A DNA stretch of 64,000 nucleotides from Algoriphagus pacificus (GTDB lineage Bacteria > Bacteroidota > Bacteroidia > Cytophagales > Cyclobacteriaceae), in contig NZ_JAFKCU010000003.1 of NCBI RefSeq assembly GCF_017254845.1, positions 624,270 to 688,269 of the forward strand, in the 5' to 3' direction. The notes below the pieces were generated by a model. That model saw only the letters and a program-made list of their open reading frames with translations, made no database searches and was not told where the DNA came from. This document shows positions 1 to 64,000 of the stretch, piece by piece. The translations under genes and the position numbers were made by a program. How positions within the stretch are numbered: the first letter of the stretch is position 1; each line of letters opens with the position of its first letter.

Positions 1-112
1 CGTAACTGTCCCTGCTCCCTGAATAAATGATGTAAACAAAAAATCCCATAGTCATCCAGACTAATTTAAAAATAAAAAAGCCACTCGGTTTGTCGAGTGG
101 CTTTATCGTTTC
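1..112. other. Chromosomal flank left of the tRNA-Thr island
   Basis: No open reading frame is visible here. The stretch is the original 3' flank of the tRNA-Thr gene before the island inserted, because it carries a terminator oriented for a minus-strand gene (see 77-104) and ends exactly where the 69-bp island repeat starts. Confidence 0.6.
77..104 (-). terminator. Rho-independent terminator, original tRNA-Thr 3' flank
   Basis: The sequence holds a perfect 11-bp stem, AAAGCCACTCG / CGAGTGGCTTT, with loop GTTTGT. Read on the minus strand it is followed by a T-rich run. It lies 9 nt beyond the 69-bp tRNA-derived repeat, so it probably ended the tRNA-Thr transcript before the island came in. 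Confidence 0.8.
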
Positions 113-181
<69 letters not shown>

Positions 182-259
182 TTGATATTCAGCATGTTAC
201 AACAATTAATAATAAATATGTCATTGAATTCTACACTCTGTAGCAAGTGAATTAATTAT

Positions 260-1282
260 TTAAGATAAGAACCATTCATATCCGTTTTCTTCATTCTTCA
301 ATGCATTCTGAATACCTGTGGTAAATTCCAAAGCATTTAGACTACGATCAAGAAATGTATCGATATAACTGCTCTTGTTAGCTTGAGTGAACAGGTTATA
401 TACATTCCATAAGTTGATGTCTCCTCTATCATCACGAGAGAAACTTTCATCTTGATAGAAGTCTTTTGCAACTAGATTAATTTGACCGTCAGTGAAATGA
501 AGTTCAGGTATAGACTTTTTTGCATCCTTTGAAAGATGCTGATAGAGTCTGCATCTTCCTACTAACTGTGCAAACTGTTGTTCAGTAAGAGAATATTCAG
601 AAAGTTCTTTCATCTGCAAAATGTGCTTGTCCACCTTATAATTCTGAATAACACTCATAATATACCCACTTAATTGCTCCAGTGAAGACGCTTTCATCTG
701 TTCTTGATATCCATCTGTACTTACACAAAGATTACAGCATACCAAATTCTGGAATCCTATAAAGAACTTGAATTTCTCCATACTCTTCTTTTGATACAGA
801 TTTTCCAAGTTATAACTCCTAACTCCTCCTATTGCAAGTGAGACTGTATTCCCTCCTATCTTCTCTGTTATTTCAGGAATCCTTGCAATAAATGCCATCC
901 GTTCATAATAGATAGTTTTTTCATTGTCAAGCAGTTGACTTGCAGGTTTATGAATTGCATCTGGTGTTCTTCCTTTAATTTGATGACTTACCCTAATTTC
1001 TGGTAATTCTATGTTTATTCCTGGAATAACACTCAAACATGCATCTAAGGAGCTGTCAATAAACTCTTGATGAGAGATAGTCCTTTCATTGTCTTTTGCA
1101 AACACCGGAATGATGCAGTCATTTGAAAGATGCTGAAGCTTAACCTCCATAGTATTTGCTTCAATAAATGGTTTTCTTGCAGGTAGAGAAATTGATTGTG
1201 AAAGATCAATTTCATGATGCACGACACCATTTGACTGGGAGAATTCTTCATTCTCACCAAAGGGATTGAAATTTAAGTTCAT
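260..1282 (-). CDS. DUF3871 family protein
   Basis: This 340-residue protein resembles the DUF3871 family found in Bacteroidota mobile elements; biochemical function is unknown. It has no signal peptide or membrane segment and is probably cytoplasmic. It is the last gene of the leftmost island module, downstream of the RadC-like and RecA-like ATPase genes, and ends only about 80 bp from the left att repeat. The family commonly travels with these two partners in integrative elements, which suggests a role in DNA processing or maintenance of the element; that role is inference. Start ATG at 1282 gives the N-terminus MNLNFNPFGE. The family call rests on recognition, not on a search. Confidence 0.7.
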   Translation of the reverse strand: MNLNFNPFGENEEFSQSNGVVHHEIDLSQSISLPARKPFIEANTMEVKLQHLSNDCIIPVFAKDNERTISHQEFIDSSLDACLSVIPGINIELPEIRVSHQIKGRTPDAIHKPASQLLDNEKTIYYERMAFIARIPEITEKIGGNTVSLAIGGVRSYNLENLYQKKSMEKFKFFIGFQNLVCCNLCVSTDGYQEQMKASSLEQLSGYIMSVIQNYKVDKHILQMKELSEYSLTEQQFAQLVGRCRLYQHLSKDAKKSIPELHFTDGQINLVAKDFYQDESFSRDDRGDINLWNVYNLFTQANKSSYIDTFLDRSLNALEFTTGIQNALKNEENGYEWFLS

Positions 1283-1371
1283 AATTATAGATTTAAATTG
1301 AGTGAATACCCCATAAAACAGAAAGACCTACCCTTTATGAGAGTAGGTCTTCTATTCTATGGAGTAGTTTT

Positions 1372-1824
1372 TTAAATAAGACTTAATTCACTGAAGCAGC
1401 AATATCTTCCTTCAGGACCAATTATGATATGGTCCAGTAATGTGATATCCATCATTTCAAGTGCAGACGTCAACTTTTTTGTAAGTAAGATGTCTTGTGT
1501 TGAAGGATTCATATTACCTGAAGGGTGATTATGTGCAACAATTACCGCTGAACACATTAAATTGATTGCAGTACCAACAATGATCTTTAAATCAACCACT
1601 GTTGCACTAACACCTCCTGAAAATGTATTCATCGTACCGATTACTGTATTAGAGCGATTTAAGTAGATCACTACAAATTGTTCTTGTAGACCAACACGTT
1701 CTTGATCAATGAGAACATTTATTATCTCTACTGCTCCTTCTACATCCTTGATTACAGGTCTATTACTAAGAGTTGTGTGGTATTTATATCCAACACTTAA
1801 CTCACCCAGATTGCTCAGATTCAT
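1372..1824 (-). CDS. RadC-like JAB/MPN domain protein
   Basis: This is a 150-residue RadC C-terminal-type protein. The JAMM metal-binding signature HNHPSGNMNPSTQD is near residues 97-110, with the upstream glutamate-containing strand in LIDQERVGLQEQFVVIYLN. Chromosomal RadC proteins are about 220 residues with an N-terminal helix-hairpin-helix. This one has only the metal-binding half, the form usual on integrative elements. Its biochemical activity is unresolved in the family; it resembles JAMM isopeptidases. The start overlaps the stop of the upstream ATPase gene (1821-2699) by 4 bp, so the two are translated as a pair. Confidence 0.85.
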   Translation of the reverse strand: MNLSNLGELSVGYKYHTTLSNRPVIKDVEGAVEIINVLIDQERVGLQEQFVVIYLNRSNTVIGTMNTFSGGVSATVVDLKIIVGTAINLMCSAVIVAHNHPSGNMNPSTQDILLTKKLTSALEMMDITLLDHIIIGPEGRYCCFSELSLI

Positions 1825-2699
1825 TTTACTCCATTTGAAATAATACTTCCTAAATGAGGTATTCCATTTGTCTGATTAACATTCAATCTAAGTTGATTTG
1901 CTCTGCTGTTAAACTCTGCAATCCACTTGTCTGCTCCTTCTGTTTCTTTGTACAGTTTATAGAGGTCTTCTAGAACTAAACAGTTCTTAATTTTCTCTTC
2001 CACTATACTAGCTTTTGTAGCAGCACCTTCTACACACCACTTTGCAATCAGTTCCCCCGTATCCTGATTAATTTTAAATGGTGCATTAATATTAAAGAGT
2101 TGTGTTCGATCCTTACTCACTTTTGCATTGTGGTAAATATCAAGTTCTAGCATGATCGTAAAATCATACTCCAAACCATCACGCTGTATACCCTTCATAC
2201 CTACCTTCTCAGGTACAGATTTGCCATTTTTATCAGTTATTATATAGTCTTGTTTAGATCTGATTGTGGCAATTACATGAGCTGGAGAATTAAGAATCTT
2301 TTGAATCAAAGCATTATGTCTTGGTGTAATCTTAGACCAATTGGTAAAACTGTTACCTGCCATTTGTGCATGTGATTCTAGAATTCCTCCTTCACCCTCC
2401 CATTCATGACTAAGACTGTCAATAATGATTACATCCATTGAAGATTTTTGAGATAAATCTATTGCTTCAATGTACCTTTCTGGTGTGTAGGGAGGTTTCA
2501 AAGTAATAACATTGTACTCTCCTAGATGAGAATACAAGTCTGCAGATTGATTTTCTGAATCAATTACTGCAATCTTTTTCCAATCCTTACACAATCCAAA
2601 TGCAAGCAGTAAAGACGAGTAAGTCTTACCACTACCTGAAGTTCCTTGCACACCTATTCTAATGCGTGCTTGAGAACGATTTGAAAGTCGTAACTCCAT
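1821..2699 (-). CDS. RecA-like P-loop ATPase of mobile elements
   Basis: This is a 292-residue cytoplasmic ATPase. Walker A is GTSGSGKT at about residues 19-26, followed by a DSEN acidic patch and a Walker B-like strand VIIIDSLSHEWEGEGG near residues 90-105. The pattern matches the single-domain RecA-like NTPases of phages and Bacteroidota integrative elements, including the Sak4-type recombination ATPases. A role in strand annealing or element recombination is inference. It heads the ATPase-RadC-DUF3871 operon, with a 4-bp overlap to radC. A 209-bp region rich in inverted repeats lies upstream. Confidence 0.75.
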   Translation of the reverse strand: MELRLSNRSQARIRIGVQGTSGSGKTYSSLLLAFGLCKDWKKIAVIDSENQSADLYSHLGEYNVITLKPPYTPERYIEAIDLSQKSSMDVIIIDSLSHEWEGEGGILESHAQMAGNSFTNWSKITPRHNALIQKILNSPAHVIATIRSKQDYIITDKNGKSVPEKVGMKGIQRDGLEYDFTIMLELDIYHNAKVSKDRTQLFNINAPFKINQDTGELIAKWCVEGAATKASIVEEKIKNCLVLEDLYKLYKETEGADKWIAEFNSRANQLRLNVNQTNGIPHLGSIISNGVK

Positions 2700-2742
2700 A
2701 GAATTTAAATGTTTAAAATGTTAAATTATTGATTGAAATGAA

Positions 2743-2807
2743 CTGGAATCCGTGCACGTAGATCAATTCCAGGTATTAATTAGTCTGTACACGGGGGTAT
2801 ACAGACT
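2743..2807. repeat. Two consecutive inverted repeats upstream of the ATPase operon
   Basis: CTGGAAT (2743-2749) pairs with ATTCCAG (2766-2772) and encloses an 8-bp palindrome CGTGCACG. Directly after it, AGTCTGTA (2782-2789) pairs with TACAGACT (2800-2807). They lie in the only noncoding region between divergent island genes (2700-2908). They could be operators, an origin or a recombination site; the sequence alone does not decide. Confidence 0.6.
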
Positions 2808-2882
2808 GCTTAATGCAGAGGGGGTTGAAACAAGTATAGACTCTTATTTCTCGTTGGTACAGTTGAAAAAAATTATAAATTT

Positions 2883-2890
2883 TAATTTTG
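2883..2890 (+). promoter_or_regulatory. Bacteroidota-type -7 box TAATTTTG
   Basis: This matches TAnnTTTG, with a TTG at 2863-2865 (17 bp upstream). It is correctly placed for the plus-strand ORF at 2909, about 18 bp downstream. Confidence 0.5.
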
Positions 2891-2908
2891 GAATAACCCA
2901 GTTAAATA

Positions 2909-3196
2909 ATGTACATATCCTCAAATGACATTTTTATCAATTACTTGATGAGAGTATTTCCAGAGCACTATGCTAAGATGAACTCTGAAAATGAAGCAGA
3001 ATTAATTAAGATTTTTAATAAGAAAGCTCATTTAACCTCTGATACAAATGAAATCAATCAAAATTCTAGAATCTCTTGGTCATTACATTATTCACACCCG
3101 TATTTCAGAATGATGAAAAAATCACTAAATTTTAAAAGGTGTGTTAGGGAACAATTGAAGCATTATAAAAAAATCAGAGGAAATGACATATTTTAA
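2909..3196 (+). CDS. Small hypothetical protein (95 aa)
   Basis: I do not recognise this protein. It is the only plausible plus-strand gene in the tRNA-Thr island, a basic 95-residue product without membrane segments. The C-terminal half is rich in Lys, Arg and His (HYSHPYFRMMKKSLNFKRC). A promoter-like -7 box precedes it at a sensible distance, which argues that it is real. Its end lies 3 bp from the convergent lipoprotein gene, and no hairpin separates them. It could also be a chance ORF. Confidence 0.4.
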   Translation: MYISSNDIFINYLMRVFPEHYAKMNSENEAELIKIFNKKAHLTSDTNEINQNSRISWSLHYSHPYFRMMKKSLNFKRCVREQLKHYKKIRGNDIF

Positions 3197-3198
3197 TT

Positions 3199-4101
3199 CT
3201 AATAATAACTAATATCTCTCAATGTAATAAACATAGGTATTTCATTTTGGTACCTAACACATTTAATCCAATCTCCAAAATCATTATATTGGTAAACATA
3301 TTTATAATTTTTAGAGAGCATAGCAATATCATGAAACATAAAATCTTTTACAACATTACCAAATTCATCATATTCAAATTCTTCTTCTTGATATTTAGAA
3401 TACGATGCTTCTCTCCCTCCATTATTAATAAATGATTCAGGCATATCTTTTTGGTAGGATTCAATTAATATTAGTTGGTTTAAACTGTCATACTGATAAG
3501 TTTTGAACCTATCCTGATAGACCTCCATATCTTCACCAAACTCAACTCTTCTATAAATCAGATTCTTATTACTATCAAATTTTTCAATTTGAGTTTGCTG
3601 AAGTATACCTTGACTATAAAAATCATCTGATTTATAATACTTAGTAATTACGGTATTATTGTTATCTTCATAGGTGACCATTGTGAAATTACTAACACTT
3701 CCATCGGCTTCAATTGTTTTAACACCAAACAATCTATTATATTCATCATATTTATAGTATTCTTTACCTACTAAATTCCCATCTTGAAAATTTGAGACAA
3801 GAGTAACATCTCCTAAATTATTATATTCATAATTTTGAGTAAAATTCACCTCAAGATCTGATTGAAAAAACATTTTACGTAAAACTCTCCCCTCTTTATC
3901 AAAATTCACTATACTATTTTGATTATCTATTGCCCCATCATCAAAATCTCGCTTTATCTCATCTTGAATAATTTCATCAACCTGTTCAATTGCAGTCCCT
4001 GTTACTGTCTTTATGCTTTTAATAAGAACGTCCTTATCTTGTGCACAACCGTTTAAGAATAATATTATTATCAATCCAAAAATCTTAATTGAATTATCCA
4101 T
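3199..4101 (-). CDS. Lipoprotein with YD/RHS-like repeats
   Basis: This 300-residue protein begins with a lipoprotein signal peptide; the lipobox LNGC puts the lipidated cysteine at residue 19. The rest is a series of degenerate tyrosine-aspartate repeats of the pattern YxYDxxGxL (YEYNNLGDV, YKYDEYNRL, YQYDSLNQL, FEYDEFGNV, YQYNDFGDW), which in RHS/YD proteins form beta-strand wraps. Function is unknown; exposure in the periplasm or on the outer membrane is expected. It is the last gene after hsdM-hsdS-TIR-hsdR and a membrane-protein gene, with 12 bp between it and the latter, so it is probably co-transcribed. Linkage to the defence operon is positional only. Confidence 0.7.
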   Translation of the reverse strand: MDNSIKIFGLIIILFLNGCAQDKDVLIKSIKTVTGTAIEQVDEIIQDEIKRDFDDGAIDNQNSIVNFDKEGRVLRKMFFQSDLEVNFTQNYEYNNLGDVTLVSNFQDGNLVGKEYYKYDEYNRLFGVKTIEADGSVSNFTMVTYEDNNNTVITKYYKSDDFYSQGILQQTQIEKFDSNKNLIYRRVEFGEDMEVYQDRFKTYQYDSLNQLILIESYQKDMPESFINNGGREASYSKYQEEEFEYDEFGNVVKDFMFHDIAMLSKNYKYVYQYNDFGDWIKCVRYQNEIPMFITLRDISYY

Positions 4102-4113
4102 ATTGACAAATTT

Positions 4114-4794
4114 CTATTCGATCAAAAATTCCTCTTCTAATTTCAATAAATATGAAATTGTATTATTGTAATCATTTAGATTCTCAATTCTAGCCCATTT
4201 AGACTTTAACATATCAATCTCTTGAATATCTACATAAGGCTTAATAACAATCAATCTATTTCTAAATTCAAGATTCTTTTCAGATATTGATTTTTTAAAA
4301 CTATGATTAAAGAAAATTAAAAGAAACAATATTACTGATGTAAATAGAAAAAGTCTATCTAGTAGCTTAACTCTTCTATCTAATGCATTAGATTTAATTG
4401 ATATGCTTTTTTCTAATTCAATTAAATTATTTTCTAATTCAATATTGTTTCTTTTCTCAATCTGAGCGGGCGATAGCGTAGTATTTAAACTATCTCTAAA
4501 GGACATCTTTAATTTTGAAACCTCGTAATTAAAATTTTTAATGTTAACAAAAATTATAAATAAAACAAATTCAAATAATAAGACTAAAACTAAACTATTG
4601 TTTTGTGAAAATAAATTTGGATCATCAACTGCTATACTTTTATAATATACATTACTTATATTCTCATTAACATATATTATAAAATTAACAAATGCCTTAC
4701 CTAAAATATCCAAAAATGGTTGTAAATAAAAAATAACTACACCAACTACAAATGATATTGCTATACTTTTGAAATTTCTTTTGATAAAATTCAT
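4114..4794 (-). CDS. Membrane protein of unknown function at the tail of the hsd operon
   Basis: I do not recognise a family. The 226-residue product has hydrophobic segments at about residues 11-42 (one long or two short), 68-84 and 147-163. A charged, probably coiled-coil stretch spans roughly 110-145. The soluble C-terminal tail ends in LKSKWARIENLNDYNNTISY. It starts 11 bp after hsdR and is followed 12 bp later by the lipoprotein gene, so it looks like part of the same transcript. Small multi-helix membrane proteins are common effectors or partners in defence operons, but nothing here proves such a role. Confidence 0.6.
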   Translation of the reverse strand: MNFIKRNFKSIAISFVVGVVIFYLQPFLDILGKAFVNFIIYVNENISNVYYKSIAVDDPNLFSQNNSLVLVLLFEFVLFIIFVNIKNFNYEVSKLKMSFRDSLNTTLSPAQIEKRNNIELENNLIELEKSISIKSNALDRRVKLLDRLFLFTSVILFLLIFFNHSFKKSISEKNLEFRNRLIVIKPYVDIQEIDMLKSKWARIENLNDYNNTISYLLKLEEEFLIE

Positions 4795-4805
4795 ATTAAA
4801 ATTTG

Positions 4806-7664
4806 TTAGCTGATAACCCTCTCTACAAAAGTATCTACAAAGTCCATTACTCTTTTTAGTATTCTAGCTCCAACAGACTTTCTCTGTAGCACTGTTGGTT
4901 TATCACCTTCAATTAAATCTAACACATCATCTCGTAAAGGTTCTCTCTCTGAGAATAAGTAGTTCTCTATCAAATTTTGCGTTTTCTCAGGTGATAATTT
5001 CTCTTCTTTTACCAGCTTATCAAATGCTTTAATTTGCTCTTCAGTCCAAAACTTATCAAACTCATCTTCTAAATTTTGAGTGTCTGAGATATGAGGTAAA
5101 TTCTCATTGATGAATTTTTCAATCAACTCACGCTTACTCCTTAGACTTGTTTCACCACTTAACAGATCAACTATTTCTTTCTTCTTCTTCTCTTGATCTT
5201 CTGGTTTAGAATCCTTTAATGCTGATAAAAGCTGTAGAATATAAGCAACATTTATTTCATCTCTATGAATTAGTTCTAGTTCAAAATCTACATCTTCCAG
5301 AATGGAAACTTTATCTGGTTGAATATTAGATTTCACTTTTTCATGAACATCTAAGTATTTACTCTTGTAATCTTCAAACTCCTGTTCATTGATATCAAGT
5401 ACTTCCCAGGTAAAATCTACAAATGAACTCAATGTATTCTTGTATCTCATCAACTCTCTAAATGCCTTTACAAATTCAAATTCTTCCTCCTCACTTCTAA
5501 GATCATTAACTGAATCAACTGTAGGAACAAGATCTTTTAATTTAGCTACTGCTTCATTAAATTTCTCCTGATAGTTTTCAATAGGTTCCATGATGATTAC
5601 ATCAATCGCATTCTTATTGCTGAAGAGTGTAATAGCTTCATCTGTAGCTTGTTTGAGATTTCTAAATACAACAATATTACCCTGAGATTTCAATTCATTC
5701 AATATTCTGTTAGTTCTGCTATAAGCTTGAATTAACCCATGATACTGTAAATTCTTATCTATATATAGAGTGTTGAGTTTGGGAGAATCAAATCCAGTAA
5801 GGAACATATTCACCACTAAGAGAATATCAACCTTCTTCTCTCGTACCTTTTTGGAAATGTCATTGTAGTAGTTGTAAAAGCTCTGAGTATCACGGGTGGA
5901 AAATTTTGTACCGAAAGTCTCATTGTAGTGACTGATATACTCATCTAATTTCTCTCTGGTGTGTTTATTCAAACCGTACAATGCTCTAGGATCTTCTTCT
6001 ACTACAGAGAGTTCTTCTGAAATTGATCCATTTGCATCTTTATCATCTTCATTTGCAGCATAGCTAAAGATTGTTGCAACTGTAAGATTATGTTCTCCAT
6101 TCAGTTTTTTCTTTCTGAACAACTCATAATATTTGATCAATACTTCCACACTACTTACACAGAACATCCCGGTAAATTCTCTGTTGTGAGTTTTTTTAGA
6201 ATGATTGGCAATAATGTAATCAGTGATTTTTTCAAGTCTACCAAAGTCTTCAATCAACTCTTTGGTGTTAATGTCTTCAACCTTAATGTCTAGAGCAGTT
6301 TTTGAACCTTCCTTTGCTTTGTATTTCCCTACATATTCAACTGAGAATTTTAAAACATTCTCATCTTTAATAGCATCAGTTATTACATATTTATGAAGAC
6401 ATTCTCCAAATAATTCTTTGGTTGTTCTCTTCCCCAATTCATTCTTGACTGCATTGTCAGCAAATATTGGAGTACCTGTAAATCCAAATAGTTGAATATT
6501 TGAGAAGTAAGACTTTATTCTATTATGTGTCTCTCCAAATTGACTTCTATGACACTCATCGAATATGAATACCATCCGCTCATCTTTGAGCAGATCCATC
6601 TTCTTGCTGAACTTAGCTTTACTTATTGCAGTATTAAGCTTCTGAATAGTGGTGACAATTAACTTGGTGTTATCAGAGAATTGCTCGACCAAACCTCTTG
6701 TATTTTCTGTTGCATCAACACAACCTTTACTAAAGCTGTCAAATTCTCTTGACGTCTGATAATCTAGATCTTTCCTATCTACTACAAATACTACTTTTTT
6801 AACTTCCGGTAAATTCATTAAAATCTGAGCTGATTTAAATGATGTCAAAGTCTTACCTGAACCTGTAGTATGCCAGATATATCCATTTTTCTTGGTATTG
6901 ATAACTCTATCAATTAAAGCTTCCACTGAATAAAATTGATATGGTCTCAGCACCATGAGTATCTTAAATGTCTCATTAAGCACTATGTACTTACAGATCA
7001 TCTTAGAAATATGACATGGATCTAAAAAATCAGAAGTAAATCCATTCAGAATATTTGTTAACCGGTTATTCTCTTTGTCCGTCCAATAGAAAGTCTGCTT
7101 GAATGATTGTTTGCTGTTATTTGCATAGTACTTGGTGTTCACTCCATTACTGATTACAAATATTTGAACATACTGGAAGAGAGCTGCACCACTTCCAAAG
7201 GAGTGTTTATGGTATCTATTAACCTGGTTAAATGCTTCTTTTAATTCTAAACCTCTTCTCTTTAGCTCTATCTGTACAAGGGGTAATCCATTAATCAAGA
7301 GTGTAACATCGTACCTATTTTTGTACTTACCCTCCATTGTGACTTGATTAGTTACCTGGAATTGATTCTGACACCAATGTTCTGTGTTAATGAATTCAAA
7401 GTATAAATCATCACCATTATCCAGCTGAATATGCTGTTTTTGACGAAGAGTCTTAGCTTTCTCAAATGCAGATCCTTTATTTAAGAGATTGAGCACTCTT
7501 TCAAATTCTGGAGCTGTAAACTTTACTTTATTGTGTTTCTCAAGCTGATTCTTCAAATTACCAATCAGACTTACTTCATCTTTAAGAGTTACATAGGTAT
7601 ACCCCTGTGATTGAAGTTGTTTAATGAGCTGTTCTTCAAGAACTTGTTCTGATTGACGAGACAT
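4806..7664 (-). CDS. hsdR: Type I restriction endonuclease subunit R (HsdR)
   Basis: This 952-residue protein is the translocating and cutting subunit of a type I restriction-modification complex. The N-terminal nuclease domain has D119 and the QIELK motif (E133, K135) of the PD-(D/E)xK fold. The SF2 helicase motor follows, with Walker A TTGSGKT at 266-272, the DEAD-type box DECH in FIFDECHRSQ, the motif III-like GFTGTP, and a C-terminal helical domain that binds HsdM. Length is typical and all motifs are intact. It starts 3 bp after the TIR gene. The full set hsdM, hsdS and hsdR is present, so the system should be active. Confidence 0.95.
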   Translation of the reverse strand: MSRQSEQVLEEQLIKQLQSQGYTYVTLKDEVSLIGNLKNQLEKHNKVKFTAPEFERVLNLLNKGSAFEKAKTLRQKQHIQLDNGDDLYFEFINTEHWCQNQFQVTNQVTMEGKYKNRYDVTLLINGLPLVQIELKRRGLELKEAFNQVNRYHKHSFGSGAALFQYVQIFVISNGVNTKYYANNSKQSFKQTFYWTDKENNRLTNILNGFTSDFLDPCHISKMICKYIVLNETFKILMVLRPYQFYSVEALIDRVINTKKNGYIWHTTGSGKTLTSFKSAQILMNLPEVKKVVFVVDRKDLDYQTSREFDSFSKGCVDATENTRGLVEQFSDNTKLIVTTIQKLNTAISKAKFSKKMDLLKDERMVFIFDECHRSQFGETHNRIKSYFSNIQLFGFTGTPIFADNAVKNELGKRTTKELFGECLHKYVITDAIKDENVLKFSVEYVGKYKAKEGSKTALDIKVEDINTKELIEDFGRLEKITDYIIANHSKKTHNREFTGMFCVSSVEVLIKYYELFRKKKLNGEHNLTVATIFSYAANEDDKDANGSISEELSVVEEDPRALYGLNKHTREKLDEYISHYNETFGTKFSTRDTQSFYNYYNDISKKVREKKVDILLVVNMFLTGFDSPKLNTLYIDKNLQYHGLIQAYSRTNRILNELKSQGNIVVFRNLKQATDEAITLFSNKNAIDVIIMEPIENYQEKFNEAVAKLKDLVPTVDSVNDLRSEEEEFEFVKAFRELMRYKNTLSSFVDFTWEVLDINEQEFEDYKSKYLDVHEKVKSNIQPDKVSILEDVDFELELIHRDEINVAYILQLLSALKDSKPEDQEKKKKEIVDLLSGETSLRSKRELIEKFINENLPHISDTQNLEDEFDKFWTEEQIKAFDKLVKEEKLSPEKTQNLIENYLFSEREPLRDDVLDLIEGDKPTVLQRKSVGARILKRVMDFVDTFVERVIS

Positions 7665-7667
7665 TAT

Positions 7668-8498
7668 TTACTGAATTAATTTTTCAATTCTATTTAGAAT
7701 TCTATCTCTATCTGGTTCCCAAGTGTGATCATCATGCTTAATACCACCAAATTCTTTTTGAATTAAATATTTCAAAGAATTCCATTTCTTGCTATCATTA
7801 ATTTTAAGACCATGTATAGTAGGAATTACAGCTCTTAAATCATCGAACCCTAATGGAGGAATTAAAATAGGAATACCAATTTTAGACAATACCCATGCTG
7901 CACCCATTTCACACATACTGATTTGACTTTCAAAATAATTTGGAGTGATCACGAATAACACTATTGAATTTGAGTTTATCTCTGATTTTATTCTTTCTAA
8001 AAAATCTTCCCCCAATTCAACTCCATAACCTTCAAATGAAGAGCAAAAAATTTGATTTCTACTTAACCCTATTACTTTGAGCATTTCAACAACTTCTTCA
8101 ACATATTCTATATCCCTACTAGAATGACTAATAAATATTTTATTCATACCTTTTTCAGCAACTTCATTCTTAGAATAATCCCCAAACTCCTCAATACTTC
8201 CTCTAACTGCTTGAAACAAAATAATTGCATCTTCAATACCTTTATTAAAAACTTCTTTTTCAAACTTCACTCCCGCCAAATACTCAGCATAAGTAGGATT
8301 TCTTTCAAACTTTATATCCTTAAACCTTTTTGATTGAGTATTAAAATCACCAAAAATCATTGACAACCTATCTTCAACTGTTAGTTTCCAAATTTTAAAT
8401 TTAGGGTTATCAACATTAGAATCTTTTAAACTCTCAGCTTCCTGTTCTAAATTAAAGAGAATTTCTATTTGCTTAATTGGTTGCATATATAGGGTCAT
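7668..8498 (-). CDS. TIR-domain protein embedded in the type I restriction operon
   Basis: This is a 276-residue soluble protein. Residues about 1-115 form a helical N-terminal region with a conserved-looking W37 and IFGDF (48-52). Residues about 119-240 form a TIR domain: box 1 FISHSSRD (122-129), then IVLFVITPNYF, then SMCEMGAAW, where E197 sits where the catalytic glutamate of NAD-cleaving TIRs is found. It ends with a short tail. Bacterial TIR proteins with this glutamate often hydrolyse NAD+ during abortive phage defence. The ATG directly abuts the hsdS stop codon, and hsdR starts 3 bp later, so it is made with the restriction subunits. A guard role is inference. An alternative start at Met5 is possible. 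Confidence 0.85.
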   Translation of the reverse strand: MTLYMQPIKQIEILFNLEQEAESLKDSNVDNPKFKIWKLTVEDRLSMIFGDFNTQSKRFKDIKFERNPTYAEYLAGVKFEKEVFNKGIEDAIILFQAVRGSIEEFGDYSKNEVAEKGMNKIFISHSSRDIEYVEEVVEMLKVIGLSRNQIFCSSFEGYGVELGEDFLERIKSEINSNSIVLFVITPNYFESQISMCEMGAAWVLSKIGIPILIPPLGFDDLRAVIPTIHGLKINDSKKWNSLKYLIQKEFGGIKHDDHTWEPDRDRILNRIEKLIQ

Positions 8499-9716
8499 TT
8501 AAACAAACATTTGTTGAAGTAACCCTTTCTTCCAAGTCTCAAGCTGCTCAATTTGACTTACCAACAATTCTATTTTTGAACTCAGTTTTGATATAAATTC
8601 TGCAATTTTTCTTTGCTCTGCTTCTACAACAGGGAGAGGGATTTGAGCACCATTTAAGAATGTATCATTATTAATATTCATGGTGTTTTTTGCTCCTTTT
8701 TGCACTAGAGGATTCAAATAATTATATGTGTTGATTGGAGATAGAAAATATTCATGAAGAATATAACCAAGAGCTTCTGTATCAGGAGTAAAAACTCCAT
8801 ATAGTGGTGAGACAACACCTGATCTATCAGTTTGATTTTGCTTAATAATTCCAAATGGAAATTCTGATGTAGGACTTTTGGTATATACAACATCCCCAGG
8901 TAGAATTACTTTATAATGTCCAATATCTTTAGCTGAATATGATCTACCTAGATGCTCTATCTGATTAATCACTCCTTTATGTTTTGCAACAGAGAATACT
9001 TCAGTTATTGAGTTCTCCTTATTTTTTGTTTTATGCTCATATAGGATTTCACTTAATTGTAATTCCTCCCAATCAGGAAAATCTTCACCATTCTCATCTT
9101 TGAATCTAATTTCTTGAGAGAACAACTGCTGCATTACTCCCTTTTTGTATTGCTCTAGTAGTTCTTTTTTTTCTTTGAGTTTATTGATCTTCTCATCTAC
9201 CAAGGAGAGAAATGATGCAATTTTTTGTTGTTCAGGTTTTGTAGGCACATTTATCTGTAGTAGTCCTAATTGCTTAGGATATAAGTGTACTACAGAATTG
9301 CCTTGTGCAAGTTTTGCAATTTCAATCTTTCTCTTTCCATTTAGGTAATAGGAAAGAAACACGCCATCAATTTTAGATTTTATAATATTAAGATCACCTC
9401 CTAATGCGACCCCTTCCTTTTTCACACAAGATGCTTTAGCTATATCTATAGAACTTTCCCCAGATGCCGGTATTATGACATCATTAATTTCACTCAATAT
9501 TAATTCTTTCTTAGGTGTGTTTGTTCTAGAAATGATTTCTGATATCGTTTCTCCATAATGAGTGTATAGCTCCCCATATCTAATGCACTCAAGATTACCT
9601 GATGAATCAATATCTGATTTAGATATCCCTTTACCTTTAGAAAATTTTGATACTTTACCAAGAGTAACATTATTCCAACTATCGTAGAACTCATTAAATC
9701 TAATTTCAGGTACCAT
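8499..9716 (-). CDS. hsdS: Type I specificity subunit S (HsdS)
   Basis: This 405-residue protein recognises the DNA target for the HsdM/HsdR complex. It shows two target recognition domains (about residues 8-165 and 215-360). Each is followed by a helical spacer with the usual EQxKIA signature (PEQQKIASFLSLVDEKI and AEQRKIAEFISKLSSKI) and the hallmark endings LLEQYKKGVMQQLF and LETWKKGLLQQMF. It starts one base after the hsdM stop codon and is directly followed by the TIR gene. The target sequence cannot be read from the protein. Confidence 0.95.
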   Translation of the reverse strand: MVPEIRFNEFYDSWNNVTLGKVSKFSKGKGISKSDIDSSGNLECIRYGELYTHYGETISEIISRTNTPKKELILSEINDVIIPASGESSIDIAKASCVKKEGVALGGDLNIIKSKIDGVFLSYYLNGKRKIEIAKLAQGNSVVHLYPKQLGLLQINVPTKPEQQKIASFLSLVDEKINKLKEKKELLEQYKKGVMQQLFSQEIRFKDENGEDFPDWEELQLSEILYEHKTKNKENSITEVFSVAKHKGVINQIEHLGRSYSAKDIGHYKVILPGDVVYTKSPTSEFPFGIIKQNQTDRSGVVSPLYGVFTPDTEALGYILHEYFLSPINTYNYLNPLVQKGAKNTMNINNDTFLNGAQIPLPVVEAEQRKIAEFISKLSSKIELLVSQIEQLETWKKGLLQQMFV

Positions 9717-9717
9717 A

Positions 9718-11289
9718 TTATTTGGGTGATTCTATTCCAAGTTCATTACAGAAGACTTCAATTTGACTATCAATTGACTCTAAATCAATTTCAATAGATT
9801 TAATTCTTTCAACAGTCTCTTTTAAATCAATCTTTTCTTCCACTTCAAAAGTATCTACATAGCGTGGAATATTAAGGTTGTATTCATTCTCCTTAATCTC
9901 CTCAAGACTTGCTAAGTAAGAATACTTATCCTTCACAGTACGCTCTCTGAAGGTGCATATGATCTTTGAAATATCTTGTTCTCTTAAGTAGTTTTGAGTT
10001 TTTGCTCGCTCATAGTCATTACTTGCATCTATAAATAATACTGAGTCGGCTTGTTCTCTGCACTTTTTAAAGACTAGAATGCAGGTAGGAATTGATGTAC
10101 CATAGAATATATTACCTGGTAAACCTATCACAGCATCAAGGTAGTTTTTATCTTCAATCAAAAATTGTCTGATATGTGCTTCAGCTCCACCCCTGAACAA
10201 TACACCATGTGGTAATACAATTGCCATAGTACCATTATCAGCTAGGTGATATATCATGTGCTGTACAAAAGCAAAATCCGCTTTGCTTGAAGGAGCTAAT
10301 TTTCCATACTGAGAAAACCTATCATCACTCATATGTAGTGGATTAGCAGACCAATTTGCTGAGAATGGAGGATTAGCAACTATTGCTTCAAACTGATAGT
10401 CAATATGCTGTGGGTATTCTAAGGTGTCTTCTTGCTTGATATCAAACTTCCTATAATGCACATCATGAAGAATCATGTTCATCCTAGCAAGGTTGTAAGT
10501 AGTTCTGTTAAGTTCTTGACCATAAAAATTACCTACTTCTTTTACTTCTTTTGCAACTCTGAGTAGGAGCGAACCTGATCCACATGTAGGATCATATACT
10601 GATTTTAATTTCTCTTTACCTGTAGTGACAATTTTTGCAAGTACTGTACTAACTTCTTGAGGAGTGTAAAATTCACCTGCTTTTTTACCTGCACCACTTG
10701 CAAACTGAGCAATCAGATATTCATAAGCATCACCTAATACATCTAACTCCGTCTCTTCCAACTTAAAGTCAATTTTATCCAGGTGAGAAAGAACTTTTGA
10801 TATTAATTGATTTCTTGCTTCCGGAGTCTTACCCAACTTCGTTGAATTAAGATCCATGTCTTCAAATAAATTATCAAAGTCTTCTTCAGACTCAGATCCC
10901 ATGGTACTTAACTGAATGTTATTAAGTATTCTCTGAAGATCTTCAAGAATAAAATTGCTTGAACCTTCAATATCTGAATTACCTTTTTTTGCTAATTCTG
11001 AGAATAACTCACTAGGATTGAGAAAATACCCTAACTTTTCTAATGCTTCCTCATGAATTACCTCCAGGTATTGCTTACCTAATTCAGTTTGTTCATCAAT
11101 AGATTTGTAAGTGATCTTATCCTCACTAAGGATGGTATTTGCGTACAAGTCCATTTTCTCAGACAGGTACTTGTAAAAAATGAAACCTAAGATGTAATCT
11201 CTGAATTCATCAGCATTCATCTTACCTCTCAATGTGTTAGCAATATTCCAGAGCTGTTGCTCTAGTTGCTTCTTGTGATCTTCACTCAT
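9718..11289 (-). CDS. hsdM: Type I DNA methyltransferase subunit M (HsdM)
   Basis: This 523-residue N6-adenine methyltransferase has an N-terminal helical domain, the SAM-binding motif DPTCGSGS at 233-240 and the catalytic NPPF at 306-309. With HsdS it protects host DNA; with HsdR added the complex cuts foreign DNA. It heads the operon hsdM-hsdS-TIR-hsdR-membrane protein-lipoprotein, whose internal gaps are 0 to 12 bp. A 306-bp gap without an obvious promoter box lies upstream. It is clearly different from the second HsdM at 63020, which has DPCCGSGG. Confidence 0.95.
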   Translation of the reverse strand: MSEDHKKQLEQQLWNIANTLRGKMNADEFRDYILGFIFYKYLSEKMDLYANTILSEDKITYKSIDEQTELGKQYLEVIHEEALEKLGYFLNPSELFSELAKKGNSDIEGSSNFILEDLQRILNNIQLSTMGSESEEDFDNLFEDMDLNSTKLGKTPEARNQLISKVLSHLDKIDFKLEETELDVLGDAYEYLIAQFASGAGKKAGEFYTPQEVSTVLAKIVTTGKEKLKSVYDPTCGSGSLLLRVAKEVKEVGNFYGQELNRTTYNLARMNMILHDVHYRKFDIKQEDTLEYPQHIDYQFEAIVANPPFSANWSANPLHMSDDRFSQYGKLAPSSKADFAFVQHMIYHLADNGTMAIVLPHGVLFRGGAEAHIRQFLIEDKNYLDAVIGLPGNIFYGTSIPTCILVFKKCREQADSVLFIDASNDYERAKTQNYLREQDISKIICTFRERTVKDKYSYLASLEEIKENEYNLNIPRYVDTFEVEEKIDLKETVERIKSIEIDLESIDSQIEVFCNELGIESPK

Positions 11290-11595
11290 TTAATTTTGAT
11301 TTGCTACTGAAAGTATCATTTTCAGCTCAACAAATGAAGAAATTAGTCTTAAAAATGTGAATATTCTTAGTAAGGAAAGACTTTATTCGCCTCCATCAAG
11401 ATTGATGCTTAATCAATAGTAATGAGTTTTCAGCTTACACTTAATTATTAAGCTACATCCTTAGTTGCTATCTAGTAAAATCATGCTGGAAAGTTTTTTT
11501 GCTTGGTAATTACCTTTAATTTTCACTACAAGGTATCTGACTCAGAATGTTCTTCAGCATGGAGGTTTGCCACATTGCAATGGTTTTATTATGTA
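11290..11595. other. Noncoding gap upstream of hsdM
   Basis: The 306 bp hold no convincing ORF, tRNA or terminator hairpin, and no TAnnTTTG box on the minus strand in front of hsdM. The hsd promoter is presumably here but I cannot point to it. Confidence 0.5.
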
Positions 11596-13623
11596 CTATT
11601 TCACTTCAATTATGGCACTAGCTTCATAATATTCATTTACATTAAAAGTTTTTTTCTTAATTAATTCTCCAAATGGTAGATGATCAATTACTTTGTAATA
11701 GGAACGAGCACCTTTTGCTATTCTTTTTTTGTTGAAGTTAACAGGTTCTATAGTGCACATTACATTCAGGAGATCAAGGTCTGTTAATTCTGAAGTCCCA
11801 ATAATGACATCAATATTACTTTTTCTCCTAAATTCTTCTATTATTGAAGTCAATTCATCTTTGTAAATCTTCTCTCCAATCTTAAAGTACTTATCTCTTA
11901 ATGCTTTAATTGCGCTCGTCTCTTCTAAAAAATGGAATGCTAACCGAGCAGCTAAGAGAGAGAAATTTTTCTTGCTTTGTGGACTTGAAGCCTTTTTTAT
12001 CATTCTTATAAGTTGTTCATGGTTCATTTTTGCTTGATATTCCTCGAACAATGAACTGATTAATATTCCTTCTTTTCCAATTTTTTCAGCAGGTAGCATC
12101 TTGAATATAAATGGATTAACCTCGAATTTTCTAAGAACATTAATAAGCATCTTTTTTTTATAAGCATTTATTTCACGGATTGTTGTTTGTCCTGATATTT
12201 TCACTTTGCTAATGTGCTCCCTGGAGATCACAGTATGTCCTTCCACTTTTAATCTTTTTTCCAAACTATCTTTGCTACTATAATAAGTATTCCTTGAATC
12301 CTGAAGTTCTAAAATTGCATCTATACCTAAGTAAGACACCTCTAGTTTTTGAATCCTATCAAATTTATCATAGAATGTTAATCTAAAACCTTCGACATTT
12401 AAGTTTTTGGTTGAATTTTCAAGCACTTTTGGAAGTTTGTTTGACAAATACTTATCACCTTCAATATTGTGCTTCATACATCCAGATAAATCGACTACAT
12501 TTTTAGCACTTTCTTGTAGATCTTTCAGGTTATAGATTGGATAGGAAATACCATGTTTAAAGGATTGTACTATTTTGAAACTAGCTAACGATACTCTACA
12601 CCTTCCAGCAATTTGAGTTAGTCTCGATGCAGATGGTGAATTATTTGAGTCTGTATTATCAGTTAGTGCAATGAGGTGGTAACTCTCCTCTATATCAATT
12701 CCGTTGTAGTAGGCAGAAGTTTTAAAATTGATATTTGAAGGTAAAATTCCGTCTACAATTTCACGATTAAACTTACCAGCTTTACCTTTTGAGTGAGATC
12801 CACATAGAATAGAAATATCATCTTGAGATATTCCAAGTGATGAAAGCTTGTTCGCTAAAACTTTTGACATTATTACAGAATTTAGAGCTACTACAATCTT
12901 AGTATATGGTTTACTCATCTTCACATCCTCTAGAGATTGCTTGACGAGTTCCATAATCAGCTCTATAATAGTTCCATAAGGATTTACTGCATGAAGAAGT
13001 ACAATTTCGAAAACTTTCTTTTCCTCAAAGTCAAGCTTTATTCTCCTCTCAAAAGAAAGATTAGGATCATTGAATATTACAGGTGTTGCTGTAATCAGAG
13101 CTCTTTTTTGCAATGGAAATGTCTTATAGATCTTCATCGCAATATTCATTAAAGCTCTATAACTAGAGTCCATCTGCATTGAGTCAGATTCATCAATTAA
13201 TAAAAAATATTCTTCTTTTTGTTCTTCAGACATTTGATCTAGGATTCTCGGTAGACTGTCAGTTACACAAATGATTTTCTTGTGAGGTATTGATGAGTTA
13301 TTGAAATAGTTCTTGATATCCTCATCTGTTGGACATTCTAATTCATGTGTAGCTGACCCTACGTAAAGAGAATTAGGAGTTTTCTTAGCTTTTGCTGATG
13401 CAGTTGCTTTTGTTGGTTCTACAATAATTGAGTTCCTTGTTGCTTTAAGCTCCAATGTAGTTGCTCCAACACCAGTTTTTGTTTTGTCAATTATCCCATA
13501 AGGTGTTTCTTCTAAAACTTCTCCTAGATACTTTACATTCTTAGGGAATTCATAATGAAAATAATTGTTTACAGAATCTTCCGTGATCACCTTGACAGAT
13601 GATCCTTCAATAAAATTTAACAT
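11596..13623 (-). CDS. Helicase-like SF2 protein with altered Walker A
   Basis: This 675-residue protein keeps the layout of an SF2 helicase core: a P-loop-like KTKTGVGATT at about 47-56, the DExD-type box LLIDESD at 142-147, TATPV at 178-182 and motif VI QIAGRCR at 337-343. The P-loop reads GVGATT, so the usual GK[ST] lysine is missing; a lysine lies a few residues earlier (K47, K49). The C-terminal half (after about 400) has no recognised domain. It stands alone between the integrase and the hsd operon, and a role in replication or maintenance of the island is a guess. I recall similar GxGATT proteins in other Bacteroidota elements, so the change may be a family trait rather than decay. Confidence 0.65.
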   Translation of the reverse strand: MLNFIEGSSVKVITEDSVNNYFHYEFPKNVKYLGEVLEETPYGIIDKTKTGVGATTLELKATRNSIIVEPTKATASAKAKKTPNSLYVGSATHELECPTDEDIKNYFNNSSIPHKKIICVTDSLPRILDQMSEEQKEEYFLLIDESDSMQMDSSYRALMNIAMKIYKTFPLQKRALITATPVIFNDPNLSFERRIKLDFEEKKVFEIVLLHAVNPYGTIIELIMELVKQSLEDVKMSKPYTKIVVALNSVIMSKVLANKLSSLGISQDDISILCGSHSKGKAGKFNREIVDGILPSNINFKTSAYYNGIDIEESYHLIALTDNTDSNNSPSASRLTQIAGRCRVSLASFKIVQSFKHGISYPIYNLKDLQESAKNVVDLSGCMKHNIEGDKYLSNKLPKVLENSTKNLNVEGFRLTFYDKFDRIQKLEVSYLGIDAILELQDSRNTYYSSKDSLEKRLKVEGHTVISREHISKVKISGQTTIREINAYKKKMLINVLRKFEVNPFIFKMLPAEKIGKEGILISSLFEEYQAKMNHEQLIRMIKKASSPQSKKNFSLLAARLAFHFLEETSAIKALRDKYFKIGEKIYKDELTSIIEEFRRKSNIDVIIGTSELTDLDLLNVMCTIEPVNFNKKRIAKGARSYYKVIDHLPFGELIKKKTFNVNEYYEASAIIEVK

Positions 13624-13862
13624 GAATTATCTTATTAGTAGATAAGTCAGGGTCAACTCACCTAGATTAAAAAAATAATGGTCTTAAACCATTCTTCACC
13701 AATACCAGCTTTACCCTGCTGATATGGTCTTAGTCAAAAATAGATCTATTGATCGATATAAATGGAATATTGAAAATTCCTTAGAGGCAGTTTAACGTGA
13801 TTTAATGATTAAATGGTTTCAATTTTTAAAAAAAAATATATAGTAATCTGTATTTCAAGTAT

Positions 13863-15065
13863 TTAAACACATAAAACTTCCCTAATGATTTCATCATTCA
13901 TTTTGTCAAGCACCTCTTGATCAAACAACTCAAGATATATTCCTGTAACAGAGTTGCCATATTCATGTCCCAGTGCTTCAGCAATTAGATCCTTACTATA
14001 CCCAAGTTTTTTTGCAATATTGGCATAAGAGTACCTAAATACATAGGTTGTTAGCTTCTCATTAGTACCGATCATCTCTCCTATTTTGGTCAATTTATAG
14101 TTTAATCTTTTTGTAATCTGAGCACGGTAATGAATTGATTTAGACTCATTTCCAATATATTCATCTAGTACCATACCTAATAAAGTACTTCTATCATTTT
14201 TAAACAAATCTAAAATTCTAGTCATTTCTGGATGTAACCCAATTGAGTACATCTTACCTGTTTTTCCTCTTTTATAAATGATTCTATCTCCCTTGATGTT
14301 CTTTTCAGTTAAGAAAACTAAATCTCTGAGATTGATACCTCGGAGCATAAAAATTAACTTCCCTACATTCCATGCTTTATACAATGGACTGTTTTGCTGA
14401 ATATCTGCATCAAAATAATTTCTCATCTCCTCTAATGAGATAACTCTGGGTACAGTCTTCTCAGACTTAATTTTATACCTCCTAAATGGGTACCATTCAA
14501 GGTCGGCTAGATTGTAATTGATAGCTCGGTTACAAACAGCTCTGAATGTTCGCATGTAGACACCAATTGAATTGTAATTATTCCCTCTAAGTCTTAACTC
14601 TTTTTCTACAGTCTGAAGCTGTTTAATACCAATACTTCTGAAGTTGCAATCAAGGTTAATTATCTTGGAAAATACAGATAGGGTGTTTTTGTAAGTTTTT
14701 GCAGATCCTCCTCTATTTGATTTCAGTAATAAATCAATGTTATCCTCCCAAAATTCTCTAACAGTTAACTCATTTGGTTGCTTTTGAAGGATGCTAAATT
14801 TTATATCCTCTAGAGAATACGTCCTACCAATATTGTCAAATTGAAATTGCCTTAGTCTTTTGGAGTATTTAGCTTTTATTTCTTCAAGTTGAAGCTGTAG
14901 TTCAATATCTCCTAAAACCCCTTTATTAGCGTCAAATTTGTCTTTAGAGAGGTAAATACCTGTTGGTATATCAAAATACCTATTAAGATGTCTAATCCTT
15001 ATTACAACAGCTTGTGTGGTATCTTTCCTTTTTCTGCTGTTTAAAGTGATAAGTAGTGTTGCCAT
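13863..15065 (-). CDS. Tyrosine recombinase (island integrase)
   Basis: This 400-residue integrase has an arm-binding N-terminus (about 1-100), a SAM-like core-binding domain (about 100-200) and a catalytic domain. The first catalytic arginine region is MLRGINLRDLVFL, and box II is TTYVFRYSYANIA. A Tyr stands where the first His of HxxR is expected, a variant seen in Bacteroidota integrases. The C-terminus has LGHEYGNSVTGIYLELF with the nucleophilic Tyr. Its start lies about 165 bp from the intact tRNA-Thr and the right att repeat, so it is the enzyme that would insert and excise the 15-kb island. No excisionase gene is seen in the island. Confidence 0.9.
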   Translation of the reverse strand: MATLLITLNSRKRKDTTQAVVIRIRHLNRYFDIPTGIYLSKDKFDANKGVLGDIELQLQLEEIKAKYSKRLRQFQFDNIGRTYSLEDIKFSILQKQPNELTVREFWEDNIDLLLKSNRGGSAKTYKNTLSVFSKIINLDCNFRSIGIKQLQTVEKELRLRGNNYNSIGVYMRTFRAVCNRAINYNLADLEWYPFRRYKIKSEKTVPRVISLEEMRNYFDADIQQNSPLYKAWNVGKLIFMLRGINLRDLVFLTEKNIKGDRIIYKRGKTGKMYSIGLHPEMTRILDLFKNDRSTLLGMVLDEYIGNESKSIHYRAQITKRLNYKLTKIGEMIGTNEKLTTYVFRYSYANIAKKLGYSKDLIAEALGHEYGNSVTGIYLELFDQEVLDKMNDEIIREVLCV

Positions 15066-15121
15066 ATCTAGTAAGATTATGGCTACAGAGTGTAAGTGAA
15101 ATTGTCATTGAAATCACCACT

Positions 15122-15146
15122 ATTACCTAGTCACATAGGTGGTAAT
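15122..15146. promoter_or_regulatory. Inverted repeat between integrase and right att site
   Basis: ATTACCTA pairs with TAGGTGGTAAT apart from a small bulge. It lies between the integrase start and the att repeat, where integrase arm sites or an operator would be expected. Function is inferred from place only. Confidence 0.4.
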
Positions 15147-15196
15147 TCATAAAAATCAATAACTATTCTAATTACATCTAGGATTAAAATAAGAAA

Positions 15197-15223
15197 AGAG
15201 TCACACATTATGTGCAACTCTTA
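15197..15223 (-). terminator. Imperfect hairpin after tRNA-Thr, brought by the island
   Basis: AAGAGTCACACA and TGTGCAACTCTT form a hairpin with two mismatches around a TTA loop, just 3' of the intact tRNA on the minus strand. It would replace the original terminator now stranded at 77-104 on the other side of the island. Confidence 0.5.
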
Positions 15224-15228
15224 TTCTT

Positions 15229-15303
<75 letters not shown>

Positions 15304-15322
15304 TTTTTCCTTTAACGTGGTG

Positions 15323-15353
15323 CAAATATAGGCCTTGCTTATATTCACTCCAA
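15323..15353 (-). promoter_or_regulatory. tRNA-Thr promoter (-33 TTG, -7 TATATTTG)
   Basis: On the minus strand, TTG (15351-15353) is followed after 20 bp by TATATTTG (15330-15323), matching the Bacteroidota TTG/TAnnTTTG consensus. The tRNA starts 20 nt downstream. Confidence 0.8.
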
Positions 15354-15402
15354 ACCCTGCTAAAGGATTTTTTCTATCTCTCTAATTCTGAGAGAGATTA
15401 AT

Positions 15403-17445
15403 TTAAAACTCTCTTAAGATGGATAGTTTTTTCTTCAACTTATCAATCTCTTCTTCTGCTTTCTGAATCTTCACATCAAACTGATCCTTCAGCTTATCTG
15501 CAGTTTTGGAAGCTGCAAAAAACTCCAAGTTGTTTTTCCAAAGGGTAATGTTATTCTCAAGGTCAGAAATCTGTTTTCTAATGCCATGCTCCTTCTTATT
15601 TAAGGTTTTCACAGCATTAGGATCCGATTGAATTTTATTCAAGTTTAATCTGAACAAGAAATCATCCCGATCAAAATTCTCTGGATCAAGTTTTTCAAGA
15701 TAAGTATCGACAGCAGCTTTAAATTGAGCCTGGATTTCCTTCATGCTCTTTCTTGGCACAAATCCGATTTCATTGAATGTACCTACAAGTTCTGTAAGCT
15801 CTTCCTCACTTGCCTCTCCTTTTCCTGCAGAAGTCTCAATCTTCTTGATTACTTCCTGCTTCTTGACAAGGTTGGACTCAAATTCCGCATTATTCTGCTT
15901 GTTGGCATTTCTTCGATTATCAAAGAAGGTATCACAAGCAGCTTTGAATTTTTTATACAAAGCATCTCTGCTTTTTTCTGGAGTTGGTCCCAATCGCTTC
16001 CAATCTTGCTGCAATTTCACCAATTGATTTGCAGTATTCTGCCAATCGGTATTATTCATCAACTCCTCTGCTTTGGTTATCAATTCCTCTGCTTTGGCTT
16101 GATTAGTTGCACGGATTTCATCCAGTTCCTTAAAGAAGAGATTCTTATTATGGAAGAAAAGCTTAAATGCAGCCCAGAAGGCTTTATTCACTTCTTTTCC
16201 GGATTCTTTTGGCACAGGACCTATTTTTTCCCAAGCCTTTTGAATCTCTAAAATTTCTTTGGTCTTGGTATTCCAGTCTTTGATTCTCTCAGCTTTAAAA
16301 TCAGAGAATGATTCCAGCTTCTTGATCAAAGCTTCTTTCTCTTCTTGATTTTTTTGGAAAACCTCTTTTTGACCTTCGTAATATTCTTTTCTTCGATCGT
16401 AAACTGCATCAGATGCTGCTTTGAAACGTTGCCACAAAGCTTCTTGCTCATCTCTTGGCACAGGGCCGATGTGCTTGAATTCCTCATGCAATTCATTTAA
16501 AGCTTTGATCGCATCTTTCAGATCTTTGACATCCTTTAATGCTTCAGCTTTTTCACAAAGTTCAGTCTTACTTTCAAGATTTTTCTTTCTGTCAAGCTCT
16601 TTCAGTTCAAAATAGATACTTCTATTATCATAGAATCTATCCATTAGGGCATTATAGCTTGCCCATAAACTTCTGTTTTGAGAAGAAGGAACTGGTCCGA
16701 TAGACTTCCACTCTTCCTGAATAGCTTTAATTGAGGCCATGCTGAGAGTAGTCTCCTCCCCATCTACATGTTCTCTTAATTTATTGAGCAACTCCGTTTT
16801 AGCAGCTAGATTTGTTTCTTTTTGCTTTTCGGCGTCTTTTCTGATTGTATTTACCTGCTTTCTGAATTCGTAATAATAGGTATTGAATTCTTTTTCTTCG
16901 TCGCTTGGTCTAAAGTCGAAATCATCTTCCGCTCCACCCTCTGCTTTGAATTTCTCCAATGCCTCATCACGCTCTTTATGAATAAATTCATCAAAAGCAG
17001 CCTTAATTTCATGTACAAGTTTATCAAGCTTCAACACATTACCTTGTTGAGCTTTTTCTTTTAGAAGTTTGACTAGTTGAGTTTTTGTAAGAGAGGACAA
17101 ATCAATTTCTTCTTCATGATGATCCTCTTCCTCTTCTTCTGAGTTCTCCTCCTCATCTGAATCATCTGTAGCAGCTACCGCAGCCACTTCTTCTTTGGCT
17201 TCAGCTTGTTCCTGAACCTCAGTAGCTTCCTCTTCTTTTTCTACTTCAGAAACATCTTCTGATTCCACGGCATCAACACTGGCTTCCACTTCTTCCGAAG
17301 TTTCTGCTTCAGCTTTTACCTCCTCCTCAGTAGCCTCTTCTGTAGATTCTACACTTTGTTCTTTTTCGATACCCTTTCCCTCTTCATTTTGGGAGGTTTG
17401 AGTCACCTTGTCCTTGTCGGACAAATCATTACTTTTTTCAGTCAT
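15403..17445 (-). CDS. DUF349 repeat protein
   Basis: This is a 680-residue cytoplasmic protein. Residues about 1-125 are extremely acidic and low-complexity (mostly E, A, S, V). Then come five DUF349 repeats recognisable by W/F-x-x-IGPVP motifs: WKSIGPVP, FKHIGPVP, WEKIGPVP, WKRLGPTP and FNEIGFVP, each followed by a helical F..A.D.FYD stretch. The end is a coiled coil (KAEEEIDKLKKKLSIL). DUF349 proteins are common in Bacteroidota; their function is not settled. The ATG at 17445 follows a -7 box by about 30 bp. Confidence 0.85.
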   Translation of the reverse strand: MTEKSNDLSDKDKVTQTSQNEEGKGIEKEQSVESTEEATEEEVKAEAETSEEVEASVDAVESEDVSEVEKEEEATEVQEQAEAKEEVAAVAATDDSDEEENSEEEEEDHHEEEIDLSSLTKTQLVKLLKEKAQQGNVLKLDKLVHEIKAAFDEFIHKERDEALEKFKAEGGAEDDFDFRPSDEEKEFNTYYYEFRKQVNTIRKDAEKQKETNLAAKTELLNKLREHVDGEETTLSMASIKAIQEEWKSIGPVPSSQNRSLWASYNALMDRFYDNRSIYFELKELDRKKNLESKTELCEKAEALKDVKDLKDAIKALNELHEEFKHIGPVPRDEQEALWQRFKAASDAVYDRRKEYYEGQKEVFQKNQEEKEALIKKLESFSDFKAERIKDWNTKTKEILEIQKAWEKIGPVPKESGKEVNKAFWAAFKLFFHNKNLFFKELDEIRATNQAKAEELITKAEELMNNTDWQNTANQLVKLQQDWKRLGPTPEKSRDALYKKFKAACDTFFDNRRNANKQNNAEFESNLVKKQEVIKKIETSAGKGEASEEELTELVGTFNEIGFVPRKSMKEIQAQFKAAVDTYLEKLDPENFDRDDFLFRLNLNKIQSDPNAVKTLNKKEHGIRKQISDLENNITLWKNNLEFFAASKTADKLKDQFDVKIQKAEEEIDKLKKKLSILREF

Positions 17446-17475
17446 AAAAACGGTACTATTTCAAGGCAATATGGG

Positions 17476-17483
17476 CAAAAGTA
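17476..17483 (-). promoter_or_regulatory. -7 box TACTTTTG upstream of the DUF349 gene
   Basis: CAAAAGTA on the plus strand reads TACTTTTG on the minus strand, matching TAnnTTTG, 30 bp before the ATG. Confidence 0.5.
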
Positions 17484-17493
17484 AGGATTTTGC

Positions 17494-18063
17494 CTAATTT
17501 AATCTTGGGTCTAGGGGATAATTTGCCATTACCTTAAACTCCCCTCCCATGTTTTTCAAGAGCTTTCTCCAAAGCTCTTCTGGTGTATATTCAAAAGTTT
17601 GTAAATCCACTTCTTCTCTACAAACAATCCAGGTATTTTCTTCTAATTCCTCTTCCAACTGATTTAAACCCCAGCCACTATATCCGATAAAGAAACGGAC
17701 TTTTTCAGGATCAATTAATCCTGTTTTCAATTTTTCAACTAATTGCTCATAATCTCCTCCCCACCACAGTTCCTGACCTATTTGTATACTTCTATCCAAG
17801 GCCTTCTCTCCTAGGTAGATATAATGCAAGGTATTCTGTTCCACTGGTCCTCCTACAAAGACTTCATTTTCTAAAAATTCCAGCTCTTCCACTAATTCTC
17901 CCAATTTGAGAATGGAAAGCTTATTAAAAACCAAACCAAAACTTCCTTCTTCATTGTGTTCACAAAGCAGCACAACAGATCTGACGAAGTTTTCGTCTTG
18001 CAAAAACGGCTCGGAAATCAACAAATCTCCTGCCTTGGGTTTTATCTTTTCATTTTGACTCAT
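17494..18063 (-). CDS. YqgE/AlgH family protein (UPF0301)
   Basis: This 189-residue protein has the family's features: the N-terminal GDLLISEPFLQDENFVRSVVLLCEH, GSFGLVFNK, the FVGGPVEQNTLHYIY signature, and RFFIGYSGWGLNQLEEEL. Length is normal for the family. The family is widespread and cytoplasmic, and AlgH was named for an effect on alginate genes in Pseudomonas; the biochemical role is unknown. It is divergent from pdxH, with a 99-bp gap between them. Confidence 0.9.
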   Translation of the reverse strand: MSQNEKIKPKAGDLLISEPFLQDENFVRSVVLLCEHNEEGSFGLVFNKLSILKLGELVEELEFLENEVFVGGPVEQNTLHYIYLGEKALDRSIQIGQELWWGGDYEQLVEKLKTGLIDPEKVRFFIGYSGWGLNQLEEELEENTWIVCREEVDLQTFEYTPEELWRKLLKNMGGEFKVMANYPLDPRLN

Positions 18064-18162
18064 TCAGTAACTGATATAATTAAAGGAAAAATATAGATCA
18101 TAATTTTTTAAAATCAATAGCCATAGTACATTTATCTAACAAATTTTACTGAAAATTAACTT

Positions 18163-18801
18163 GTGATGAATATTTCAGCTATTCGTAAAGACTATAGTCT
18201 CAAAACATTGGAAATCAGTAGTTTAAATACTGATCCATTGCAACAATTTAAGGTATGGCTGCAAGAAGCAATAAATGCGGAAGCTCTGGAAGTAAATGCC
18301 ATGACTTTGGCTACAATAGGATTAGACGGAATGCCAAGTGGTAGAATCGTGCTCCTGAAAGAGGTGGATACGGGCTTCGTTTTCTACACAAACTATGAAA
18401 GTCAGAAAGGAAAAGAGATTGAAAATAATCCCGTTTGTTCACTTACATTTTTCTGGCCTGAATTGGAAAGGCAAGTAAGAATCAAAGGGAATATAGAAAA
18501 AGTAAGTGCTCAAGAGTCAGATGAATATTTCCTCTCCAGACCTGTAGGTTCTCAAATTGGCGCATGGACCTCCCCTCAAAGTCAAAAGATAAGTTCTCGT
18601 GAGGAACTCCTTTCAAGACAAGCCACAATAGAGAAACAGTTTGAAAACAGCCCGATTACAAGACCTCCTCATTGGGGTGGTTATCGAGTAATACCAAGTA
18701 CTGTTGAATTTTGGCAAGGCAGACCTAGTAGATTACATGATAGAGTACGATATCAGGCTTCAGAAAATGGAAATTGGGAGCTTTCTATTTTAGCTCCCTG
18801 A
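18163..18801 (+). CDS. pdxH: Pyridoxamine/pyridoxine 5'-phosphate oxidase
   Basis: This is a 212-residue FMN-dependent flavoenzyme that makes pyridoxal 5'-phosphate in vitamin B6 metabolism. Visible family signatures are GRIVLLKEVDTGFVFYTNYES (FMN binding, about 62-82), FFWPELERQVRIKG, SRPVGSQIGAWTSPQS, and the C-terminal PxxWGGYRVIPxxxEFWQGRPSRLHDRVRY. Length is typical. The frame opens with GTG at 18163 directly followed by ATG at 18166; the ATG is the likelier start. It is one of few plus-strand genes in this arm. Confidence 0.95.
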   Translation: MMNISAIRKDYSLKTLEISSLNTDPLQQFKVWLQEAINAEALEVNAMTLATIGLDGMPSGRIVLLKEVDTGFVFYTNYESQKGKEIENNPVCSLTFFWPELERQVRIKGNIEKVSAQESDEYFLSRPVGSQIGAWTSPQSQKISSREELLSRQATIEKQFENSPITRPPHWGGYRVIPSTVEFWQGRPSRLHDRVRYQASENGNWELSILAP

Positions 18802-18803
18802 GA

Positions 18804-19523
18804 TTATTTCAAATCGAATAAATCTGAAACTCCAATATATCTTTCCACTGTAAAACCCTCCCCATAGGTACTCATGATCCTATGACCAAAATCCCTTGCT
18901 CGAGATTCAATGAAAGGGAGAAATTCAGGATCGGATATAAAACTTGCTGGCTCCTGATTATTGGGATCAAAAAATTGGGATTTAAAGGCTTTAATGCTTT
19001 CCACCTTTTGATCCCAAAATGGAGTTATATCCACGATAAAGTCGGGCTCAATGTAATTATTTTGAATGTAGTGGTAAACGAACTTTGGCCTCCAAGCTTC
19101 TTGTTTTTTCCCTTCGAAGCTAGTTTCTATTTTCCTTAAACCACTCATAAAACAGGCTTTAGTAGCCAATTCTGCACCTTTTCCATGATCAGGATGACGG
19201 TCATTGACTGCATTTGCCAAAACAATTTCAGGTCTGTATTTTCTTATTACCTGAATAAGTTGATGCTGATGCTCTTCATCATTAGCAAAATAAATGTCTT
19301 TAAATCCCATATTCTCACGGGCAGACAATTTCAATATTTTACCAGCTGCTTCTGCCTCTTGAAGCCTGGTCTCTGGTGTTCCTCGGGTTCCCATTTCACC
19401 TTGTGTGAAATCTACAATCCCTACTTTATATCCCTTTTCTACTTGAGATAAGATAGTACCTGCACAGCCTAATTCAGCATCATCCGGATGTGCTGCAAAA
19501 ACCAAAATATCAAGTTTTGTCAT
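18804..19523 (-). CDS. bshB1: Bacillithiol biosynthesis deacetylase BshB1
   Basis: This 239-residue zinc hydrolase of the PIG-L/LmbE family removes the acetyl group from GlcNAc-malate in bacillithiol synthesis. The metal-binding AHPDDAELG is at residues 11-19 and the second metal motif DRHPDHG at about 107-113. The C-terminal ESRARDFGHRIMSTYGEGF is typical of BshB1. It indicates bacillithiol as the low-molecular-weight thiol, as in many Bacteroidota. It is convergent with pdxH, with 2 bp between their ends, and precedes no other bsh gene here. Confidence 0.93.
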   Translation of the reverse strand: MTKLDILVFAAHPDDAELGCAGTILSQVEKGYKVGIVDFTQGEMGTRGTPETRLQEAEAAGKILKLSARENMGFKDIYFANDEEHQHQLIQVIRKYRPEIVLANAVNDRHPDHGKGAELATKACFMSGLRKIETSFEGKKQEAWRPKFVYHYIQNNYIEPDFIVDITPFWDQKVESIKAFKSQFFDPNNQEPASFISDPEFLPFIESRARDFGHRIMSTYGEGFTVERYIGVSDLFDLK

Positions 19524-19544
19524 TTTTGACCAAAGTTTAAGTCT

Positions 19545-20588
19545 TTACCTCACTCGGAGATTCTGACCAATTCTTAATATACTTCTAGTAGAAATTCCAT
19601 TCAAACGGGTGATAGTGTTGATTGAAACTCCATATTTCCTTGCAATTGAACCTAAAGTCTCTCCCTTTTTCACACGGTGATAGGCCGCAGTTCTAGCTTT
19701 GACAACTTGTGAAAAGGTACTTGGTGTAATTAAATAGTTTGGGCCGATTATTTTAGCCTCATCAAATTCGTAAACCAATTGTGGGTCAAATGGTAAGCCT
19801 CGATACCTGAGCTCATAATGAAGGTGTGAACCTGTACTTCTTCCTGTACTCCCTCCTTTTGCAATCAGATCTCCTGCTTTTACTTCTTGACCCACATCTA
19901 CAAGAAACTTTGAAAGGTGTCCATAGAGTGTTTCTAAACCATTTTTATGACGAACCACCAAATAATATCCGTAGCCATAGCGATCATAGGATCTAACTCT
20001 GACAATTCCATCAAAACCACTGTAGACAGGATCTCCAGTATTTAAGTCTAAATCAGTCCCATAATGCCATCTTCCCCATCTAGATCCAAAAGTGGATGTT
20101 ACAGGAGTTTTCTCAAGAGGCATTTTCCAATCATAACCGAAAAACGGATCATATAATCGAATATTGACTGAATCAGTGAATGTCTTTGGATCAAAGTTAT
20201 AAATGTCAATCTTTTTGCTATCCCAACTGGAATAATACTCGTAAGCTGTGATCCATATACTGTCTATTTGTATCTGCTCAGAAACTTTTACCAGTTGATT
20301 GGTCGGAGCCCAAATCATAACATTCGGGTCTTCACTTACAATGGATCTGACTTTGCCCAGATTGACATTATTTTCAAAAATAATGGAATCTGTGACGGAG
20401 GACAGTGTTCTTAAATATGACTCTTGGTCAAATCCTCTTAATTCTATATTTTTTCTCTCCTGAGTACCAGAAGATTGCGTGGTATTATTATTTCTCTTGA
20501 TAATCTTTGGAAAAACTTGAGCATTGGCTTCTGTCAAACCAATGCTCAAAAATATTCCTAAAACTAACTTTAGAACTGTGGACCTCAT
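19545..20588 (-). CDS. M23 metallopeptidase with LysM domain
   Basis: This 347-residue protein has an N-terminal signal peptide ending near NAQVFP (residue about 24). The peptidase M23 (LytM-type) domain lies about 160-270, with zinc ligands in HYGTDLD and SHLHYELRYRG, and the second-shell VVRHKNGLETLYGHLSK. A C-terminal LysM domain spans about 300-347 (YHRVKKGETLGSIARKYG). It should bind and cut peptidoglycan cross-bridges in the periplasm. It could instead be an amidase activator, but the zinc residues are present. It sits between trxB and bshB1 on the same strand with short gaps. Confidence 0.9.
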   Translation of the reverse strand: MRSTVLKLVLGIFLSIGLTEANAQVFPKIIKRNNNTTQSSGTQERKNIELRGFDQESYLRTLSSVTDSIIFENNVNLGKVRSIVSEDPNVMIWAPTNQLVKVSEQIQIDSIWITAYEYYSSWDSKKIDIYNFDPKTFTDSVNIRLYDPFFGYDWKMPLEKTPVTSTFGSRWGRWHYGTDLDLNTGDPVYSGFDGIVRVRSYDRYGYGYYLVVRHKNGLETLYGHLSKFLVDVGQEVKAGDLIAKGGSTGRSTGSHLHYELRYRGLPFDPQLVYEFDEAKIIGPNYLITPSTFSQVVKARTAAYHRVKKGETLGSIARKYGVSINTITRLNGISTRSILRIGQNLRVR

Positions 20589-20597
20589 GAATTGGGT

Positions 20598-21542
20598 TTA
20601 TGGATTCTCTATTTCGGCTAAATACCGTTCTGCATCCAAAGCAGCCATACAGCCTGTTCCTGCGGCAGTAACAGCTTGTCTATAAACATTATCTTGGGCA
20701 TCTCCGCAAGCGAATACTCCTTCAATATTTGTTTTTGAACTACCTGGAATAGTTTTGATATAGCCAGAATTATCCATGTGGATAATGTCTTTGAAAATTT
20801 CAGTATTTGGTTGATGTCCAATAGCAACAAAGAAGCCAGAAATTGCCAATTCTGATTTTTCTCCGGTTTTATTGTTAAAAATTCTAACGCCGGTTACTTC
20901 TTCCTCACCCAGGATCTCATCTGTCTCTGAATTCCAAAGGATTTCAATCTTTGGATTGTTCATTACACGTTTTTGCATGATTTGAGATGCTCTCATCTCA
21001 TCTTTTCTCACCAACATGTATACTTTGCTGCAAATATTGGATAAATAAGTAGCCTCTTCGCATGCTGTATCTCCAGCACCAACGATAGCAACTTCCTGAT
21101 TTCTAAAGAAAAAGCCATCACAAACCGCACATGCTGATACTCCTTTTCCATTCAGGCGCTGCTCACTTTCCAAACCAAGCCATTTGGCTGATGCTCCAGT
21201 GGAAATAATAACTGTTTCAGCATGAACAGTCACTTGATCGTCTACGGTCACTACTCTTGGATGTACATTGAAGTCAACCTTAGTAACCATTCCGTATCTC
21301 ACTTGGGTACCGAATCTTTCTGCCTGCTTACGGAAATCCTCCATCATTTGTGGTCCCATGACACCATCTGGGTATCCCGGATAATTTTCCACATCATTGG
21401 TAATAGTCAATTGACCTCCAGGCTGTCCTCCTGTATATAAAACTGGCGATAAACCTGCCCTTGAGGCATAAATTGCTGCAGTATATCCTGCTGGTCCTGA
21501 ACCGATGATCAGTACTCGAACCTTTTCAATTTCTTGATTCAT
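20598..21542 (-). CDS. trxB: Thioredoxin-disulfide reductase
   Basis: This is a 314-residue NADPH-dependent flavoenzyme. FAD binds at GSGPAGYTAAIYASRAG (about 14-30). The redox-active CAVC lies in SACAVCDGFFF (about 137-140). The NADPH site is VGAGDTACEEATYLSNI, and the C-terminal FAD signature is GVFACGDAQD. It recycles thioredoxin in the cytoplasm. Length and all motifs are normal. It ends 10 bp before the M23 peptidase start. Confidence 0.97.
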   Translation of the reverse strand: MNQEIEKVRVLIIGSGPAGYTAAIYASRAGLSPVLYTGGQPGGQLTITNDVENYPGYPDGVMGPQMMEDFRKQAERFGTQVRYGMVTKVDFNVHPRVVTVDDQVTVHAETVIISTGASAKWLGLESEQRLNGKGVSACAVCDGFFFRNQEVAIVGAGDTACEEATYLSNICSKVYMLVRKDEMRASQIMQKRVMNNPKIEILWNSETDEILGEEEVTGVRIFNNKTGEKSELAISGFFVAIGHQPNTEIFKDIIHMDNSGYIKTIPGSSKTNIEGVFACGDAQDNVYRQAVTAAGTGCMAALDAERYLAEIENP

Positions 21543-21697
21543 TAATAGCTTGTATTAAATCGGTTAAATTTTGTCAATTATGATGGGTAAACAATATTCG
21601 GCTCTGTTAAAATTCCCTAAGAGAATTCAAGCTTGTAATTCAAATCTGAAAATGTTCTGATTTGAAAAAGAGTACCAGTACCGTGTATATTAAAAAA

Positions 21698-21712
21698 GGG
21701 GCTAAAAGCCCC
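21698..21712 (-). terminator. Rho-independent terminator after rpoD
   Basis: GGGGCT and AGCCCC form a perfect stem with an AAA loop, flanked by A- and T-runs on both sides. It lies 18 bp beyond the sigma factor stop codon. Confidence 0.85.
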
Positions 21713-21730
21713 TTTCTATTTTTTTGACTT

Positions 21731-22594
21731 TTATCCCAAATAGGGCTTCAAGGTCTTGCTTCTTGAAGTATGTCTAAGTCTCCTGATTGCTTTTTCTTTG
21801 ATTTGCCTTACTCTTTCCCGAGTCAGGTTAAATTTCTCCCCGATCTCTTCCAAAGTCATGGCATGCTCTCCGTTCAGTCCAAAATAAAGGGTGATGACAT
21901 CGGCTTCACGTTGAGTCAAAGTAGATAAAGCTCTCTGAACTTCCTTACGAAGAGAATCATTCATCAAACCATCATCTGGTTTTTCATCTCCATCGTTTTC
22001 CAAAACGTCCAAAAGGCTATTCTCTTCTCCTTGAACAAATGGAGCATCCATTGAAACGTGTCTACCAGAAATCTTCATGGTATCAACAACTTCACTTGCA
22101 GTTACTTCCAAAACCTCAGCTAATTCTTCCGGAGATGGCTCTCTTTCGAATTTCTGCTCAAGTTCACTGAAAGTCTTGCTTATTTTATTCAAAGAACCAA
22201 CTCTATTCAAAGGCAAACGAACAATTCTAGATTGTTCAGCCAAAGCTTGCAAGATAGATTGTCTAATCCACCATACAGCATAGGAAATGAATTTGAAACC
22301 ACGAGTTTCATCGAATCTTTGAGCAGCTTTTATTAGACCCAAGTTACCCTCATTGATCAAATCACCTAATGATAAACCTTGGTTCTGGTACTGTTTTGCT
22401 ACAGAAACGACAAATCGAAGGTTGGCTTTAGTCAATTTTTCCAAAGCCAATTGGTCGCCTTCTCTGATTCTTTTGGCCAGAACTACCTCTTCATCTGCTG
22501 TCAACAGGTCTACCTTTCCAATCTCCTGAAGATATTTATCCAGTGACTGGCTTTCTCTGTTGGTAATCTGTTTGCTAATTTTTAGCTGCCTCAT
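21731..22594 (-). CDS. rpoD: Primary RNA polymerase sigma factor (RpoD/SigA type)
   Basis: This 287-residue sigma-70 factor has region 1.2 ([27 protein letters not shown]), region 2 with [27 protein letters not shown] (-10 recognition), region 3, and region 4 with the helix-turn-helix [26 protein letters not shown]. The short form without region 1.1 is normal for Bacteroidota, whose primary sigma reads TAnnTTTG promoters. It is a single gene with its own terminator. Confidence 0.95.
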
Positions 22595-22656
22595 TCAGAA
22601 TTATGATTTGTGAATTTTAATTTAATAATATAGTGTCAAAATAATCAAATAGGAAA

Positions 22657-24804
22657 TTAACCCTGTTCTTTAGATGCAGGTTTTTCAGGTTTTGGCAATA
22701 AAGCCTTTCTTGAAAGTTTAAATTTCCCGGTCTTTTTATCGATATCGATTAGTTTAACCATAATTTCTTCTCCCGGCTCCAATACACCATCCATGGTCTC
22801 TACTCTCTCCCATTTGATCTCCGAGATATGTAGTAAACCATCTTTACCCGGCATAAATTCCACAAATGCACCGAAAGGTTGAATATTTTTCACTTTTCCA
22901 GTATAAGTCTCTCCTATTTCAGGCTGAGCCACAATAGCTTTGATTCTGCTAATCGCAGCATCCATGTTATTTTGGTTCGCAGAGAATACACTGATCTTTC
23001 CTTGATTATCTACTTCCTCGATCACAATCGTGGTAGAAGTATCTTTTTGGATCTCTTGGATCACTTTACCTCCAGGCCCGATTACAGCTCCGATCAACTC
23101 CTTAGGAATCATCATCATAAATGATCTTGGAGTATGTGGTTTCAAATCAGCTTTTGGCTCAGCCAAAGTCTTGGAGATTTCATCCATAATATGAAGTCTT
23201 CCTTCTCTCGCCTGATACAAAGCTTCCTTCAATACAGAGTAATCCAAACCTTCTACTTTAAGGTCCATCTGACAAGCAGTGATCCCAGCTCTAGTTCCAG
23301 TTACTTTGAAATCCATGTCACCCAAATGATCTTCATCACCAAGGATATCAGAAAGGATTGCATAGTTTCCAGTTTTCGCATCAGAAATCATACCCATTGC
23401 AATTCCTGTAACAGGAGCTTTGATTTTGATACCTGCATCCATCATGGCCAATGACCCAGCACAAACTGTTGCCATAGAAGATGAACCGTTTGATTCTAAA
23501 ATATCAGAGACAATTCGAATAGTGTATGGATTCTCCAATTCAGAAGGCAAAACCTTCTTCAAAGCTCTCATAGCCAAGTTGCCATGACCTACTTCTCTTC
23601 TACCTGGACCTCTGTTAGGCTTTACTTCGCCTGTAGAGAAACCTGGGAAATTATAGTGTAGGTAGAATTTATTGTAACCAGAAATAACAGCTCCATCAAC
23701 CATCATTTCATCCATCTTAGTACCTAAAGTACAAGTGGTTACAGATTGAGTTTCTCCTCTGGTAAATACAGCAGAACCATGTGCAGAAGGCAAATAATCA
23801 ACGACTGACCAAATTGGTCTAACCTCGTTCAATTTCCTTCCATCCAATCTCTTCTTTTCCTGAAGGGTTAGATTTCTTGCTGCTTCCTTATGGATTTTAT
23901 GGAAATAAGGACCGATTAAGCTGGATTCAAATTCATGTTCTTCGCCTAAACTTGCCACAAACTCATCCTTGATTTCTTTGATCAATGCTGATCTTTCAGA
24001 CTTATTAGCGATCTGCTTGCTTACTGAGGCATATAATTTGTCATAAACCTCAGCTCTCATTTTCTCATACAAAGCAGGATCAGACTTCTCGTGAGAATAT
24101 TCTCTCTTCACTTCTTTTCCAACAGCTTTGGTCAATTCCAACTGAACCTGACAATGCTTTTTAATTTCTTCGTGAGCGAATTGCATTGCCTCAACCAATT
24201 CATCTTCAGAAATCTCACTAGACTCCCCTTCTACCATAAGGATGTAATCCAATGAACCGGCTACTATAAATTCCAAAGTTGCCTCAGCTAATACAGCAGG
24301 ACTTGGGTTAATACAAAGTTTGCCATCTACTTTTGCAACTCTAACTTCTGAAATAGGTCCATTGAAAGGAATATCAGAAACTGCAAGGGCAGCTGAAGCA
24401 GCTAGGCCAGCAAGACAATCAGGTAAAACCTCATCATCTGCAGACATCAAAGTGATAGCTATTTGTGTATCTGCATGATAATCGTCTGGAAAAATCGGAC
24501 GAATTGCTCTATCAACGATACGGCTAATTAAAATTTCGTAATCAGAAAGTCTACCCTCTCTTTTCAAAAATCCTCCGGGAATCTTTCCGGATGCAGCAAA
24601 TTTCTCTTGGTAATCAACGGATAAAGGTAAAAAATCCACCCCTTCCAAAGCCTCTTTTTTGGAAACAACTGTAGCCAAAAGCATGGCTTTTCCCAACTTC
24701 ACTACAACAGATCCATCAGCTTGTTTAGCCAATGCACCTGTTTCAATAATAATTTCTCTTCCATCTTCGAGTTTGATGGATTTGGTGATCAAGTTTGGTA
24801 ACAT
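22657..24804 (-). CDS. pnp: Polyribonucleotide nucleotidyltransferase (PNPase)
   Basis: This 715-residue 3'-5' phosphorolytic exoribonuclease has two RNase PH-like domains (about 5-215 and 310-540) joined by a helical domain. A KH domain ([23 protein letters not shown]) starts near 560. An S1 domain ([32 protein letters not shown]) starts near 620. Length is standard. It follows rpsO, the classical rpsO-pnp order, but a strong terminator hairpin lies between them, so it probably also has its own transcription start. Confidence 0.97.
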
Positions 24805-24870
24805 AAATGCGTGTTAGTATGAAAGCGTCTAAATATAAAAATGTTTGGTACTACCCTAAAAAAAGAAAAA

Positions 24871-24898
24871 GTAAGGTTCTCAACATAGAGAACCTTAC
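24871..24898 (-). terminator. Rho-independent terminator between rpsO and pnp
   Basis: There is a perfect 11-bp stem GTAAGGTTCTC / GAGAACCTTAC with loop AACATA, followed on the minus strand by a T-run. It lies 8 bp after the rpsO stop. Read-through here would set the pnp level. Confidence 0.9.
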
Positions 24899-24906
24899 AA
24901 TAAGGG

Positions 24907-25182
24907 TTATTTTCTGATTCCTAAATCGGCAATGATAGCTCTGTATCGCTCGATTTCTTTTTTATGAAGATAGTCAAGTAGAGATCTTCTCTTACCTACT
25001 AATTTCAAAAGACCAAGTCTAGAGGAGTGATCCTTCTTGTTTGACTTCAAATGCTCAGTCAAATGCTTGATTCTGTGTGTAAAGAGGGCAATCTGAGACT
25101 CAGGAGATCCTGTGTCAGTTTCAGATTTTAACCGTCCATGATTCTTAAACAACTCTTGTTTCTTCTCTGAATTTAAATACAT
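24907..25182 (-). CDS. rpsO: Ribosomal protein uS15
   Basis: This 91-residue small-subunit ribosomal protein binds the central domain of 16S rRNA. The signature [26 protein letters not shown] and the C-terminal [16 protein letters not shown] are intact. It precedes pnp, the usual gene order, and has a -7 promoter box 29 bp upstream. Confidence 0.97.
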
Positions 25183-25210
25183 GTTTAGCTAAATTTTTAT
25201 AAAACAACCA

Positions 25211-25218
25211 CAAAGGTA
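25211..25218 (-). promoter_or_regulatory. -7 box TACCTTTG upstream of rpsO
   Basis: CAAAGGTA on the plus strand reads TACCTTTG on the minus strand, matching TAnnTTTG, 29 bp before the rpsO ATG. No clear TTG -33 box is seen. Confidence 0.5.
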
Positions 25219-25243
25219 AGGCTATTATTGAAATAATAAAAGG

Positions 25244-27034
25244 TCAGGCCGATTTTGACTGAAGAACTTTCACTCGTTTCTGAATACTTTTCCAAATACC
25301 CAAATAGAAATCCGGCTCAAATAATCTGGCATCTTTTCTGGCTTGCTTCAAAAAGAACAAACCAAAAGGAATAAGACACAAATTGGAAAACCAAGTTCCA
25401 AAAAGAGGGTCAACCAATCCTTCTTTGGCCCATTTTTCTCCGGAAATAGTCAGCATATAAAAAATGATAAAGAAGATAATCGAAATCAATACAGGCATCC
25501 CTAATCCACCTTTTTTGATAATAGCGCCTAATGGAGCTCCGATCAAGAACATCGCAAAACAAGCAAAAGCTTGAGTGTATTTTTGATACCAGGCAATCTG
25601 ATATCTTCTAAATTCTCTTTCATCCGTGTCTATTTGAGACTTTTTGATATCATAGGAATTTTTCAGATTTCTGGCATTATTTGAAGCCATCGTCATAGCA
25701 TTCGTAATCAATCCTTTGTCATAGACAGCGGAATCAATTCTGGCTTTCTCCTCCTCTGTTAATGGCTCGGTCCGGATGTATTTTGTTGAAGTGACTTTCT
25801 TAATTGCCACTACTCCTGTTTCTATGTCCTGATCGGAAATGGAATCTATTTCAGCATTGTCATTTCTTCTAATCTCCCTTTTTTTCAGGAACAAGGAATC
25901 ACTGTTTTGGGATTTGGCAACATTAGTGACGGAGCCCTGAACATTCCTTCCATCATTCACTGAAGGAGGTTTTTGATCTTCTAAAACCTTTGCACGCTGG
26001 GTGCTATCCTGTTTCTCCTTGAGCCTTCCTAGGGAATCGGTAATGGCCCGTTCCTTCTCCATTTTGAGCTGTCTCAAGGAATCATCGTAGACTCTTCTCT
26101 CTTTGACATGAGGCAATGGCTCCAGTTTTCGATTTCGGGTGTAAAAAGAAAAATTCGCCTCAGTAGCCTGGTAGTTCTGATAGATCTTATCGTTTACCAA
26201 GGTATTGATCGAGTCAAGGCCAAGTTTTATACCTTCTATATCTTTTATAGCACGGTTGGTAGACCAAAGATCCTCCGGCGTTCTATCCATCTGAAAGGCA
26301 TCTAAACTGAAAATGATCTCATTTTCATCAAATTTTGCGCGAGTAAAATTGACTGGTTTTTCGTTTATGCCTCGAGTATTTCTTTCTTCATTATAATTGG
26401 TCCCATTGTAAAGGGTCATCCGCATATAATTATCATTGAAAAAAGGCTCCATACGGCCTGAATCAGCTAAAGTAACATCTAGATTCCCTTGAGGACCATT
26501 ATGGCTATAAATGATGATGTCTTTTAATCGCACATCATCCAGTTTCTTATTGACCTTAATGCTAAATCCCGGAATACCATTGTAAAAAACACCTTCCTTG
26601 ATATCAAAAGCCGGTGATTTCATACGGATATCGTAAAGCAAGCTGAAAGTTTTCAGATTGACTTTTGGAACAAGGTGATTATTGGAAAGGTAAGCTGCAA
26701 AGGATAAAATGACGACAAAGACACCGATTGGTCTCAAGGCTCTCACAAGTGAAATCCCACTGCTCTTAATGGCAGTCAGTTCAAAATGCTCTCCCAAATT
26801 ACCAAAAGTCATCAAACTGGAAAGCAATACTGCAAGTGGTAAGGCCATAGGAGATATGCTGATCACGAAATACGAAATCAGCTCCATATATATCCAAAAA
26901 CCCAGGCCTTTACCGAAGATTTCATCAAAATACTTCAGCATGTTGACGGTCAATAGAATAAAATCGACCACCAGAAATGTTAATAAAAATGGGCCTATAA
27001 AAGACCCAAGAATAAGCTTATCAAGTTTTTTCAT
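25244..27034 (-). CDS. LptF/LptG family permease (YjgP/YjgQ)
   Basis: This is a 596-residue inner-membrane protein. Transmembrane segments lie at about 10-33, 55-78 and 100-122, followed by a very large periplasmic jellyroll-type domain, then three more segments near 485-505, 512-532 and 540-562. This is the LptF/LptG layout, the membrane part of the LptB2FG machine that lifts lipopolysaccharide from the inner membrane. At about 596 residues it is much longer than E. coli LptF/G (about 360). The extra is a charged, Q/D/R-rich insert at about 310-430. Whether it is LptF or LptG is not clear. Confidence 0.85.
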   Translation of the reverse strand: MKKLDKLILGSFIGPFLLTFLVVDFILLTVNMLKYFDEIFGKGLGFWIYMELISYFVISISPMALPLAVLLSSLMTFGNLGEHFELTAIKSSGISLVRALRPIGVFVVILSFAAYLSNNHLVPKVNLKTFSLLYDIRMKSPAFDIKEGVFYNGIPGFSIKVNKKLDDVRLKDIIIYSHNGPQGNLDVTLADSGRMEPFFNDNYMRMTLYNGTNYNEERNTRGINEKPVNFTRAKFDENEIIFSLDAFQMDRTPEDLWSTNRAIKDIEGIKLGLDSINTLVNDKIYQNYQATEANFSFYTRNRKLEPLPHVKERRVYDDSLRQLKMEKERAITDSLGRLKEKQDSTQRAKVLEDQKPPSVNDGRNVQGSVTNVAKSQNSDSLFLKKREIRRNDNAEIDSISDQDIETGVVAIKKVTSTKYIRTEPLTEEEKARIDSAVYDKGLITNAMTMASNNARNLKNSYDIKKSQIDTDEREFRRYQIAWYQKYTQAFACFAMFLIGAPLGAIIKKGGLGMPVLISIIFFIIFYMLTISGEKWAKEGLVDPLFGTWFSNLCLIPFGLFFLKQARKDARLFEPDFYLGIWKSIQKRVKVLQSKSA

Positions 27035-27106
27035 GCGTTAACTTACTTCCAAATGGCTTTACGTCCTTTTAGAAATGAAGTTCAAAAATGGTGATTTGTC
27101 TTCACA

Positions 27107-27502
27107 TTACCCACCAATTATCTCTTTAAGACTTCCAATTAATCCTTCCCAAATAGCTGTCAGTTCTTCGTCATCATAGCTATCGGAATAATCAATGACT
27201 TTCAAAAACAAAGTCTGAGTCAATTCATTCTCTTCCAATTTGAATTCAATAAAGGAATGATCTGAAGATTCTGGATTTTTTGGATCGTAAAATTCAAATT
27301 TTACATGAGAGTTGGTACGGATCGAAGCCAACTTGGCATAGTGGTCTTCGTTGTCGAAATTGAATATATAGTTTTTATCCTCGTTTATTTTTACCTCATC
27401 AGCAAACCACTCCTCCAATCCACTCGCGGTACTTAAATATTGGAAAACAATTTTTTTGGAGGCATTGATTTGATAATCAGCAACAAATTTATTTTTGACC
27501 AT
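27107..27502 (-). CDS. START-like/SRPBCC domain protein
   Basis: This 131-residue single-domain protein has the helix-grip fold pattern of the AHSA1/SRPBCC family: FVADYQINASKKIVFQYLSTASGLEEWFADEV, strands with HVKFEFYDPK and HSFIEFKLEENELTQTLFLKVIDY, and a long C-terminal helix (TAIWEGLIGSLKEIIGG). Proteins of this length annotated START-like are common in Bacteroidota; the ligand is unknown. No signal peptide is present. It is monocistronic, downstream of the scrambled tRNA-Met locus. Confidence 0.8.
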   Translation of the reverse strand: MVKNKFVADYQINASKKIVFQYLSTASGLEEWFADEVKINEDKNYIFNFDNEDHYAKLASIRTNSHVKFEFYDPKNPESSDHSFIEFKLEENELTQTLFLKVIDYSDSYDDEELTAIWEGLIGSLKEIIGG

Positions 27503-27870
27503 GATATCTACTTTTTCTTTGCGAAAAATTCACTTTTTTAAAGAACTGTAACTTGCATTTCACAGTACAAGACCTCATATTTGCATTCCCATTCGGAAGG
27601 GAGGTTTTCGGGTTACATTAATTTAACTGAAAGCCATTGAGATTTTGATCTTCGACGGCGGTTTAATATAGCCATTAATTTCAAAATTCAATACCTGAAA
27701 AACGTTTCTGGTATTTAAAAAAACCTAAATAGAATTTTGACCAAATAAAAAATACCTGGCGAGGTAGCTCATCCTCGATAGTTATCGGGAGGTTAGAGTG
27801 CAGGATTCATAATTACAAAAGTAAATATGGGTTCAATTCAGCTTCAGGTTAGTAAAATATTAAAATACCT
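27503..27870. other. Noncoding gap with tRNA-Met 5'-half remnant
   Basis: There is no ORF of note in the 368 bp. Its right half holds the broken tRNA-Met copy at 27757-27812, whose leading sequence (AATACCTGGCGAGGTAGCTCA) matches the front of the intact gene at 27864 onward. Confidence 0.6.
27757..27812 (+). pseudogene. tRNA-Met 5'-half remnant with palindrome in the D-loop
   Basis: GGCGAGGTAGCTCA matches the intact tRNA-Met start. The D-loop is then interrupted by TCCTCGATAGTTATCGGGA, an imperfect palindrome. The match resumes with GGTTAGAGTGCAGGATTCATAA and stops just after the anticodon. The 3' half is missing, so it is non-functional. Confidence 0.8.
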
Positions 27871-27944
27871 GGCGAGGTAGCTCAGTTGGTTAGAGCGCAG
27901 GATTCATAACCCTGAGGTCACGAGTTCAACTCTCGTCCTCGCTA
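27871..27944 (+). tRNA. tRNA-Met(CAU)
   Basis: This is a 74-nt cloverleaf: acceptor GGCGAGG/CCTCGCT with discriminator A, D-arm AGCTCAGTTGGTTAGAGC, anticodon arm CAGGATTCATAACCCTG with anticodon CAT, and T-arm ACGAGTTCAACTCTCGT. The first acceptor pair G-T and the body suggest the elongator rather than the initiator type; tRNA-Ile with a modified CAU cannot be excluded by eye. A terminator follows immediately. Confidence 0.92.
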
Positions 27945-27945
27945 C

Positions 27946-27975
27946 AAAGGCTTTCAGAAATGGAAGCCTTTTTTA
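27946..27975 (+). terminator. Terminator after tRNA-Met
   Basis: AAAGGCTT and AAGCCTTT form a stem around TCAGAAATGG, followed by a T-run. Copies of this hairpin recur after the tRNA fragments at about 28338, 28490 and 28895. Confidence 0.8.
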
Positions 27976-27985
27976 TTTTTATCTC

Positions 27986-28249
27986 ATGAATGAATTTGTA
28001 GTCTATGTTCTTTTTTCAAAATCCTCTGGCAAAACATACACAGGTATGACTTCTGATTTGATTACTAGATTCCATTTTCACAACACTAAATCTACCAAGG
28101 GATTTACAACCAGATACAGACCTTGGATGGTTATTCATGTTGAGTTCTTCAAATCCAAAAAAGAGGCAATGCTGAGAGAGAAAGAATTAAAAACAGGAAA
28201 AGGGAGAGACTGGATAAAAAAGTTTCTTTTTCCCTTTTACAAATTATGA
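27986..28249 (+). CDS. GIY-YIG nuclease-like small protein, copy 1
   Basis: This is an 87-residue single GIY-YIG domain (UPF0213/UvrC N-terminus type). The YVLFSKSSGKTYTGMT segment gives the two strand motifs. R28 (in DLITRFHFHN) and E66 (in REKELKTGKGRDWIKKF) are the expected catalytic Arg and Glu. These small proteins are abundant in Bacteroidota; most have unknown substrates, and DNA or structured nucleic acid cleavage is inferred from the fold. It lies 11 bp after the tRNA-Met terminator and is nearly identical to copy 2 at 28524. Confidence 0.85.
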   Translation: MNEFVVYVLFSKSSGKTYTGMTSDLITRFHFHNTKSTKGFTTRYRPWMVIHVEFFKSKKEAMLREKELKTGKGRDWIKKFLFPFYKL

Positions 28250-28264
28250 CCGTAGGATTCAAAT

Positions 28265-28284
28265 CCCTGCCTGCCGGCAGGCAG
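28265..28284. repeat. 20-bp perfect palindrome CCTGCCTGCCGGCAGGCAGG (copy 1)
   Basis: This is a perfect palindrome. It recurs at about 28397-28416 and 28804-28823, always at the same point of a tRNA-Met 3'-half remnant. Translated in one frame it reads LPAGRQ. Confidence 0.9.
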
Positions 28285-28313
28285 GCGCTGCTCTGGACAC
28301 GAGTTCAACTCTC

Positions 28314-28331
28314 TCCCGATTATTATCGGGA
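28314..28331. repeat. 18-bp palindrome TCCCGATTATTATCGGGA (copy 1)
   Basis: The inverted repeat TCCCGAT / ATCGGGA recurs at about 28443-28460 and 28852-28869. A related version, TCCCGATAGCAATCGGGA, is at about 28469-28486 with a decayed one at 28877-28894. A diverged version sits in the D-loop remnant at 27771-27789. Confidence 0.85.
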
Positions 28332-28382
28332 CTCGCTACAAAGGCTTTCGGAAACGGAAGCCTTTTTTTATTTAGAAAAATT

Positions 28383-28515
28383 GCAGGATTCAAATCCCTG
28401 CCTGCCGGCAGGCAGGCGCTGCTCTGGACACGAGTTCAACTCTCTCCCGATTATTATCGGGACTCGCTATCCCGATAGCAATCGGGACTTTTCAGAAATG
28501 GAAGCCTTTTTTATT
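28383..28515 (+). pseudogene. tRNA-Met 3'-half remnant B with three palindrome inserts
   Basis: This has the same structure as remnant A: AGGATTCA, the 20-bp palindrome, T-arm, TCCCGATTATTATCGGGA, CTCGCTA. A third palindrome, TCCCGATAGCAATCGGGA, has replaced the left arm of the terminator before TTTCAGAAATGGAAGCC. GIY-YIG copy 2 follows. Confidence 0.8.
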
Positions 28516-28523
28516 TTTATCTC

Positions 28524-28787
28524 ATGAATGAATTTGTAGTCTATGTACTTTTTTCAAAATCCTCTTGCAAAACATACACAGGTATGACTTCTGATTTGAT
28601 TACTAGATTCCATTTTCACAACACTAAATCTACCAAGGGATTTACAACCAGATACAGACCTTGGATAGTAATTCATGTTGAGTTTTTCAAATCCAAAAAA
28701 GAGGCAATGCTGAGAGAGAAAGAATTAAAAACAGGAAAAGGGAGAGCCTGGATAAAAAAGTTTCTTTTTCCCTTTTACAAATTATGA
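28524..28787 (+). CDS. GIY-YIG nuclease-like small protein, copy 2
   Basis: This 87-residue protein differs from copy 1 by three substitutions (G15C in the loop, M48I, D75A). Catalytic Arg and Glu are retained, so both copies look intact. Only one substitution (Gly to Cys in KSSCKTYTG) is close to the active strands. It is flanked on both sides by tRNA-Met 3'-half remnants. Because the reading frame stayed open in both copies, selection after duplication or very recent duplication is likely. Confidence 0.85.
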   Translation: MNEFVVYVLFSKSSCKTYTGMTSDLITRFHFHNTKSTKGFTTRYRPWIVIHVEFFKSKKEAMLREKELKTGKGRAWIKKFLFPFYKL

Positions 28788-28790
28788 CCG

Positions 28791-28920
28791 TAGGATTCAT
28801 ATCCCTGCCTGCCGGCAGGCAGGCGCTGCACCGGACACTAGTACAACTCTCTCCCGATTATTATCGGGACTCGCTATCCCGATAGCAATCAAGACTTTTC
28901 GGAAACGGAGCCTTTTTTTT
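28791..28920 (+). pseudogene. tRNA-Met 3'-half remnant C with three palindrome inserts
   Basis: It follows remnants A and B but with more base changes (GGACACTAGTACAACTC instead of GGACACGAGTTCAACTC). The third palindrome is decayed (TCCCGATAGCAATCAAGA). It ends with the terminator-like GGAAACGGAGCCTTTTTTTT. Confidence 0.8.
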
Positions 28921-29097
28921 GTTTTAAATCTATATCCTGTTTTCTACTTGTATAACTCCAAAAAGAAACTTAGAATAAGTTAAATTCTAGATTTTAGGCC
29001 ACTTCGGTCATCTGTCATCGGACTTCCAACTAAAGAACTATAGAAATTAAGAATACTGGCATCTTTTTGAATAATCATATTTTCCTATTTTTAATCA
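28921..29097. other. Noncoding gap before the Nramp gene
   Basis: Together with remnant C this makes a 310-bp stretch without a coding gene (28788-29097). I see no ORF, RNA gene or promoter box in it. Confidence 0.5.
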
Positions 29098-30414
29098 ATG
29101 ACATCGCCCAAAATAAAAAATCCACCTTCCTTATTTTTTGAAAAACTAAAATTCTTAGGCCCTGGGTTTATTCTCTCTGCATCCATTGTTGGTTCGGGTG
29201 AATTAATAGCCACCACAGTGCTCGGAGCGGAAGGGGGATTCATTACTTTCTGGGTTATTCTTGTCAGTTGCTTGATCAAAGTAGCCATCCAACTGGAATT
29301 CGGGAAAAACACGATTCTCACAGGCAAACCTGTCATGTCTTCTTTTTCTAGTTTGCCCGGCCCTAAAAACTGGGCAGTCTGGAGCACTTTTATCCTAACG
29401 GGATTTAAAATTATTCAACTAGGAGGCATGATTGGAGGTGCCGCTATAGCATTAAACCTTTTACTCCCCTCTTTATCTCCCTTTTTACTTGCTTTCTTTT
29501 TGGGGATAATTGCCAGCCTTCTGATTTATAAGAATTATTATAAGCTAGTAGAGCGAACTTCCATGTTCATGGTATTTGGCTTCACCCTATTTACACTGGC
29601 TTCCTTAATCGCTGTCAATTTTAGCCCTTACAGTTTTGGCCTATCCTCTATTCTAAGCGGATTGACTTTCGAACTCCCACCTCATTTACTGTTTGTAGCC
29701 ATAGGAGCATTTGGGATCACAGGAGTGGCCAGTGACGAGATCATAGCCTATACCTATTGGTGTCTAGAAAAAGGCTATGCAAAATTCACCGGAGTAAATG
29801 ATGGCTCTGAGGAATGGAAACAACGAGCAAACGGCTGGATCAAAGTCATGTATTTAGACGCCTTTGTAGCTATGCTTATTTATACTTTGGTAACCTCGGC
29901 TTTCTATTTACTTGGAGCAGCTATTCTTTATGGAAATAAGGAGATTCCATCGGGAAATCAATTGATCGAAACCTTGGCAAATATTTACACCCAGACGCTA
30001 GGTGAAGGTGCCAGAACCATGTATATCACAGGAGCCTTTTTTGTCTTGTTCTCCAGCGTATTTGCCACTTTGGCCTATTGGACCAGACTGCTACCAGACA
30101 TTTTTGGGGAATTGGGCTGGATCAACTGGAATGATGTGAGGATCCGGAATAAATGGGTTGCTATTTTGGCTTGGACTCTTCCTGTTTCTTGGGCATTGGC
30201 ATTTGCATTTTTGAAGCTACCCGCATTTATGGTTTTGTCTGGAGGGGTGGTCGGATCTGTATTATTGCTTCTTGTGGTTTATGCAGGAGTTCAATTCAGA
30301 TTGAGAAATAAAAAATATAAGCTTGCAGATGGCTTAGCCTATCAAATGCTATTCTGGCTCAGCGTACTTTCAATTGGAATGGTTTCGCTTTATGGTATAA
30401 TCAAACTCTTTTGA
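29098..30414 (+). CDS. Divergent Nramp-family transporter
   Basis: This 438-residue integral membrane protein has about 11 hydrophobic segments and overall Nramp (LeuT-fold) similarity, starting KFLGPGFILSASIVGSGELIATTVLGAEGG. In classical Mn/Fe Nramp proteins the first unwound helix carries DPGN and the sixth carries MPH, which hold the metal. Here the equivalent places read GSGE and GVASDE, so the canonical ligands are absent. It belongs to a remote branch; substrate is unknown and Mn2+ transport should not be assumed. The antisense frame is also open but has no support. Confidence 0.75.
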   Translation: MTSPKIKNPPSLFFEKLKFLGPGFILSASIVGSGELIATTVLGAEGGFITFWVILVSCLIKVAIQLEFGKNTILTGKPVMSSFSSLPGPKNWAVWSTFILTGFKIIQLGGMIGGAAIALNLLLPSLSPFLLAFFLGIIASLLIYKNYYKLVERTSMFMVFGFTLFTLASLIAVNFSPYSFGLSSILSGLTFELPPHLLFVAIGAFGITGVASDEIIAYTYWCLEKGYAKFTGVNDGSEEWKQRANGWIKVMYLDAFVAMLIYTLVTSAFYLLGAAILYGNKEIPSGNQLIETLANIYTQTLGEGARTMYITGAFFVLFSSVFATLAYWTRLLPDIFGELGWINWNDVRIRNKWVAILAWTLPVSWALAFAFLKLPAFMVLSGGVVGSVLLLLVVYAGVQFRLRNKKYKLADGLAYQMLFWLSVLSIGMVSLYGIIKLF

Positions 30415-30431
30415 AAAAGCATAAAACAAAA

Positions 30432-30455
30432 AAAGCCTTCCCGAAGGAAGGCTTT
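30432..30455. terminator. Bidirectional terminator between the Nramp gene and rplT
   Basis: AAAGCCTTC and GAAGGCTTT form a perfect 9-bp stem around CCGAAG between convergent genes. A second inverted repeat, AATAAGGT / ACCTTATT (30461-30482), overlaps the rplT stop. Confidence 0.85.
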
Positions 30456-30477
30456 CGCAAAATAAGGTAGTGCGACC

Positions 30478-30822
30478 TTATTTTACTCTTTCAACTACAG
30501 CTTTAAATGCTTCTGGGTGATTCATAGCTAAATCAGCCAAAACCTTACGGTTAAGTTCGATTTCTGCTTTCTTCAATAATCCCATTAATTGAGAATAGGA
30601 AATGCCATGTGCTCTTGCACCTGCATTGATACGCTGAATCCACAAAGCTCTGAATTCTCTTTTCTTCGCTTTACGGTCTCTGTAAGCGTACTGAAGACCT
30701 TTCTCATACTTGTTTTTTGCTACTGTCCAAACGTTGCTACCTCTTCCGAAATAACCTCTAGTGGCCTTAAGCACTTTTTTCCTTCTTGCTCTTGACGCTA
30801 CCGCGTTGACTGATCTAGGCAT
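30478..30822 (-). CDS. rplT: Ribosomal protein bL20
   Basis: This is a 114-residue large-subunit protein needed early in 50S assembly. The sequence [28 protein letters not shown] and the core [23 protein letters not shown] are typical. It is last in thrS-infC-rpmI-rplT, the widespread translation operon. In some bacteria bL20 represses this operon through its mRNA; I did not identify such a structure here. Confidence 0.97.
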
Positions 30823-30924
30823 AGTTTTTTGTTTTTTGACGCTTGGTGTTCCATTTTACCGGAATCTTGTCAACCAAAGTGTCTGGTGAATAAATAAACC
30901 TTAATTAATTTTGAAACAGGTTGA

Positions 30925-31119
30925 TCAGATTCTCAACATGTCTTTTACTCTACCTTCGTCAGAAGTGTGAACTAGACCAGCTTTGGTCAATTCTCTCTTT
31001 CTTTTAGTAGATTTTTTGGTCAGGATGTGGCTTTTGAAAGCGTGTTTCCTTTTGATTTTGCCGGTTCCTGTCAAAGTGAACCGCTTCTTTGCACTTGATT
31101 TGGTTTTTACTTTTGGCAT
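30925..31119 (-). CDS. rpmI: Ribosomal protein bL35
   Basis: This is a 64-residue basic ribosomal protein ([36 protein letters not shown]). It lies between infC and rplT, 24 bp after infC. Length and sequence are typical. Confidence 0.96.
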
Positions 31120-31143
31120 TTTGCTGTGTATTTAAGTTGAAAT

Positions 31144-31701
31144 TTATTTTTTTCCTGCTTTCGGCGTAATAAAGATGTTCATACGCTTTCCTTCCATTTT
31201 TGGAAGCTGCTCCACAGCACCATATTCTTCTAATGCCTGCGCAAACTTCAATAGCAACATCTCTCCTCTTTCTTTGAAGACAATCGTACGACCAACGAAA
31301 TGAACGTAAGCCTTTACTTTTGCTCCCTCTTTCAGAAAGTTTTGAGCATGCTTTACTTTGAAGTTAAAGTCATGATCATCGGTATTAGGACCGAATCTAA
31401 TTTCCTTCAAAACAACCTTCGCAGCGTTAGCTTTGATTTCTTTTTGCTTCTTTTTCTGCTCGTATTTAAACTTTGCGTAATCAAGAATCTTACAAACTGG
31501 TGGATCAACATTCGGAGAAATCTCAACAAGATCCAGATCATTTTCCTGGGCTAGCTTAATTGCTTTATCTGTTGGAAGCAATGCATTGCCTCCCTCTACG
31601 AATTCTCCCACTACCCGTACTTCACGAGCTCTGATTTTCTGGTTTACTTTATAAGGTTCCTCTTGTCTACCTCTAAATGGTTGTCTGTTGTTGTTTCTCA
31701 A
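31144..31701 (-). CDS. infC: Translation initiation factor IF-3
   Basis: This 185-residue factor proofreads start-codon choice on the 30S subunit. The N-terminal domain (about 18-85) and C-terminal domain (about 95-180, [28 protein letters not shown]) are present. The open frame has no ATG upstream of the mature N-terminus. The first usable codon is TTG at 31701; ATC and ATA codons lie a few positions upstream. E. coli infC starts with AUU, which lets IF-3 limit its own synthesis, so the non-AUG start here fits the same feedback. The exact start remains open. Confidence 0.93.
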
Positions 31702-31770
31702 GTTTGATTTGATTGTTTTTATGAAATTGCCTGCAAATATCGGAATAAATTCTAATTAAGAAAAGATATG

Positions 31771-33735
31771 TCAATTATTCGCAGCTGATGACTGATTCAA
31801 AGAATCTGAAATAATCCCTTGAAAGTATGCTATAAACTCCTCTGGTGAGTAGTTACCTAGATCTCCCTGACCATGTTTTCTGACTGAAAGTTTACGCTCC
31901 TCCTGCTCCTTTTCCCCTACAATAAGCATAAACGGTACTTTTTTCACTTCAGAATCCCTGATCTTTCGACCAATTTTCTCATCCCGATTATCAATAGAAC
32001 CTGTGATACCGGCATCTTCTAAAATACTTTTAATTTCCTCAGCATAATCTACAAATTTCTCAGAAATAGGCAGAATATTTATTTGCTCCGGAGCCAACCA
32101 AAGCGGGAAATTACCGGCACAGTGCTCAATTAAAACGGCAACGAATCGCTCCAAAGAACCAAACGGTGCTCTGTGGATCATCACTGGTCTGTGTTTCTGA
32201 TTGTCGGATCCAATGTATTCCAACTGGAACCTTTCTGGCAACTGATAATCTACTTGTATAGTTCCCAACTGCCATTTTCTGCCCAAAGCATCTTTGACCA
32301 TGAAATCAAGTTTTGGACCGTAAAAAGCAGCCTCTCCGAGTTCAGTTACAGTCTCCAATCCTTTTTCAGCAGCAGCCTCTATAATTGCAGATTCAGCTTT
32401 ATTCCAAGCTTCATCCCCGCCAATGTACTTGGATGGATTTTCAGGATCTCTCAAAGAGATTTGAGCGGTATAATTTTCAAAACCCAAGGCCCTGAATACA
32501 TACAATACCAAATCAATTACTTTGATAAATTCATCCTTCACCTGATCAGGTCTACAGAAAATATGCGCATCATCCTGAGTAAATCCTCTTACTCGAGTCA
32601 AACCATGCAATTCTCCACTTTGCTCATATCTGTAAACAGTTCCGAATTCCGCGTAGCGGATTGGCAACTCCTTATAAGAATGTGGCTTATGCTTATAGAT
32701 TTCACAGTGATGAGGACAGTTCATCGGCTTCAATAAAAACTCCTCCCCTTCATGCGGAGTCGCAATAGGCTGAAAGGAATCTTTCCCATATTTTTCGTAG
32801 TGACCAGAAGTCTCATACAATACTTTATGACCGATATGCGGAGTTGTTACCTGCTGATAACCAGACTTATCCTGCGCCTTTTTCATGAAATTGATCAAGC
32901 GCTCTCTCAAAAGGGTACCCTTTGGCAACCAAAGTGGAAGTCCCATTCCCACTTTTTCTGAGAAAGTAAATAGCTCAAGCTCTCTACCGATTTTTCTATG
33001 ATCTCGCTTTTTAGCTTCTTCTAAAAGAGTCAGATAATCCTGAAGTTCTTTGGCCTTCGGAAAAGTAACACCATAGATACGAGTCAGCATTTTACGCTTC
33101 TCATCTCCTCTCCAATAAGCTCCGGCAATATTGGTAAGCTTTACAGCCTTGATAAATCCGGTATTTGGAATATGCGGACCTCTACAAAGGTCTACGAAGT
33201 TACCCTGCTGGTAAAAAGTGATCGAACCATCTTCCAATCCTTCCAAAAGATCCAACTTGTACTCATCACCTTTCTCCTGGAAATAAGCTATTGCTTCTTT
33301 TTTGGAAATATCTTTTCTGATGTATTCGTTCTTTTCGCGAGCCAATTCCACCATTTTCTTTTCTATGGCTTCCAACTCGGATCCGTCTAGGGTTTTATCC
33401 CCAAAATCCACATCATAATAGAATCCGGTTTCGATCGGAGGACCGATGCCGAATTTGATTCCTGGGTGAAGTGCTTCCAAAGCTTCCGCCAATAAGTGAG
33501 CGGAGGAATGCCAGAAGGTGTTTTTACCCTCTCCATCATTCCAGGTTAAAAGTTGAACTGAAGCATCTTCTTGGATAGGACGAGTAGCGTCCCAAACCTG
33601 TCCATTTACTTTTGCGGCTAGAACGTTTCTCGCTAAACCCTCGCTGATACTGGCAGCAATCTGTAGTCCGGAAGTTCCTTTTTCATACATTCTTTCGGAG
33701 CCATCCGGAAGAGTGATCTTGATTTGTTGTGACAT
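31771..33735 (-). CDS. thrS: Threonyl-tRNA synthetase
   Basis: This 654-residue class II synthetase has a TGS domain (about 1-65), an editing domain with [11 protein letters not shown] and the TxxSAD-like metal site, a catalytic core with motif 2 [26 protein letters not shown], and an anticodon-binding domain (about 550-645). Zinc ligands appear in MNCPHHC and at the conserved histidines. It charges tRNA-Thr, the same tRNA family that hosts the 15-kb island upstream. It is first gene of thrS-infC-rpmI-rplT. Confidence 0.97.
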
Positions 33736-33843
33736 GTGTGTTTATTCTCTGCCCATACAAACAGGCATTTGGTTTAAGTTGCAAATATGCAAATAGCACC
33801 TGCAACCAAAAAATTTATGGGAAAGGAATCCAAAAAAGAATGC

Positions 33844-35061
33844 TTATTTCTTGGAAGTATAGACGATCAACACTGGATTTTCGGAATCCTTGGCCTCAAA
33901 AGCTGCTTGAGCAAAGTTTTTACCCTTTCCTTTTACATATTCTTCAAAAGCCTCTTGCCCAAGTTCTTCTTTCTTTTTTTGTAAGATTTCAAAAAGATTC
34001 TTGCCAGGGATTCTTAGCCCAACTTTATCCATTCCAAAATTGTGGTTAAACCCGAATGGATCATATCCAGCATCTATATCATTCTCAATCGTTCTTCCTA
34101 ACACACTCGTTTCACCGGTTTTTCTATTGTAAAAAACATTATAACTTTCCTGTTCATACTTAAAACCAGAATGAAAAAGAGAACTGTTAATAAACCAAGC
34201 GTGTGGAATAAAATAAAGCTTTGCCTTTTTATTAATAAATTCTAATTCTTCTGGTGGGGATAAGTTTTTTTTATTGCTTTTTAGTTCCGCTACATTTTGC
34301 TTGTAAGAACCAAAATCTAAAAACAATTTAGGTTCAAATTGTCCCTCTGACAATTTCAAAATAGTATCATTAAATGGTCTTCCTAAATAGATCTCATCGC
34401 TAATTATAAAGTTGTTTCTGCTAGGAAAGCTTCCATAGTATCCATCCAAATCAAAAGGAAAGTATCTCATTGTGTCTTGGAAGGATTTATTGACACTTGT
34501 AAGAAAATATTCTTCTGGACCTATAAAGGGTGAATAAAAATAATAGCGAAGGTCTTCCTCAGAATATACCCCCGAACCAATATGCTGTTTAAGTTTTTCT
34601 TCTCTTAAAAAATCTCCATTCAAAGAAAACCACATCAATTTCGGAGGAAAAACTCCCATTAATAACAATTCATTATTTACAATTTGAGCATCATCAAATT
34701 CGAGGTATTTTTCAGGCCCTTCTCCATATGCTCTGATTTTTGATAGGTAATTGCCCGATTTATCAAAGACCTTGATACAATGGCAGCCAAAAATATCCAA
34801 GGTCAGGATTTTATCTTCATGAAAAATAATATTGTGTAATCCACCGCTTAATTGAGCATCCTCCGAATCATCCTTGAGCCAGATATATTCAATTTCAGGC
34901 TCAAAAAACTCAGAGAGTTTACCATCTCTTGCTTCGGAGAGATCAATTTTGATGATTTCTAATCCATTATTTACTTCATCCGAACTTACCTTATCATCTG
35001 AAGAACAGGAAAAAAAAACGCCTGATAAAAGGAGGAGTAAAAATAAGATAGACTTCTTCAT
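33844..35061 (-). CDS. 6-bladed beta-propeller lipoprotein
   Basis: This 405-residue protein has a lipoprotein signal peptide; the lipidation Cys is residue 19 in FFSC. Repeated strands of NHL-like type follow (HNIIFHEDKILTLDIFGCHCIKVFDKSGNYLSKIRAYGEGPEKYLEFDDAQI), which is characteristic of the Bacteroidota 6-bladed propeller family. Its molecular role is unknown, probably a periplasmic or surface binding scaffold. It is monocistronic, between thrS and a small outer-membrane barrel gene. Confidence 0.85.
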   Translation of the reverse strand: MKKSILFLLLLLSGVFFSCSSDDKVSSDEVNNGLEIIKIDLSEARDGKLSEFFEPEIEYIWLKDDSEDAQLSGGLHNIIFHEDKILTLDIFGCHCIKVFDKSGNYLSKIRAYGEGPEKYLEFDDAQIVNNELLLMGVFPPKLMWFSLNGDFLREEKLKQHIGSGVYSEEDLRYYFYSPFIGPEEYFLTSVNKSFQDTMRYFPFDLDGYYGSFPSRNNFIISDEIYLGRPFNDTILKLSEGQFEPKLFLDFGSYKQNVAELKSNKKNLSPPEELEFINKKAKLYFIPHAWFINSSLFHSGFKYEQESYNVFYNRKTGETSVLGRTIENDIDAGYDPFGFNHNFGMDKVGLRIPGKNLFEILQKKKEELGQEAFEEYVKGKGKNFAQAAFEAKDSENPVLIVYTSKK

Positions 35062-35144
35062 AATAAATTGATTATTTCAATGCTCTCTAAAAAGGTTCTT
35101 TTGATTGGGGAGTTAAGCATTTTGTAGAGTAAAAAGTCAATTGG

Positions 35145-35714
35145 TTAAAAACTCTTTCCAAAACTCAATCCAGCAAACCTTGGCTCAAAATTCCAAGTTT
35201 TGTCTTCTCTAATTGGAATATTAATTAATGGAGTATATCCTACTCGGAAAAAAAATCCCCCATTAGGCTTCTGGTATCTATATCCAATTCTAACAGGAAG
35301 GATTGCACCAAAAACCACCTTATCTACACTTTCAAATGTTTCCTGATCAAAATATATACTATTGCCCAAGTATGAAGTAACTCCAGCCCCCAATTCCAGA
35401 TGGTGTTTTGACTTACCATAGAATGCTGTTAGCTCAACGGGTATAGCTGGGAGCCATCTTGTATTAGAAATTGATCCCTGATACCACATGGAAAACCCAG
35501 CACTTGCACTTAGCTTTAGCTTCCCTTTTTGATGGAAAACTCTCCCATAAGTAACGGCATATTGTCCGGCATTCCCACCGAGGTCTAGATAGACAATATT
35601 TTTGGCAGTAAATATTTCAGCCTTGGATTGAGCCTTACTTTCTATTGAAATAAAGAAAAATAAAGCACCAAAAATGGCTAAAATTGGGTTGAATAAAGAT
35701 TTTGTATTCTTCAT
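35145..35714 (-). CDS. Putative small outer-membrane beta-barrel protein
   Basis: This 189-residue protein has a signal peptide ending near SKAQSKA (about residue 30). It shows alternating aromatic and polar strands typical of outer-membrane barrels (LDLGGNAGQYAVTYGRVF, LKLSASAGFSMWYQG, LELGAGVTSYLG, RIGYRYQKPNGGFFFRVGYTPL), and the C-terminal residue is Phe (GLSFGKSF). I do not recognise a characterised family. It starts 22 bp after the DUF5686 gene, which is also an outer-membrane protein, so they may share a transcript. Confidence 0.65.
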   Translation of the reverse strand: MKNTKSLFNPILAIFGALFFFISIESKAQSKAEIFTAKNIVYLDLGGNAGQYAVTYGRVFHQKGKLKLSASAGFSMWYQGSISNTRWLPAIPVELTAFYGKSKHHLELGAGVTSYLGNSIYFDQETFESVDKVVFGAILPVRIGYRYQKPNGGFFFRVGYTPLINIPIREDKTWNFEPRFAGLSFGKSF

Positions 35715-35736
35715 TCAACTAAAATAGTAAAAATTC

Positions 35737-38214
35737 CTAGAGTATTATCTGTGCGCTTATTTTTACCGCAAATGGCTTTGCTTCAGGACTATCCAGATAA
35801 GTCATTCTATGGAAGAAGTCTACTCGGAAAAACTTAAAGATATTCTCTATTCCGTATCCAAGTTCCACATAGGGTTTCTGAGGATCCAACCTACCAAATG
35901 TTTCCAAAGGATTTCCCTCAGGATCTACATTGGGAACATTGCTGATGTTTTTATCCTGAACCGAACCAAAAAGCACATTGGCATTGGCCACAGCTCTCCA
36001 TTTGAGCTTCTTGATAGCTGGGATTTTATTCAAAAGAAAACCCTCGAAGAAATGTCTATACCTCAAGCTCACAAACTGATCTGAAGCAAATTCATTGAAA
36101 TTCATCGTATTAAATGCCGCAGAGGTATAAAACAGCGTTTCATTCCCCAAGTGGTTCTTTAGAATAGGATACGGAACTTCCCCAAATACTTTACCTGCAT
36201 CTAACTCATATCTGGAAACTCCCAGCATGCCCATATTCAGGCGCTGATAGAGATAAAAGCTTAATTTATCATAGGTCAAGTCCCCTCCTAGCCATCTCAA
36301 TCCTCTGGCATAGCCAACTTGCACAATTGGCCATTTAGAAGGACCAAAGGAAACTCTTTCGTTATCATTGATGATGATAATTTCATCCCTTCCATACCGT
36401 ACTGCAAACCTAGCCTCGGTGGTCTCAAAGCTGGATCTGTAATCTCTTGTATCCTTGTCCAGATAATAAAAGTCAAACAAAGGATCAAACCGAGCCACAT
36501 TTGCATCTGCACTGAAAAGCAGGCCTTTAAAAAGTTCTCTCTGGAAATTCAATCGATGATTGGTGGTGATATAAGGTCTTCGCAAAGTCCCAAACCTACT
36601 TGCAGCCAGGAAAATACTATTACCTTCTAAACTAGCGATCTCCAAACCCACCTGATCAATCTCTTTTTGAGATGTCAAGCTCATCGTAGTCCAGTGGGTT
36701 CTGTCCAAAATCCTTGTTATCGAACCTGTGTATTTAAAGCGTTCGTCTTTAAAACCATAAGCCAAATAGCCCTGTAAGAGCCATTTTTTGCTGAAATCTG
36801 CATTGGTTCGGAATCCCATCCCCAATCGAATCCCTTCTACATTGTTGTAATTAAAGAATCCAGGCCAAGGCCCCACATCGATTTTGCCATGTTTTAAATA
36901 GCCTGTGGCAAAGAACTTTAAGCCTTCGGAATAAAATCTAACAATAGGAATTTTCTTCAGAGTATCCACCATCTGCAATACTGCGAGATCTTCGGCACTC
37001 AGTGGGTCCTGTCTGTTTTGCCTCCAGAACTCATCTGAGGCCTGATCAAAGTCTGGCCGCAACTCCACTGCCTGATTGAAGAATGAAGTGGGTTCTGGTT
37101 CACCTATTTTCACACTGTCTGAGGAGGTATAAAACTTGGCCAAAAGTCCAGCTGTTTTTGGAGTTACCTGACCTATCTTAATTAAAATCCTGCTTTTAGA
37201 GGGAATCAAAGGCCCTGCAGTAGTGGGAACCAGTTCCTGCTGGATTTTGATTCGCTCCACAAAATTAAGGTTGGTCTCTTTCGGAATGGTCAAATCCACC
37301 TGCTTCAGCGCATAGGTTTCTTTATTGATCCAAATGGTCCCGGAAAATGCCAAATCCTGCTCTCTTCTTGGATAAACCTGAAGTTTGTAGCAGGAATCCT
37401 GTCCCACCAAAACCGAATCGAGTAAATCGTAATCATAAAAAGCTTTCCATCCATCTGCTATTGGAGAAACAAAATCCTTTTCGAGGATATTCAGCCAGTT
37501 TTTATAAAAGTTGTACTCCTGAAAAACAGATCCAGTAATCTGGGAAGTAGTGGATCCATCAGTAATTCCCACTCCGGTTACTTTCGATTTTTCGACTATT
37601 TCTTTTCGAAGCTCAGGATTGTTTCGGTAGTAAAATTTAGAAAGGGTTTCGGAAAAGAAAACAGGTAAAATCTTCTCGCCCTCGTCATTGGTCAACTGCT
37701 TGATACTATCCAAAACTGAGGTAACTTTCTGTACAGACTTTCGCTGAGAAAACTCCTCAGAGACATGATCAATGTCTACTTCAATCTTTGTATAGTTCTT
37801 TGTTTCATAAGCATTTAAGCTCCTCTTGTCAAAGTCCTTTTTCTTTGCTACCGCCTGTCGGATTATTTCAAATGCAGGGTTTTCTCCGGATTCAAAAACA
37901 AAAGCCTCCAGCTCAAAATCTGATGGTCTTAATTGAAAATTCAGGACTTGTTCTGGCTTGTTTTCCAGCGCTTTTTCCTGAGTCAAATACCCAATATAAC
38001 TGACTACAATACTATCTGGAAGTGAGTTGGAACTCAAGGAATAATTTCCTTCAAAATCTGTGTTCATTCCAATGGTAGTACCCTTCAAAAGTACAGAAGC
38101 AAATGGAATTGGATCTCCAGTCTCAGCATCTGTTATTTTGCCTTTCACGACAAATTGAGCAGAAGCCTCAGACCAGAATAGGAAGGTAAAAATCAATAAT
38201 AATGCTCTATACAT
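35737..38214 (-). CDS. DUF5686 outer-membrane protein with CarboxypepD_reg-like domain
   Basis: The protein is about 825 residues from the preferred start, Met at 38214, which gives the signal peptide MYRALLLIFTFLFWSEASAQ. The frame itself is open to 38259. After the signal comes a carboxypeptidase-regulatory-like domain (VVKGKITDAETGDPIPFASVLLKGT). Next is the DUF5686 region with the long barrel-forming second half. The C-terminus PFAVKISAQIIL is beta-strand-like. The family is typical of Bacteroidota outer membranes and often linked to TonB-type systems, but its function is not known. Confidence 0.85.
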   Translation of the reverse strand: MYRALLLIFTFLFWSEASAQFVVKGKITDAETGDPIPFASVLLKGTTIGMNTDFEGNYSLSSNSLPDSIVVSYIGYLTQEKALENKPEQVLNFQLRPSDFELEAFVFESGENPAFEIIRQAVAKKKDFDKRSLNAYETKNYTKIEVDIDHVSEEFSQRKSVQKVTSVLDSIKQLTNDEGEKILPVFFSETLSKFYYRNNPELRKEIVEKSKVTGVGITDGSTTSQITGSVFQEYNFYKNWLNILEKDFVSPIADGWKAFYDYDLLDSVLVGQDSCYKLQVYPRREQDLAFSGTIWINKETYALKQVDLTIPKETNLNFVERIKIQQELVPTTAGPLIPSKSRILIKIGQVTPKTAGLLAKFYTSSDSVKIGEPEPTSFFNQAVELRPDFDQASDEFWRQNRQDPLSAEDLAVLQMVDTLKKIPIVRFYSEGLKFFATGYLKHGKIDVGPWPGFFNYNNVEGIRLGMGFRTNADFSKKWLLQGYLAYGFKDERFKYTGSITRILDRTHWTTMSLTSQKEIDQVGLEIASLEGNSIFLAASRFGTLRRPYITTNHRLNFQRELFKGLLFSADANVARFDPLFDFYYLDKDTRDYRSSFETTEARFAVRYGRDEIIIINDNERVSFGPSKWPIVQVGYARGLRWLGGDLTYDKLSFYLYQRLNMGMLGVSRYELDAGKVFGEVPYPILKNHLGNETLFYTSAAFNTMNFNEFASDQFVSLRYRHFFEGFLLNKIPAIKKLKWRAVANANVLFGSVQDKNISNVPNVDPEGNPLETFGRLDPQKPYVELGYGIENIFKFFRVDFFHRMTYLDSPEAKPFAVKISAQIIL

Positions 38215-38351
38215 GCTTTGGTGGTTCCCGCAATAAAATCTGATGCAAGATAAATTCAATGATTGAGGTATTTATTTATAATTCGTTAAAAATTCCCTCC
38301 TACAAGCAAATTGATCTGGAGGGAAGTTCATGAAATTGAAATTTGCTCCTG

Positions 38352-38359
38352 TATATTTG
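38352..38359 (+). promoter_or_regulatory. -7 box TATATTTG upstream of lhgO
   Basis: This is a perfect match to TAnnTTTG, 20 bp before the ATG; no clear -33 TTG at the right spacing. Confidence 0.6.
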
Positions 38360-38378
38360 AAGCTCAAACAGGATTAGT

Positions 38379-39578
38379 ATGATATACGACATTGTCATCG
38401 TTGGAGGAGGAATTGTTGGGTTGGCAACCGGCTTAAAAATTCAAAAAGCAAATCCAGCCTTGAAAATTGCCATTTTGGAGAAGGAAAATCAGCTGGCTAA
38501 ACATCAAACTGGTAATAACAGCGGAGTAATCCACTCAGGATTGTATTACAAGCCAGGGTCTTTGAAAGCTACCAATTGCATCAATGGATATCATGAATTG
38601 GTTCGATTTTGCGAGGAAGAAAAAATTCCATTTGAAATCACTGGAAAGGTTGTTGTCGCAACCCGCCAAGAGCAAATTCCTCTATTAAATACACTTTTAG
38701 AAAGAGGCCTGCAAAATGGTCTTACCGGCACTCGTTCCATTACATTGGAGGAGCTTAAAGAATACGAACCGCATTGTGCAGGAGTAGCTGCGATTCACGT
38801 GCCCCAAACTGGAATCGTGGATTATTACAATGTTGCCATCGCGTATGGAAGAAAGATTGTACAGCAAGGCGGAGAGATATTTTTAAATCATAAAGTATTA
38901 AATATCAATCATAAAGAAGGTATCAATTACATTGAAACTTCAAAAAAGGAATTCCAATCTAAATTGATCATCAATTGTGCCGGTCTCTATTCTGATAAAG
39001 TTGCTCAGATGAATGAAGAGGAAGCGATTGATGTCAAAATCATTCCTTTTAGAGGTGAATATTACAAGTTGAAAGCTGAAAAGGAATACCTGGTGAAGAA
39101 TCTGATTTACCCGGTTCCGGATCCCAACTTTCCATTTTTAGGTGTGCATTTTACCCGTATGAAAAAAGGAGGCGTGGAAGCAGGCCCAAATGCTGTTTTG
39201 GCTTTCAAAAGAGAGGGATATAAGAAATCGCAGATTAATCTGGGCGAACTGGCTGAAAGTCTTGCTTGGCCAGGTTTTCAGAAAGTCGCTGCCAAATATT
39301 GGAAAACAGGGTTTGGAGAGGTTTATCGATCCTTTTCAAAGTCTGCCTTTACCAAAGCATTGCAGGAATTGATCCCAGAAATTCAGGAATCTGACTTGGT
39401 AGATGGAGGAGCGGGCGTACGTGCACAGGCCTGCGATAGAACTGGCGGTCTTTTGGATGATTTTGCCATCCGAGAATCACAATACGCCATTAATGTGCTA
39501 AATGCTCCTTCCCCGGCAGCTACAAGCTCTCTGGCTATCGGCGGAACAGTCGCAGCTATGGCACTGAAGAGGTTTTAA
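38379..39578 (+). CDS. lhgO: L-2-hydroxyglutarate oxidase
   Basis: This 399-residue FAD enzyme of the DAO family oxidises L-2-hydroxyglutarate to 2-oxoglutarate. The dinucleotide fold is IVIVGGGIVGLATGLKIQ (residues 5-22). Further family signatures are KHQTGNNSGVIHSGLYYKPGSLKA, PFRGEYYKL, and LVDGGAGVRAQACDRTGGLLDDF. The C-terminal NAPSPAATSSLAIGGTVA matches the family. It is monocistronic with a promoter box just upstream. Confidence 0.92.
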   Translation: MIYDIVIVGGGIVGLATGLKIQKANPALKIAILEKENQLAKHQTGNNSGVIHSGLYYKPGSLKATNCINGYHELVRFCEEEKIPFEITGKVVVATRQEQIPLLNTLLERGLQNGLTGTRSITLEELKEYEPHCAGVAAIHVPQTGIVDYYNVAIAYGRKIVQQGGEIFLNHKVLNINHKEGINYIETSKKEFQSKLIINCAGLYSDKVAQMNEEEAIDVKIIPFRGEYYKLKAEKEYLVKNLIYPVPDPNFPFLGVHFTRMKKGGVEAGPNAVLAFKREGYKKSQINLGELAESLAWPGFQKVAAKYWKTGFGEVYRSFSKSAFTKALQELIPEIQESDLVDGGAGVRAQACDRTGGLLDDFAIRESQYAINVLNAPSPAATSSLAIGGTVAAMALKRF

Positions 39579-39599
39579 GGCTTTCTAAAGCATTTTTCT

Positions 39600-39758
39600 C
39601 CCGCAAAATCGCCAAGGCGCAAACAAAGATGTAGTAACCGAATTTTCTGGAAAAAAGCTACTCTTTCCATTAGCCTATGTTTGCTTTTCGGATAGAAATA
39701 ATAAAACCTTCGAGAATATAAAAACCTCAAAGCTTATCTAAAATTGCGTCTTTGCGGG
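39600..39758. repeat. Inverted repeat CCCGCAAA / TTTGCGGG in the lhgO-downstream gap
   Basis: CCCGCAAAatCGC at 39600 and its reverse complement (GCGtcTTTGCGGG) at about 39746-39758 bound a 160-bp noncoding segment between convergent genes. Elements with GCAAA/TTTGC ends recur in Bacteroidota genomes, so it may be a small repeat family member. One copy alone cannot prove it. Confidence 0.4.
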
Positions 39759-39770
39759 ATACTTCTAAAT

Positions 39771-41276
39771 CTAAACTTGAGTATTCACAGTATCAGGGAA
39801 GTAGCGGTTGGCCAACTTCACCATTTCATCTCCTTTGACCAGATCATGGATGCTGATTTCTGAGGTATGGGTATGCCCAGTAGCGCCTAAAAGTTCCTGA
39901 ACAGCATGAACAGTGTTTTTATGAAAATTATAAACCCGCTCCGCTTTATCGGTTACTACCAATCCCTTCATCAGGCTTTTTTTCTGGGTTGCCACTCCTG
40001 TTGGGCATTCATTGGTATTGCATCTCAATGCCTGAATACAACCCAAACTAAACATAAATCCTCTGGCAGAATTGCAAAGATCCGCTCCCAAAGCTATATT
40101 CTTGATGATAGAGAATGCCGACAATGCTTTTCCTGAGGCTATGATTCGAATTTTCTCTCTGAGATGATATTTTTCCAATGTACCATTGACAAAAATCAGG
40201 GCTGGTTCAAGTGGTAAGCCCACACTATCCGAAAATTCCAATGGTGCCGCTCCGGTTCCTCCCTCTGCCCCATCCACTGTAATGAAGTCTGGCCAGGTAT
40301 GCTGAGCAACCATTTCCTTGCAGAGATTGACAAATTCCTCCGTTCTTCCCACGCAAAGCTTAAATCCAATTGGCTTTCCTCCAGATAATTCACGGAGTTG
40401 GGCAATAAACTGAACCAATCCCTTAGCATCATTAAAGGCAGTATGAGCCGGTGGAGACAAAATAGTTGTTCCCGGTTCCACTCCCCTGATTTCAGCAATC
40501 TCATGGGTATTTTTTACTCCAGGCAAAACCCCACCATGCCCGGGCTTGGCTCCTTGTGAAAGTTTGATTTCTATTAATTTTACCTGCGGCCAATTCGCTT
40601 TTTCCTTAAATTTCTCAGGATCAAAATTTCCATCCTTATCCCTGCAACCGAAATAGCCTGTACCAATCTGCCAAACTAAATCTCCTCCTCCATCTCTATG
40701 ATGATGACTGATTCCTCCTTCTCCTGTATTATGATAAAAGCCTCCTTTTTTGGCTCCTTTGTTTAAAGCTAATACGGCATTGGCACTTAAGGAACCAAAG
40801 CTCATTGCCGAAATATTAAAAATGGAGGCAGAATAAGGTTGCTTGCAAAATTCGTTTCCAATCGTAACTCTTGGCTCTTCTTTGAGGGGCTTCACCGCAT
40901 AAATTGAATGCCTCAAAGCCATGTATTCCTCTCCTCCCAAATCTCTTTGGGTACCGAAAGGATGGGTATCATTTACGTTTTTGGCTCTTCTGTAGGCTAG
41001 AGAGCGGATATTCCTACTAAATGGTCTTCCATCTGTATTGCTCTCTATAAAATATTGCTGAATTTCTGGAGATATGGCTTCAAACATGTATCTGAAATGC
41101 CCCACAATCGGAAAATTCTTAAGAATCGCATGTTTGGACTGGATTACATCATAAAGGCCAATCAGGAAAAGAACCAGCAATATTCCCAAAAAGATATATC
41201 CAAAACCAAAGAAATAAATTGTAAATGCAGTGATTCCAATTAGTACAAGGGCGCTGGTAAAAAAGATTGTTCTCAT
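39771..41276 (-). CDS. FMN-binding glutamate synthase-family protein
   Basis: This 501-residue protein has two hydrophobic segments at the N-terminus (about 4-40), then the FMN-binding barrel of glutamate synthase: SIFNISAMSFGSLSANAV, NTGEGGISHHH, KPGHGGVLPGVK, VDGAEGGTGAAP, and the iron-sulfur cysteine cluster region RCNTNECPTGVATQ. It lacks the amidotransferase domain of full GltB. The natural reaction is unknown; ammonia- or glutamine-independent GOGAT-like activity is speculation. It is monocistronic. Confidence 0.88.
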   Translation of the reverse strand: MRTIFFTSALVLIGITAFTIYFFGFGYIFLGILLVLFLIGLYDVIQSKHAILKNFPIVGHFRYMFEAISPEIQQYFIESNTDGRPFSRNIRSLAYRRAKNVNDTHPFGTQRDLGGEEYMALRHSIYAVKPLKEEPRVTIGNEFCKQPYSASIFNISAMSFGSLSANAVLALNKGAKKGGFYHNTGEGGISHHHRDGGGDLVWQIGTGYFGCRDKDGNFDPEKFKEKANWPQVKLIEIKLSQGAKPGHGGVLPGVKNTHEIAEIRGVEPGTTILSPPAHTAFNDAKGLVQFIAQLRELSGGKPIGFKLCVGRTEEFVNLCKEMVAQHTWPDFITVDGAEGGTGAAPLEFSDSVGLPLEPALIFVNGTLEKYHLREKIRIIASGKALSAFSIIKNIALGADLCNSARGFMFSLGCIQALRCNTNECPTGVATQKKSLMKGLVVTDKAERVYNFHKNTVHAVQELLGATGHTHTSEISIHDLVKGDEMVKLANRYFPDTVNTQV

Positions 41277-41325
41277 AAAAAAACCTGTATTATTTAATGT
41301 AAAACTAACAATTCAGCGCTTAGTT

Positions 41326-42285
41326 TTAGTCTATTAGAAATTCCAGAAGCCTGTTTTCTGCCCAGGTAAACTCCTGCCCTTTCTGTGTAAAGCCCGTATG
41401 TCCACCTCTTTTGGGCATTTCCAAGAAGAGATTTTCCTTCGTTTTAGCCAAATTAATTGGATAGCATTCTGGACCTAACAAGGGATCGTTTAGGGCGTTG
41501 ATGATCAAGGTCGGAACAGCTATAGCATGCATCCAATTATCAGGACTCACCGATTGATAGAAATCCGCTGCATCCCTAAATCCATGCAATCTAGCAGTGA
41601 AATGGGTATCGAAGCTATCGAAGTCACTAACCTCTTCCAGTAACTTTAGATCGATCAACTCGGGAAACTGACTGGCTTTGGCAGCAATTTTCTTCTTGAG
41701 TTTGCTCAGGAATTTCTTTTTGTAGAATACGTTGGACTTGATTTTCAAAGTTGCTGCACTGGATGGCAAATTGCAAGGAGTGGAATAAACCCCCGCTTTC
41801 TTGATTTCTTTTGGCAACTCCTCTCCTTTTTCTCCCAAGTACTTCAAAGTTTGAGCTCCTCCCATACTGATACCGGAGAGATAAATTTCTTCGTATTGGT
41901 AGTTTTCCAGGACATATTGGATGGTGGTATCGAGATCATAACTCGCACCATGATGATACAAAACAGGAAGTTCGTTGAGTTCTCCGCCACAGGTTCTGTT
42001 ATTCCAGACCAAAACATCGATTTGATGCTGATTGAATAGCTTCACCAAACCTTTTGCATAATGCCGATGGGAATCTCCTTCAAGTCCATGGGAAATAAGC
42101 AGTAATTTTTTGCTCTGCACCTCCGACCAATCCAAATTTAAAAAGTCTCCATCCGGAGTGGGTATTTTTTCCCTTCTGTAGGATACACCTTCTACTTTCC
42201 TGTACAGACTTGGAATGATGGTTTCTAAATGTCCATTGAAAAGATAAGCTGGAGGGCCTGGATAAGAAGAAGGGATAATTGGCAT
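41326..42285 (-). CDS. Alpha/beta hydrolase of the YheT family
   Basis: This is a 319-residue cytoplasmic hydrolase: SYPGPPAYLFNGHLETIIPSLYR at the N-terminus, the nucleophile elbow GISMGGAQ, the acid in ALNDPLLGPECYP, and the catalytic His in RGGHTGF. This matches YheT/EMB8-type esterases whose substrate is unknown. Length is normal. It lies downstream of the Hpt-like gene but separated by 137 bp. Confidence 0.88.
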   Translation of the reverse strand: MPIIPSSYPGPPAYLFNGHLETIIPSLYRKVEGVSYRREKIPTPDGDFLNLDWSEVQSKKLLLISHGLEGDSHRHYAKGLVKLFNQHQIDVLVWNNRTCGGELNELPVLYHHGASYDLDTTIQYVLENYQYEEIYLSGISMGGAQTLKYLGEKGEELPKEIKKAGVYSTPCNLPSSAATLKIKSNVFYKKKFLSKLKKKIAAKASQFPELIDLKLLEEVSDFDSFDTHFTARLHGFRDAADFYQSVSPDNWMHAIAVPTLIINALNDPLLGPECYPINLAKTKENLFLEMPKRGGHTGFTQKGQEFTWAENRLLEFLID

Positions 42286-42422
42286 GGAATAATAAAGGAA
42301 TTCCTTTACAAGAAGTTCATTTTTAGGTAACCTCTTTTGAAAATCGAGAGACTACATTTGTCTCATTCTTCATAGGGTAATATAATATAAAAAGCGGAGC
42401 GGCGGGTGTTGCTCCTTTTTTG

Positions 42423-42767
42423 TTATAGCAGGCTTTTGACATCTGCAATAGCTGCAGTCAGCATCTGGTTAAAAACCACTAAATGCTCGGAAAACTCCTT
42501 GGTGAATCCATCGGATTCCAGGATTTCCTTTCCTTTTTGCATTTCCACAATCAGGTTTTCAAACTCAAACATTGCCAAGGTAGGCTTCACCTTATGTCTG
42601 ATTTGCTGGATTTTAACGATGTCCTGCTGTTCTACACCTTCTGAATAAACTTCTTTCAGTTCAATCAGACCTTGGTAAATTGCATTGGTAAGCTCTAGTT
42701 TGAACTCTTCATCACCTTCAGCAATTTCTAGAATCTTTTGATTAAGCTCAGGGTAAAGTCGAATCAT
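42423..42767 (-). CDS. Hpt-like phosphotransfer domain protein
   Basis: This 114-residue all-helical protein carries a histidine-phosphotransfer-like core, QQIRHKVKPTLAMFEFENL, where H58 would be the phosphorylated residue. No kinase or receiver domain is attached and no two-component gene is nearby, so any partner is encoded elsewhere. It overlaps the upstream flavoprotein gene by 4 bp. The call rests on the pattern around the histidine and the length. Confidence 0.6.
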   Translation of the reverse strand: MIRLYPELNQKILEIAEGDEEFKLELTNAIYQGLIELKEVYSEGVEQQDIVKIQQIRHKVKPTLAMFEFENLIVEMQKGKEILESDGFTKEFSEHLVVFNQMLTAAIADVKSLL

Positions 42768-43990
42768 ATTGAATTATTTACTGATGAAATTCCGGCTAGA
42801 TATCCTGTGGACCAAGCAGCTTGAAAATTGAATCCTCCAGTGATACCATCTAGGTTTAATACTTCCCCGGCAAAGTAAAGATTTGGGTGATAGATACTTT
42901 CCATTGTTTCCGGATTAACTTCTTTGAGAGAAATTCCTCCAGCAGTTACAAACTCTTCTTTAAAGGTGGTTTTACCTTTGACGGTCAAAATATAGCAAAA
43001 AAGATTTTGTACCATCTTATTAAACTGCTTTTTAGACAAAGTATTAAATATTTGGGTGGAATCTATCTCTGATTTTTCGCAAAAATGCTCCCAAAGTCTA
43101 CTTGGAATGTCAAAAAGCGGATAATTCACCACCTTTCTATGCGGGTGACTTTTGGCATAAGTTTGCAAATGCTCCAAGTATTTTGGCTCATTAAAGTCTG
43201 AATTCCAATTGATTATTGCTCTGGCCTCATAGGCATGTTCATGCATCCATTCAGCTCCAAAAGCCGATAATTTTAAAACCGCAGGTCCTGATATTCCCCA
43301 ATGCGTAATCAACAAAGAACCTTGATAATTAAGCTTTGTACCTTCTATTTTAACATGGGCATCAGGCACAGCCAAGCCCATCAACTTTCTTATTGGTTCC
43401 TGAGGTGTATTAAAGGTAAACAAGGATGGAATAGGTTGGTCGATTTGATGCTTAAGTTGAGACAAGAAAGCATAGCCATCCAATTTGGGATGACCTCCTC
43501 CTGCAACTATGACCTTATCTACGATAAATTCTCCCTTCTCGGATTTCAACACAAAAGCATTTTCTTTAGGCTGAATGCTTTTTATTCCAGTGGAGGTAAG
43601 AACCTTTATTCCCAATTTCCGGGCTTCAATTTGCAAGGCATCAATGATGCTCTGTGAATCATCAGAAACAGGAAAAACTCTTCCATCTGATTCGATCTTT
43701 AAAGGAACTGACCGGGATTCAAACCACTGCATGGTATCCTCGCTTTTAAAATGCCGGAAAACCCGCTTAAGAAATTTTTCTCCTCTAGGATAATTCTTGA
43801 CCAATTTGGAAATCTCCAAAGGTTGATGGGTAACATTGCATCTTCCTCCACCGGATACTTTTACTTTGGAAAGCAGCTTGGGTGATTTTTCGAAAATAGT
43901 GACTGAATGAGCCTTAGAACTGGCATGAATGGCAGCAAAATAGCCCGCAGCCCCTCCTCCTATTACTGCAATTTCCAAACTCTTATTCAA
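42764..43990 (-). CDS. HI0933/BaiN-like flavoprotein
   Basis: This 408-residue FAD-dependent oxidoreductase has the N-terminal FAD fold IAVIGGGAAGYFAAIHAS, the diagnostic VSGGGRCNVTH, and the C-terminal YFAGEVLNLDGITGGFNFQAAWSTGYLAG. These mark the BaiN/HI0933 family, with reaction unknown in most members. The open frame starts with TTG at 43990; no ATG precedes the FAD motif, so a TTG start seems real. It overlaps the Hpt-like gene and follows the HerA-like gene by 21 bp. Confidence 0.88.
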   Translation of the reverse strand: MNKSLEIAVIGGGAAGYFAAIHASSKAHSVTIFEKSPKLLSKVKVSGGGRCNVTHQPLEISKLVKNYPRGEKFLKRVFRHFKSEDTMQWFESRSVPLKIESDGRVFPVSDDSQSIIDALQIEARKLGIKVLTSTGIKSIQPKENAFVLKSEKGEFIVDKVIVAGGGHPKLDGYAFLSQLKHQIDQPIPSLFTFNTPQEPIRKLMGLAVPDAHVKIEGTKLNYQGSLLITHWGISGPAVLKLSAFGAEWMHEHAYEARAIINWNSDFNEPKYLEHLQTYAKSHPHRKVVNYPLFDIPSRLWEHFCEKSEIDSTQIFNTLSKKQFNKMVQNLFCYILTVKGKTTFKEEFVTAGGISLKEVNPETMESIYHPNLYFAGEVLNLDGITGGFNFQAAWSTGYLAGISSVNNSI

Positions 43991-44011
43991 TTAATTATCA
44001 ATACTTTATAC

Positions 44012-45550
44012 TTACCTTCTTTTACCAGAAAATGAACCTAGAATTCCCCTGGCTAACTCGCGGAAAAGAGTTCTACCCAATTGGCGAACCATGGTGTTCT
44101 TGCTCAGTTCTTCTATGAGTGATTCTTCTTCTTTTACCCTTCCTCTAGGTTTTGGAATAGAAGGTCTTGGTAGCTCAGCCTTTTCTTGGGCTTTTTCCAC
44201 TTCGTCCATCTTTTGCTCCAGCATCTCAAAAGCACTTTCCCTATCCAGCTCCTGATTGTATTTGAATACCAAATCAGAATTACCGACCAGACTATCTATC
44301 TCTGAATCTGTAAGAATATTCATTCTACTGATAGGAGCTCGGACTAAAGTATGTGCCAAAGGTGTTGGAATCCCTTTTTCATTCAAAGCAGTAATCAAAG
44401 CCTCTCCAATCCCCATTTTAGTGAGGACTTCAGAGGTATCATAAAAAGGTGAATCAGGATAGTTTTCGGCAGTTTTTTGAATCGCTTTTCTATCTTTTGC
44501 GGTAAAGGCCCTTAATGCATGCTGAACCTTCAAACCCAGTTGCCCCAAGATACTCTCTGGAACATCAGTAGGCGTCTGGGTACAGAAATAGACTCCTACA
44601 CCTTTTGAACGGATCAATTTGACAATGGCTTCAATCTTTTCCAGCAGATCCTTGGATGCCGTGGAAAACACCAAATGGGCTTCGTCTATAAACAAGCAGA
44701 GTTTTGGCTGATCTGCATCTCCCTGCTCTGGAAAGGTCTCATAGATCTCAGACAAGAGGCTGAGCATAAAGGTTGAGAATAGCTTTGGAGTAGATTGAAT
44801 ATCAGTCAAACGAATCACTGAGATCACACCTTTCCCATCTTTTTGTCTGACGAAATCGGCAACTTCAAATGATTTCTCTCCAAAAAAGCGTTCGGCCCCC
44901 TGTTGCTCCAACTCAATGATTTTACGCATAATGGTATTCACAGAAGCAGAGGAAACCTGGCCAAACTCCTTGGTGATGATCTCTTTGCCTTCATTGGAGA
45001 TGAATTGAAGCACTCTTTTGAGGTCTTTCAAATCCAAAAGTGGTAAATGTTGTGTATCGCAATATCTAAATACCAAAGCAATGACTCCTTGCTGGGTATC
45101 ATTCAAATCCAGAATCTGTGAAATAAGAACAGGACCAAATTCAGAAACCGTAGCTTTCAGCTTCACTCCCTTTTCCTTGGAAATAGACATCAATTCCACG
45201 GGTAACCCCATTGGATTGTACTCCACTCCTATGACATCAGATCGCTTTTGGATGAAATCATTCAGTTCACCTGGCTTGGCCAATCCGGAAAGATCTCCCT
45301 TTAAGTCCATCAACACAGAAGGAATGCCTTTGAGTGAAAGTTGCTCGGCAATTACCTGTAAAGTCTTTGTTTTCCCAGTTCCTGTAGCCCCGGCAATCAA
45401 ACCATGGCGGTTTAAGGTTTTTAAAGGGACCTTGATCTGTGCATTTTCTACGGGTATGCCATCTAATACACCAGTACCCAAAACGATAAAATCCCGCTTA
45501 TAAACTTGACCTTCAGCCAAGTGGTTTTTAAATAATTCTGTATTACTCAT
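44012..45550 (-). CDS. HerA-like ATPase (DUF853)
   Basis: This 512-residue P-loop ATPase has Walker A AGATGTGKTKTLQ (about 53-65) and Walker B LCLFIDEAHLVF (about 285-296). Further HerA/FtsK-type motifs are CTQTPTDVPESILGQLG and the C-terminal basic tail. DUF853 proteins resemble archaeal HerA DNA translocases. This chromosomal form is widespread in bacteria, with unclear function, possibly DNA repair. It is not a conjugation coupling protein; there is no relaxase or membrane part nearby. Confidence 0.85.
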   Translation of the reverse strand: MSNTELFKNHLAEGQVYKRDFIVLGTGVLDGIPVENAQIKVPLKTLNRHGLIAGATGTGKTKTLQVIAEQLSLKGIPSVLMDLKGDLSGLAKPGELNDFIQKRSDVIGVEYNPMGLPVELMSISKEKGVKLKATVSEFGPVLISQILDLNDTQQGVIALVFRYCDTQHLPLLDLKDLKRVLQFISNEGKEIITKEFGQVSSASVNTIMRKIIELEQQGAERFFGEKSFEVADFVRQKDGKGVISVIRLTDIQSTPKLFSTFMLSLLSEIYETFPEQGDADQPKLCLFIDEAHLVFSTASKDLLEKIEAIVKLIRSKGVGVYFCTQTPTDVPESILGQLGLKVQHALRAFTAKDRKAIQKTAENYPDSPFYDTSEVLTKMGIGEALITALNEKGIPTPLAHTLVRAPISRMNILTDSEIDSLVGNSDLVFKYNQELDRESAFEMLEQKMDEVEKAQEKAELPRPSIPKPRGRVKEEESLIEELSKNTMVRQLGRTLFRELARGILGSFSGKRR

Positions 45551-45582
45551 CGCAAAAAAGATTTGAATTCTAAACTACAAAA

Positions 45583-45614
45583 AAAACCTTGATGCCATCG
45601 GCAAAAAGGTTTTT
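45583..45614 (-). terminator. Terminator after the DUF4332 gene
   Basis: AAAACCTT and AAGGTTTT form a stem, with an inner GCC/GGC pairing, followed by T-rich sequence on the minus strand, 28 bp after the stop codon. Confidence 0.65.
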
Positions 45615-45641
45615 CATGAAAAAAGGTATTTACAAAAATTC

Positions 45642-46049
45642 TTAATGAGTCACTACCGGATCCAAAGTCTTGGCATGCTCAATGTATTTTTCTACCTGAG
45701 AAAGTGCAGGAACTGCTCTGGTCAATCCTTTTTCTTCCTGAGTTTTCACCAATGCAGCGTGAAGATTTGCGGCATTTCTGGTTCTCAATTCTTTAACTGT
45801 ATCTACGCCAGCTGCTTTTAATAATTCTGCAAATTGACTTCCTACTCCGTCAATTCTGAAAAGATCGGCCATATTCACCCAATCCAAAATTTTACCTTCA
45901 GCAATGCCTGAGGCATCAGCAATTGCTTTTCTGCCAGACTTAGAGGCACCTTTTTCTAATAATCCTTCCACTGAAGTTACGCCCGCTGCACCTAATTTTT
46001 CTTTCATTACCGGACCGATACTTTCAATCATTGTGATTGGTTTTGCCAT
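45642..46049 (-). CDS. DUF4332 / helix-hairpin-helix protein
   Basis: This 135-residue cytoplasmic protein has two helix-hairpin-helix-like segments: IESIGPVMKEKLGAAGVTSVEGLLE (about 8-32) and LFRIDGVGSQFAELLKAAGVDTVKELRTR (about 62-90). DUF4332 proteins resemble the DNA-binding HhH units of topoisomerases and RadA, but no function is established. It is monocistronic with a terminator. Confidence 0.8.
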   Translation of the reverse strand: MAKPITMIESIGPVMKEKLGAAGVTSVEGLLEKGASKSGRKAIADASGIAEGKILDWVNMADLFRIDGVGSQFAELLKAAGVDTVKELRTRNAANLHAALVKTQEEKGLTRAVPALSQVEKYIEHAKTLDPVVTH

Positions 46050-46271
46050 AATTATTCGGATTTAAATTGTTATAGTGATTAAAATAAACTTAAAGAATGA
46101 CTTTTGAAATCAGTTAGATGCCATGAAGCATTCGAAATCCTAAAATAAAGACAATTTTTATCTTCCAAAATCCATTTTCAATAATTCTTGAAAATTCTAC
46201 GCTTTATAAAGTTTAACTTTTACTTCAGGAAACATCTAACTTTATTGCGTCAATAAATGATTTGAATACCC

Positions 46272-46982
46272 GTGAAATCTAAAATAACCTCTCTCTTTCC
46301 CTTCCTCATTACGCTGTTTTTACTCGCAGGTAGCTTTAATTCCTTCGGGCAAATCGGCCCCAACCTTGGACAGACCGATAGCTGGATGAAAAGTGCAGTA
46401 GCAGCCATGGAGCGAAATGATTACCAAGCAGCCAATGGGATTTTCAGAAATCTGATTGATTCTGGACTTCCCCTGCCTGAGGAAATGCCTTATTATTTTG
46501 CAGAAACGCTTTTTCAATTAGGTCAATACGATAACTCAGCCAACTTCCTCAATAAATACCTAGAGCTATCCGGGTTTACAGGAGACCATTACAAAGGTGC
46601 TCAGGAACTCCAGAAAAAGCTGGAAGGACCGCTTCATGACATACAATCCTGCCAGCTTTGTGATAGAAAGGGCTATAGATATAAAGTATGCTTCACCTGT
46701 GATGGCAACAAGCAGATCGAGCAGGAATGCAGCTATTGTAAAGCCAAAGGAGTGGTAGGATGCAGCAGATGTGGTGGCACAGGTATGATCACCAAAAAGA
46801 ACATTTTCAATATTGTGGAATACTTCGAATGCGAGCGATGTAGCGGTAAAGGAAGATTGACCTGTCCTGTTTGCAATGCCTCATTAAAAGAAGTAAGTGC
46901 CTGCAGAACCTGTGGCGGTTCAGGAAGATTGGCTTCTGAAGTTCTTTGTGATCACAAAGCAGAAGAAGAACATACACATTAA
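46272..46982 (+). CDS. Secreted TPR protein with DnaJ-type zinc fingers
   Basis: This 236-residue protein has a signal peptide (cleavage near SFGQI, about residue 27). TPR-like helices follow (about 38-105: AVAAMERNDYQAANGIFRNLI, PYYFAETLFQLGQYDNSANFLNKYLE). A cysteine-rich DnaJ-like zinc-finger region spans about 120-225 with CQLCDRKG, CFTCDG, CSYCKAKG, CSRCGGTG, CERCSGKG, CPVC and CRTCGGSG. A DnaJ zinc finger outside the cytoplasm without a J domain is unusual. It starts with GTG. It may be a periplasmic redox or chaperone-like factor; this is a guess. Confidence 0.7.
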   Translation: MKSKITSLFPFLITLFLLAGSFNSFGQIGPNLGQTDSWMKSAVAAMERNDYQAANGIFRNLIDSGLPLPEEMPYYFAETLFQLGQYDNSANFLNKYLELSGFTGDHYKGAQELQKKLEGPLHDIQSCQLCDRKGYRYKVCFTCDGNKQIEQECSYCKAKGVVGCSRCGGTGMITKKNIFNIVEYFECERCSGKGRLTCPVCNASLKEVSACRTCGGSGRLASEVLCDHKAEEEHTH

Positions 46983-47008
46983 AAAATCGAGATATCAAGA
47001 CATAAAAA

Positions 47009-47033
47009 AACCGGCCAATTCATTTAGCCGGTT
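47009..47033. terminator. Bidirectional terminator between two TPR genes
   Basis: AACCGGC and GCCGGTT form a stem between convergent genes, flanked by A- and T-runs. Confidence 0.8.
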
Positions 47034-47045
47034 TTCTTTTTTATA

Positions 47046-47648
47046 TCATTTACAATATTTCTCCAAGGCTTCGCTGGCACCTGGATATTCCAGACCATTT
47101 GCCAATTGGAAATCCTCACAGGAACTTCCAATATTTCCTAGGGCTACTTTCAACAAGCCTCTGTTATAATAAGCCTGTCCAAATTCCTTATCCCTTTTGA
47201 TCGCATTAGCATAAGAAGTCAAAGCTTCCTCTGATTTACCCATTTGATGCAAGGCTCTTGCCTTGATAAAGGAAGCCATTGCTGGCGCGCCTGGGATCTC
47301 TTCTGCCCTGCTGGCATAAAGCAATGCATTGGTATAGTTCTTTTCCTTATGGTGCAAATTTGCAAGGCTCAACAAGACTTGAAAATTATTGGGATCTAAT
47401 TCCAAAGCTTTCTCGAAGTCATTTTTCGCATTTTCAAACTCCCCCTGCTCTTCATAGGCTCTTCCTCTATTGTAGAGCATACGCACATCATTGGGGTTGA
47501 ATTTTAAGGTTTCAGAATATTCCGAAACTGCTTTGGCATATTCGCCTGCGCTGAAATACTTATCACCTGGATTTTGCTCCGGTTTCGAACAAGCCCAGAT
47601 CATTCCTGATAGGGCTATCAGAAGCAAGGCTTGGTTTAACTTTTTCAT
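47046..47648 (-). CDS. TPR-repeat lipoprotein
   Basis: This 200-residue protein has a lipoprotein signal; lipidation Cys20 is in IWAC. At least four tetratricopeptide repeats follow (AGEYAKAVSEYSETLKFNPN, MLYNRGRAYEEQGEFENAKNDFEKALELDPN, VLLSLANLHHKEKNYTNALLYASRAEEIP, AYYNRGLLKVALGNIGSSCEDF). It probably serves as a protein-interaction scaffold in the envelope. Ten bases separate it from the dapD stop, so it is likely co-transcribed with dapD. Confidence 0.85.
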   Translation of the reverse strand: MKKLNQALLLIALSGMIWACSKPEQNPGDKYFSAGEYAKAVSEYSETLKFNPNDVRMLYNRGRAYEEQGEFENAKNDFEKALELDPNNFQVLLSLANLHHKEKNYTNALLYASRAEEIPGAPAMASFIKARALHQMGKSEEALTSYANAIKRDKEFGQAYYNRGLLKVALGNIGSSCEDFQLANGLEYPGASEALEKYCK

Positions 47649-47658
47649 TTTAGTTGGT

Positions 47659-48474
47659 TTAGACTGCTACACTATTATCTCTTAGCGCATCATTTAACGA
47701 TGTTTTAAGATCAGTAGACGCTTTTCTCTTACCAATAATTAATGCACATGGTACATGGAAAGTTCCCGCTGCAAATTCCTTTGGAAGGGATCCTGGGATC
47801 ACCACAGATCTTTCCGGAACAATTCCTTTGTATTCCACAGGCTCAGAACCTGTTACATCAATGATTTTTGAACTTGCTGTCAAGGTAACTCCCGCACCAA
47901 TTACTGCTTCTTTACAGATCCTGACACCTTCTACGATAATCGCTCTCGAACCAATGAAAGCACCATCTTCGATGATTACAGGAGCTGCTTGAACTGGCTC
48001 CAACACGCCTCCGATACCTACTCCACCACTTAAATGAACATTTTTGCCGATTTGCGCACAAGAACCGACTGTAGCCCAGGTATCAACCATCGTGCCACCG
48101 TCCACATAAGCGCCGATATTAACATAACTTGGCATCATCACCACTCCACTCGCCAAAAAAGCACCATATCTTGCCACAGCATGGGGAACTACACGGACTC
48201 CCTGCTTTGCATAATTGGTTTTAAGGGCCATCTTATCATGAAACTCAAAAGGTCCCACTTCTATAGTCTGCATCTTCTGAATCGGGAAATAAAGGATAAC
48301 TGCCTTCTTCACCCAATCATTTACCTGCCAGTTACCATCAGCTAAAGGCTCAGCAACTCGAGTATGACCTGAATCCAAATCGTCAATGACTGCTTTTATA
48401 GCTAACTGTGTTTCTTTCTCCTTTAATAATTCTCGGTTTTCCCAAGCTTTTTCGATGATGGTTTTCAGTTCCAT
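47659..48474 (-). CDS. dapD: Tetrahydrodipicolinate N-succinyltransferase
   Basis: This 271-residue left-handed beta-helix enzyme of the succinylase branch transfers succinyl from succinyl-CoA in lysine and diaminopimelate synthesis. Hexapeptide repeats span about 105-200 (GVVMMPSYVNIGAYVDGGTMVDTWATVGSCAQIGKNVHLSGGVGIGGVLEP). Length is typical of the E. coli type (274). It is divergent from the glycosyltransferase gene with only about 20 bp between the start codons, so the promoters must lie inside the neighbouring genes. Confidence 0.95.
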   Translation of the reverse strand: MELKTIIEKAWENRELLKEKETQLAIKAVIDDLDSGHTRVAEPLADGNWQVNDWVKKAVILYFPIQKMQTIEVGPFEFHDKMALKTNYAKQGVRVVPHAVARYGAFLASGVVMMPSYVNIGAYVDGGTMVDTWATVGSCAQIGKNVHLSGGVGIGGVLEPVQAAPVIIEDGAFIGSRAIIVEGVRICKEAVIGAGVTLTASSKIIDVTGSEPVEYKGIVPERSVVIPGSLPKEFAAGTFHVPCALIIGKRKASTDLKTSLNDALRDNSVAV

Positions 48475-48494
48475 TATTTTAATTAGTTTCGTTT

Positions 48495-49628
48495 ATGGGT
48501 CAAAGTCCAACTGCTAAAATCCCCGTTTTAATCGCCTCGAGCCTAAAACCGCTCCGAGATACCAGAGCCTGGGAGAAGCTTGGACTTTCACTGCGTGAAA
48601 CAAATAAATACGCCCTAAACATCATAGGATTTTCAAGTAAATTCATCCAAAAAAATCAAAGTACAGAAGATGTACGCTGGTTTTCCTCGCTTCGAAATAC
48701 CCAATCCACCTGGCAAAGATTCTTTTCCCAGTTTCGTTTCATGCGGGCAATTTGGATCAGTAAACCAAAAATCCTGATCTGCTGTACCTATGAATACCTT
48801 CCTATAGCCAGTATTTTCAAACCTATTTTTGGCTATAAATTGATCTATGATGTACAGGAAAACTATATCAAAAACCTGGATCTAAATCCCAATTTGACTA
48901 GCTCAAAAAAGAAGAGAGCCAAGGAATTTATCCAGCTATGTGAGGGAATAAAGGGAATCGATTTTTACTTTTTGGCAGAAAAATGTTACCAAAAAGAGAT
49001 GCCTGAAAAGCAACCTTTCCTACTCTTGGAAAACAAAAGTGCTCTGGAAATCCTACCAAAATCTGTATTGAATTATCAGGGAAAATCAGGATTTCGCTTT
49101 TTGATTTCTGGCACCTTAAGTCCAGCATTTGGAACCTTGGAAGGCATACAATTCTTTTTGGAAATCCTAAAGTTTTTCCCTGAGTCAAGCCTCAAAATTA
49201 TCGGCCATACACCTCTCAAAAAGTACCGGGAAGCCATCCAAAATCTGATCAAAAACAAGCCTCAGATTTCAATAAATGTTTCCGAAAACCCAATCGCTCA
49301 AGCTCTGATTTTGGAGGAATTTAAGCGGGCGGATTTCTGTCTTTTAACCTATCAAAATCATGAGGCAATCAAGGATAAAATGCCCACAAAACTCTTCGAT
49401 GCTATGGCTCTGGGAGTACCGGTTTTGATCAGTAAAAATCCCCTTTGGGAGGAATTCTTAGCAAGCTACCGAGGAGGAATTTCACTCGACTTCCAAAAGC
49501 CTGATGAGGCAGCAGAGGAATTCCAATCAGCGATCCAAGCTCCATTTTTTACCAGTCTGCCAGGAGCAGAAGTTCTATGGGATTCCCAAAAATCCGAACT
49601 CCTTTCCTTCCTTTCTCAGCTGGATTAA
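48495..49628 (+). CDS. Glycosyltransferase (GT-B, family 1/4-like)
   Basis: This 377-residue protein has the two-domain GT-B layout. The C-terminal part holds SGTLSPAFGTLEGIQFFLEIL, FKRADFCLLTYQNHEAIKDKMPTKLFDAMALGVPVLI, which is the nucleotide-sugar binding signature with E-x7-E-like spacing. No transmembrane segment is clear. Acceptor and sugar are unknown. It is the first plus-strand gene at the switch of coding direction and is not next to other polysaccharide genes. Confidence 0.82.
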   Translation: MGQSPTAKIPVLIASSLKPLRDTRAWEKLGLSLRETNKYALNIIGFSSKFIQKNQSTEDVRWFSSLRNTQSTWQRFFSQFRFMRAIWISKPKILICCTYEYLPIASIFKPIFGYKLIYDVQENYIKNLDLNPNLTSSKKKRAKEFIQLCEGIKGIDFYFLAEKCYQKEMPEKQPFLLLENKSALEILPKSVLNYQGKSGFRFLISGTLSPAFGTLEGIQFFLEILKFFPESSLKIIGHTPLKKYREAIQNLIKNKPQISINVSENPIAQALILEEFKRADFCLLTYQNHEAIKDKMPTKLFDAMALGVPVLISKNPLWEEFLASYRGGISLDFQKPDEAAEEFQSAIQAPFFTSLPGAEVLWDSQKSELLSFLSQLD

Positions 49629-49820
49629 GTATTCACAGCCTTGTGGATATCCACAATAGTTATCCACCCACCTCCTCTTTTTTACACCCAAATACCTGAA
49701 ACGGAAACTCCTTTTCAAAGACCCATTTTTTCGTTCTTTGAAATTTATCAGTCAAGAATCAGTCTATAAAATACTGTATTTCAATAATATAGGATTTTTA
49801 TTTTTACAGTCTAAATATAT

Positions 49821-49838
49821 TTTTAGCCTATCCTAAAA
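49821..49838. promoter_or_regulatory. Possible MntR operator 1 (TTTTAG-N6-CTAAAA)
   Basis: A perfect 6-bp inverted repeat TTTTAG / CTAAAA with a 6-bp spacer CCTATC. It has the same TTTAG-N6-CTAAA core as the repeat 75 bp downstream, which resembles DtxR/MntR-family operators (TTTAGGnnnnCCTAAA type). Confidence 0.5.
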
Positions 49839-49895
49839 TCGAAATAACATTAAAATTTAGCTTATCCACAGTCGATTTAGTCTCTATCAATATTT

Positions 49896-49915
49896 TATTT
49901 AGGTATCTCTAAATA
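49896..49915. promoter_or_regulatory. Probable MntR operator 2 (TATTTAG-N6-CTAAATA)
   Basis: A perfect 7-bp inverted repeat with spacer GTATCT, extended to 13 bp by one extra T. It lies directly upstream of the -7 box of mntR, so bound MntR would block the promoter. The core matches the DtxR/MntR-family pattern. Confidence 0.65.
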
Positions 49916-49921
49916 AATATT

Positions 49922-49929
49922 TATATTTG
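49922..49929 (+). promoter_or_regulatory. mntR promoter -7 box TATATTTG
   Basis: A perfect TAnnTTTG match, 20 bp before the mntR ATG and next to the inverted-repeat operator at 49896-49915. The -33 position is occupied by the operator region, with no TTG. Confidence 0.7.
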
Positions 49930-49949
49930 TCCAATAAATTCATGTAAGA

Positions 49950-50612
49950 ATGGAATTGACTACAGCAGAAGAGAATTATTTAAAAGCCATATACCATCTC
50001 TCCGATGGGGGAAAGAAAAGTGTCTCCACCAATGATATCGCCGCAGAGATCAAAACCAAACCGGCATCCGTCAGTGATATGCTGAGGAAACTCGGAGATA
50101 AAGAGGTCATCGAATACCGAAAATATTACGGAGTAAACATCACGGAGGAGGGTAAAAAAAGAGCCCTCGGCACCATTCGTAAACACCGACTTTGGGAAGT
50201 CTTTTTAGTGGAAAAATTACAGTTCGCCTGGGACGAAGTTCATGAGGTTGCGGAGGAATTGGAACACATCCAATCCCCCCTACTCATCCAGCGTTTGGAT
50301 GCCTATTTAAACTATCCAAAATTCGACCCACATGGTGATCCGATTCCGGACGAATTTGGGGATGTGAAGGCTAGACCAAGAGTAGCTTTAAACGAAATGG
50401 AACTGGAGCAAACCGGACAAATCGTAGCAGTAAAAGATAGCTCCGCTGCCTTCCTCAGATACCTGGATAAAGTGGGTGCCTACATCGGCGCAAGGATTAA
50501 AGTTTTGGATAAGGTGGAGTTTGACGGTTCATTAGAAATTCTGGTCGACCAAAAGAAAACTCTCTTCATGTCAAAAGATGTGGCAGCAAATATTCTTGTC
50601 CAGCAATCATGA
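49950..50612 (+). CDS. mntR: DtxR/MntR-family metal-dependent repressor
   Basis: This 220-residue regulator has a winged helix (about 1-70, TTAEENYLKAIYHLSDGG...ASVSDMLRKLGDKEVIEYRKYYGVNITEEG). The dimerisation and metal domain (about 72-140) carries the ligands in EVHEVAEELEH and FDPHGDPIP. A C-terminal SH3-like FeoA domain spans about 150-215. With Mn2+ or Fe2+ bound it would repress its own operon through the TTTAG-N6-CTAAA sites upstream. It overlaps the next gene by 4 bp and heads the mnt operon. Confidence 0.9.
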   Translation: MELTTAEENYLKAIYHLSDGGKKSVSTNDIAAEIKTKPASVSDMLRKLGDKEVIEYRKYYGVNITEEGKKRALGTIRKHRLWEVFLVEKLQFAWDEVHEVAEELEHIQSPLLIQRLDAYLNYPKFDPHGDPIPDEFGDVKARPRVALNEMELEQTGQIVAVKDSSAAFLRYLDKVGAYIGARIKVLDKVEFDGSLEILVDQKKTLFMSKDVAANILVQQS

Positions 50613-51523
50613 AAATTTCCTCTCTCCTTCTTCTGCTTTGCCTGGCTTTTTTCTCCTGTAAAAGGGAGAACAAAACGCAACGCTCCAAACCTCTGATCGT
50701 TGCCACCACCAGCATACTTGCGGATGGTGTTAGAAATCTGGTAGGTGACAAAGCGGATGTCAAAGCTTTGATGCCGGCTGGAGTGGATCCCCATCTTTAC
50801 AAAGCCTCAGTCAGAGATCTGGACTTATTACAAGAAGCTGATATGGTCATTTACCATGGACTCTTTTTGGAAGGAAAAATGACTGAGATCTTCGAGAAAT
50901 TAGCCTATAGTCAAAACCTGATTAATGCAGCAGAGGAAATTCCTCAAGACTTATTACTTCGATCCGGACCGGAAGCGCATAGCGTGGATCCGCATATTTG
51001 GTTTGATGTCAAGCTTTGGAAATTAGCCCTGACACATGTCTCTAAGGAATTAGCTCTTTGGCAGCCTACATGGAAAGATGCCTTAGCAGAAAACACCAGC
51101 TCCTATTTAAATCAATTGGAGCAATTAGATCAGGAAATTCAAACTCGAGTGGATGAGCTTCGTCAAGCCAACCAAGCTCTGATCACCGCTCATGATGCCT
51201 TTGCCTATTTTGGGGAGTCTTACAATTTCGAAGTAAAGGGACTTCAGGGCTTATCCACCTTAAGCGAACCCGGACTGCGTGATTTGACGGGATTGATCAC
51301 ATTTATAGTAGATAGAAATATCCATGCGGTCTTTGCAGAACAGACCATTTCACCCAAAGCCATAGAAGCTGTAGTGGCGGGCTGCGAAAACCAAGGACAT
51401 AACATAACATTGGCGGGCCCCCTATTCACTGATAGCCTTGATGCTCCAGATACTCCCGCCGGAACGTACATAGGAATGGTTGAAACCAATCTCAACACCA
51501 TTTTCAAAAGCCTAAAACCATGA
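50609..51523 (+). CDS. mntA: Mn/Zn ABC transporter substrate-binding lipoprotein
   Basis: This 304-residue cluster A-I binding protein has a lipoprotein signal with Cys17 (FFSC). Metal ligands are visible in AGVDPHLYKAS, SVDPHIWFDV, VFAEQTIS and the D of LFTDSLDAP. It captures Mn2+ or Zn2+ at the inner membrane for the MntBCD channel. The lack of a His-rich loop, typical of ZnuA, favours manganese or iron. It overlaps mntR and mntB by 4 bp each, indicating translational coupling. Confidence 0.88.
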   Translation: MKISSLLLLLCLAFFSCKRENKTQRSKPLIVATTSILADGVRNLVGDKADVKALMPAGVDPHLYKASVRDLDLLQEADMVIYHGLFLEGKMTEIFEKLAYSQNLINAAEEIPQDLLLRSGPEAHSVDPHIWFDVKLWKLALTHVSKELALWQPTWKDALAENTSSYLNQLEQLDQEIQTRVDELRQANQALITAHDAFAYFGESYNFEVKGLQGLSTLSEPGLRDLTGLITFIVDRNIHAVFAEQTISPKAIEAVVAGCENQGHNITLAGPLFTDSLDAPDTPAGTYIGMVETNLNTIFKSLKP

Positions 51524-52308
51524 TCACACAAGTAGATAATCCTATTCTTGAAATACATGACCTGATCGTCAGCTATGATCAAAGTCCCGTGCTTTGGAAC
51601 GTGGACCTGAGCTTACCATCGGGGAAACTGATCGGAATCCTTGGCCCCAATGGAGCCGGGAAGTCCACACTTATCAAAGCCATTATGGGATTGGTCAAGC
51701 CTAGCAGCGGCTATGTAAAGATATTTGACAAAACCCTGGAGCAGGTTCGGTCCAGAATCAGCTATGTTCCCCAGCGGGAATCCGTAGACTGGAATTTCCC
51801 CGCATCTGTGCTGGATGTGGTCATGATGGGAACTTATGGGAAATTGGGCCTTTTCAAAAGACCGGGTAAAAAGGAGAAAGACATTGCTTTGAGTTGCTTG
51901 GATCAGGTGGGCATGATGTCCTTTGTGAACAGGCAGATTTCTGAGCTTTCCGGAGGACAGCAGCAACGCGTTTTTATCGCTAGAGCCTTGGCACAGGAAG
52001 CAGATCTTTACCTGATGGATGAGCCATTCGCAGGCGTGGATATGTCTACCGAAACAGCCATTTTCCATTTATTACAGGAAATGACTGCCCAAGGCAAAAC
52101 CGTGATCGTGGTACACCATGATATCCATTCAGCCATGAACTACTTCGATTGGATGATTATGCTAAACCTGCATTTGGTAGCTTCTGGACCCAATGAAAAA
52201 GTGATGTCGGAAGAGTTACTCCGAAAAACATATGGAGGAAAACTCAATCTTTTGACCAAGGTCACAGACATCATCAAACAAAAAGACTTCAACCCATTGA
52301 AAAACTGA
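51520..52308 (+). CDS. mntB: Metal ABC transporter ATP-binding protein
   Basis: This 262-residue ABC ATPase has Walker A GPNGAGKSTL (about 42-51), the signature LSGGQQQR (about 143-150), Walker B DLYLMDEPFAG (about 161-171) and the switch His VVHHD. It powers the metal channel. It overlaps mntA by 4 bp, with one base between its stop and the permease ATG. Confidence 0.93.
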   Translation: MITQVDNPILEIHDLIVSYDQSPVLWNVDLSLPSGKLIGILGPNGAGKSTLIKAIMGLVKPSSGYVKIFDKTLEQVRSRISYVPQRESVDWNFPASVLDVVMMGTYGKLGLFKRPGKKEKDIALSCLDQVGMMSFVNRQISELSGGQQQRVFIARALAQEADLYLMDEPFAGVDMSTETAIFHLLQEMTAQGKTVIVVHHDIHSAMNYFDWMIMLNLHLVASGPNEKVMSEELLRKTYGGKLNLLTKVTDIIKQKDFNPLKN

Positions 52309-52309
52309 T

Positions 52310-53602
52310 ATGGAAGATTTTCTATACTTCTTCACTTTTCAGGATAGCTCCATCGCCTTTGTGGTGATAGGAATCACCCTTTTGGGTTTGGGTTCGGCAT
52401 ATGTAGGCACCTACAGCTTTCTGGACAAAAAAGCCTTGTTGGGAGATGCCATTTCCCATGCCGTACTTCCAGGAATCTGCTTAGGCTTTATGTTGGCCGG
52501 AGAAAAGAATCCGATCTACATCGTAAGCGGAGCCTTCTTTTCAGGAGCTTTGGCCACATTCCTTACTTCTTGGATCAGAAACAACACGAAGCTTTCTGAG
52601 GATGCGATTATTGCGTCTATTCTCTCCATCTTTTTTGGATTTGGAGTAGTGCTCTTGACGGTGATTCAAAAATCGGGCAACCCAGAGATGGCAGGATTGA
52701 ATCAATTTATTTTCGGAAATGCTATCGCCATTCTGGAAGAAGACCTCTATATCTATGGTGGATTGGCCATTCTGATTATCATCACCCTGACGGTATTCCA
52801 AAAGGAATTCAGTCTACTTGTCTTTAATCCTGACTTTGGGATAGCAGTTGGATATCCCATGGGATTGATCCGATTGATATTTAATGTGCTGATGATCCTG
52901 GCTGTGGTGATAGGAATCCAAGCCATAGGAGTTGTGCTGATGGCTGCCTTATTAATCACTCCCGGAGCAGCCGCCAGATTCTGGACAGATCGATTGCATA
53001 AGCTACTTATCATTTCAGGAATATTTTCCGTGATTTCAGGCATAGCCGGCACTTACATTTCCTTTATACTTCCTCAAATGCCAACAGGTCCTTGGGTTGT
53101 GGTTTGCTTATCCTTTTTGGCTTTGTTCTCCTTTCTATTTGCTCCTAACAAAGGGGTACTTTCTAGGACAATTTCAAGGAACAAATACCTTCGAAAAACT
53201 CATCAGGATCACTTATTGAAAGCCCTGCATCATGCAATAGAAGAAGGCAAGAAATACCTCACCATAGAAGAAATCTATGAGGCCTTCCCCTACCAAAAGC
53301 AGAAAAACAACAAGTCAATCGATGATTTAATAAAAAATCGATTAGTAACTAAAAATCAGAATATTATAATCCTTACTAATGAAGGGAAATCCGAATCAAA
53401 ACGGATTGTACGATTGCATAGATTATGGGAATTGTACCTCAATGAGTACATGAATATAGCTCCGGATCACGTGCATGATACTGCCGAAAAACTCGAACAT
53501 ATCCTCACTCCTGAGATGGAAGCACTACTAGAAAAGCGACTGAACTTTCCTAAGCTGGACCCCCATCAAGAAAACATTCCAAGAGACTATGATGACCTTT
53601 GA
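52310..53602 (+). CDS. mntC: Metal ABC permease fused to a DtxR-like domain
   Basis: This 430-residue protein has seven to eight membrane segments in residues 1-285, with the ABC-3 family signature GDAISHAVLPGICLGF near 45-60. A soluble tail (about 290-430) is a DtxR/MntR-type module: the winged-helix-like HLLKALHHAIEEGKKYLTIEEIYEAF and VTKNQNIIILTNEGKSESKRIVRLHRLWELYL. The metal-site pattern DHVHDTAEKLEH and FPKLDPHQENIP follow. Chlamydial YtgCR is the known example of such a permease-repressor fusion, and is cut to free the repressor. It overlaps mntD by 14 bp. Confidence 0.88.
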   Translation: MEDFLYFFTFQDSSIAFVVIGITLLGLGSAYVGTYSFLDKKALLGDAISHAVLPGICLGFMLAGEKNPIYIVSGAFFSGALATFLTSWIRNNTKLSEDAIIASILSIFFGFGVVLLTVIQKSGNPEMAGLNQFIFGNAIAILEEDLYIYGGLAILIIITLTVFQKEFSLLVFNPDFGIAVGYPMGLIRLIFNVLMILAVVIGIQAIGVVLMAALLITPGAAARFWTDRLHKLLIISGIFSVISGIAGTYISFILPQMPTGPWVVVCLSFLALFSFLFAPNKGVLSRTISRNKYLRKTHQDHLLKALHHAIEEGKKYLTIEEIYEAFPYQKQKNNKSIDDLIKNRLVTKNQNIIILTNEGKSESKRIVRLHRLWELYLNEYMNIAPDHVHDTAEKLEHILTPEMEALLEKRLNFPKLDPHQENIPRDYDDL

Positions 53603-54503
53603 TCAAAACGCATTTCTAATCATTTTAACAGCTTCCCTGATCGCCATTTCCTGCGGTTTGCTGGGAGTGTTTATGATGCTTCGTAAAATGTCAATGACAG
53701 GAGATGCCATATCCCATGCGGTATTGCCAGGAATCGTTATTGGCTTTTTCGTTTCCGGAAGCCAAAGAGGCCTGGAAGTAATTATAGGAGCCGGAATCTT
53801 GGGCATTATCGCTACGCTGGTTATCGATTGGCTTAGACAAAAAGCAAGAGTTCAACTTGATGCTTCCATTGGAATTACCTTTACCCTCCTCTTTGCCATA
53901 GGCATTATCCTGATAAACCTCTTGGCCTACAAAGTAGATTTGGATCAGGAATGTGTACTCTATGGTGAAATCGCCTACCTACCCATTGACCTTTGGATCT
54001 CTGATTCAGGTTTTAATTTCGGCCCAAGAATCACCTATTTAGCTGTACTCAATGTCACTTTGGTAGTAGCATTTATTACCCTACTCTTCAAAGAGTTATC
54101 CCTGACCAGCTTCGATGAAAACTTCAGCACTGTAATCGGCCTGCCAACCAAAGGAATCAACTTGGCTTTGATGAGCATGGTATCCTATACCACGGTGAGT
54201 AGTTTTGAAGCGGTGGGAGCAATTTTGGTCGTTGCCCTATTGGTTGTCCCTCCTGCCACAGCCTTCCTTTGGACCAAGAAATTAATGCCTCTGATTCAGC
54301 TCACTTCTGCTTTGGGCATTTTTATTGCAATAACAGGGTATTACTGTGCTTACTTGGTGGATAGCTCCATTGCAGGGATGATGGTAGCTGTTTCTGGCGT
54401 CTTGTTTTTGGGCACAGTGATAATTAAAGGTAAAAAGTCTAATTTTACATTTGAACTTCCTTGGAAAAAGAGTCGTTTAGCCTTAGAAGACAAAACTTTA
54501 TGA
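53589..54503 (+). CDS. mntD: Metal ABC transporter permease
   Basis: This 304-residue protein has about eight hydrophobic helices and the ABC-3 signature TGDAISHAVLPGIVIGFF near 35-52. It forms the second half of the channel with MntC. Starts at 53589 or the next ATG codon. Its stop overlaps the ATG of the thioredoxin-fold gene (ATGA). Confidence 0.9.
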   Translation: MMTFDQNAFLIILTASLIAISCGLLGVFMMLRKMSMTGDAISHAVLPGIVIGFFVSGSQRGLEVIIGAGILGIIATLVIDWLRQKARVQLDASIGITFTLLFAIGIILINLLAYKVDLDQECVLYGEIAYLPIDLWISDSGFNFGPRITYLAVLNVTLVVAFITLLFKELSLTSFDENFSTVIGLPTKGINLALMSMVSYTTVSSFEAVGAILVVALLVVPPATAFLWTKKLMPLIQLTSALGIFIAITGYYCAYLVDSSIAGMMVAVSGVLFLGTVIIKGKKSNFTFELPWKKSRLALEDKTL

Positions 54504-54952
54504 AAAAGATATTCTTACTAGCATTTACTTTCATTTTTGCCCTAGCGGTTCAAGCGCAGGATAAAATTGAATGGATGAAATTTGAGGAGGCAGTTGCTGC
54601 CAATCAGGCCAACCCAAAAATGCTTATAGTAGATGTTTATACAGACTGGTGCGGTTGGTGCAAGAAAATGGATGCCTTGACTTTCCAAGATCCTAAGGTG
54701 GTAGAATATATCAATGATCAGTTTTATGCTGTCAAGCTAAACGCAGAGGATACGCAACGCACCTTTGAATTTATGGGAAAGAAATATTCCGAAGCTGAAA
54801 TGGCTGCCGTGATGCGCGTTCAATCCTACCCTAACTTCGTGATCATCGATCCTACCTTGAAAAATATCACCCAATTACCAGGCTACCGTGAACCAGAACA
54901 ATTTTTAGAAGGTTTGGGCTACATCGTAAAAAAAGGATTTAGAGGACAATGA
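54500..54952 (+). CDS. Thioredoxin-fold protein, exported
   Basis: This 150-residue protein has a signal peptide MKKIFLLAFTFIFALAVQAQ (start at 54500 preferred over 54461, because the ATG overlaps the mntD stop and gives a clean signal). A thioredoxin-like fold follows with the active site DWCGWCKKM and the cis-Pro strand VQSYPNFVII. It is likely a periplasmic thiol-disulfide or DsbD-gamma-like reductase. Its place between a metal transporter and mnmE is not explained by function. It overlaps mnmE by 4 bp. Confidence 0.85.
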   Translation: MKKIFLLAFTFIFALAVQAQDKIEWMKFEEAVAANQANPKMLIVDVYTDWCGWCKKMDALTFQDPKVVEYINDQFYAVKLNAEDTQRTFEFMGKKYSEAEMAAVMRVQSYPNFVIIDPTLKNITQLPGYREPEQFLEGLGYIVKKGFRGQ

Positions 54953-56331
54953 GTTTTTCCCTTTCCGAAAGGAATGATACCATTATTGCTTTGGCAACAC
55001 CCCAAGGAGTTGGAGCCATTGCAGTTATTAGATTATCCGGAAAAGATGCCATCAAACTCACCAATGAGGTGTTTTATGGCAAGGATCTGGAAAAACAGGA
55101 TTCCCATACCATTCATTTTGGAACCATCCGTGATGGCGAAAAAGTCATTGATGAGGTATTGGTTTCCCTATTTATCGCTCCTAAAAGCTTTACCAAGGAA
55201 AATGTGGTTGAAATCTCAACTCACGGTTCCTCCTATATCATCAATCAGGTCATCAAGCTTTTCCTAAAGAAAGGCGTAAGACCGGCAAAAGCAGGAGAAT
55301 TCACCCAGCGTGCTTTCCTCAATGGACAATTCGATTTGGCGCAAGCGGAAGCGGTGGCAGATTTGATCCATGCAGACTCTGAAGCCAGCCATCAGGCAGC
55401 ATTAAGCCAGATGCGTGGAGGTTTCAGCGGTGAAATCCAGCAGTTGCGGGAGAAACTGATCCATTTTGCTTCCATGATTGAATTGGAACTTGATTTTGGT
55501 GAGGAAGATGTAGAGTTCGCCAGCAGGGAAGAGTTAAAAACCTTAGTAGAGCGGCTACTTCGCGTAGTGGAGGAATTGATCCTGAGTTTTGATTTGGGAA
55601 ATGTGATCAAAAATGGAGTGCCCACGGTGATCGCTGGAAAACCCAATGCAGGTAAGTCTACCCTATTGAATGCCTTGCTCAACGAGGAAAAAGCTATTGT
55701 TTCAGACATTGCCGGAACTACGCGGGATTTTATAGAAGATGAAATCAATATAGGCGGAGTGATTTTCCGCTTTATCGATACAGCAGGTTTGCGGGAAACG
55801 ACCGATACCATTGAGGCGATTGGGGTCAGCCGAACTCAGGAAAAAATGAAGACTGCTTCTCTGATCCTTTATCTTTTTGACTTGGGAGATACAGACCTGA
55901 TAGAAATCAACCAGGATGTAAATAAACTGGAAAATCTGGGTGTCCCTTTTCTTAAAGTTGCCAATAAAATAGATAAGGCTAAACCTCTTCTTGTAAATGA
56001 ATTAAAAGAGAAGCATCCGGATAGTATTTTTATTTCTGCAGGAAATAAGGAGAATCTGGAAGGGCTGAAAGTCAAGATCCTGGAACTGGTGAATCTGGAT
56101 AAGTTTAAAACCGGAAATACGGTTGTGACCAATGTGCGTCATTACGATTCCCTGATCAAAACCAGAGATTCGCTTTTGGATATTCTAAGAGGAATTGATA
56201 AGCAGATCACCAATGATTTTGTGGCGATGGATATCCGTCGTTCTTTACATTACTTAGGAGAAATCACTGGAGAGATTACTACGGATGACCTTTTAGCAAA
56301 TATCTTTTCCAAATTCTGTATCGGAAAGTAA
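54949..56331 (+). CDS. mnmE: tRNA modification GTPase MnmE
   Basis: This 460-residue GTPase acts with MnmG to make the xnm5U34 modification of certain tRNAs. The N-terminal formyl-THF-binding domain (about 1-115), helical domain, and G domain (about 215-370) with GKPNAGKSTL, DTAGLR and NKID are complete. The C-terminal FCIGK is intact. The stop codon lies in the putative attachment site of the second element. It is last gene of the mnt operon, joined by a 4-bp overlap. Confidence 0.97.
   Translation: MSFSLSERNDTIIALATPQGVGAIAVIRLSGKDAIKLTNEVFYGKDLEKQDSHTIHFGTIRDGEKVIDEVLVSLFIAPKSFTKENVVEISTHGSSYIINQVIKLFLKKGVRPAKAGEFTQRAFLNGQFDLAQAEAVADLIHADSEASHQAALSQMRGGFSGEIQQLREKLIHFASMIELELDFGEEDVEFASREELKTLVERLLRVVEELILSFDLGNVIKNGVPTVIAGKPNAGKSTLLNALLNEEKAIVSDIAGTTRDFIEDEINIGGVIFRFIDTAGLRETTDTIEAIGVSRTQEKMKTASLILYLFDLGDTDLIEINQDVNKLENLGVPFLKVANKIDKAKPLLVNELKEKHPDSIFISAGNKENLEGLKVKILELVNLDKFKTGNTVVTNVRHYDSLIKTRDSLLDILRGIDKQITNDFVAMDIRRSLHYLGEITGEITTDDLLANIFSKFCIGK
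56314..56331. other. Putative attachment site at the mnmE 3' end
   Basis: TTCTGTATCGGAAAGTAA encodes the terminal FCIGK and stop. From memory it closely matches the 18-bp repeat used by Salmonella genomic island SGI1, which integrates at the 3' end of mnmE (trmE/thdF). Here an integrase gene lies 600 bp downstream. A second copy would be expected at the far end of the element, outside the window. Confidence 0.5.
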
Positions 56332-56424
56332 TTACATTTCCTTTACTACTCTAAACCCTTCTTTTACTATCATTTAGGCGGTTTTTCTTTCCTTTACTTG
56401 TTGCTAATTTTCCCTTTTTTTGCT

Positions 56425-56432
56425 TATATTTG
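56425..56432 (+). promoter_or_regulatory. -7 box TATATTTG upstream of the excisionase-like gene
   Basis: A perfect TAnnTTTG match with TTG at 56401-56403, 21 bp upstream. The tandem palindromes at 56442-56477 lie just downstream, in the expected leader of the transcript. Confidence 0.65.
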
Positions 56433-56441
56433 TTTCTAATC

Positions 56442-56477
56442 TGTTGTTGGTAGCAACAGGTTTGTTGGTAGCAACAA
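56442..56477. repeat. Tandem TGTTGGTAGCAACA palindromes
   Basis: Two copies of TGTTGGTAGCAACA, each a perfect inverted repeat around GTAG, are separated by four bases. A partial third copy (TTAGCAACAGG) follows, and a half-site (TTGTTGC) lies at 56398. They sit between mnmE and the first element gene, the expected place for integrase or excisionase binding sites or an operator. Confidence 0.7.
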
Positions 56478-56573
56478 GATTTTTAGCAACAGGCGAAATC
56501 ATGTTACATAGAGATACACCCCGATACAAAGGGATATTCTCTGAGACATTTTTAAGCCAAAAAGGAAAACACC

Positions 56574-56927
56574 ATGAGCAGCAGTATAGAAGTTCCAAAG
56601 ATTTGTCAGGACTGCGGAAAGTCTTTCATCGCAAAGACAACCGTAACCAAATTTTGCAGCCACAAGTGCGCCTCCCGAAACTACAAGAAGCGTAAGCGAG
56701 AAGAAAAGGTTGAGGAGGTCGCCCCTATCGTGGTACAGAGAATTGAATACAATCAGGAACAGTTGAAGGACAAAGATTTTCTCAGTGTAGAGGAAACCTG
56801 CAAGCTCTTAGGTGCAAGCCGCATGACAATCTATCGGCAGATAAAAGCCGGAAACATTCGAGCGGCAAAGATTGGCAGTCGCACAATCATCAAGAGAACC
56901 GAAATCGATAAACTGTTTCAGATATGA
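56574..56927 (+). CDS. Zinc-finger plus excisionase-type HTH protein
   Basis: This 117-residue protein has an N-terminal CxxC...CxxxC cluster (CQDCGKSF...FCSHKC) that looks like a zinc ribbon. A basic linker KKRKREEK follows. The C-terminal MerR/excisionase-type helix-turn-helix is LSVEETCKLLGASRMTIYRQIKAGNIRAAKIGSRTIIKRTEIDKLF. It may act as the excision or directionality factor for the integrase it overlaps by 4 bp. Inference only. Confidence 0.75.
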   Translation: MSSSIEVPKICQDCGKSFIAKTTVTKFCSHKCASRNYKKRKREEKVEEVAPIVVQRIEYNQEQLKDKDFLSVEETCKLLGASRMTIYRQIKAGNIRAAKIGSRTIIKRTEIDKLFQI

Positions 56928-58018
56928 AGGTAACACTAAGACAACGCAACCAGGGCGGACAGACCAGCTTATACCTCGACTATTACCACAAGGGAAAGCG
57001 GAAAACCGAGTACCTAAAATTGTACCTCGACCCCAATGCAAAGACCAAGGAGGAAAAAGAGGTCAATAAAAAGACCATGCAACTTGCAGAAACCATCAGG
57101 GCGCAAAGACAAATCGAAATCCAAAACGGTGTTTATGGCTTTCGTGATCAGGAGAAGCAAAAAGGCAGCTTCCTTTCCTACATTGAATTGCTTGCGCAGC
57201 AAAGAGACGACAGCCCCGGCAATCATGGCAATTGGACCAGCATGATTAAACACCTGAAAGCCTTTTGCACCTATGATTTATCTTTCACCGAAGTTGACAG
57301 GCAATTTGTCCAGGACTTCAAACAATACCTTGATAAGAAGGCCATAGCCCACGGAAACCAGAAACTATCTCAAAATTCCAAGTACTCCTATTTCAACAAG
57401 CTTAGGGCAGCACTAAAACAGGCCGTAAAAGATGGCATCATTCCAACCAATCCTTCTGAAGGTGTAGAAGCTTTCAAGCAAGGAGAACCTGAAAGAGAGT
57501 TTTTGACACTGGATGAGCTGCAAGCAGCAGTAAAGGCAGAATGTGAAATTCCCATCCTGAAAACGGCATTCATTTTTTCATGCCTTACAGGGCTTCGCTG
57601 GTCAGATATAAATAAGCTCCTTTGGTCTGAGGTGCAGCACTCAAATGAAATGGGCTACTACATCCGGTTTAGACAGAAGAAAACCAAAGGAGCGGAAACC
57701 CTACCCATTTCAGAACAAGCCTTCGGCTTGCTCGGAGAACGTGAGGAAAGAGAAGAAAGAGTTTTCAAAGGTTTGAAGTATTCGGCATGGCACAACCTGA
57801 AATTGCAACAATGGATGATGAAAGCCGGAATCTCCAAAACAATCACTTTCCATTGCGCCCGTCATACCTACGCAACATTGCAGCTTACAATGGGAACAGA
57901 CATTTACACGGTTTCAAAGCTCTTAGGCCATAGGGAGCTGAAAACAACCCAAGTCTATGCGAAAATCATTGACGACAAGAAGAAGGAAGCAGCCAACAAA
58001 ATCAAACTGGACTTATGA
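56924..58018 (+). CDS. Tyrosine recombinase (integrase) of the mnmE-linked element
   Basis: This 364-residue integrase has an N-terminal SAM-like core-binding domain (about 65-160) and a catalytic domain with arginine I in SCLTGLRWSDINKLLW and box II HCARHTYATLQL (HxxR complete). The C-terminal nucleophile is in LLGHRELKTTQVYAKI. It is distinct from the island integrase at 13863, which has the YxxR variant. It overlaps the next gene by 4 bp. Confidence 0.92.
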   Translation: MKVTLRQRNQGGQTSLYLDYYHKGKRKTEYLKLYLDPNAKTKEEKEVNKKTMQLAETIRAQRQIEIQNGVYGFRDQEKQKGSFLSYIELLAQQRDDSPGNHGNWTSMIKHLKAFCTYDLSFTEVDRQFVQDFKQYLDKKAIAHGNQKLSQNSKYSYFNKLRAALKQAVKDGIIPTNPSEGVEAFKQGEPEREFLTLDELQAAVKAECEIPILKTAFIFSCLTGLRWSDINKLLWSEVQHSNEMGYYIRFRQKKTKGAETLPISEQAFGLLGEREEREERVFKGLKYSAWHNLKLQQWMMKAGISKTITFHCARHTYATLQLTMGTDIYTVSKLLGHRELKTTQVYAKIIDDKKKEAANKIKLDL

Positions 58019-59040
58019 GCGCATCTTTAGAAACATACAACCGGATTCTGTTTCTCGACCTCCGCCCATGGTTGTTGTCGGGTTTTTCAGAACTGAAGTT
58101 TAAGCAAGATTTACAAGACCTTAAAAAGGCATTCTATCAGGTGCAACCGCTGTATGAAGTATCATTCCCCAAAGCACTAACCAACAAACGGAAATACTTC
58201 CTATCGCTTATAGATGCTGAAGCCCTTGAGTACCTCAATTACATCCACAAGCAGGTGAGTGAAAGCATCAATACCAACGCCAAGAAATACCATGTTCACA
58301 TGGCATTGACCCGGACATTAAATGAAAAGCTACGTGAAACGGCACAGGCAATTCAGGAGCAGGAATATTCACCAAATCAATACGACCCAACGTTTGGAGT
58401 ACTACCAACCGATACCTCCATTGCAGATGGTGCGTACATTCTTTTCTATTTGAAACATCAGCTTGTAAGATTGTATCTGGAAATCCAGGACTCATACCCG
58501 GAACTGTTAAAGGAAGAACCGCTTACGGAAGACGATATTTATCTGACTTACTTTAATCACACTGCACCAAATCCATCACATGTTTCAGAAGCAGTGCCAA
58601 TACAAATAGCTAGTCCTTCAAACCCGAAAGCAATAGCGCAAGCAGCTAAGACTTTTAAGGCACTTACCAATGACTTTAGAGATACGAGTAAAGGCATTCT
58701 TTCTTATGACGCAATCATAAAAAATCCTACTCGATTCGCAAGCTTCGAAGAGTCACTTTTTCAAAACGGGTACATTGATGAGAACTACAAGTTTGTTGAC
58801 AAGCATGGCATGAAAAACGAAATGGCTGCCATTTACCACCAGTTGATCAATAAAGGCTATTTCCATCAGCGCACCTTCCAACCAACCAAGCAAATAAAAG
58901 ATGTTGATATTCGGAAGTTCCTTGACCACCGCTACCAAGCAAATCTTGACAAGCAGTTCAGAACCTACCGACAAAACCCGGATCAATTAGCCGAATACAT
59001 CGATTCTCAGTACTGGTTGACCAAATTACCCCTCGGTTAA
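58015..59040 (+). CDS. Hypothetical protein of Bacteroidota integrative elements
   Basis: This is a 341-residue, mostly helical protein. I recognise it only as a type commonly placed directly after integrases in Bacteroidota elements, sometimes likened to RteC; the match is uncertain. No catalytic motif is visible. The C-terminal third (FASFEESLFQNGYIDENYKFVDKHGMKNEMAAIYHQLINKGYF) resembles a helical DNA-binding or protein-binding module. It is coupled to the integrase by a 4-bp overlap. Confidence 0.5.
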   Translation: MSASLETYNRILFLDLRPWLLSGFSELKFKQDLQDLKKAFYQVQPLYEVSFPKALTNKRKYFLSLIDAEALEYLNYIHKQVSESINTNAKKYHVHMALTRTLNEKLRETAQAIQEQEYSPNQYDPTFGVLPTDTSIADGAYILFYLKHQLVRLYLEIQDSYPELLKEEPLTEDDIYLTYFNHTAPNPSHVSEAVPIQIASPSNPKAIAQAAKTFKALTNDFRDTSKGILSYDAIIKNPTRFASFEESLFQNGYIDENYKFVDKHGMKNEMAAIYHQLINKGYFHQRTFQPTKQIKDVDIRKFLDHRYQANLDKQFRTYRQNPDQLAEYIDSQYWLTKLPLG

Positions 59041-59238
59041 ATTGCGGTAATTTTCCGTCAATTTACCATTCCAAATTTCCACTATTTTTCAAAAGCGTCT
59101 GTATTTCAGCCTGTTGCACGGGCTGAAATTTCCATTTTCAATACTTCCAGACACCTCTTCTGACATTTGCTATGTCCTTGACAATCAAGGATGACTTTAG
59201 CGCTAGAGTCCATTTCTAAATTCTTAAATGATAAGAAC

Positions 59239-59538
59239 ATGGACGAAATATTAAAACGTCTCGAAAATCTCCAACGCCTAATCGAGAGCCAGGGGATTTA
59301 CAGTAAGGAAGTATTAAACTTCAATGAAGCATGCCAGTATTTAGAGCTGTCTCAATCACACCTCTATAAACTGACAAGTGCGGGTAATGTACCGCACTAC
59401 AAGCCGAACGGTAAAAAGCTCTATTTCAAAAGAACAGAGTTAGAAAACTGGTTGCTGCGCAACCGCTCTTTGTCTGCTGAAGAAGTAGAACAACAAGCAG
59501 CGGATTACTTAATCAAAAAAGGGAGAGTAAAGCTATGA
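59239..59538 (+). CDS. Helix-turn-helix protein (excisionase-like)
   Basis: The frame opens at 59191, but the ATG at 59239 gives the usual N-terminus MDEILKRLENLQRLIESQ with a short coiled coil. The wHTH is NFNEACQYLELSQSHLYKLTSAGNVPHYKPNGKKLYFKRTELENWL, the MerR/excisionase type. It overlaps the following gene by 4 bp. A second HTH protein follows, a pair typical of Bacteroidota element control modules. Confidence 0.8.
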   Translation: MDEILKRLENLQRLIESQGIYSKEVLNFNEACQYLELSQSHLYKLTSAGNVPHYKPNGKKLYFKRTELENWLLRNRSLSAEEVEQQAADYLIKKGRVKL

Positions 59539-59831
59539 CAGAGATTATTGAACTAATCCTGTCACTCTCACAGGAGATGAAGACCATAAAAGCATACCTG
59601 CAGAACTACCATAAATCACGCTTAGAGAGTTTTAAAGAAGAGTGGATTGATGGGCAGGATGTGATGCAAACGCTGCATATCAGCAAGAGAACGCTCCAAT
59701 CCCTGCGGGATAATGGAGTGTTGCCTTACAGCCGAATCAATGGCAAATTCTACTACAAGGTATCTGACATTGAAATGATGCTGGATTCCAACTACCAACC
59801 TTCAAAATCTGCAGGTCATGGAAGTAAGTAG
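59535..59831 (+). CDS. Helix-turn-helix protein, second of a pair
   Basis: This 98-residue protein has an N-terminal helix (EIIELILSLSQEMKTIKAYLQNYH) and a wHTH, IDGQDVMQTLHISKRTLQSLRDNGVLPYSRINGKFYYKVSDIEMML. It shares the layout of the preceding gene and overlaps it and the next gene. DNA binding is likely, with target unknown. Confidence 0.8.
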   Translation: MTEIIELILSLSQEMKTIKAYLQNYHKSRLESFKEEWIDGQDVMQTLHISKRTLQSLRDNGVLPYSRINGKFYYKVSDIEMMLDSNYQPSKSAGHGSK

Positions 59832-60738
59832 AGAAGCCATTTTACACAAAACGCACTACGGCCTGAATATTTATGCCTACGTGTTGCGACAGTACTATCC
59901 TGGTGAAACAGTCCTTTCCTTTTCGGGAAGGGACTGCAAACCTGCCAAGAACCCTTTCAATGCAGACAAGTCTTCATTGATAGTAAAAGTGGTTGACGGT
60001 TGTGCTACGCACACCGATACAGATCAAGCCATTGCGCAAGGCAATGTCTTTGATTTTGCCTCATTGCATTTCGGCTTATCTGGTCAGGATCTCAATGAAA
60101 AACTGAACGAAGTACTACACCTGAGAATTGGTCAGAAGAATGGATTTTACGAACAGATAGAGCAACAAGCGCAAGTGGTTGTTCAAGAACTGCCAAAGCC
60201 AAAAGTTCCCGTGTTCAGCTACTTCAAGAAGCCAGTAACCAATATCAACCCAACAAAAGAGATTGATTTGGTGGACGCTTATGTAATGATAAAAGGAGAT
60301 GAATTTGAAAGCTGCACAAATGCACTCCGCAATATTCAGGATGTGAAAGAAGCAAGGAAGTATAAAGCCTTCCAATTCGATTATGTGACTTTCTCAGGCA
60401 CGTTCTCCAAACGGAATGACAAGAACCTTAGGAAGCATTCAGGGCTATTGACCATCGACTTTGACCATGTGCGTGACATCACAAGTTTGAAGTCTGAATT
60501 ACTCAAAGATCTATACTTTGAAACGGAGCTACTATTCGTATCTCCTTCGGGTGATGGACTCAAATGGGTAATTCCTATTGACCTGACTAAAGCAGGTCAT
60601 CAAGACTATTTCAAAGCGGTAGCGAACTACATCCAGCAAACTTATCAGTTGGAAGTAGATCAATCGGGTAAAGACATTTCCAGAGCATGTTTCCTGCCAC
60701 ACGATCCGCAGATTTTCATTAATCCTAAATACCTATAA
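59818..60738 (+). CDS. VirE_N / BT4734-type primase-like protein
   Basis: This 306-residue protein begins with a CHC2-zinc-finger-like segment lacking a clear full ligand set (ILHKTHYGLNIYAYVLRQYYPGE...GRDCKPAKNPFN...GCATHTDT). The VirE N-terminal type region follows (GLLTIDFDHV ... LLFVSPSGDGLKWVIPIDL ... DISRACFLPHDPQIFINP). In Bacteroidota elements this family goes with DUF3987 proteins and may act in replication priming. The neighbour pair here fits. It overlaps the HTH gene by 14 bp. Confidence 0.75.
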   Translation: MEVSREAILHKTHYGLNIYAYVLRQYYPGETVLSFSGRDCKPAKNPFNADKSSLIVKVVDGCATHTDTDQAIAQGNVFDFASLHFGLSGQDLNEKLNEVLHLRIGQKNGFYEQIEQQAQVVVQELPKPKVPVFSYFKKPVTNINPTKEIDLVDAYVMIKGDEFESCTNALRNIQDVKEARKYKAFQFDYVTFSGTFSKRNDKNLRKHSGLLTIDFDHVRDITSLKSELLKDLYFETELLFVSPSGDGLKWVIPIDLTKAGHQDYFKAVANYIQQTYQLEVDQSGKDISRACFLPHDPQIFINPKYL

Positions 60739-60752
60739 GTAATGGAAAGACA

Positions 60753-60803
60753 AACCCAAATCATACCACTAATGCAACGCATAGCGAATACATGATTTGG
60801 GTT
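60753..60803. repeat. Long perfect stem between the VirE_N and DUF3987 genes
   Basis: AACCCAAATCAT (60753-60764) pairs perfectly with ATGATTTGGGTT (60792-60803) across a 27-nt loop that holds ATGC/GCAT. No T-run follows, so it is not a standard terminator. It may be an attenuator, a single-strand origin or a protein site. Confidence 0.7.
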
Positions 60804-60832
60804 CTTGAATACCATTGAAAACATACAGAGCC

Positions 60833-62569
60833 ATGAAAAAAACATTTAATCCGCAGGATTGGATAGAAAATCCAAGCCAGCAACAAATAAATACAGAGCC
60901 AAAAGAAAATACACCTCAACCAAATCTTTCAGATGTTGAGCAGATCATTCAGCAAATTGAAGCCAACCAGATTGATATAGCCACCGCTTACAGCGATTGG
61001 CGAAATATCGGGTTTGCCTTTGCTGACGAATTTGGCGAATCAGGGCGTGACTATTTCCATAGAATCAGCAGATTCTATGCAGACTATTCAGCCAATGATT
61101 GTGATAGGCAGTTTGACAACTGCCTAAAGGCAAAAGGTCAGGGAATTTCCCTAAAGACCTTCTTTTACCATGCCAAGCAAGCAGGAATACCAATCAGTAA
61201 GGAAAAGGTAAAAAAAGAAGAACCTCCACAAACACTTCCAAACCTTCCTGATACTATATTTCCTGAGCTTCCTGAACTTCTGCAACAAGTTACAGAAGTA
61301 GCCACTTCAAAAGAAGAAAGAGATTTATTGCTTTTAGGCTCCTTGGTGGCAATCAGTGCATGTTTGCCAAAATTCTTTGGAAAGTATGACGGTAGAAAAG
61401 TTTTCGCTAATCTATTTCTGTTTGTCACAGCCCAGGCATCCGCAGGTAAAGGCCGCATGGTACTTTGTAGGCAATTGGTGCAACCAATACATAAAGAACT
61501 GCGGGAACAAGCCAAAATGCTCAAGCAGCAATATGAATTGGAATTGGCAGAATACAACGCCAAAAAGGGTAAAGAAGAAGGTGTTGAAAAACCCGGTAAA
61601 CCACCCGAAAAAATGCTCTTCATTCCTGCCAACAATAGCTCTACTGGTGCTTATCAACTGTTGAATGATAGTGATGGAAAAGGACTGATCTTTGAAACAG
61701 AAGGTGATACACTATCACAAGCATTCAAGAGTGATTACGGCAATTATAGTGAAGGCTTCCGCAAAGCTTTCCACCATGAAACCATCTCCTACTATCGAAG
61801 AACCGACCGTGAAATGGTGGATATAGAAAGCCCCTGCCTTTCGGCAGTGCTTTCAGGAACACCAAAACAGATTTCTGCTTTGATTCCAAATGCTGAAAAC
61901 GGCTTATTCAGCCGTTTCATCTTCTATTTTATGAATGTAAGGACCAACTGGAAAGATGTGTTCGCAGATGCTACCGAAAACGGCTTAGATGACCACTTTG
62001 ATGCCTTGGGCGCTCGCTTTTATGAACTATTCAAGATACTTAAATCCGGTAGTGAAATAGAATTTTGTTTGACAGCAGAACAGAAAAACCAATTCAATCA
62101 GTTTTTCGCACAAGTCCAAGATCAATACATTGCTTTGCAAGGGTTGGACTACATGGCTACTGTTCGTAGAATGGGTTTAGTTGCCTTTCGCATCAGTATG
62201 ATTTTTACGGCTTTGCGAATTTTAGAAACTGGTGATACCAGCTCCCAGATGGTCTGTGAAGAGCGAGACTTTCAAGCTGCAATCAGTATGGTTAAAGTAC
62301 TGGTGAAGCATTCGAGCAAAGTATTCAATGAGTTGCCGGAAGATGAAAAGCCCCCGTCTCGTAAAAACCGAAAGCAGAAGTTTTTGGAAGCTTTACCGAA
62401 AAACTTCAACCGTCAGAAATACTTGGAAGTTGCCAAGGCATTGAATGTTGCCGACAAAACTGCGGAAGGTTACATCACTGAGTTCGCCAAAAAAGGATTG
62501 ATCCATCGAGAAATGCAAGACCACTACATTAACCTTTCAGTAGATGACAACCCTACACCAACCAACTAG
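60833..62569 (+). CDS. DUF3987 helicase-like protein with PriCT-type N-terminus
   Basis: The frame opens at 60815; the ATG at 60833 (MKKTFNPQDWIEN) is preferred. The product is about 578 residues. Residues about 40-130 resemble primase C-terminal domains (IATAYSDWRNIGFAFADEFGESGRDYFHRISRFYADY). The rest is DUF3987, related to SF3-like ATPases, with the P-loop-like region FVTAQASAGKGRMVL. Together with the VirE_N protein it probably forms a split primase-helicase for the element. The C-terminus has a winged-helix-like stretch (KALNVADKTAEGYITEFAKKGLIH). Confidence 0.78.
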   Translation: MKKTFNPQDWIENPSQQQINTEPKENTPQPNLSDVEQIIQQIEANQIDIATAYSDWRNIGFAFADEFGESGRDYFHRISRFYADYSANDCDRQFDNCLKAKGQGISLKTFFYHAKQAGIPISKEKVKKEEPPQTLPNLPDTIFPELPELLQQVTEVATSKEERDLLLLGSLVAISACLPKFFGKYDGRKVFANLFLFVTAQASAGKGRMVLCRQLVQPIHKELREQAKMLKQQYELELAEYNAKKGKEEGVEKPGKPPEKMLFIPANNSSTGAYQLLNDSDGKGLIFETEGDTLSQAFKSDYGNYSEGFRKAFHHETISYYRRTDREMVDIESPCLSAVLSGTPKQISALIPNAENGLFSRFIFYFMNVRTNWKDVFADATENGLDDHFDALGARFYELFKILKSGSEIEFCLTAEQKNQFNQFFAQVQDQYIALQGLDYMATVRRMGLVAFRISMIFTALRILETGDTSSQMVCEERDFQAAISMVKVLVKHSSKVFNELPEDEKPPSRKNRKQKFLEALPKNFNRQKYLEVAKALNVADKTAEGYITEFAKKGLIHREMQDHYINLSVDDNPTPTN

Positions 62570-62693
62570 CCAAATAAGGAAACTCAGGATTTTAAGGATG
62601 TTAAGGACTTAGCTTCCTGAGTATCCCCTGTTTCCTTAATTTCCTGATTTCAAAATCTCTCAGGTAATTTCTTTTACTACACCTTTCTTTTCT

Positions 62694-62701
62694 TATATTT
62701 G
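62694..62701 (+). promoter_or_regulatory. -7 box TATATTTG upstream of the XRE gene
   Basis: A perfect TAnnTTTG match, 29 bp before the ATG, overlapping the operator-like repeats described at 62698-62721. No -33 TTG is seen. Confidence 0.65.
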
Positions 62702-62721
62702 ACAAATATTGACAAGTCAAA
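62698..62721. promoter_or_regulatory. Operator-like repeats at the XRE/hsdM promoter
   Basis: TTTGAC (62698-62703) and GTCAAA (62716-62721) are inverted with a 12-bp spacer. TTGACAA also occurs twice, 10 bp apart (62699-62705, 62709-62715). They overlap the end of the -7 box, as expected for self-control by the XRE protein. Confidence 0.6.
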
Positions 62722-62730
62722 TGAACGGCA

Positions 62731-63027
62731 ATGAATTATCTAGGTAATAGGGTTCGTGAGCTTCGGGAAACAAAAGGCATTCTGATGCGACAGGTAGCCG
62801 CCTTCATCGAAGTGGATACTGCTTTAATTAGCAAACTGGAACGTGGAGAGAGAAAGGCGCAACGAGATCAAATCACCAAGATTGCTGAGTTCCTTGAAGC
62901 GGACGAAAAGGAACTTACCCTCCTTTGGCTTGCAGATAGAATCACAGATGATATTAAGGACGAGCCACAGGCTCTTGAAGCCTTGAAGTTTGTAGAAAAA
63001 CAATTTAAAAAGAACCTAAATGGCTAA
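62731..63027 (+). CDS. XRE-family regulator next to hsdM
   Basis: This 98-residue protein is a helix-turn-helix XRE domain ([51 protein letters not shown]). Its end overlaps the hsdM start by 8 bp. Size, position and the repeats at its promoter fit a controller (C) protein of a restriction system that times restriction after entry into a new host. Regulation is inferred from layout. Confidence 0.88.
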
Positions 63028-64000
63028 AAAAGAAAAAGACATCCAAGAAGAATCAATCGAAAAGAAACTCTGGAAGTCAGCAGATAAGCTCCGTAAGAAT
63101 ATGGATGCTGCCGAATACAAGCATGTGGTGTTGGGCTTAATCTTCCTCAAATACATTTCAGATGCCTTTGAAGAATTGTACCAGAAGTTAAAGACAGGTG
63201 AAGGAGAATATGAAGGTGCTGATGCGGAAGACAAAAACGAGTATGTAGCTGAAAAGGTCTTTTATGTTCCACCACAAGCCCGTTGGTCTTTCCTGATGGG
63301 TAGAGCGAAACAACCTACTATTGGTAAAGATGTAGATGATGCGATGGAATCTTTGGAAAAAGACAATATTTCATTAAAAGGAGTTTTACCGAAGGTTTAT
63401 GCAAAAACTAATTTGGACAAACAAAGTCTTGGGTCTCTTATTGATTTAATAGGTACGATAGCACTTGGTGACAAGGTTTCACGCAGTAAGGATGTTTTAG
63501 GGCAGATTTACGAATATTTCTTAGGCCGATTTGCACTTGCGGAAGGGAAAAAGGGTGGTCAGTTTTACACCCCTCGAAATGTTGTTGAATTATTGGTAGA
63601 ACTTATTGAGCCTTACGAAGGCAGAGTCTTTGATCCTTGCTGTGGTTCTGGCGGGATGTTTGTCCAAAGTGATCGTTTTGTTCAATATCATCAAGACCAC
63701 TACAATGCTGAAAAAAATAAACTTCAATTAAATCCATCAGATAGGATTTCTATTTACGGTCAAGAAAGCAATGAGACCACATGGCGTTTATGCAAAATGA
63801 ATTTAGCAATTCGTGGAATTGATAGTTCGAACGTAAGATGGAATAATGAAGGGTCTTTCTTGAATGACGCACACAAAGATTTAAAAGCTGATTTTATAAT
63901 TGCCAATCCACCCTTTAATGATAGTGATTGGAGTGGCGAGTTGCTTAGAAATGATGGACGATGGATTTTTGGCGTGCCACCAGCATCCAATGCGAACTTT
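63020..64000 (+). CDS. hsdM: Type I DNA methyltransferase subunit M, partial (runs off the right edge)
   Basis: The ATG at 63020 overlaps the XRE gene; the frame stays open for 327 codons to the last base of the window. N-terminal helical domain [53 protein letters not shown]. The SAM motif is DPCCGSGGM at residue 205 onward and the catalytic NPPF at residue 296. It belongs to a different HsdM subgroup than the one at 9718. hsdS and hsdR would follow outside the window. Confidence 0.92.

Follow-up and report, generated by a model that had tools for sequence, protein, structure and literature searches.

The locus considered here raises the question of why a gene for a TIR-domain protein should lie inside a type I restriction operon, and whether its product is controlled by the restriction complex, as the sequence-only reading proposed (a TIR NADase in the part of PrrC, with its helical N-terminus as a possible Hsd-contact domain), or senses infection on its own account. 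Within the window (i.e. the whole stretch of 64,000 nt from Algoriphagus pacificus that was analysed) hsdM (9718..11289; 523 aa; N6_Mtase 3.6e-112 and HsdM_N by Pfam; TIGR00497), hsdS (8499..9716; 405 aa; Methylase_S 2e-16 in two stretches by Pfam), the TIR gene (7668..8498; 276 aa) and hsdR (4806..7664; 952 aa; HSDR_N, SWI2_SNF2 and an EcoR124_C-type C-terminus by Pfam; TIGR00348) follow each other head to tail on the minus strand, with gaps of 1, 0 and 3 bp, a spacing that makes a single transcript likely. These coordinates agree with the junctions reported earlier, namely a TIR ATG that abuts the hsdS stop (the TAA is followed immediately by the ATG) and an hsdR that starts 3 bp after the TIR stop. 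Two further minus-strand ORFs may be members of the same operon: one of 226 aa (4114..4794; 11 bp past hsdR, with hydrophobic segments and without family match) and one of 300 aa (3199..4101; 12 bp past the former, with a weak RHS-repeat match).

The hsd-TIR operon is carried by a 15.1-kb island inserted in tRNA-Thr. A perfect 69-bp att repeat (left copy 113..181, right copy 15229..15297) bounds 15,116 bp, its right copy covers most of tRNA-Thr(tgt) (15230-15303), a tyrosine integrase (13863..15065, minus strand; 400 aa; Phage_int_SAM_5 and Arm-DNA-bind_5 by Pfam; phrog_1) lies at the right end, and the GC content of the island is 32.1%, as against 39.9% for the part of the window to its right. 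Just to the left of the island (window coordinates -622 and -199) the 3' sequence of tRNA-Thr recurs in two further copies of 18 bp, which may have been left by previous insertions into this tRNA. We also observed that a 675-aa ORF (11596..13623, minus strand), helicase-like by eye and with no match in Pfam, PADLOC, NCBIfam or PHROG, recurs as a neighbour of the hsd genes of this lineage; in the window it lies upstream of hsdM, and it adjoins hsdR on the downstream side in five other loci (L013:15470-17530, L028:15757-17796, L118:11352-13427, L119:10836-12866 and also L117).

Pfam recognises TIR_2 at residues 121-214 of the TIR protein (4.9e-10), and both sequence and predicted structure assign the domain to the SpbK subfamily, the nearest studied relative being SpbK itself, in which NADase activity is proven and for which the phage portal ring is the ligand. 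The predicted architecture consists of a helical N-terminal domain (NTD; residues 1-107, 8178..8498, minus strand), a linker, and the TIR domain with a C-terminal helix (residues 118-276, 7671..8147, minus strand). The helical N-terminus described from the sequence reappears in the model at residues 7-111 (helices 7-22, 32-49, 54-60, 70-75 and 81-111). Moreover, the glutamate of the MCEMGAAW motif (residues 195-202) is indeed E197 (codon 7908..7910, minus strand), and SpbK E192, G194 and W197 align with E197, G199 and W202, which are invariant in 18/18 sequences; the earlier assignment to a NADase-like TIR with a putative catalytic glutamate is thus upheld at the level of sequence and model. 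The TIR part is ~27% identical to SpbK, and the SpbK profile match begins only at residue 60. The SpbK NTD is without a solved structure, and the NTD modelled alone, again predicted as a helical bundle, gave no significant or informative Foldseek match. The ABC-ATPase N-domain and the anticodon nuclease C-domain of PrrC are absent (Pfam gives only TIR_2, and the NTD is helical). The genome itself contains four other TIR_2 matches (G000:C23:795159-795437, C38:209083-209448, C23:921662-921943 and C23:792885-793184).

Relatives were sought in 98 relative genomes (six with a match), in a phylum search of 395 genomes (seven with a match) and in an order search of 390 genomes (ten with a match), the own genome being included in each count, and one scan of the genome collection returned 59 loci. 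Both NTD and TIR were found in 14 distinct proteins (window, L023-L030, L032, L033, L041, L120 and L131), with L018/L026, L013/L032, L014/L041 and L009/L033 merged as the same locus and L126 and L127 apparently equal to L027 and L025. Outside the 14 are L037 and L038 (partial NTD-TIR matches) and L055 (residues 2-250), which the NTD model missed (E 0.25-0.79), as well as L077, L079 and L080, in which there was no TIR match. Eight of the 14 (window, L023, L026, L028, L030, L032, L041 and L120) follow hsdS directly, in loci where hsdM lies upstream and hsdR downstream, a proportion that leans towards embedded cases since L120 came from the hsdM search rather than from a TIR search (7/13 without it). 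The remaining six (L024, L025, L027, L029, L033 and L131) have no hsd genes in the flank examined, which is short for L025, with <0.3 kb upstream, and for L131, with 1.5 kb to either side. A search for hsdM-hsdS-TIR-hsdR orders, as suggested earlier, therefore recovers seven further loci (Cyclobacteriaceae, and L023 of the Bacillota) with the same gene order and the TIR gene directly after hsdS, a recurrence that places the exact embedding beyond chance. Seven of the eight embedded loci represent one hsd lineage of Cyclobacteriaceae (L032 being Algoriphagus marinus, of the same genus as the genome of the window); the eighth, L023 from Anaerosporobacter (Bacillota), differs in its HsdM, which shares only 24-26% identity with the others, and in its HsdR, which is of the EcoEI_R_C kind. 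In essence the embedded genes come from two independent settings and lie in two type I families. In 8/8 embedded loci the TIR gene adjoins hsdS (4-bp overlap in L026 and L030; 0 bp in the window; 9-15 bp in L028, L032, L041 and L120; 110 bp in L023), and this placement (at 15 bp or less, or overlapping, in seven of them) is stricter than mere transport requires.

Matches to hsdM, hsdS and hsdR were present together in the flank examined of 10 of the 59 loci of the collection scan. Among these ten are loci with TIR proteins that do not have this NTD: L058 (with the order hsdR, hsdS, AAA_13-like, hsdM, TIR, Fic), L052 (TIR 0.1 kb after hsdR), L078 (hsdM, hsdS and hsdR with a short TIR match), and the deltaproteobacterial L046 (L046:3094-14349), where SIR2_2, a weak Piwi match and TIR lie between hsdS and hsdR, with hsdM upstream. 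Among the closest rows, TIR relatives with other N-termini (L031, L034, L036-L040, L042 and L043) gave no hsd match in the flank examined, and L035 gave only a weak one on the opposite strand. On this account the NTD may have some link to the hsd operon.

We further examined what occupies the interval between hsdS and hsdR. There were 27 hsdM matches, of which the 18 with at least 65% identity were counted and all 18 loci read; among the nine below 65%, L123 and L124 were read and have another gene order. The interval holds TIR in five of the 18 related loci, other ORFs in 11, none in one (L110) and degraded sequence in one (L122), so that the TIR gene lies between genes of a defence operon at a place that is filled differently elsewhere (18/18 loci compared). 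From the ~60 slot ORFs of at least 70 aa (picked mechanically), 18 were scanned with Pfam, which left seven without a family and otherwise named FRG, DUF3800, GmrSD_N, Abi_2, PDDEXK_4, HTH_17, PIN_3 and pentapeptide repeats, and nine with PADLOC, which named PDC-S15, PDC-M04A, PDC-M04B and PDC-S26 and left four without match; in L121 a Fic gene lies between hsdM and hsdS. In this operon lineage the stretch from hsdS to hsdR amounts to a variable cargo slot, in which TIR takes the place next to hsdS. Two particular arrangements were seen: the hsdS-hsdR slot of L120 (L120:4424-6222) contains a tandem of two TIR genes, of which the second is of another TIR type, and in L112 (L112:4297-5448) a 383-aa slot ORF ends in an EcoR124_C-like (HsdR C-terminal) stretch.

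The two halves of the TIR protein were then compared with the Hsd subunits across seven Cyclobacteriaceae loci, in which identities range over 63-93% for HsdM, 61-96% for HsdR, 27-61% for HsdS, 41-81% for TIR and 15-55% (mean 24) for the NTD. The TIR distance matrix correlates with those of HsdM (rho 0.75, p 0.012), HsdS (0.78, p 0.010) and HsdR (0.75, p 0.010), and the NTD matrix with none of them (HsdM 0.00, HsdS -0.06, HsdR 0.09, TIR -0.06; p 0.36-0.56). The pairs L026/L028 and L032/L041 are 87-96% identical in HsdM and HsdR and 22-23% in the NTD. For L032/L041 (HsdM 88%, HsdR 87%, TIR with C-terminus 79%, NTD 22%) identity is 96% over the final 45 nt of hsdS, and in blocks of 20 residues it amounts to 15-27% aa (33-49% nt) as far as residue 120, to 80-95% aa (72-87% nt) over residues 121-220, and to 50-76% aa (62-69% nt) from there to the end. 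Furthermore, L028 has an NTD like that of L120 (55%) and a TIR like that of L032 (81%): the NTD tree joins L028 and L120 (94/95) and the TIR data reject the pair (p-AU 0.024), while for the grouping L028+L032+L041 the NTD data give no clear rejection (p-AU 0.056). Since the branches of these trees are long and the groupings were picked with the identities already in view, the tree test is weak, and the identity step and the matrix test bear most of the weight.

Such discordance could also arise if the NTD were not exchanged and changed very rapidly in place under phage pressure. In keeping with this, the NTDs share a weak pattern (F34 and W37 invariant and G50 nearly so in 12 rows) which, together with profile matches across the whole domain, marks them as homologous, and the NTD tree has no starred branch. 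Change in place is nevertheless hard to reconcile with the abrupt step of L032/L041 at the nucleotide level between neighbouring blocks, at two loci that agree at 87-88% in HsdM and HsdR, or with an NTD type that L028 and L120 have in common across TIR types. Likewise, stand-alone or mixed pairs taken as a control (n=4) combine a TIR identity of 62-71% with an NTD identity of 47-58%, whereas among embedded pairs with a TIR identity of 62-81% (n=7) the NTD falls to 17-22% in five (44 and 55 in the other two). We consider rapid change in place unlikely, and recombination the probable cause of the discordance.

The same comparisons bear on the proposal that the NTD keeps the TIR protein inactive in the Hsd complex and releases it once a phage inhibits restriction, in the manner of PrrC, which is the main rival to the reading favoured here. 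Like prrC, the TIR gene is embedded in a type I (IC) operon; its embedding next to hsdS is exact and recurrent, the HsdR is of the EcoR124_C (type IC-like) kind that hosts prrC, and variation in the TIR domain follows that in the Hsd subunits. The domain that would have to make the contact, however, shows distances unrelated to HsdM, HsdS and HsdR, so that the Hsd-contact domain of the sequence-only reading finds no support in the data. The PrrC part itself fares no better: prrC is reported as invariably linked to the type Ic hsd locus (PMC3874168; EcoprrI is also described in PMC3874165), but linkage here amounts to 8/14, with related NTDs free of hsd neighbours (L029 and L024) and six of the 14 relatives standing alone (two of these with short flanks). 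In L032 (L013:12511-15384, one assembly) an in-frame stop interrupts hsdR within the Walker A motif, and the TIR gene beside it is intact, which fits independence from Hsd. The earlier reading would have been refuted by a TIR protein that mostly stands alone or beside other systems and by hsd loci that lack it, and the sequences go half of the way there: 6/14 relatives are alone and 13/18 related hsd loci lack the TIR gene, but 5/18 have it. An NTD that neither follows the Hsd subunits nor is confined to hsd loci argues against a PrrC-like contact domain and for an autonomous sensor, and a guard of the Hsd complex appears improbable.

The presence of the NTD beyond restriction operons is apparent from L024 and L029, both without hsd neighbours, whose NTDs share 54% and 47% identity with the NTD of L023, itself embedded in an hsd operon. 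It also matches the PADLOC candidate family PDC-S35 (window 5.4e-10, L023 4.1e-18), which itself has matches in 34/296 phylum genomes (many to its C-terminal part only). In 12 PDC-S35 loci examined, the NTD model matches four (E 9e-18 to 0.0013) and misses eight (at E 0.01), and no hsd gene was recognised in the flanks (up to 1.5 kb); a weak local hsd match in L146 (94 aa, 1.7e-4) lies inside the PDC-S35 ORF itself. As the C-terminal half is PF10137 (the CAP12/Pycsar TIR) in 6/6 full-length PDC-S35 proteins scanned, the NTD is a module joined to two TIR families (SpbK-type and CAP12/Pycsar-type). The stand-alone TIR relative of L024 (L024:8253-10822, Marinifilum) lies 209 bp after a SMODS/AGS_C nucleotidyltransferase on the same strand, a neighbour which suggests that some relatives may serve a CBASS-like system.

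This brings in a two-part arrangement, in which the NTD would respond to a partner protein or to a second messenger, with the TIR protein as effector or signal maker and the other part encoded elsewhere. The nucleotidyltransferase of L024, the sharing of the NTD with CAP12/Pycsar-type TIRs and the production of N1-cADPR by SpbK are all in its favour. On the other hand, the hsd genes are the sole common neighbours in the eight embedded loci (the TIR gene is followed by hsdR in two, the window and L023, and by six different ORFs in the other six), and no cyclase family appears among the 18 Pfam-scanned slot ORFs, so we regard such an arrangement as of low probability.

With respect to known systems, the window protein resembles SpbK (Bacillus subtilis ICEBs1) in its helical NTD, linker, SpbK-type TIR, catalytic Glu and filament-interface Gly and Trp, and in being a single gene on a mobile element; it differs in its embedding in a type I restriction operon and in the ~27% identity of the TIR part noted above, and a likeness between the two NTDs is at most tentative. 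With PDC-S35 it has the N-terminal domain in common and differs in the family of the TIR half. PrrC in EcoprrI is likewise a suicide-type gene inside a type I operon with an EcoR124-like HsdR, but the window gene has a different effector, a linkage to hsd that is not invariable, and an NTD that does not follow the Hsd subunits. The Payne et al. 2024 preprint (10.1101/2024.01.29.577857) is said to be the source of the PDC screen and may well include such TIR genes. Defence genes nested in type I loci are already known, as the accessible parts of two reports describe: DarTG2 (of the RptR island) lies exactly between hsdS and hsdR, a site called a potential recombination hotspot (PMC12255303), and TgvAB places defence genes among hsd genes (PMC11411939); unlike the TIR gene, their cargo is toxin-antitoxin and GmrSD-like, and sensor-domain exchange is not among the features described in those parts. 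PDCs derive from a 'guilt-by-embedding' screen (PMC12988326). In the open full-text literature (with subscription papers and most preprints outside this scope) neither a TIR gene placed between hsdS and hsdR nor an exchange of sensors at that site turned up.

Taken together, we think it reasonably likely that the TIR gene specifies a SpbK-like abortive-infection sensor that is complete in itself, uses the operon as a platform, and has a sensor half that is exchanged while the TIR half is retained. By analogy with SpbK, the helical bundle of the NTD would recognise something made by the infecting phage; binding would cluster the C-terminal TIR domains, and these, judging from homology and the conserved residues, would cleave NAD+ through E197 and stop the cell. 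What the restriction operon would contribute is joint expression, a mobile carrier and a further layer of defence, but not the trigger. In the operons of Cyclobacteriaceae the TIR half would stay and the sensor half be swapped, most likely by recombination over the stretch from the conserved hsdS 3' end to the point where the TIR domain begins. The wider proposal that type I operons possess a built-in NADase chassis with an exchangeable sensor (TIR evolving with hsdM, hsdS and hsdR, the sensor being replaced by recombination between the hsdS 3' end and the TIR 5' end, and the recognition by HsdS and by the NTD diversifying side by side) is put forward tentatively, as something close to an even bet.

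The occurrence of one sensor domain in two families of TIR proteins suggests that this recognition module is not restricted to SpbK. What looked like a counterpart of PrrC becomes a means of asking why restriction operons harbour nested defence genes: L032, L041, L028 and L120, with similar TIR and hsd parts and different sensors, would allow ligands to be mapped sensor by sensor, and the same alleles would let one ask whether nesting serves regulation or transport only.
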